21,280 bases of DNA from a virus. Each line of letters begins with the position of its first letter. Positions within the stretch are counted from its first letter, which is position 1. Position numbers and translations under genes: made by a program. The stretch is from the IMG/VR virus record IMGVR_UViG_3300004770_000140, positions 1 to 21,280 of that record; one strand, 5' to 3'. The notes under the pieces were generated by a model, which had not been told where the DNA came from, made no database searches, and worked only from the letters and a program-made list of their open reading frames with translations. This document shows positions 1-21,280 of the stretch, piece after piece.

Positions 1-39
1 GGTTGGTGCTAATGTTGTTGCGCCGTAAAAACTACTCAT
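1..39 (-). CDS. N-terminus of an unidentified phage protein (partial)
   Basis: Only the first 13 codons are inside the window; the gene runs off the left edge. The peptide begins MSSFYGATTLAPT. The start is supported by AAGGAG at 48-53 on the - strand, 8 nt before the ATG at 37-39. A GTG directly upstream (40-42) is in frame and could be an alternative start. It follows the PAPS-reductase-family gene after a 21-nt gap and is probably the next gene of the same leftward operon. Too little sequence is present to name a function. Confidence 0.55.
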   Translation of the reverse strand, partial: MSSFYGATTLAPT

Positions 40-60
40 CACTCGTTCTCCTTATTTAAT

Positions 61-831
61 TTAATCACCATCATAACAACCACAATCAATTTCAATGGAC
101 GCGTTATCATCCGCATCTTTAACATCAGTCCAATTAAAGTAGCGACCTAGTCCACATCGGCTTGGTTCTGCCCTACCTTCCCCAGCAATTGCTTTGCGTT
201 CTATCTCAAGCGCACGTGCATATAAATCAGGGTGTTCTTTTTTAAGCCATATAATTTCATGCTTCTTAGATGATGGGCAAAAGAAACACGCTGACTTTCC
301 TGGTTGTGATAAACCCATGCGCTTAATTGCAGCAACACATTCATCGCGCCCCCATCCCCATTCTATAAGTGGGTATCGCTGTGGGTTGATATGTTTAGCC
401 TTGTAACTTTCCGACCTCTCATACCTATGGATTTCACCCATATTAAACCCAATATACCGCACCATGTTTTCTAACCCTACCCCTGTTTGTTTAGATAGTG
501 CCACAAGATACTTATTAACTGGGTCTATCTTCCACTTCTGTGAGCATTGGCTGAACCCATAGGCTTTTGATGGTAGCGTACCCAATCGCAAGCATTCGTT
601 TTCTAGTGAGCCATCCAATACTTGCTGAGGCATACTACCTTTAACGACAGTGATTAACGGAAACCCTACCTTAGTACACCACGCATTTACTTCGGTGATG
701 TTGTTGTATGTATGGGGTTTTTCTCCACCTGTATCAGCAAAGATAATATGGTCAGGCTTTTCTCCACGCTCATACATACCAACTAATATAGCCGTTGAGT
801 TAGTACCACCGCCGTACGTGACGATAATCAT
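61..831 (-). CDS. PAPS reductase / adenine nucleotide alpha-hydrolase family protein
   Basis: A 256-aa protein of the PP-loop ATP-pyrophosphatase superfamily. What is seen: a P-loop-like GGGTNST at residues 7-13 after a first beta strand, an FADTGGE segment at 31-37 typical of PAPS-reductase-like proteins, a CSQKWK motif at 96-101, a CFFC pair at 182-185, and a C-terminal CGC at 250-252. The cysteines could bind zinc or an Fe-S cluster. Family members adenylate or reduce sulfur compounds (phosphoadenylylsulfate reductase), or act in tRNA or DNA modification. Stand-alone phage versions are common and their substrate is usually unknown. The ATG overlaps the preceding stop by 1 nt (TAATG type), so the gene is translationally coupled within the operon. 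The family call is firm; the specific reaction is not. Confidence 0.8.
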   Translation of the reverse strand: MIIVTYGGGTNSTAILVGMYERGEKPDHIIFADTGGEKPHTYNNITEVNAWCTKVGFPLITVVKGSMPQQVLDGSLENECLRLGTLPSKAYGFSQCSQKWKIDPVNKYLVALSKQTGVGLENMVRYIGFNMGEIHRYERSESYKAKHINPQRYPLIEWGWGRDECVAAIKRMGLSQPGKSACFFCPSSKKHEIIWLKKEHPDLYARALEIERKAIAGEGRAEPSRCGLGRYFNWTDVKDADDNASIEIDCGCYDGD

Positions 832-1154
832 TATTCAGTTTCCTTGTTCATAATGTCTAAATAGCGTGATGCTTTGTTTGTTAATCTAAACTGCTCACTG
901 TCTACCTCAGGTCTAAATCCTAATGATTCGAGATGCCCAATAGCCATACCCGCCACTCCTTTAATGTGAGGTACTCCATGAAATACGGCTGTCCCATGTT
1001 CGATAAGCATCTCCATCAACCACTCATCGTATGGTTGCTCACGCATTGGTTCTGTCCTACCTGTATTCATATTAGGTGCGCCTGCAAAACTTCCCATAGG
1101 GTCACTCCATCCTATTGCATATCTATTAAGCGTTGACATTGATACGTATGCCAT
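831..1154 (-). CDS. Small winged-helix-like protein, paralog A
   Basis: A 107-aa protein of unknown function. Its second half (from about residue 40) carries the pattern shared by five small proteins of this operon: YDEWLMEMLIEHGT, then a short segment with GH, then FRLTNKASRYL. The final part resembles the wing plus last helix of winged-helix DNA-binding proteins, where LT-x2-(A/G)-x2-YL is frequent. The N-terminal 40 residues are absent from the other copies. The start at 1154 has GGAG about 8 nt upstream and overlaps the preceding gene by 29 nt. A later start at 1139 would reduce the overlap. DNA binding is inferred from pattern only. Confidence 0.65.
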   Translation of the reverse strand: MAYVSMSTLNRYAIGWSDPMGSFAGAPNMNTGRTEPMREQPYDEWLMEMLIEHGTAVFHGVPHIKGVAGMAIGHLESLGFRPEVDSEQFRLTNKASRYLDIMNKETE

Positions 1155-1353
1155 CGTATCTCTCCAAGTATGTAGCCGCGCTAGGTGTTAGTACGTAGGC
1201 AAGTGTTTTAAACTCATCGTCATCCATGTAGGTTATATGCCCCATCTCTGTTGCCCTTTGTAAGAAGCTCCAAGGAAGTTCACTATTAGTAATCACACCA
1301 ACACCGCATCTGATTAGTATATCTAACAGCCATTCCTTATAAGATATGTTCAC
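1126..1353 (-). CDS. Small winged-helix-like protein, paralog B
   Basis: A 75-aa protein with the shared family pattern: YKEWLLDILIRCG at residues 5-17, a GHI segment near residue 38, then a C-terminal YVLTPSAATYLERYDG. It starts with GTG; AAGGA about 8 nt upstream supports this start. It overlaps the preceding paralog by 17 nt and the following one by 29 nt, which fits translational coupling. Together with its two neighbours it makes three family members in a row, suggesting tandem duplication followed by strong divergence. Function unknown; a winged-helix fold is inferred. Confidence 0.65.
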   Translation of the reverse strand: MNISYKEWLLDILIRCGVGVITNSELPWSFLQRATEMGHITYMDDDEFKTLAYVLTPSAATYLERYDGIRINVNA

Positions 1354-1555
1354 GTTGTTTCCTTTTCAAATACTTAACCGCCGCATCTGTGATTACCCAA
1401 CCTAGATGTTCTCCTACATCAGCGTGGTTGAATTTATATACGATATGCCCATACCTTCTACCATGCTCAAAATCACTGCCTATTATTATGGTCAATGGTT
1501 TGTACGTGCCGTACTTTATCAACAACGCAGTCAGCCATTCTTCATACGTATCCAT
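1337..1555 (-). CDS. Small winged-helix-like protein, paralog C
   Basis: A 72-aa protein whose N-terminus YEEWLTALLIKYGT is the cleanest example of the family's first helix. A GHIVYKF segment near residue 36 and a C-terminal WVITDAAVKYLKRK follow. The C-terminus is basic. Its ATG shares one base with the stop codon of the VWA gene, so translation is probably coupled to it. It may be a DNA-binding or adaptor protein. No function is recognised beyond membership of the local paralog family. Confidence 0.65.
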   Translation of the reverse strand: MDTYEEWLTALLIKYGTYKPLTIIIGSDFEHGRRYGHIVYKFNHADVGEHLGWVITDAAVKYLKRKQREHIL

Positions 1556-2736
1556 TACGACACATCCTTTACTTGGACTGTTTGTCCGACAGGAATGTTA
1601 GGCACAGGTCGACTATTAACAACAAGCCATAGCACAGGCAAATCACCCCAATCGCCGACAGAGTCACCATAAAATTCACCATCGGTAATGACAACTGCAC
1701 ATACGTAATCATCTCGCTTCTCCTCATACATCCATTCAGTAATACATGCTGGGGTTGTACCGCCACCGCCGATAGGCTTAACTGCATTAGCTAGGTTATC
1801 CATAGCACCGCGCTCAAAACTATCTACACCTACAACCTTGCTACCCCACCATGCAATGTCCACACCACTTGGCTGTGTTTCGTTTACTAGCTGTTGCATG
1901 TGACCCATAATGACGGACAACATACGGTCATCAATAGAACCTGACGTATCACCAGCAATCAGTACCCGACCAATGTTCTCGCTGTATGGTGTTGGGATAT
2001 ACAAGTCATACGCTACATAAGTCTTATGCGGTCTGCGCCATGTCTGCTTGTCGTTACCACTACACGCACTCTTAAAGAACTCAGCAAGTAATGTTTTCCA
2101 ATCAACCTCAGGCACTAGCATCTCAGTAACACTACGAGGCATACTCGCACCGATGTTGCCAACCAATGACGCTTGACGTAATGCGTTGTCTACCTGTACC
2201 TCAATCTCTTTAGCCTCTGCCTCTGTTACTTGGTCAGCCTCTTCCCAGTCATGCGTATCATGCCCGCTTTGTGGTACTTCTTTAGCATTCTTTTTAAGGT
2301 CATCGTACACAGCCTTGACGTTCCACACATCAGGGTCTTTATACTCAGGCATATAGATACCACCCTCAACGAACTCTAGACCAGCCTTACCATATAAGTA
2401 CTGCGTGTTAATCACAGCATCGCAAGCGATGTTGGCTAGGTCTTTACTTTCTTTCCACAAGGCTTGCCATACAAACAGATGTCTAAACATCTTATGGAAG
2501 TTCTCATGTAGCACAATGAACTTAATCTGTGATAATGATAGCCCCTCAATAAAGTCACGATTGTATAGTTCGTTCAAGCCGTCAGTCGCCGCGGTCTTAA
2601 CCTTATGGTCAGCCTCAACAATCCCACTGCTACCCATCATGACAATGCCAGCCAGCCATTTCCATTCATCGTCATTCATAATAGCAACTTTGGTTTTGCT
2701 AATCAACTGCTCTGCATTCAATCCATCATTTCTCAT
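1555..2736 (-). CDS. Metallopeptidase-like / VWA domain protein (DUF2201 type)
   Basis: A 393-aa two-domain protein. The N-terminal half has an HExxH zinc-peptidase motif (HENFH, residues 77-81), as in the DUF2201 putative metallopeptidase domain. The C-terminal part is a von Willebrand factor A-like domain with a complete-looking MIDAS metal site: DTSGS at 263-267, GGTTP near 325-329 and TDGEF at 351-355. VWA proteins of this kind commonly work with MoxR AAA+ ATPases as chaperone pairs acting on other proteins or metal centres. A MoxR ATPase is encoded upstream in the same operon, with a DUF3150-like gene between them. The start overlaps the preceding small gene by 11 nt. The domain call is confident; the phage role and target are unknown. 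Confidence 0.8.
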   Translation of the reverse strand: MRNDGLNAEQLISKTKVAIMNDDEWKWLAGIVMMGSSGIVEADHKVKTAATDGLNELYNRDFIEGLSLSQIKFIVLHENFHKMFRHLFVWQALWKESKDLANIACDAVINTQYLYGKAGLEFVEGGIYMPEYKDPDVWNVKAVYDDLKKNAKEVPQSGHDTHDWEEADQVTEAEAKEIEVQVDNALRQASLVGNIGASMPRSVTEMLVPEVDWKTLLAEFFKSACSGNDKQTWRRPHKTYVAYDLYIPTPYSENIGRVLIAGDTSGSIDDRMLSVIMGHMQQLVNETQPSGVDIAWWGSKVVGVDSFERGAMDNLANAVKPIGGGGTTPACITEWMYEEKRDDYVCAVVITDGEFYGDSVGDWGDLPVLWLVVNSRPVPNIPVGQTVQVKDVS

Positions 2737-2968
2737 TTATAAACTCCAATCCTTTTTGTGTCAGCCTAAAGTGTAGGTAAGGTGTGTCCCTAAAATTTTC
2801 TTTCGTCTTTCGCTCAACATATCCCTCACGTTCGGGGAAACCTAATCCAACCATGTCACCTATCTCTTGCCATGCTACCCAGCGGGTGCCAAACTTAAAC
2901 AACCATTCGGTCAACCCTTCTCGGCACATTGCTATCTTATCCATCCTACTAGCGTTAGCGTCCAGCAT
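2726..2968 (-). CDS. Small winged-helix-like protein, paralog D
   Basis: An 80-aa protein when started at the ATG at 2968, 11 nt after the stop of the upstream gene. The frame is open further, to 3067, but that would overlap the upstream gene by 89 nt. Starts at 2944 and 2929 are also possible. It carries the family pattern with GLTEWLFKFGTRW, then EREGYVERK, and finally FRLTQKGLEFINEK. LTxKG is characteristic of the last helix of many winged-helix proteins. It lies between the DUF3150-like gene and the VWA gene. Function unknown. Confidence 0.6.
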   Translation of the reverse strand: MLDANASRMDKIAMCREGLTEWLFKFGTRWVAWQEIGDMVGLGFPEREGYVERKTKENFRDTPYLHFRLTQKGLEFINEK

Positions 2969-2978
2969 ATCCCAAGCT

Positions 2979-3824
2979 CTAGAACCAGTCGGCAATGATG
3001 GTATCGACACTGTGTTTGACTTCATCACGCGCACCCTCTGCTCGTAGTTCATCGGCATCAACACCAAGTAGTGCTGACTCTAGTTTAGCCCTAGCCTTCT
3101 CTAGCTTAGGGTCATTGGTTACGTTCAATCTCTTTAGCATGTCGCACAATTCTACAGCATTGTCCACCATACTGTCACGGAATATCTTAGCCTTGCCTGT
3201 GGTATCATAGCCCAGCCTGTCGCTCATGTGTGTAAGCGTGTCATGCAGTCTATTCCATAGGTCTTGGTTCACCTGTTCAATACGTTCGTTGTACATAGCC
3301 TCGTATTCTTTTTGCATGTCAGCTACAACTTCATTCGGTGCATCAATACGGAAGTCACCAGTACTTGGTAGTGGCAGAAACCCCACCTTAAATCTAAACT
3401 TACTAGCAATCTCCTCAACATCGGGGAACTCATTGCGGTCAAACAACGCACCCAATTGGAATGCTTGCGCACTAATCAATGTCGGGTAGTCACGTAAGAA
3501 CTCTGACACTAGCTGATTAAACGTAGCCTCGCGGTCGTTAATCCATTGCTTCAACTCAAAGAACTGCATCATAGGTACTAAGCGTTGCCCACTATCAGAC
3601 CAAGGCAAGGTCAAGCGATAGAAGTCGTTACGTGTTAGTGCTACGAAGTCAGTCACACGCTTGAGGTTATTCATCCCAGCCAGTAGGTTCTTGTTAACGC
3701 GCGCCGCGTCATCGCTGTTCGCGCCCTTACTTACCTTAACTTCTTTTGACGCATTCTTGTCTAGCTTACGCGCCGTCCATGTTGATACGTTTAACTCTAC
3801 GATTGCTGCATTTAATGAACTCAT
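2979..3824 (-). CDS. DUF3150-like phage protein
   Basis: A 281-aa, mostly helical protein without signal peptide or membrane segment. It has a lysine-rich N-terminal stretch (residues 20-35), a central region rich in Asp and Phe, and a long C-terminal helical part. I read it as similar to the DUF3150 family, which in phage genomes typically sits with a MoxR ATPase and a VWA/DUF2201 protein, as here. The biochemical role of that family is not established; it may be the substrate or adaptor of the MoxR-VWA pair. The ATG overlaps the preceding stop by 4 nt (ATGA), with an AGGAG ribosome binding site inside the upstream gene. The family name rests on context and general appearance, so it is moderate. 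Confidence 0.6.
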   Translation of the reverse strand: MSSLNAAIVELNVSTWTARKLDKNASKEVKVSKGANSDDAARVNKNLLAGMNNLKRVTDFVALTRNDFYRLTLPWSDSGQRLVPMMQFFELKQWINDREATFNQLVSEFLRDYPTLISAQAFQLGALFDRNEFPDVEEIASKFRFKVGFLPLPSTGDFRIDAPNEVVADMQKEYEAMYNERIEQVNQDLWNRLHDTLTHMSDRLGYDTTGKAKIFRDSMVDNAVELCDMLKRLNVTNDPKLEKARAKLESALLGVDADELRAEGARDEVKHSVDTIIADWF

Positions 3825-4030
3825 TTCTGATTCTCCTGTAAGTATTTCACACCTTCTTTAGTTAGCTTCATGATGACTGGAACCCCATTAGATACCTCAA
3901 TGATGAACCCTTTACGCATTGCCTTGTAAAATACAGCCATGTCAAACAATCCCATGTCTGACATAGCCGTTGGGTTAGTACCATACTTCATCAGCCACTC
4001 AATTAAGAACGGAAGCATTAGCTTTTTCAT
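3821..4030 (-). CDS. Small winged-helix-like protein, paralog E
   Basis: A 69-aa protein with LIEWLMKYGT at residues 9-18 and a C-terminal KLTKEGVKYLQENQK, the same two-ended pattern as four other small genes of the operon. It is linked to the MoxR ATPase gene upstream and the DUF3150-like gene downstream by 4-nt ATGA overlaps on both sides. This indicates coupled synthesis and perhaps a shared complex. The LTKEG segment suggests a winged helix. Function unknown. Confidence 0.65.
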   Translation of the reverse strand: MKKLMLPFLIEWLMKYGTNPTAMSDMGLFDMAVFYKAMRKGFIIEVSNGVPVIMKLTKEGVKYLQENQK

Positions 4031-5124
4031 AGTATCCAGCTATTACCAATAGCAAACGATTTAATCTGTTGGTTCTTGAGGGCAATGGCTTTCACCTTGT
4101 CCGTTGATACAATCGTTTTAATCCATGTACTCATTACTTCTTTTGGCAAGCGTTGGAAGTAAGTAGCAAACGCATCTACGTTACCAGCATCAATGTATTG
4201 TAATGACTTGAACACCAACATTAGCTGGGCTGGTGCGCTTCTTGGTACTCTTGCCTTGTCGGGCTGTTGCACAATGTCATCAAGTGTAGGCAAGTCACTA
4301 CCCAACGCGAACATCGCGCTCATATCCAACGCAGCTTTAGCACCTACAGTACCAATCAATGCCTTAGTCATGAGAGCCTCGCCTGTTATGTCCATGCTAT
4401 AAATTTGATGGCTAGCTAACTCTAATGTACGTGGGCATACGTACTGCTGGTTGTTATGTTGTGGGTGGAATATGTAATGGAATATCCCTTGCCCATCCTT
4501 GTGCGCTCTCGCATCGAACTCAGTATCCTTATATGAATGGAAGATAGCTGGGTTCTGTTTAGCCCACGTAGTAACAAGCGGATGGATATTGTTATCAATA
4601 GCCCAAGGTTGCCACTCATCGCCTGTCGGCTTACGCATTGGTATACGAACGACACGGCTGTTACTGTGCGCATTGGTTCTGTCACCCACACCATCAGTCG
4701 CGAAGTTCGTTGTACCAAACACAATACTACCCTCAGGTAACTTGTAGTCCCCGACCTGTTGCTCAAGCAGTAGGCGGTTCATCATCAGCTTTACAAAGTC
4801 TGTACCCTTGAATACTTCATCAAGCAAAATGACTTTAGGTTTCTTTGGGTCAGTGCCTAACCAAATCTCATTGATAAACGCACGTGTGACTTTGGCTTCA
4901 TGGTCAGGCATTGAAAGCGCAATGTCGGGAATATCTTTGAGTGGCACGTCAACGTACACAAAGTCGTAATCACTCGTTCCCATCATTTCCTTGAGGGACT
5001 TCAAGATGCTGGACTTACCAACCCCTGGCTCACCCTCAAAGATGTATGATACTTTGTTACCATTTGTGCGCACCAATAAAGCAGCTTCATGGTGGTTGAC
5101 CGCAAAGTTATATGCATTATTCAT
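4027..5124 (-). CDS. MoxR-family AAA+ ATPase
   Basis: A 365-aa AAA+ ATPase. Walker A is GEPGVGKS at residues 31-38, Walker B VILLDE at 98-103, and a sensor-1 type FGTTN at 136-140. The C-terminal third would be the helical lid domain. MoxR-type ATPases act with VWA-domain proteins as chaperones for assembly or metal insertion of target complexes; the first member was found through methanol dehydrogenase formation in Paracoccus. A VWA protein is encoded downstream in this operon. The start has GGAG about 8 nt upstream. The ATPase call is safe, but phage MoxR genes occur with many hosts, so no target can be deduced from the name. Confidence 0.85.
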   Translation of the reverse strand: MNNAYNFAVNHHEAALLVRTNGNKVSYIFEGEPGVGKSSILKSLKEMMGTSDYDFVYVDVPLKDIPDIALSMPDHEAKVTRAFINEIWLGTDPKKPKVILLDEVFKGTDFVKLMMNRLLLEQQVGDYKLPEGSIVFGTTNFATDGVGDRTNAHSNSRVVRIPMRKPTGDEWQPWAIDNNIHPLVTTWAKQNPAIFHSYKDTEFDARAHKDGQGIFHYIFHPQHNNQQYVCPRTLELASHQIYSMDITGEALMTKALIGTVGAKAALDMSAMFALGSDLPTLDDIVQQPDKARVPRSAPAQLMLVFKSLQYIDAGNVDAFATYFQRLPKEVMSTWIKTIVSTDKVKAIALKNQQIKSFAIGNSWIL

Positions 5125-5148
5125 ATCGTTCTCCGTTGTGTTTTATTG

Positions 5149-5397
5149 TTAGTCAAACTTATGTGAAGCTAATAGCTTGATTGCATCTAGTACCTGCATA
5201 GCATTGCTCGCTGTCGCTGAGTAACGTGAGCCATCCACATCAAACAGTACTGCGTCATCCCATACCTTGATGTCCAAGCCATCTACTACACTTACTGCAC
5301 GAGCCAATACTTCAATAGCTTCTTTGACTGATACTGTTGGTTTCGCTACTACAGGTTGTGCTACTTTCTTAACACGTTTATAAATACCTTTTGGCAT
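5149..5397 (-). CDS. Small basic hypothetical protein
   Basis: An 82-aa protein starting MPKGIYKRVKK, with a strongly basic N-terminus followed by an acidic-hydrophobic domain (EAIEVLARAVSVVDGLDIKVW). The ATG at 5397 is preferred over one five codons upstream because AGGAG lies 8 nt before it. It is the first gene after a promoter-like sequence at 5474-5501 and a copy of the recurring dyad at 5421-5444, and it precedes the MoxR gene by 24 nt. It may therefore be the first gene of the MoxR operon. The basic N-terminus would suit nucleic-acid binding, but no family is recognised. Confidence 0.6.
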   Translation of the reverse strand: MPKGIYKRVKKVAQPVVAKPTVSVKEAIEVLARAVSVVDGLDIKVWDDAVLFDVDGSRYSATASNAMQVLDAIKLLASHKFD

Positions 5398-5420
5398 GAT
5401 ACTTCTCCTCATCTAAATTA

Positions 5421-5444
5421 CACTCGGACAAATGTCCGAGTGGG
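5421..5444. repeat. Recurring dyad, copy 1
   Basis: Core CGGACA-AA-TGTCCG at 5424-5437. In this copy the arms extend without mismatch to 10 bp on each side (CACT before and AGTG after the core), making it the most symmetrical of five copies. It lies 24 nt before the start codon at 5397 and just downstream of a promoter-like sequence on the - strand, a position suited to an operator or to a hairpin in the leader. Confidence 0.8.
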
Positions 5445-5473
5445 TACAACACTTATCTCTTACTAGGTCTACC

Positions 5474-5501
5474 ATTATACCCCAACCAATTCTTACCACA
5501 A
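5474..5501 (-). promoter_or_regulatory. Sigma70-like promoter
   Basis: On the - strand TTGTGG (5496-5501), a 16-nt spacer, then TATAAT (5474-5479). The -10 box matches the bacterial consensus exactly. Transcription would start near 5467, run through the dyad at 5421-5444, and enter the small basic gene and then the MoxR operon. Not experimentally supported. Confidence 0.5.
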
Positions 5502-5675
5502 GAGGCGGTCAAGTTCATCTTGGTACTTGGGTATTACTGTCACTTCCCTACCATCAAAGCAAGCCTCAAGATAGTCACGCACAAAGTTAGTAAGCTGTGA
5601 GCGTGGTACTACCACATCATCGTACTCATGGTTGCTTCTCTTATTCCAATTAGGGCTGTGTCGTATTGTCGCCAT
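5493..5675 (-). CDS. Small hypothetical protein
   Basis: A 60-aa protein beginning MATIRHSPNW. The start at 5675 is chosen because GGAG lies 6 nt upstream; an ATG four codons earlier (5687) is in frame but lacks that spacing. It overlaps the end of the upstream membrane-protein gene by 26 nt. The sequence is soluble and ends in an acidic, tryptophan-tipped tail. No family is recognised. Confidence 0.55.
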   Translation of the reverse strand: MATIRHSPNWNKRSNHEYDDVVVPRSQLTNFVRDYLEACFDGREVTVIPKYQDELDRLLW

Positions 5676-5916
5676 CGTTATCTCCATCGTTATCAGTTAT
5701 TGCTTTAATCACCATCGCCATCTTGACGGCGGTCTCCATTGCATTTAGTGCGCGGTCTTGCTCACGGAATAACAACACCATGAACATGGTAGCCACACCG
5801 CACCACATAAAGGCTGGGTAGTTCTCGGACATCACCTCTGCTATGAGTAGCAGTACAGCCAGCACAGTCGCACCAATCCTATCCCAACGGATACGTACCT
5901 TACGTTCTTTAGTCAT
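5650..5916 (-). CDS. Small membrane protein with two predicted membrane segments
   Basis: An 88-aa protein starting MTKERKVRIRW. The start at 5916 overlaps the upstream stop (ATGACTAA), with a G-rich GGGGG upstream as ribosome binding site. Hydrophobic stretches near residues 16-30 (IGATVLAVLLLIAEV) and 34-50 would span the membrane twice, after a basic N-terminus. A charged tail follows that ends with repeated acidic NDGDNDGDN. This topology is shared with holins and other phage inner-membrane proteins, but no lysin gene adjoins it, so a lysis role is only a possibility. Confidence 0.6.
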   Translation of the reverse strand: MTKERKVRIRWDRIGATVLAVLLLIAEVMSENYPAFMWCGVATMFMVLLFREQDRALNAMETAVKMAMVIKAITDNDGDNDGDNTTQP

Positions 5917-6052
5917 TGATAGCCCCCGATACAAACAAACCCAATGCACTGAACATCACCATGTAGTACAAACCTATAGACAAATCCTTTGTCGCATAGA
6001 CAAGCACCGCCCAACTAACTAAATACAAACCCCACTTAATAATCTTACTCAT
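5909..6052 (-). CDS. 47-aa membrane peptide
   Basis: A short gene coding for 47 residues, beginning MSKIIKWGLYLVSW and ending SGAIND. Almost the whole length is hydrophobic, enough for two short membrane segments (about residues 5-20 and 27-43). Its ATG overlaps the stop of the preceding 35-aa gene (ATGAGTAA), and its own stop overlaps the next start (ATGACTAA). This chain of overlaps is the main evidence that it is a real gene. Function unknown; a holin-like or regulatory membrane peptide is possible. Confidence 0.55.
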   Translation of the reverse strand: MSKIIKWGLYLVSWAVLVYATKDLSIGLYYMVMFSALGLFVSGAIND

Positions 6053-6152
6053 TCTTTAACTCCCATAAATAACACGCTGCCCAAAATACAGCCCAACCAT
6101 ACGAGCCTTCGCTTACACAGTACGCACATGCCAACGCATAGACTAAACTCAT
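6045..6152 (-). CDS. 35-aa hydrophobic peptide
   Basis: A very short gene whose ATG shares one base with the stop codon of the peptidase gene (TGATG) and whose stop overlaps the next start. The peptide (MSLVYALACAYCVSEG..., ending YLWELKNE) has a hydrophobic body with three cysteines and several aromatic residues, and could be a single membrane segment. The evidence is the precise overlap on both sides and absence of any other explanation for the gap. No homologous family is recognised. Confidence 0.45.
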   Translation of the reverse strand: MSLVYALACAYCVSEGSYGWAVFWAACYLWELKNE

Positions 6153-7216
6153 CACATCATCCCCACTTTCAAGTTGTTATAAGCTGACTCGTCATAGTAA
6201 TCGTTGAGTGCATAGCTAGCTTCCTCTACTTGGTCGGCTAGGTCTTGCAACAAGATAGCTACATCCTCAGGGTCAGCCTCTGCTACCCACTGCGCAAGGC
6301 TACGCGTGGATGTCGTTAAGATACGCTCAACACTAGGTATCTCGTACGGACTCATGGCATGAGGTGTCTTGGTATGATGACTGCCTGACCACGCACCCCA
6401 GTTATATGTACTATGTTTTGGTGCAAGATACTCACGCTTGGTATGGTCACGCTTGGTATGGTCACGCTCTACTACAAGAGAGATGGTGTCCCAATCCAGT
6501 GCGCATATAGCATCGCGCAACGCAAGCACATGGCTAGTATCTAATGTCTCAAAGTGACTATGCTCGCTGTCGTACCCAATGCTGACGTTGACACACTCTG
6601 GAATGATGTCCATGTATTCTGCTGTGTCTGTGTACACACCTGTCGGGTCTAACTCGTAGCGCATATTGAACAGACTAGCTAACTGCTCGCCTAACGCATC
6701 GCTACACGCACGTTCGCCACGCTGATGGGTAATGATGCTAGTCGTACCGCGCCTGTCAAATGCAATCGCATGAGTGAACTGCTTGAGCCAATCCCTATGA
6801 TGCACAGCCATGTCACCGCTACCCCAGCAACCGACTTCCTCGCCACGATGAAAGATGTACGTACCAGCAATGTCTTGCATAATCATATTGAACATGAGAT
6901 ACATACCAGCACCATCGTCAGCACCTAGACAATCAGCTTGGTCAGTAACAAAAGCCATGCCGTCATCGGACACCCAAACTTCTTGCGTCAAAGGCGCACT
7001 CGTTCCCTTTTTGTCCCTGTGCATGGTGTCAATGTGAGCCGACCATAGTACTTTGCTTGTGCCATGTGAGTTGTCTACTACATACGCAATGACCTCGCCC
7101 TCGGGATTGACAAAAGGTGTCGGGTTAAGTGGCTTGATAAAGCGGTCAATGAATGATGCCTCACCTACGCTGTCATGTTCGCGACGTGTTTCTAGAATAC
7201 TAATTAGTTGTTCCAT
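6152..7216 (-). CDS. M28/M20-like zinc aminopeptidase family protein
   Basis: A 354-aa protein with the metal-binding pattern of dinuclear zinc exopeptidases: HID at 61-63, GADDG at 98-102, GEE at 125-127, D154 in AFDRRG, and a late histidine in EHSHFE (219 or 221). The order H-D-E-E-D-H is that of the M20/M28/M42 clan. These enzymes remove N-terminal residues from peptides or hydrolyse small amide substrates in the cytoplasm. Phage copies may help recycle host peptides or trim a virion protein, but the substrate is unknown. A 15-bp tandem duplication encodes a repeated RDHTK just after the catalytic domain. The start at 7216 follows an AGGAG about 9 nt upstream. The C-terminal 100 residues are unlike the peptidase core. 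Confidence 0.75.
   Translation of the reverse strand: MEQLISILETRREHDSVGEASFIDRFIKPLNPTPFVNPEGEVIAYVVDNSHGTSKVLWSAHIDTMHRDKKGTSAPLTQEVWVSDDGMAFVTDQADCLGADDGAGMYLMFNMIMQDIAGTYIFHRGEEVGCWGSGDMAVHHRDWLKQFTHAIAFDRRGTTSIITHQRGERACSDALGEQLASLFNMRYELDPTGVYTDTAEYMDIIPECVNVSIGYDSEHSHFETLDTSHVLALRDAICALDWDTISLVVERDHTKRDHTKREYLAPKHSTYNWGAWSGSHHTKTPHAMSPYEIPSVERILTTSTRSLAQWVAEADPEDVAILLQDLADQVEEASYALNDYYDESAYNNLKVGMM
6433..6468. repeat. 15-bp in-frame tandem duplication
   Basis: Two perfect copies of CACGCTTGGTATGGT (6433-6447 and 6448-6462) plus six bases of a third, inside the peptidase-like gene. It keeps the reading frame and doubles an RDHTK peptide segment, so it looks like a recent slippage event or a tolerated linker expansion. 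Confidence 0.85.
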
Positions 7217-7240
7217 TTTAATTCTCCTGTTAGTTACGTT

Positions 7241-7260
7241 CGGACATTTGTCCGCGTGGG
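7241..7260. repeat. Recurring dyad, copy 2
   Basis: Core CGGACA-TT-TGTCCG at 7241-7254 followed by GTGGG at 7256-7260. It lies in the 44-nt gap between the stop of the 529-aa gene and the start of the peptidase-like gene. A weak - strand promoter (TTGATA, 15 nt, TATAAC ending at 7259) would place it right at the transcription start. Confidence 0.8.
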
Positions 7261-8850
7261 TTATACTGCACCAGCCTCAATATCAATTTCCATTTGGTAA
7301 TGGTCTGCATCATCTTGATGACACGTTGAACCATCTGATAACGTATGCACGTTGTCCATATACACATACTCATAGTCAGTATGGCGGTCAACACTAACAA
7401 CGTAGTCCATGTGGTACACACCATCATAGGTAGATACTAATTCCTCGTTAGGATGGTAGTCATAGGTACGCTCGCACTGACCGATGTCATGGTTGTCAAT
7501 GGTATCAACCCAATAATAATCCTCGCCGACTTGTACGCACTCGTCTTGTGGGAAGTAGTCTTGATAACGTGAGCCATACGCATAGGTATAGTTATTGCTG
7601 AGGCAACACTCGCACACAGTGCAACCATCATGCTCAACGTAAGTCGTTTCGTCATCGTCAATGCTATCACCACACTCATCACACGATGTCATATTATTCT
7701 CAACGTAGCCGTTAGTCTGTGTCGCGCTGTAGTCACCACCGCCAGCTACAAGATACCGCTTGCCATTATGATGTGTTTCGCCCACAGTTTGGTCACCACC
7801 ACTGCCGTAGTCTAGGTATGGACACACGATACCCTCGCGTTCCTCTATAAACTGTAACAGTGCGCCGTCAAGGTTGGTATGCTGGTCATAGCCATGTGTC
7901 TTGAGATAGTCCAAGAGATAGCGACCTTCTGCATGACCATTCGGGTCAGGGTACACACGCAACCAGCCTTTGGCATCGCCATCCTCACGCACAATACAAC
8001 GCGCAATAATATCGTTACCAGCTTTGACATACGCTAGGCGCAACACACTATGCTCATGCGCATAGATACGTACTGCTGGCTCGCTCTGCATACAACTCTG
8101 TACACCGCCTGAATACACGTTATACCAACCATCGGGGTCATCGTGCGCCACGAACTCTACAGCCCAGCCACCACGAGAGCGCATATTGCTTGCGTGTTTC
8201 TCTGTCATGTTCTTGATGTCATTCTCGGTCAAGCGTAGCGCGGACTGATACTTGGTAAGATAGCGACCTAATCGGGTACGAACCTCGCGACCAGCGCGCA
8301 TGTGAGCAAGCGTTGGATAATAGGCTATCTGATTGATGTCCTCGGTTGATATGTGTACGTTGTGCAAGCGGTTCATTGTGATGAACGCGGTCTGCGCGTC
8401 TACATACGCGTCATGCGATGACGTAGCTGTATTGTTAGGATATGGATGTAGCTTGTTCATGATGTCAATCGCTTCCCATGTACCATCGCGGAACTTGGTT
8501 TGGGTTGCCATGTACGCTGGCTCTAGCTTGTGACCTACGTTAGGGATGATATGCTCTAGCGACTTAAAATATGTGGTATAGCTAGCCATCTCTAGTAGGG
8601 TAACAGGTTCGCGCGTTGCCTGTTTATGGACAATGGCTTTGGCTTTAGCTAGGTCGTGACCTACTTGCTGGTTGCGCGGTTTATAGTCTGTTACCCATGA
8701 GTGACGAGCATGTGACCAATGCTCGCGGTTTTCTGATTGATGTTGCTCTTTTAAGAGGTCGCGGATGACTACATGGCGATAAGGTCTATCGCCTAACTCT
8801 GCCCAACGTGAGAGTAGTTGTGTTGCTGGTACTACGCATTTGTTACACAT
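7261..8850 (-). CDS. Large unknown protein with C-terminal Zn-ribbon-like cysteines
   Basis: A 529-aa protein that I cannot assign to a family. It starts MCNKC (a CxxC at the very N-terminus). The first 200 residues are helical and basic. A middle domain contains GGVQSCMQ and a strand-rich VLRLAYV...ARCIVRED pattern. The last 140 residues are very acidic and rich in Asp and Tyr, with two cysteine pairs (CDEC and CECC, around residues 392-419) that look like a zinc ribbon. No catalytic motif is obvious. The start has CGGAGAAC upstream. It is preceded by a near-perfect promoter at 8946-8973 and by dyad copy 3. Possible roles include a host-takeover or nucleic-acid-binding protein; this is speculation. 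Confidence 0.7.
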   Translation of the reverse strand: MCNKCVVPATQLLSRWAELGDRPYRHVVIRDLLKEQHQSENREHWSHARHSWVTDYKPRNQQVGHDLAKAKAIVHKQATREPVTLLEMASYTTYFKSLEHIIPNVGHKLEPAYMATQTKFRDGTWEAIDIMNKLHPYPNNTATSSHDAYVDAQTAFITMNRLHNVHISTEDINQIAYYPTLAHMRAGREVRTRLGRYLTKYQSALRLTENDIKNMTEKHASNMRSRGGWAVEFVAHDDPDGWYNVYSGGVQSCMQSEPAVRIYAHEHSVLRLAYVKAGNDIIARCIVREDGDAKGWLRVYPDPNGHAEGRYLLDYLKTHGYDQHTNLDGALLQFIEEREGIVCPYLDYGSGGDQTVGETHHNGKRYLVAGGGDYSATQTNGYVENNMTSCDECGDSIDDDETTYVEHDGCTVCECCLSNNYTYAYGSRYQDYFPQDECVQVGEDYYWVDTIDNHDIGQCERTYDYHPNEELVSTYDGVYHMDYVVSVDRHTDYEYVYMDNVHTLSDGSTCHQDDADHYQMEIDIEAGAV

Positions 8851-8881
8851 GATATTGTTCTCCGTAATATCTGATTAAAAA

Positions 8882-8907
8882 CCCACTCGGACAAATGTCC
8901 GCGTGGG
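8882..8907. repeat. Recurring dyad, copy 3
   Basis: CCCAC, one base, CGGACA-AA-TGTCCG, one base, GTGGG: both outer and inner arms match, with a single mismatched pair between. On the - strand it is followed by TTTTT, so as RNA it would resemble an intrinsic terminator or attenuator in the leader of the 529-aa gene. The promoter at 8946-8973 lies upstream of it. Confidence 0.8.
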
Positions 8908-8945
8908 AAAGGGTTTGTCGGTCATGTCTTAACCGAACATCTATA

Positions 8946-8973
8946 ATTATACTCTGATGAGTTCTTATGTCAA
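8946..8973 (-). promoter_or_regulatory. Strong sigma70-like promoter
   Basis: On the - strand TTGACA (8968-8973), a 16-nt spacer and TATAAT (8946-8951). Both boxes match the consensus exactly. The expected start is near 8939, giving a leader of about 90 nt with the dyad in its middle before the 529-aa gene at 8850. The promoter sits immediately before the stop codon region of the small gene ending at 8975. Confidence 0.75.
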
Positions 8974-8974
8974 G

Positions 8975-9169
8975 CTATGATGTTTTATAAGACTTAATGA
9001 TGGCTTCTATATCATTACATAGTTGCTCAGTTTCGCGCCTTTCCATCGCGGTTATTTCATCCATTGTTCTACGTAATTGCGCTTGCCTCATGTGTTCATT
9101 TAAGCGAACCATTGGGTCAGACAAGTGCTTGTTTATTGCCTCTATAAACTCTGGTGAATTCATCTTCAT
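8975..9169 (-). CDS. Small helical hypothetical protein
   Basis: A 64-aa, charged, all-helical protein (MKMNSPEFIEAINKH...), with a coiled-coil-like middle (EHMRQAQLRRTMDEITAMERRE). GGGAG in the end of the upstream gene lies 6 nt before the ATG, and the two genes are 3 nt apart, so they are probably cotranscribed. No family recognised. Confidence 0.55.
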   Translation of the reverse strand: MKMNSPEFIEAINKHLSDPMVRLNEHMRQAQLRRTMDEITAMERRETEQLCNDIEAIIKSYKTS

Positions 9170-9172
9170 CGC

Positions 9173-9670
9173 TTACTCCCATTGAGCAAGTAACGCTTCA
9201 CGCTTGGCTATCTGTTCGGCGGTCAGTGGTTGCTGGTGTAGGGGTGGTTCATCGTCAGCCAGTGTAGACGTAGCTTCGCGCTTTGCAAATTGTCTTGCTT
9301 TGTGACGAACGAGTGCTAACTTTATAGCCTCATGATGCCAGCCGTACTGCTCTGCCACTGCCTCAATTGGTGCGCCCTCTGATAATGCCACTACAATATC
9401 TGCATCACGTAACTCGCGTTGATAAGGAATGAACCCATCGCGGTCAATGATGTTTGGGTTTTGGGTTCGCACTAATTCATGCAATAACTCAATCGGGTAG
9501 AAGTCGTTATATATACGATAGTATGCCGTTTGCACTTCGCGTTTCGGATTTGGATAGGCGACCTTGACTGCATCACCCACATTGAACTTTGAACGGAATA
9601 CTTTTTTGACATAAACCAAATGACTTTCATCTGCGGAAAATCCAAGAATACTTAATAAAAACTCACCCAT
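9173..9670 (-). CDS. HTH-like putative DNA-binding protein
   Basis: A 165-aa protein. I start it at 9670 (MGEFLLSILG) because AAGGAG lies 8 nt upstream. The frame is open to 9766, but that extension would cover the repeat-rich control region and has no ribosome binding site. Residues about 95-125 (SEGAPIEAVAEQYGWHHEAIKLALVRH) look like a helix-turn-helix. A basic stretch and a Gln/Pro-rich linker follow. The N-terminal part contains a strand-rich KFNVGDAVKVAYPNPKREVQ resembling a small beta-barrel. Lying directly beside a large repeat region, it could be the protein that binds there, as an autoregulator or an initiator. That role is inference. Confidence 0.6.
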   Translation of the reverse strand: MGEFLLSILGFSADESHLVYVKKVFRSKFNVGDAVKVAYPNPKREVQTAYYRIYNDFYPIELLHELVRTQNPNIIDRDGFIPYQRELRDADIVVALSEGAPIEAVAEQYGWHHEAIKLALVRHKARQFAKREATSTLADDEPPLHQQPLTAEQIAKREALLAQWE

Positions 9671-9853
9671 GCTAAAACTCCTTTTGTTGACTGTTACATA
9701 ATAGATAGACTGTAACCGTTGACAGTTACATGACAGAAGTGTATGGGTTTGGGGTTCGGTTGTCAACTATCCTGTCAACAGTAAAGCGTTACATGTTACA
9801 CAATCGTTTCAGTCTGTTACATAATAGCCAACTGTAACGGGGTTGTTTTTGGC

Positions 9854-9959
9854 ATGTTACGTTATAAGTTACCTGTAACTGCAACAAAACGTGTGACGCT
9901 CTGAGAGCATTTAATGGCGCGGTGTTACATAATAGAATTGGGTGATTTCTCGCGTTACA
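9854..9959 (+). repeat. Left arm of a large diverged inverted duplication
   Basis: This arm contains five blocks that recur, inverted and in mirror order, at 10072-10186: ATGTTACGTT (9854-9863), TTACCTGTAACTG (9869-9881), CGTGTGACGCTC (9890-9901), GCGGTGTTACA (9919-9929) and CGCGTTACA (9951-9959). The last three gaps are 8, 17 and 21 nt, exactly as in the other arm. Blocks are conserved while the gaps are not, as expected of protein-binding sites. Confidence 0.85.
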
Positions 9960-10071
9960 CAAAAAAACATATAAGGGTTAGACATTCGTGGAACGAGTGA
10001 CACATTCACGTCTTTTTATATCTCTGTTACTGTTACAGTCTATTATTATTTCTAGGTTCTATATATTTTTA

Positions 10072-10186
10072 TGTAACGCGTGCCGCGATGCTTTTTTTAC
10101 CTGTAACACCGCACTGCTATTGGCTTTGCGAGCGTCACACGAATTGTTCCAGTTACAGGTAAGTTGTTACGGTGTCAACGTAACAT
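10072..10186 (-). repeat. Right arm of the large inverted duplication
   Basis: Reverse complements of the five left-arm blocks lie at 10177-10186, 10150-10162, 10130-10141, 10102-10112 and 10072-10080. The spacing between the inner four is identical to the left arm (8, 17, 21 nt); only the outermost gap differs (14 against 5 nt). The arms are separated by 112 bp. Confidence 0.85.
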
Positions 10187-10287
10187 AGGGTATGACATCA
10201 TATGACTGTTTCGCTATCCTGTGAACTTCCCTGTAACATCGCTGAAACCCGCGCCAAATAAGGCGGCACAACTTGTATGTGAACAAT

Positions 10288-10313
10288 CCCACGCGGACAT
10301 TTGTCCGAATGGG
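10288..10313. repeat. Recurring dyad, copy 4
   Basis: CCCAC, one base, CGGACA-TT-TGTCCG, one base, ATGGG; core at 10294-10307. This is the only copy that is not just upstream of an identified - strand start. It lies between the repeat region and the leftward terminator. Confidence 0.8.
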
Positions 10314-10439
10314 ACTTGTGTTGTTTTGTTATGTCAAGAGGAAACGCGCGCGTGGTTTTCGCGTGGCGCGCACCTACGCACACACTGCGTGGTCGGGTGG
10401 CTAACTGGCTGGCTTGCTTATTGTCACTCGTTCCGACGT

Positions 10440-10470
10440 AAAAAAACCCACATCAATTAAGATGTGGGTT
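10440..10470 (-). terminator. Intrinsic terminator for leftward transcription
   Basis: On the - strand a 10-bp stem AACCCACATC/GATGTGGGTT with a 6-nt loop (10445-10470), followed by a run of seven Ts (10446-10440). It would end transcripts from the 11377-11404 promoter before they enter the repeat region. Confidence 0.8.
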
Positions 10471-10580
10471 GGTAAGTTTAACGCTGTCTGTATAATCGTT
10501 TTGAATAAAGGTTACAAAGTATTTGCATTGTCATCATTTGGTAGCACGCGTACTGATAGGATTTCATTTTCATATTAGCC

Positions 10581-10733
10581 TTAATTAAAGAAGGGTTCAG
10601 TACTTTCGTATAACTGCCCTGTGACTAGTAGCGTTAATCTTTTGTAAATCAAATCGCGCCAGCCATAAGCCATCGTGCATTTATAACAACTGTTACTATC
10701 GTAGTAGCCAATTAAGAATTTTGTTTTAGACAT
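10581..10733 (-). CDS. 50-aa hypothetical protein
   Basis: A short open frame starting MSKTKFLIGYYDSNS and ending in ESTEPFFN, with a CxxC (YKCT context, residues 16-19) and several Tyr and Trp residues. It lies between two leftward terminators, downstream of the 182-aa gene. The composition looks like protein, and the gap would otherwise be empty. However, no good ribosome binding site precedes the ATG and a hairpin lies just upstream, so it is tentative. Confidence 0.35.
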   Translation of the reverse strand: MSKTKFLIGYYDSNSCYKCTMAYGWRDLIYKRLTLLVTGQLYESTEPFFN

Positions 10734-10740
10734 GATTTTA

Positions 10741-10760
10741 ACAAGGCGGCTTTCGCCGCC
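10741..10760 (-). terminator. Weak intrinsic terminator
   Basis: On the - strand GGCGGC, GAAA loop, GCCGCC (10745-10760), followed by TTGTT. The stem is strong but the T tract is poor. It follows the stop codon of the 182-aa gene by about 10 nt and may only partly stop transcription. Confidence 0.55.
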
Positions 10761-10769
10761 CCGCCTTTC

Positions 10770-11318
10770 TTATGCTAGGATGATTTCAAGTGTTTGAATG
10801 AAAGCCGCGTAAGCTTGCTCAAATTCTTTGATTTTGCCGCTAGGAATTACATTCACAAAATCGTCTAGGTTTTTCTTTTCTTTTGCAATGAGCGCGTTAC
10901 GCAATTGCTCAATGCTGGTTGGCTTCGCTGGTGCTGGTGCGGCTGGTGCTGTTGTCGCTTCTACTTTGCCACCTGCTCGCGCCGCTCTTGCCTTTGTCGC
11001 TTTCGTGGTTTTACTTACCAGCCATTTAAACTTGGTATTGCCGCTCAAGCCTTTCACGCTACGTTGCACCCACTTGGTCGCGCTGTCAAACTTGAATTCT
11101 TTGCCTGATAATGTCGCTTGAAGCTTTTGGTATGCGACAGCCAGCTTTTTCTTTGCCGCATCTTGGTCGCGCTTGTTAGTCGCTTGAGCGATGAATTGCG
11201 CCGCTGTTACGAACTGCTCTTTAATACTTGCGCCATTGGTAGCGATACCAGCAAGCGCTTGGTCGAACTGCTCTTGTGAAACTGTTACTACAACTGCTAC
11301 TGAAGATTGCTTAGACAT
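10770..11318 (-). CDS. Hypothetical basic protein with Ala/Pro/Lys-rich linker
   Basis: A 182-aa protein of unknown function. The first 70 residues are helical (SQEQFDQALAGIATNG...). A basic stretch follows (KWLVSKTTKATKARAARAGGK, about residues 98-118), then an Ala-Pro-rich linker (TTAPAAPAPAKPT), then a C-terminal helical domain. The lysine and arginine content of the middle suggests nucleic-acid binding. It is transcribed leftward from a good promoter at 11377-11404 and ends at its own hairpin, so it is an independent, probably early, unit next to the control region. No family recognised. Confidence 0.65.
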   Translation of the reverse strand: MSKQSSVAVVVTVSQEQFDQALAGIATNGASIKEQFVTAAQFIAQATNKRDQDAAKKKLAVAYQKLQATLSGKEFKFDSATKWVQRSVKGLSGNTKFKWLVSKTTKATKARAARAGGKVEATTAPAAPAPAKPTSIEQLRNALIAKEKKNLDDFVNVIPSGKIKEFEQAYAAFIQTLEIILA

Positions 11319-11376
11319 GGTAAACCCCTTATTAAGTTAATCGCCGCCTGCATGTTTGCGCTTGGTCGATGTGTCC

Positions 11377-11404
11377 ATTATATAGAAGTATCATAAGAAG
11401 TCAA
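11377..11404 (-). promoter_or_regulatory. Strong sigma70-like promoter with flanking repeats
   Basis: On the - strand TTGACT (11399-11404), 16-nt spacer, TATAAT (11377-11382). The start would be near 11370, about 50 nt before the 182-aa gene. GTATCATAAG occurs at 11388-11397 (inside the spacer) and again at 11408-11417 (upstream of the -35 box), 20 bp apart, and dyad copy 5 follows directly. The arrangement looks like an operator pair. Confidence 0.7.
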
Positions 11405-11417
11405 TAGGTATCATAAG
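11388..11417. repeat. Two GTATCATAAG direct repeats, 20 bp apart
   Basis: Perfect 10-mers at 11388-11397 and 11408-11417. They overlap the promoter of the 182-aa gene on both sides of its -35 box and are spaced by two helical turns, so a dimeric regulator could contact both on one face of the DNA. Confidence 0.75.
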
Positions 11418-11443
11418 CCCGCGCGGACATTTGTCCGCATGGT
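11418..11443. repeat. Recurring dyad, copy 5
   Basis: CCCGC, one base, CGGACA-TT-TGTCCG, one base, ATGGT; core at 11424-11437. Here it is upstream of the -35 box of the leftward promoter, in the region between divergent genes, so it cannot be part of that gene's RNA leader. Confidence 0.8.
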
Positions 11444-11688
11444 ACAGGCGCACCCCCTACCCCCATTTTTCCTGGAATTGAGACCTTCCCCTCCCCTCTC
11501 TGTTTTAGACAAGCATCTTTCTATTCTCATGTCATGACACCCCCTGACTTTATATGAGTGGGTCTAAAATTTTTTGTGTAAAATTTTTTGGAGTTCGTTA
11601 CAAGCTACGGGTTTTGTATCGCATACGTTACAAGCAATGCGGTTTGCATAGAGTAAAAAGCAAAATATTACATGCAAGCTGCTATATG
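11444..11688. other. Intergenic control region before the terminase genes
   Basis: No gene is seen. The region holds C-rich tracts at 11452-11464 and 11488-11500 (G4 and G5 runs on the other strand). TAAAATTTTTTG occurs twice (11565-11576, 11579-11590), and CGTTACAAGC twice, exactly 30 bp apart (11596-11605, 11626-11635). Position directly before the terminase genes is where packaging sites (cos or pac) often lie, but nothing here proves one. Confidence 0.45.
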
Positions 11689-11718
11689 TTGACAAGTGAT
11701 TGATTTATGGGGTATGTT
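11689..11718 (+). promoter_or_regulatory. Possible late promoter
   Basis: TTGACA (11689-11694), 18-nt spacer, TATGTT (11713-11718). The -35 box is perfect and the -10 box fair. It overlaps the longest possible start of the small terminase gene; if it is used, translation must begin at 11726 or later. Confidence 0.45.
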
Positions 11719-12409
11719 ACGCCCTATGGCTTCGCAGAGAATACAACTATATGATTTGCTTGAAGGAGTGGTTCCATACGAACCGCATTTATTACGTACA
11801 CCAATGCGTACTGAGGACTTAATGCCTGAACAATTTGTAAGTGCAGCTGCCAAAACAGCTAAAGATATACTCCGTAGGAGTGGTGCACCCGATATCGAGG
11901 TCACCGAAGAAGATGCAGTTCATGCAGAAGAGGCATTTCAGACCTATCTCGAAGGGCAAAAAGGTTCATTGACTACTTCTAAGGTAGACAAACCTGAAGC
12001 AATTATCAAATTAGAAGCCCTAGTGACAGAGTATGACTGGAAAGTTATCCAGCATGCGGACCAAATTCGGATGATAGTGACAAATAAGTTACTGCAACTG
12101 TCAGGAAACAAAGACCCGAAGGTACAACTCAAGGCTGTAGAGCTGCTAGGCAAGCTAGCGGACGTAGGAATGTTCGTCGAGAAACAGGAAATCACCTACA
12201 AACAACGTACAGATGAAGAAATTGACGCAGCACTCAACGAAAAACTGAGCCTCCTTATCGAAGGAGACTTTGAAAAGGTAGCGGAACCACCAAAAGAAGT
12301 GGGGAATGCTTCCAAAGGTACGACCAAACCTGTAATTACTGACCCTTTAGAGGTTGCTCCCCTACCAGAAGTACCGAAAATAGACATCGGAGCGCTAATC
12401 GGTGAGTAG
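11696..12409 (+). CDS. Terminase small subunit (candidate)
   Basis: Up to 237 aa. It is assigned by position directly before the large terminase, with an 8-nt overlap, and by its central helical part (KLLQLSGNKDPKVQLKAVE near residues 133-151, then LADVGMFVEKQE). That pattern is common in small terminase subunits, which bind the packaging site on phage DNA. The start is uncertain. The GTG at 11696 lacks a ribosome binding site and lies inside a promoter-like sequence. ATG at 11726 would be nearly leaderless. ATG at 11822 (MPEQF) has GAGG just upstream. The C-terminus is acidic and proline-rich, as expected for contact with the large subunit. No clear HTH is visible by eye. Confidence 0.65.
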   Translation: MIDLWGMLRPMASQRIQLYDLLEGVVPYEPHLLRTPMRTEDLMPEQFVSAAAKTAKDILRRSGAPDIEVTEEDAVHAEEAFQTYLEGQKGSLTTSKVDKPEAIIKLEALVTEYDWKVIQHADQIRMIVTNKLLQLSGNKDPKVQLKAVELLGKLADVGMFVEKQEITYKQRTDEEIDAALNEKLSLLIEGDFEKVAEPPKEVGNASKGTTKPVITDPLEVAPLPEVPKIDIGALIGE

Positions 12410-13946
12410 CCTGAAGGAATATGTTGCAACATTACCCTATGAACAGGGAATTCAGTTCCTGGCAAACCTAAAAAAGCTGCCTGAACGTGAGCAACAAGAG
12501 ACATTAAGCCTGATTGACGAGAAAATGACCCGTGTTAAGCGTAAAGCTGCGCAAGGTGGGTTGTTAGATTTCGTAAAAGCGGTGTATCCAAACTATATGG
12601 TGGGTGCACACCATAAAAGACTAGCTAAATTACTAGAGGATGCCATTAATGGGGATAAGAAGCGCATTATTGTCAATATCGCACCCCGTATGGGTAAGTC
12701 TGAGCTGGTGTCTTACCTGTTTCCTGCTTGGTTTCTTGGACACCACCCCGACAAAAAGATTATCATGGCCACACATACTGCTGATTTGTCTACTACTTTC
12801 GGTCGTCGAGTTCGTGATTTGGTTGGTAGTAATGAGTATCGTGGTGTCTTTCCTAATGTTTCGCTAAATCAGGACGCTAAGGCGGCTGGGCAGTGGAACA
12901 CTAGCGACGGTGGTCAGTATTATGCGGCTGGTGTGGGCGGTGCGCTTGCAGGTCGTGGTGCTGACGTGTTTGTGATTGATGACCCGCACTCAGAGCAGGA
13001 AGCCAAGACAGGTAACCCCTCAGTATTTCTATCTGCATGGGAATGGTTCCAGTCTGGTCCGCTACAACGGTTGATGCCTAACGGGGTTATCATCGTGGTG
13101 ATGACACGCTGGTCTATGATGGACCTGACAGGTCAGTTAATTAATCACATGGTCAAGAATCCAGATGCCGACCAGTGGGAAGTTGTTGAATTTCCAGCGA
13201 TTTTAGACGAGAACACAGATGAAGAACGGTCATTATGGCCTGAGTTTTGGCCGCTTGAGGAACTCAAAAAGAAACGCGCTGGTATGGATACACGCTACTG
13301 GTCGAGCCAGTATTTGCAAAATCCGACTGCAGAAGGCGCTCAACTCATTAAGAAAGAATGGTGGCAGCACTGGGATGATGAAAGGCCGCCGCAGTGTGAG
13401 TATACGATTATGTCTTTGGACGCGGCTCAAGAATCCCACAACCGTGCCGACTATAACGCCGTTACAATCTGGGGCGTGTTCTTCAATGAAAAGACCAATC
13501 AGAATAATATAATCCTGCTTGATGCGTGGAAAGAACGTATGGAGTTCCCAGAACTCAAACGTAGGATGATAGCGGAGTATAAAGACTGGGAACCTGATAC
13601 GTTCCTGGTGGAGAAGAAGTCAAACGGTGCAGCGCTCTATCAGGAGCTACGTTCAATGGGCATGCCTGTTTCTGAGTACACACCAGTAAAAGATAAGATT
13701 TCTAGAGTTAACTCTATTACAGACCTGTTTGCATCAGGCATGGTCTGGGCACCGACAGATAGACGATGGGCTGGGGAAGTAATCCAGGAGTGTGCGGATT
13801 TCCCTGTAGGTACGCATGATGACTTTGTGGATAGTTGCTCACAAGCACTCATCAGGTTTAGAAAAGGTGGCTTTATCCGATTACCTAGCGATGAAGCAGA
13901 TGATGATGTATTATATCGGTATCAACGTAAAGCAGCCTATTACTAA
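12402..13946 (+). CDS. Terminase large subunit
   Basis: A 514-aa DNA-packaging motor ATPase and nuclease. Walker A is APRMGKS at residues 94-100, Walker B VFVIDDP at 189-195, with a VVMTRW coupling segment at 232-237. The C-terminal RNase H-like nuclease has SLD (D340), VEKKSNG (E404) and THDDFVD (471-477) as its acidic metal ligands. Length and motif order are normal, so the protein appears intact. It starts with GTG overlapping the end of the preceding gene by 8 nt, indicating translational coupling. It works at the portal vertex of the prohead, encoded next. Confidence 0.95.
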   Translation: MSSLKEYVATLPYEQGIQFLANLKKLPEREQQETLSLIDEKMTRVKRKAAQGGLLDFVKAVYPNYMVGAHHKRLAKLLEDAINGDKKRIIVNIAPRMGKSELVSYLFPAWFLGHHPDKKIIMATHTADLSTTFGRRVRDLVGSNEYRGVFPNVSLNQDAKAAGQWNTSDGGQYYAAGVGGALAGRGADVFVIDDPHSEQEAKTGNPSVFLSAWEWFQSGPLQRLMPNGVIIVVMTRWSMMDLTGQLINHMVKNPDADQWEVVEFPAILDENTDEERSLWPEFWPLEELKKKRAGMDTRYWSSQYLQNPTAEGAQLIKKEWWQHWDDERPPQCEYTIMSLDAAQESHNRADYNAVTIWGVFFNEKTNQNNIILLDAWKERMEFPELKRRMIAEYKDWEPDTFLVEKKSNGAALYQELRSMGMPVSEYTPVKDKISRVNSITDLFASGMVWAPTDRRWAGEVIQECADFPVGTHDDFVDSCSQALIRFRKGGFIRLPSDEADDDVLYRYQRKAAYY

Positions 13947-13955
13947 GGAATTTCT

Positions 13956-16541
13956 ATGGCCATCGAAAAGAGTTTGTACGCAGCCCCGCAAGGGATTGTA
14001 CCTGAAGACCCAACAGCATCACCGTTGGAAATTGAGATTGAAGACCCTGAATCAGTTGCGATTCATATGGATGGGCTTGATATCTTGATGGAACCTCAAG
14101 ACCCAATGGAAGACGAGTTCAATGATAACTTGGCTGAGTACATCAGCGAAGGCGAACTACAGTCATTGGCATCTACGTTAAATGCTGATTTCGATGAAGA
14201 CATTAGTTCTCGTAAAGACTGGATGCAGACTTACGTTGACGGCCTAGAGTTGCTAGGTCTAAAGATTGAAGAACGTACAGAACCTTGGGATGGTGCATGT
14301 GGTGTTTACCACCCACTACTCTCAGAAGCCTTAGTAAAATTCCAAGCAGAAACCATGATGTCTATGTTCCCAGCAATGGGTCCAGTCAAGACGCAAATCA
14401 TCGGTAAAGAAACACAAGATAAAAAAGAGTCAGCAAGCCGCGTCCAAGACGATATGAACTATCAATTAATGGATGTGATGACAGAGTATCGACCAGAGCA
14501 CGAACGCATGCTGTGGGGCCTAGGATTAAGCGGAAACGCATTTAAAAAGGTTTACTTCGACCCACATCTAGACCGTCAGGTATCAATCTTTGTCCCAGCT
14601 GAAGATATGGTAGTACCTTATGGTGCATCAAACCTTGAGTCAGCAGAACGTGTAACGCATGTCATGCGTAAGACTGAGAATGAATTACGTCGTTTGCAGG
14701 TTGCTGGCTTCTACTTAGATGTAGATTTGGGCGTACCTAATAACACACTGGATGAAGTAGAGAAGAAGATTGCAGAGAAGATGGGCTTCCGTGCTTCAAC
14801 GGATGACCGCTATAAACTTCTAGAGATGCACGTCGACCTTGATTTACCAGGCTATGAAGACAAAGATGATAGTGGTGAGTTGACTGGCATTGCATTGCCA
14901 TACGTTGTGACCCTTGAAAAAGGTAGCAATACTATCTTGGCTATTCGCCGTAACTGGGACCCTAAAGATGATACAAGACAAAAACGTCAACATTTTGTGC
15001 ACTATGGTTACGTGCCTGGCTTTGGTTTTTACTACTTCGGTCTCATACATCTTGTTGGGGCTTTTGCTAAGTCTGGTACTAGTCTTATTCGCCAATTGGT
15101 TGATGCGGGTACATTATCTAATCTCCCAAGTGGTTTCAAAACGCGTGGCTTGCGAGTCAAAGGCGATGACACACCAATAGCTCCAGGTGAGTTCCGTGAT
15201 GTAGATGTACCAAGTGGCGCGCTAAAAGACAACATCATGCCGTTGCCATACAAAGAACCATCACAAGTTCTCATGGCATTGCTTGGTCAAATCGTTGATG
15301 AAGGCCGTCGCTTCGCTAATACAGCCGATTTGCAAATCAGTGATATGTCAGCTAACTCTCCAGTTGGTACAACACTAGCAATCCTTGAGCGTACATTAAA
15401 AGTAATGAGTGCTGTACAAGCGCGTATCCACTATTCAATGAAGCAAGAGTTGGGCTTACTAAAAAGCATCATCGCTGCTTATACACCTGAAGAATACAAC
15501 TACGAGCCAACAGAAGGTTCACGTAAAGCTAAGAAATCAGACTACGACAGCGTTACGGTAATCCCTGTTTCAGACCCTAATGCGTCAACAATGGCGCAAA
15601 AGATTGTTCAATATCAAGCAGTTATGCAGCTTGCTACACAATCACCACAGATTTACAACATGCCATTACTACATCGTCAGATGCTAGATGTACTTGGGAT
15701 TAAAGAAGCAGCTAAGTTGGTTCCGATGGATGAAGACCAAAAACCATTAGACCCTGTGACTGAAAACCAAAACATCTTAATGATGAAGCCAGTTAAGGCG
15801 TTTAACTATCAAGACCATCAAGCACATATCACCGTGCACATGTCAGCAATGCAAGACCCTAAAATCCAACAGATGCTACAGGGTAACCCTATGGCACAAC
15901 AGCTACAAGCTGCAATGATGGCTCATATCAATGAGCACATGGGCTTTGCATACCGTCAACAGATTGAACAACAACTTGGTATGGCGTTGCCTCCTCAGAA
16001 AGATGAGATGGGTGAAGACATGCACATGGACCCAGAAGTAGAAGCTAAATTGGCTCCGATGTTGGCTCAAGCTGCTCAACAATTGCTACAACAAAACCAA
16101 GCGCAAGTTGCTCAACAACAAGCAGCTCAACAACAGCAAGACCCAATGGTGCAGTTGCAACAACAAGACATGCAGTTGAAACAAGCGGAACAACAACGTA
16201 AAGCGCAGAAAGACCAGACTGATGCTCAGTTCAGAGCTGAACAGTTGAAGCTTGAGCAATTACGTATCCTCTCACAGCATGAGTCAAGTAAAGGTCAACA
16301 AAAGAATGAATTATTGAAGACAGCTGCGCAGTTACAAGCTAACCAAAAACAACATGCAGTAGATAAAGGTGTTGAAGTGATGAAACAAATATCACAACAA
16401 CGCTTCCAACAAAAACAACAGAGCGGTGCTCACGACCACCAACAAGCCCAACAAAAAGGCCAACATGCTCATCAGCAAGACCAACGCATCCTTGATGCGA
16501 TTGCCAATCAACAAAATATTGAACCGACAAAAGGTGAATAA
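13956..16541 (+). CDS. Portal protein with long Gln-rich C-terminus
   Basis: An 861-aa portal protein, the dodecameric gate through which DNA enters the capsid. It follows the large terminase after 9 nt. The first 550 residues have the look of large phage portal proteins (WDGACGVYHPLLSEALVKF at about 112-130, then a GLSGNAFKKVYFDP block and an AEDMVVPYGA segment). The last 200 residues are an extremely glutamine-rich, coiled-coil-like helix (QQLLQQNQAQVAQQQ...), comparable to the long barrel regions of podovirus-type portals. The downstream overlap with small genes suggests one late operon. No frameshift seen. Confidence 0.9.
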   Translation: MAIEKSLYAAPQGIVPEDPTASPLEIEIEDPESVAIHMDGLDILMEPQDPMEDEFNDNLAEYISEGELQSLASTLNADFDEDISSRKDWMQTYVDGLELLGLKIEERTEPWDGACGVYHPLLSEALVKFQAETMMSMFPAMGPVKTQIIGKETQDKKESASRVQDDMNYQLMDVMTEYRPEHERMLWGLGLSGNAFKKVYFDPHLDRQVSIFVPAEDMVVPYGASNLESAERVTHVMRKTENELRRLQVAGFYLDVDLGVPNNTLDEVEKKIAEKMGFRASTDDRYKLLEMHVDLDLPGYEDKDDSGELTGIALPYVVTLEKGSNTILAIRRNWDPKDDTRQKRQHFVHYGYVPGFGFYYFGLIHLVGAFAKSGTSLIRQLVDAGTLSNLPSGFKTRGLRVKGDDTPIAPGEFRDVDVPSGALKDNIMPLPYKEPSQVLMALLGQIVDEGRRFANTADLQISDMSANSPVGTTLAILERTLKVMSAVQARIHYSMKQELGLLKSIIAAYTPEEYNYEPTEGSRKAKKSDYDSVTVIPVSDPNASTMAQKIVQYQAVMQLATQSPQIYNMPLLHRQMLDVLGIKEAAKLVPMDEDQKPLDPVTENQNILMMKPVKAFNYQDHQAHITVHMSAMQDPKIQQMLQGNPMAQQLQAAMMAHINEHMGFAYRQQIEQQLGMALPPQKDEMGEDMHMDPEVEAKLAPMLAQAAQQLLQQNQAQVAQQQAAQQQQDPMVQLQQQDMQLKQAEQQRKAQKDQTDAQFRAEQLKLEQLRILSQHESSKGQQKNELLKTAAQLQANQKQHAVDKGVEVMKQISQQRFQQKQQSGAHDHQQAQQKGQHAHQQDQRILDAIANQQNIEPTKGE

Positions 16542-16543
16542 AC

Positions 16544-16741
16544 ATGGATTCAAACTTATTTGATGTTCTTCTAACGGAGTACAGAGACCGTATCAACATG
16601 CTCACAGAGGCTATGGCGAGAGGTAACTGCGCATCATTCGAAGAGTATAAATACACAAGTGGCCAGCTACGGGGTCTCGAAGCTGCTTGTGCCATAATTG
16701 TAGACCTCAAAAAACGATTGGAACATGCAGATGACGAGTAA
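16544..16741 (+). CDS. Small helical late protein
   Basis: A 65-aa, coiled-coil-like protein (MDSNLFDVLLTEYRDRIN... ending VDLKKRLEHADDE) located between portal and GroES-like genes. AGGTG about 10 nt before the ATG serves as ribosome binding site; it starts 2 nt after the portal stop and overlaps the next gene by 11-17 nt. Small proteins with a similar EYKY...G.L+GLE pattern are common at this place in tailed-phage late operons. Their role is unknown, perhaps in head assembly. Confidence 0.65.
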   Translation: MDSNLFDVLLTEYRDRINMLTEAMARGNCASFEEYKYTSGQLRGLEAACAIIVDLKKRLEHADDE

Positions 16742-17189
16742 CATAAATTTAGCTCAAGCACTAGATTTATCGAAACTGGCAGAAAATGCCAAGAAGGAAG
16801 CCCAAGAAGAAGCAGAAATACGAGCAATCGTAGGTGATGCGACTGATATAGAAAAAGCAGCTCAATTACCAAGGCCGTCAGGCTACCATATCTTATGCGC
16901 CATTCCTGAGAAGGAACGTGAGTACGACAGTGGATTGGTTAAGGCTGATGAAACACTTAAGATGGAAGAAGCTTTGACTACAGTTCTATTTGTAGTTGCG
17001 CTTGGCCCTGATTGCTATAAGGATGAAAAACGCTTTCCGAGCGGTCCTTGGTGCAAAGAGGGCGATTTTGTTTTAGTGCGTCCGCATTCTGGGAGTAGGT
17101 TGGTAATTCACGGTCGTGAGTTCCGTTTAATCAATGATGATACTGTTGAGGCTACTGTTGATGAGCCACGCGGTATTATTCGCAAATAA
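16725..17189 (+). CDS. GroES-like co-chaperonin fold protein
   Basis: A 154-aa protein. From about residue 45 it reads as a GroES-type barrel: LPRPSGYHILCAIPEKE, a LFVVALGPDCYKDEK segment with the typical Val-x-x-x-Gly turn, GDFVLVRPHSG, and a final REFRLINDDTVEATVDEP. GroES caps the GroEL folding chamber; phage versions such as T4 gp31 adapt the host chaperonin for the capsid protein. This one lies between portal and scaffold, consistent with a capsid-folding role. The N-terminal 45 residues are helical and acidic and not part of that fold. The start may be 16725 or the ATG at 16731. Interaction with GroEL is not shown by the sequence. Confidence 0.7.
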   Translation: MQMTSNINLAQALDLSKLAENAKKEAQEEAEIRAIVGDATDIEKAAQLPRPSGYHILCAIPEKEREYDSGLVKADETLKMEEALTTVLFVVALGPDCYKDEKRFPSGPWCKEGDFVLVRPHSGSRLVIHGREFRLINDDTVEATVDEPRGIIRK

Positions 17190-17199
17190 GGAGGACAAG

Positions 17200-18156
17200 A
17201 TGCCTGAATTTGAGAAAGAAGAATATACGTTTCCTGATGAGCAAGATGAAAAGGTGAAAGCGTCAGCACCTGAGATTGAATTTGAAATCGAAGATGACAC
17301 ACCTGAAGAAGACCGCAATCGGGAACCAATGCCAAAAGCTATCGTTGATGAGTTAGAGCATGACGACTTATCTAAATACGATGCGGCAACAAAAGAAAAA
17401 CTTAAACAAATGCGTAAGGTCTGGCACGACGAGCGTCGCGCTAAGGAGTCCGCATACAGGGAGCAGCAAGAAGCAGTTGAACTTGCTCGCCGTGTTGTAG
17501 AAGAAAACAAACGGTTAAAGAGTACCCTCGCTACTGGCGAGAAAGAGTACGTGTCGTCAATCCAAGCAACAGCTAATCTAGAGCTTGAAATGGCGAAGCG
17601 CGCTTACAAAGATGCGTATGATAATGGGGACAGTGACCGCCTGGTCGAAGCGCAACAAGCGATGCAAGAAGCAAGTATTAAGATTGCTCAAGCTAAGAGC
17701 TTTAAGCTACCCCCTTTACAAGACGATGACTTTAATGTAAAAAGTCAGCAAGAACAGTATCAACAACCCGCGGTAGCTGTACCAGATGCACGAGCACAAG
17801 CATGGCGTGACAAAAATGATTGGTTTGGCGCAGATGAAGAGATGACCGCAGCAGCGTTAGGTTTACATGAAAAACTTAAACGTAATGGTGTTGTTGTTGG
17901 TTCTGATGATTACTATTCTACGTTGGACAAAACAATGCGGAAGAGATTTTCAGAGTATTTTGAGGATTCCGAACCAGAGGATTCAAAAAGTAAAAGTGAA
18001 AGTGCTCCTACAAAACTGAGTACTGTTGTTGCTCCAGCCACGCGTAGTACAGCTTCAAACAAAATTAAGCTGACACAAAGGCAAGTCGCCCTAGCTAAAA
18101 AACTAGGATTAACTAATGAGCAATATGCTATCGCAATGAAGAAACTGGAGGCTTAA
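17200..18156 (+). CDS. Scaffolding-like protein
   Basis: A 318-aa, highly charged, mainly helical protein. The start at 17200 (MPEFEKEEYTF) is fixed by an excellent AAGGAGG at 17188-17194; the frame stays open upstream but that part is not needed. The acidic N-terminus, long coiled-coil (residues 70-170, RRAKESAYREQQEAVELAR...) and basic C-terminal tail fit scaffolding proteins, which direct prohead assembly and then leave. Position just before the capsid genes supports this. No protease domain is visible, so it is scaffold only. The name rests on composition and position. Confidence 0.7.
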   Translation: MPEFEKEEYTFPDEQDEKVKASAPEIEFEIEDDTPEEDRNREPMPKAIVDELEHDDLSKYDAATKEKLKQMRKVWHDERRAKESAYREQQEAVELARRVVEENKRLKSTLATGEKEYVSSIQATANLELEMAKRAYKDAYDNGDSDRLVEAQQAMQEASIKIAQAKSFKLPPLQDDDFNVKSQQEQYQQPAVAVPDARAQAWRDKNDWFGADEEMTAAALGLHEKLKRNGVVVGSDDYYSTLDKTMRKRFSEYFEDSEPEDSKSKSESAPTKLSTVVAPATRSTASNKIKLTQRQVALAKKLGLTNEQYAIAMKKLEA

Positions 18157-18157
18157 A

Positions 18158-18607
18158 ATGACCGATACAAGAATCACTCGCAATATAGATACTCGTGCAG
18201 TAACTGAACGTCCTAAACAGTGGCAACAACCTGAGTTGTTACCTGAACCAGACAAGCAAGAAGGTTATGCTTACCGCTGGATTCGCGTATCAACACTAAA
18301 CGCTGCGGACCCACGTAACTTATCTGCCAAACTCAGAGAAGGTTGGGAAGCAGTAAAGGTTGAAGAACAACCACAGTTGGCAATATTGGTCGACCCAGAT
18401 AGTCGTTATAAAGACAATATCGAAATCGGCGGTTTATTACTATGTAAGACTCCTAAAGAGTTTGTTGAGCAACGAAATGCACATTTCGACAACTTGTCAA
18501 AATCTCAAACAGAGTCTGTAGATAATAACATAATGCGTCAAAGCGATGCCCGTATGCCTATGTTCTCTGAGCGTAAGTCTACAACATCATTTGGCAAAGG
18601 CAATTAA
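18158..18607 (+). CDS. Unknown protein in head gene cluster
   Basis: A 149-aa soluble protein starting MTDTRITRNIDTRAV, with a central region (YAYRWIRVSTLNAADPRNL, GLLLCKTPKEFVEQR) and a polar tail. GGAGG in the end of the scaffold gene precedes the start by about 6 nt, and the genes are 1 nt apart. Genes of this size and wording regularly lie between scaffold and capsid in related phages. It may be a minor head protein; no defined function. Confidence 0.6.
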   Translation: MTDTRITRNIDTRAVTERPKQWQQPELLPEPDKQEGYAYRWIRVSTLNAADPRNLSAKLREGWEAVKVEEQPQLAILVDPDSRYKDNIEIGGLLLCKTPKEFVEQRNAHFDNLSKSQTESVDNNIMRQSDARMPMFSERKSTTSFGKGN

Positions 18608-18627
18608 TTTTAATCTAGGAGTATTTT

Positions 18628-19449
18628 ATGGCTTATCCTACCGTTTCAGCCCCTTACGGGTTCAAGCCTGTAAATCTTATTGGCGGTCAAGTATACGCAG
18701 GTTCAACACGTAACCTACCTATCGCATACGGCGACACTAATGCTATTTACAATGGCGACCCTGTTGTTATTACATCAGGTTTTGCAACACTTGCAACAGC
18801 CCCAGTTAACTCAACTAATAAAGTAGTTGGTTATTTTGCTGGTTGTTATTACACAAACCCAACAACAAAACAACGTTTGTACTCACAGTACTATCCAGGC
18901 AGTGTTACTGCTGGTGATATTACAGCTATCATTGTTGATGACCCAGATGTCGTATTGAAAGTTGTAGCTACTGCTTCAGCTTCTTCTACAGCTGTTGCTT
19001 CATTCTCACAATTGTTGGTTGGTGGTAACGTAGTTGGTGGTACACAAGTTGGTTCAGTAAATAACGGTGATTCATCAATGGGTGTTGTTGCAGCTACTGC
19101 TCCAGCGGCTACTACTGCTGGCTTCCGTGTATTGCAATTAGTTCCAGATACACAAGTATCAACAGGTGGTACATACGTTTCAGGTACAGGTACAACTTCA
19201 TTAGTTGTTTCTGGTTTACCAGTAGGTACAGTACTTCCAATCGGTACAGATGTGTACAACGTAATTAACGGTCAATTGCAATTTACAGGCTCTAGCTTGA
19301 CAGCTGCATCAACTGTTACTACAACAGGTAGTACAACTTTAACTGTAACAGCTTCAACAGCTACAGTTTCAGGTACCGTTGCTTTAGTTCAAACACCAGA
19401 AGCTTTGGTGAAAACGAACTTTGGCGTTCATCGTTATAACGTAGCTTAA
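18628..19449 (+). CDS. Head decoration / stabilisation protein, with Ser/Thr-rich insert
   Basis: A 273-aa protein located immediately before the major capsid gene. The N-terminal 175 residues (MAYPTVSAPYGFKPVNLIGG, GYFAGCYYTNPTTKQ, VVLKVVATASA) look like a beta-rich capsid decoration protein found in many aquatic phages. Residues about 178-258 are a low-complexity Thr/Ser/Gly/Val-rich region (TYVSGTGTTSLVV, STVTTTGSTTLTVTAST) that could be an additional surface-exposed beta domain, before a conserved-looking end (LVKTNFGVHRYNVA). AGGAG lies 7-8 nt before the start. Thr is mostly encoded by ACA. The decoration role is inferred from appearance and position. Confidence 0.65.
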   Translation: MAYPTVSAPYGFKPVNLIGGQVYAGSTRNLPIAYGDTNAIYNGDPVVITSGFATLATAPVNSTNKVVGYFAGCYYTNPTTKQRLYSQYYPGSVTAGDITAIIVDDPDVVLKVVATASASSTAVASFSQLLVGGNVVGGTQVGSVNNGDSSMGVVAATAPAATTAGFRVLQLVPDTQVSTGGTYVSGTGTTSLVVSGLPVGTVLPIGTDVYNVINGQLQFTGSSLTAASTVTTTGSTTLTVTASTATVSGTVALVQTPEALVKTNFGVHRYNVA

Positions 19450-19462
19450 GGAGTAATATAAT

Positions 19463-20371
19463 ATGGCTATTTCACGCGCACAACTATTGAAAGAGTTACT
19501 CCCAGGCTTGAACGCTTTGTTCGGTTTGGAGTATGCACGATATGGTGAAGAACATACTGAAATCTATGAAACAGAAACTTCAGAACGTTCTTTCGAAGAA
19601 GAAACAAAATTGTCTGGCTTCTCAGCAGCTCCAGTTAAAAACGAAGGCCAAGCCATCGCTTATGACAATGCTCAAGAAGCTTGGACAGCTCGATACAACC
19701 ACGAAACAATTGCTTATGGCTTCGCTCTAACTGAAGAAGCTGTTGAAGATAACTTGTATGACTCATTGTCTGCTCGTTATACTAAAGCATTGGCTCGCGC
19801 TATGGCTTACACTAAACAAGTTAAAGCTGCTGCTGTATTGAATAACGGTTTCAACGGCGCTTATGTTGGTGGCGACGGTGTATCATTGTTCTCTACATCA
19901 CACACTCTTGTTAACGGTGGCACTAATAGCAACACACCAACAGTTGCAGCTGACTTGAACGAAACTTCATTGGAAAATGCAGTTATTCAAATCGCAGCTT
20001 GGACTGATGAACGTGGTCTATTGATTGCAGCTAAACCTAAGAAACTTATCGTTCCACCAGCATTGCAATTCGTTGCAACACGTTTGTTGGAAACTAAGCT
20101 TCGTGTAGGTACTACAGACAATGATATCAATGCGATTGAAAACAATGGTTCAATTCCAGAAGGTTACACAATTAACCACTTCTTGACCGACAACAACGCT
20201 TGGTTCTTGACTACAGATGTACCAAACGGTATGAAACACTTTGTTCGTACACCATTGCAAAATTCTATGGATGGTGATTTCGACACTGGTAACGTACGTT
20301 ACAAAGCTCGTGAACGTTACAGCTTTGGTTACTCAGACCCACTAGGTATGTACGGTTCTCCAGGCGCTTAA
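19463..20371 (+). CDS. Major capsid protein (Mu gpT-like family)
   Basis: A 302-aa capsid protein. It opens with MAISRAQLLKELLPGLNALFGLEYARY and contains SFEEETKLSGFSAAP, ARYNHETIAYGFALTEEAVEDNLYD, a LFSTSHTLVNGG segment and LLIAAKPKKLIVPPALQFVA. I recognise these as the Mu gpT-like (HK97-fold) major head protein group. It would form the icosahedral shell. GGAG about 10 nt before the ATG gives the start. Codon choice is strongly biased (ACA, GCT, CGT), as expected for the most expressed gene. A strong terminator follows 15 nt after the stop. Confidence 0.88.
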   Translation: MAISRAQLLKELLPGLNALFGLEYARYGEEHTEIYETETSERSFEEETKLSGFSAAPVKNEGQAIAYDNAQEAWTARYNHETIAYGFALTEEAVEDNLYDSLSARYTKALARAMAYTKQVKAAAVLNNGFNGAYVGGDGVSLFSTSHTLVNGGTNSNTPTVAADLNETSLENAVIQIAAWTDERGLLIAAKPKKLIVPPALQFVATRLLETKLRVGTTDNDINAIENNGSIPEGYTINHFLTDNNAWFLTTDVPNGMKHFVRTPLQNSMDGDFDTGNVRYKARERYSFGYSDPLGMYGSPGA

Positions 20372-20385
20372 TCCCGCTCGGTAAT

Positions 20386-20412
20386 AAAAAGCCCACTTCG
20401 GTGGGCTTTTTT
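20386..20412. terminator. Bidirectional intrinsic terminator after the capsid gene
   Basis: GCCCAC, TTCG tetraloop, GTGGGC (20391-20406), with five As before and six Ts after. An outer pair GGTAATAA (20380-20387) and TTATTACC (20418-20425) can extend the structure. CGCTC(A/G)GTAAT is repeated on both sides. It ends late head transcription and separates the following cassette. Confidence 0.92.
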
Positions 20413-20450
20413 GTTGTTTATTACCGCTCAGTAATTCATGATTTTACGTA

Positions 20451-20478
20451 TTGTAGTAGCTATAAAAGTGTCTATAGT
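20451..20478 (+). promoter_or_regulatory. Candidate promoter of the pqqA cassette
   Basis: TTGTAG (20451-20456), a 16-nt spacer and TATAGT (20473-20478). It is the best promoter-like pair between the capsid terminator and pqqA and would give a leader of about 45 nt. Moderate match only. Confidence 0.45.
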
Positions 20479-20528
20479 GAAGCTTATCCGAGGTAATGGA
20501 TATTTTAATGACTATTAGGAGATACATC

Positions 20529-20600
20529 ATGTGGACTAAACCAGCTGCTACTGAAATGCGTTTTGGCTTTGAAGTGACTATGTACGTAATGAATAAATAA
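20529..20600 (+). CDS. pqqA: PqqA, pyrroloquinoline quinone precursor peptide
   Basis: A 23-codon gene. The peptide begins MWTKPA and contains FGFEVTMY; Glu15 and Tyr19, in the order E-V-T-M-Y, are the two residues that bacterial PQQ synthesis joins to make the cofactor. Length, N-terminal WTKPA and the E-x3-Y core match PqqA of proteobacteria along the whole peptide. In the known pathway PqqD presents PqqA to the radical-SAM enzyme PqqE, which links the Glu and Tyr; proteases and PqqB/PqqC then finish the quinone. AGGAG (20517-20521) is 7 nt before the ATG, so the gene is well placed for strong translation. It has a likely promoter, lies after the capsid terminator, and is followed by a hairpin and a tRNA. 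No other pqq gene is in the window, so host enzymes would be needed. It is too short for usual gene finders. Confidence 0.92.
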   Translation: MWTKPAATEMRFGFEVTMYVMNK

Positions 20601-20617
20601 GTTATAATTCATACGGG

Positions 20618-20681
20618 CTGGGGGTACCTAGCCGAACGTGAACACGGCCCCCATCGGTTAATTCTGCTTGGGGGTTCTTTT
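20618..20681 (+). ncRNA. GC-rich structured element between pqqA and tRNA
   Basis: Three tracts: G5 (20620-20624), C5 (20648-20652), G5 (20670-20674). The first G tract can pair with the C tract, with CCG (20632-20634) and CGG (20645-20647) pairing inside. Alternatively CCCCCA (20648-20653) pairs with TGGGGG (20669-20674), followed by TTCTTTT (20675-20681), as an intrinsic terminator. The two folds exclude each other. It may be simply the pqqA terminator, or an attenuator or small RNA. TATAAT at 20603-20608 upstream could act as a -10 box. Confidence 0.5.
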
Positions 20682-20756
20682 GCCCAGTTAGCAGAGTGGT
20701 AATGCGCCTCACTTGTAATGAGGATATCGGGAGTTCGATTCTCTCACTGGGCACCA
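20682..20756 (+). tRNA. tRNA-Thr (anticodon TGT)
   Basis: A 75-nt tRNA. The 7-bp acceptor stem is GCCCAGT/ACTGGGC, the anticodon stem CCTCA/TGAGG holds a loop CTTGTAA with anticodon TGT (reads ACA), and the T arm is GGGAG-TTCGATT-CTCTC. The discriminator base is A and the CCA end is encoded (20754-20756). The D stem is short (GCA/TGC). All elements needed for function are present. The neighbouring capsid genes use ACA as their main Thr codon. A T-run follows directly after the CCA. Confidence 0.93.
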
Positions 20757-21097
20757 TCTTTTTTAGCTTTATTTTCTTCGTAGTGATGTTTTCGGTGGCA
20801 GTTGCTGCAGAGGACAATACACTTATTCATAATTTCTTCCATAGCAAAACCTAATCTGCCTGAACGAACTAACTCATTAATCTTGATATTGTCGGGATGG
20901 GGGGTGTGATGGTGGAAATCTAAAGTTGCTGGGTGGTTTTCGCCGCACTGAACACAGGAAAGTCGGGCTTTAAAAGCAGAAAATTCCTCCCGTGCCCTGC
21001 GTTTTGTCTTTACAGACCTGGCTATACTTGGCGCAGGGTTAGCCTTATACAACTCCCTTGCTTTGGCGCGTCTACGTTCTGGGTCTTTATAAGGCAT
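20744..21097 (-). CDS. HNH endonuclease
   Basis: A 117-aa protein with the HNH/zinc-finger nuclease pattern: C48-x2-C51 (CVQCG), LDFHHH at 59-64, and C97-x2-C100 followed by HRKHH (CSNCHRKHH, 97-105). The N-terminal 40 residues are very basic (PERRRAKARELY, KTKRRAREE), suited to DNA binding. GGAG lies 5-6 nt before the ATG. It runs toward the tRNA, and its stop codon (20744-20746) falls inside the 3' end of tRNA-Thr, so the last codons are antisense to the tRNA acceptor and CCA end. Stand-alone HNH genes in phages are often homing elements, though some assist packaging; the former fits this location better. Confidence 0.85.
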   Translation of the reverse strand: MPYKDPERRRAKARELYKANPAPSIARSVKTKRRAREEFSAFKARLSCVQCGENHPATLDFHHHTPHPDNIKINELVRSGRLGFAMEEIMNKCIVLCSNCHRKHHYEENKAKKDGAQ

Positions 21098-21114
21098 TGT
21101 ATCTCCAAAAATAC

Positions 21115-21142
21115 TTGCACAAAATCAAATAAGTAGTATCAT
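21115..21142 (+). promoter_or_regulatory. Candidate promoter for the next late genes
   Basis: TTGCAC (21115-21120), a 16-nt spacer, TATCAT (21137-21142). Transcription from near 21149 would include the structured leader before the gene at 21231. The match is moderate, but the position after the leftward HNH gene makes a new rightward promoter necessary. Confidence 0.45.
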
Positions 21143-21163
21143 TCAACTATCTGGGAATTTATA

Positions 21164-21217
21164 TTCTTACCAACTGCCCCAGCAGGCGATGCAACGATGG
21201 TAAGAAAACTTTTGCAT
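21164..21217 (+). promoter_or_regulatory. Pseudoknot-forming RNA leader
   Basis: A 9-bp stem TTCTTACCA (21164-21172) with TGGTAAGAA (21198-21206). Its loop contains a small hairpin CTGC/GCAG (21174-21177, 21182-21185) and ATGCAA (21189-21194), which is complementary to TTGCAT at 21212-21217. That segment ends directly at the ribosome binding site AAAGGA (21218-21223). Such a fold could control translation like a riboswitch or protein-binding leader. I recognise no known class. Confidence 0.55.
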
Positions 21218-21230
21218 AAAGGACTTCAAA

Positions 21231-21280
21231 ATGGGATTAGCTACACATTTAGGCTCATGGTTATTGGGCACAGTTAAGAA
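21231..21280 (+). CDS. N-terminus of a late phage protein (partial)
   Basis: Sixteen complete codons before the window ends: MGLATHLGSWLLGTVK. AAAGGA (21218-21223) is 7 nt before the ATG. Proteins that begin with an ATHLG-x-WLLGT wording are familiar from late regions just after the capsid gene of aquatic phages, where they are usually of unknown or presumed virion function. The gene continues to the right. Confidence 0.7.
   Translation, partial: MGLATHLGSWLLGTVK

Follow-up and report, generated by a model that had tools for sequence, protein, structure and literature searches.

Viruses with PqqA, the precursor peptide of the cofactor PQQ, and with methanol dehydrogenase were reported from Lake Baikal in 2020 (PMC7678222), and viral pqqA has also been listed among phosphorus genes (PMC13188868). 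In the Baikal methylotroph virus VP_266, viral pqqA was proposed to boost methanol oxidation, as we propose here, whereas VP_266 is a T4-like scaffold that carries methanol dehydrogenase too, and pqqA in our case stands alone and is widespread (PMC7678222). In the same paper, phage P19250A is said to have none of the authors' putative auxiliary genes; contrary to this statement, P19250A does carry an unannotated pqqA. The first-pass annotation of the present locus knew of no well-described viral system built on pqqA alone; viral pqqA was, however, not wholly unknown, given the Baikal scaffold of 2020 (PMC7678222). What appears to be new is the breadth of viral pqqA, the cassette in which it lies and the control elements shared with the hosts; viral pqqA itself was known (PMC7678222, PMC13188868). 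A term search of the papers on Melnitz, Venkman, MEP301 and MEP401/402, confined to their main texts, brought up no phage pqqA, and in the open-access literature we came across no account of phage pqqA as a general trait or of a leader RNA of the type called R1 below. Another parallel is offered by cyanophage psbA, where the phage genome likewise provides a host component whose consumption limits the energy supply in infection; the difference lies in its being a protein that turns over rather than a peptide substrate.

The hosts themselves provide a further precedent. Methylophilaceae have been described with 3-12 pqqA copies and typically one copy of the other pqq genes (PMC4109929). In our analysis, these extra copies have in common with the phage genes the same peptide, a mostly stand-alone position, and an operator and terminator, whereas the phage ones lie on viral genomes and at many different places. 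PqqA availability is reported to be rate-determining in Methylovorus MP688 (Ge et al. 2015, as cited in PMC11317620); in work on a methylotroph with five pqqA copies, pqqA expression was higher in a PQQ overproducer and overexpression of whole pqq clusters brought limited gains (PMC9851590); and pqqA was reported as non-essential for PQQ in Methylobacterium extorquens AM1, where orphan copies were not examined (PMC11317620). All 100 genomes that we sampled from the host family (that of a Methylotenera genome, taken as Methylophilaceae) have PqqA, 97 of them in two or more copies (mean 4.3, range 1-12). Since the hosts are multi-copy for pqqA and PqqA is reported to be rate-determining, PQQ flux could plausibly be raised through additional pqqA, and in carrying it the phages follow their hosts. 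The raised or maintained PQQ supply from an extra copy that had been proposed from the sequence fits both the host copy numbers and the Methylovorus result (PMC11317620), its function remaining an inference; no infection experiment on a phage pqqA was found in the literature.

The pqqA gene of the window and its place after the capsid gene

The window, by which we mean the whole stretch of 21,280 bases analysed, is an IMG/VR record with terminase, portal and major head protein genes (Table 1). The first-pass annotation had described in it a 23-codon gene with a perfect ribosome binding site, whose product matches PqqA from end to end and keeps the E-x3-Y pair, and this description held in every part. 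The open reading frame lies at 20529-20600 on the plus strand, has 23 codons and a TAA stop, encodes MWTKPAATEMRFGFEVTMYVMNK and is preceded by a Shine-Dalgarno sequence 7 nt ahead of the ATG. The peptide matches Pfam PqqA PF08042 (E 6.4e-11, 42.4 bits against a cut-off of 21.1, profile positions 1-19 of 19) and NCBIfam TIGR02107 (40.4 bits, cut-off 20), in both cases well above the cut-off, so that a failure to match the profile, which would have refuted the assignment, did not occur; the MWTKP start and residues E15 and Y19 are retained. A PHROGs search of the gene returned no family at E up to 0.01. The gene is thereby confirmed as a genuine pqqA, resembling its family in the full-length match, the WTKP start and E-x3-Y, and differing from it in being phage-encoded and alone, without pqqBCDE in the window.

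Table 1. Features around pqqA in the window
Feature	Coordinates	Strand	Remarks
Major head (capsid) protein gene	19463..20371	+	PHROG 371, E 1.1e-22; upstream neighbour of pqqA
Intrinsic terminator 3' of capsid gene	~20386..20413	+	11-pair stem with T tail; fold z -5.5
Operator-like element TTCATGATTTTACGTAT	20435..20451	+	Diverged form of host palindrome CTMATGRWWWYCATKAG; inferred from position and relatives
-10-like hexamer TATAGT	20473..20478	+	37 nt after motif start, spacing as in viral motif; -35 not recognisable
Possible short leader hairpin	20485..20502	+	Folds, but z +0.2 for the single sequence; weak alone
Shine-Dalgarno AGGAG	20517..20521	+	Read from sequence
pqqA, 23 aa plus stop	20529..20600	+	Profile matches
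Likely pqqA terminator	20646..20681	+	G+C-rich hairpin 20646-20676, then CTTTT
tRNA-Thr (TGT)	20682..20756	+	Downstream of pqqA
HNH endonuclease	20744..21097	-	PHROG 3106 and 2255; belongs to insert between capsid gene and next structural gene

The control signals of this copy are weak. No promoter was found before it in a generic sigma-70 scan, its operator-like site matches 12 of 17 consensus positions and reaches 1.8 bits by the host matrix described below (threshold 6) while fitting the phage motif, and its leader is no more structured than shuffles (z +0.2). Downstream, positions 20601-20684 fold into two hairpins (-32.5 kcal/mol, z -2.8); a stricter terminator scan did not list the hairpin at 20646-20681. 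An Rfam search over the window brought only the tRNA to its gathering score. The tRNA gene adjoins pqqA here (20682-20756) as another tRNA gene does in Melnitz EXVC044M (76134-76303).

The surroundings of the gene were compared in the best 80 of at least 600 IMG/VR matches to the capsid protein (87-95% identity), with flanks of up to 3 kb that often ended with the contig. The PqqA pattern occurs in the fetched stretch of two of these 80, L297 (95%) and L309 (90%); in L297, which is the same contig as L078 and whose capsid protein is 95% identical, the same peptide is encoded some 170 nt beyond the capsid gene; this second occurrence, together with the at least 331 viral loci described below, excludes a chance resemblance. 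Wherever relatives carry pqqA its frame is unbroken, which leaves the refutation by a disrupted frame without support, yet most capsid relatives have no pqqA at that place. We read the post-capsid stretch by eye in 32 of the best 80 relatives and found its contents to vary: in some, L310 and L315 among them, nothing is inserted between the capsid terminator and a conserved leader that precedes the next structural gene, other siblings have endonuclease-like or unknown genes after the capsid gene, and some end too early to judge. Because siblings show other inserts or none there, the cassette of the window seems to sit in an insertion hot spot, and because pqqA shows, within the fetched stretches, in only two among the best 80 of at least 600 capsid relatives, it is dispensable for phages of this type. 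The position after the capsid terminator, as first claimed, is right, whereas membership in a late operon is not, as the gene lies in an inserted stretch; it looks like a transcription unit of its own. Of the two marks of a moron, an extra gene absent from close relatives and its own promoter and terminator, the first is met within those fetched stretches, and for the second the statistics over viral loci favour both elements while the window's own promoter is weak. Of the marks of an auxiliary metabolic gene, a host-type metabolic gene on a bona fide phage genome is evident from the capsid, portal and terminase genes of the window and from the cultured phages, whereas expression in infection and a benefit to it are inferred.

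The leader before the next structural gene (window 21149-21222, also in L310, L315, L317 and L302) is highly conserved, reading CTGGG ... CCCAGCAGACGATGCAACGAT ... CTTTTGCATAAGG. Judged by eye only, CTGGG/CCCAG and GATGCAA/TTTTGCAT appear to pair near the Shine-Dalgarno sequence. It had no Rfam match in the window, and is possibly a translational control RNA of these phages.

Spread among viral contigs and cultured phages

Four degenerate DNA pattern scans of IMG/VR yielded at least 331 viral loci with pqqA, 330 of those listed having a complete peptide, and the 331 listed loci fall into 320 distinct neighbourhoods (200 nt on each side). The first-pass annotation thus underestimated the scale: with nine cultured records besides, pqqA is a trait common to many methylophages, and we regard its identity and spread as well supported. 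Among the matches listed, the exact window peptide is encoded by 29 different DNA sequences. In 3000 sampled pairs of the 129 unique 23-codon genes listed, pS was 0.67 and pN 0.135 (pN/pS 0.20), a contrast inflated by the several residues that the search pattern fixes; positions left free are also conserved among these matches, F14 in 128/129 and N22 in 120/129. The scan that left E and Y free found E-x-T-x-Y kept in 119 of the 120 peptides listed, the remaining one (L130) being cut by the locus end. In many cases the phage peptide is identical to bacterial copies.

Several variants were seen on the way. T stands in place of K, as in an MWTTP start, in 119/330 listed viral copies, one scan having been aimed at such codons. 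Gamma-like viral pqqA genes (RLGFE ... MYF), picked by eye, include L010, L015, L017, L021, L025, L031, L038, L042, L081 and L121, and several of them start 9-10 nt after the upstream gene. Since the gamma-like genes lack the Methylophilaceae operator and some closely follow an upstream gene, phages of other PQQ-making hosts probably carry pqqA too. One viral contig with a single pqqA, IMGVR_UViG_3300023174_000036, is 356 kb long.

Among 50,697 phage records, 12 matched the window peptide by tblastn, and a gamma-like PqqA query recovered the same 12 and no further ones. Nine of these records belong to cultured phages of Methylophilales/Methylophilaceae, with one each for Venkman, P19250A, MEP301, MEP401 and MEP402 and four for Melnitz, and the tenth is a phage from Manatee Spring. 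The two 'Acinetobacter phage MD-2021a' records were dropped as phage evidence, as the one that was opened (CAKLQF020000010.1) proved to be a bacterial pqqABCDE operon; that record also holds other chromosomal-looking genes. The expectation that annotation pipelines would miss so short a gene was borne out, for in none of the ten phage records is the match annotated as pqqA, the feature being either none or 'hypothetical protein'; in the seven records opened, an opposite-strand frame is called over pqqA in Melnitz EXVC044M and the Manatee phage, and no gene in the other five. The cultured phages form four groups, namely Melnitz (141 kb, Kyanoviridae), MEP401/402 (Zobellviridae), MEP301 (35 kb), and Venkman with P19250A (39 kb), the last two being counted as one because the Venkman paper places them in one genus-level cluster (PMC8163748). 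The cultured total is uncertain, as the taxonomy also lists MEP431-434, HIM624-A, phiMB624-A and Venkman EXVC038S, which are perhaps absent from the collection.

Otherwise dissimilar phages are alike at the DNA level, over the pieces compared, only in pqqA. To a 3.9-kb piece of L297, P19250A, Venkman, MEP301, MEP401, MEP402 and the Manatee phage match only at pqqA, over 77-94 nt, while Melnitz gave no match there at pqqA; capsid genes of Pelagibacter, Roseobacter and other phages also match this piece. Apart from Venkman itself, the Manatee phage was the sole record to which megablast aligned an 8-kb Venkman piece, and that alignment covers 85 bp at pqqA.

By tblastn with Acinetobacter queries, pqqB, C, D and E were found in none of the 331 listed viral stretches, and the same queries detected pqqB in 83 of 118 bacterial pqqA loci of up to 8 kb. 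This bears on the possibility that the window joins host DNA to phage DNA by contamination or faulty assembly, for which one might cite the identity of the peptide to some bacterial copies and the 'Acinetobacter phage' record that turned out to be bacterial. Cultured phage genomes have pqqA, however, and a second contig of the window phage type, L297, repeats the arrangement; with no pqqB-E in any listed viral locus, this leaves the chimera, named from the start as what would refute the gene, very unlikely, to the point that we give it next to no credence.

Operator, cassette and leader RNA

A motif like TAATGATTTTC, mostly 80-95 nt before the ATG, was found in 49 of 117 listed viral upstreams (2.1 expected). 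Of its 61 occurrences upstream of pqqA, 42 are followed at 32-44 nt by a TATAAT-like box, compared with 33 of the 139 that lie at other places in these loci. The palindromic form of the motif, CTMATGRWWWYCATKAG, stands at many bacterial Methylophilaceae pqqA genes and is absent at some (e.g. L202, L214). Outside OM43-like genomes, 32 of 36 host pqqA copies match at least 14 of 17 positions, against 1.25% in shuffles, one of the 32 (L391) being a spurious match beside the Shine-Dalgarno sequence. A matrix built from 31 host sites alone recognised 94 of 212 dereplicated listed viral upstreams and 1.2% of random segments. Addition of the phage motif, itself trained on a portion of these viral sequences, brought the number recognised to 143 of the 212, while random segments scored positive in 2.1% of cases and regions upstream of other genes in 2.7%. 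All positives belong to Methylophilales-like genes (143/202 listed), with none among the ten gamma-like ones. In cultured phages the scores were 18.9 bits for Melnitz, 15.3 for Venkman, 7.9 for P19250A, 4.1 for MEP301 and at best -1.4 for MEP402.

The exact CTMATGRWWWYCATKAG-type pattern is rare in 12 host genomes, mostly chosen because their pqqA showed the operator: 0-4 sites each, present in 11 of 12, and none for a reversed control. Of 18 sites with their locus, 13 have pqqA within the 1.5-kb flanks, three presumably stand at pqqB, which we recognised by the N-terminus, and two (L287, L294) have neither. With so few sites per host genome, a replicating phage could titrate the host PQQ regulator, and the control region rather than the peptide might be what matters. 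To this we attach very little weight, given that the peptide is clearly constrained and that all ten listed gamma-like phage genes keep it without any operator.

For the viral set, the picture of pqqA as a self-contained cassette with its own control region, leader, gene and terminator is well supported; for the window it is weaker. The upstream neighbour lies on the opposite strand in 132 of the 298 listed loci with both neighbours called (by a simple longest-ORF caller), and these 298 have 147 distinct neighbour pairs and fall into 37 groups, of up to 177 loci, that have no neighbour family in common. Of 117 dereplicated listed upstreams, 81 contain AGGAG in the 20 nt next to the start codon; a terminator-like hairpin is present within 110 nt downstream in 57 of 114 dereplicated listed loci (4.4 expected in shuffles), and the leaders of the listed viral loci are more structured than random segments (mean z -1.16 vs -0.28). 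A canonical -35/-10 promoter was rejected as part of the cassette, since the best scores barely exceeded those of shuffles (mean 8.37 vs 8.25; 11 listed loci at a score of at least 10 vs 6.2 expected) and none was found in the window.

In small OM43-like hosts and some viral loci the leader takes a definite form, R1, composed of CUCAAG, a 5-bp helix with a variable hairpin between its partners, and UGAnCUG. In a set of 15 sequences, 11 of them viral and 4 from hosts, pairing of the helix reaches 97%, and its covariation is 0.779 vs 0.274 when shuffled and 20 double-change cells vs 5.7; over 37 sequences, in an alignment fitted to the structure, pairing is 98.8%, covariation 0.684 vs 0.261, and double-change cells 37 vs 10.1. 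In both sets, the two measures that count pairs or pair types were not above shuffles. A conserved, covarying structure in the 5' leader, as expected of a riboswitch, is thus present, and an effect of a ligand on expression has not been shown. With scoring limited to 150 candidates per genome, a single strong site (E up to 1e-5) was present in each of 11 among 20 small genomes, always directly upstream of a tandem pqqA pair, and two weak ones (E 0.38, 0.72) were without pqqA. In these OM43-like hosts (L415-L418, L419-L429) the first of the tandem copies starts with MWTQP or MWTTP instead of MWTKP. Over the 331 listed viral loci, the window and six phage regions, the model found 27 viral matches at E up to 1, of which 26 lie 31-51 nt before pqqA on the same strand and the last (L130) has its pqqA cut by the locus end; 16 of the 27 are outside the training set, 60-100% similar to the nearest training leader (L443 equals L034). 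R1 was not found in the window.

In an Rfam search of 13 pqqA loci, no family reached its gathering score over the R1 leader; the only hit above that score was ROSE_3 in L068, far from pqqA, and BTnc005 overlapped the leader of L030 below threshold (25.8 vs 174.8 bits). A c-di-GMP riboswitch lies beside pqqA of Methylophaga GP59 (PMC12530212), likewise an RNA element with a methylotroph pqqA, and is of a different class from R1, which has no Rfam match above the gathering score. Operator and leader elements are common to phages and hosts, and they suggest that PQQ synthesis involves a host operator not described so far and, as a candidate, a regulatory RNA.

The proposed role of phage PqqA

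We consider it likely that phages supply consumable PqqA to the PqqBCDE enzymes of the host and so sustain PQQ-dependent methanol dehydrogenase, by means of an autonomous cassette carried in phages of Methylophilaceae and some other methylotrophs. The cassette would be transcribed by host polymerase in infection, probably under the regulator of the host's own pqqA copies; host PqqD and PqqE would bind the phage peptide and cross-link it at Glu15 and Tyr19, and PqqB/PqqC would finish PQQ. As one PqqA is consumed per PQQ and the hosts seem limited by substrate rather than enzyme, the extra gene would keep methanol dehydrogenase charged during phage replication. Transcription in infection, processing by host enzymes including the PqqE/PqqD cross-linking, and the benefit through methanol oxidation are all inferred, and so, from pqqA alone, is the host of the window phage. 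The explanation is further limited by the lack of expression or infection data, by the reported dispensability of pqqA for PQQ in M. extorquens AM1 and by the absence of the gene from most capsid relatives in the fetched stretches, and in the window by the weak operator and the absence of a sigma-70 promoter and of R1.

A lone precursor could in principle also compete with host PqqA, the more so as the enzymes are missing from every listed viral locus, and act as a decoy that occupies PqqD/PqqE and thereby blocks host PQQ synthesis or diverts the enzymes. A decoy would be expected to lose E and Y, yet both are kept in all 119 complete listed peptides from the search that left them free, and many phage peptides are identical to bacterial copies; we therefore think it improbable and give it little weight. 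Less easily set aside, though still unlikely in our view, is another need for PQQ or PqqA, be it in handling lanthanides for XoxF, in protection against redox stress or in some PQQ enzyme besides methanol dehydrogenase. Methanol dehydrogenase was found in none of the 34 viral pqqA records examined, many of them fragments; the Methylophilaceae hosts, on the other hand, use methanol and other C1 compounds. In M. extorquens, orphan pqqA copies respond to the form of the lanthanide, and it has been suggested that they take part in its uptake (PMC11317620), whereas methanol dehydrogenase is encoded on phage scaffolds from Lake Baikal, of which one has pqqA as well (PMC7678222).

Beyond the supply of substrate to the host enzymes, it is tempting to speculate, on evidence that leaves us somewhat more doubtful than convinced, that pqqA is the common gene of methylophages, whose different lineages each carry a miniature host pqqA unit with its operator, to which OM43-type phages add a new class of small structured leader RNA, perhaps a sensor of PQQ or of some related metabolite. 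If true, phages would here boost a pathway through its consumable substrate only, under host metabolite control. It would also make a clean case of an auxiliary gene that gives a consumed substrate rather than an enzyme, with host-type regulatory signals. Should most Methylophilaceae phages carry pqqA, a 72-bp gene skipped by gene callers in cultured phages would be a usable marker of methylotroph phages. In coastal and fresh waters, Methylophilaceae (OM43, LD28) count among the important oxidisers of methanol, and in that event infection would directly tune their PQQ supply and methanol oxidation.
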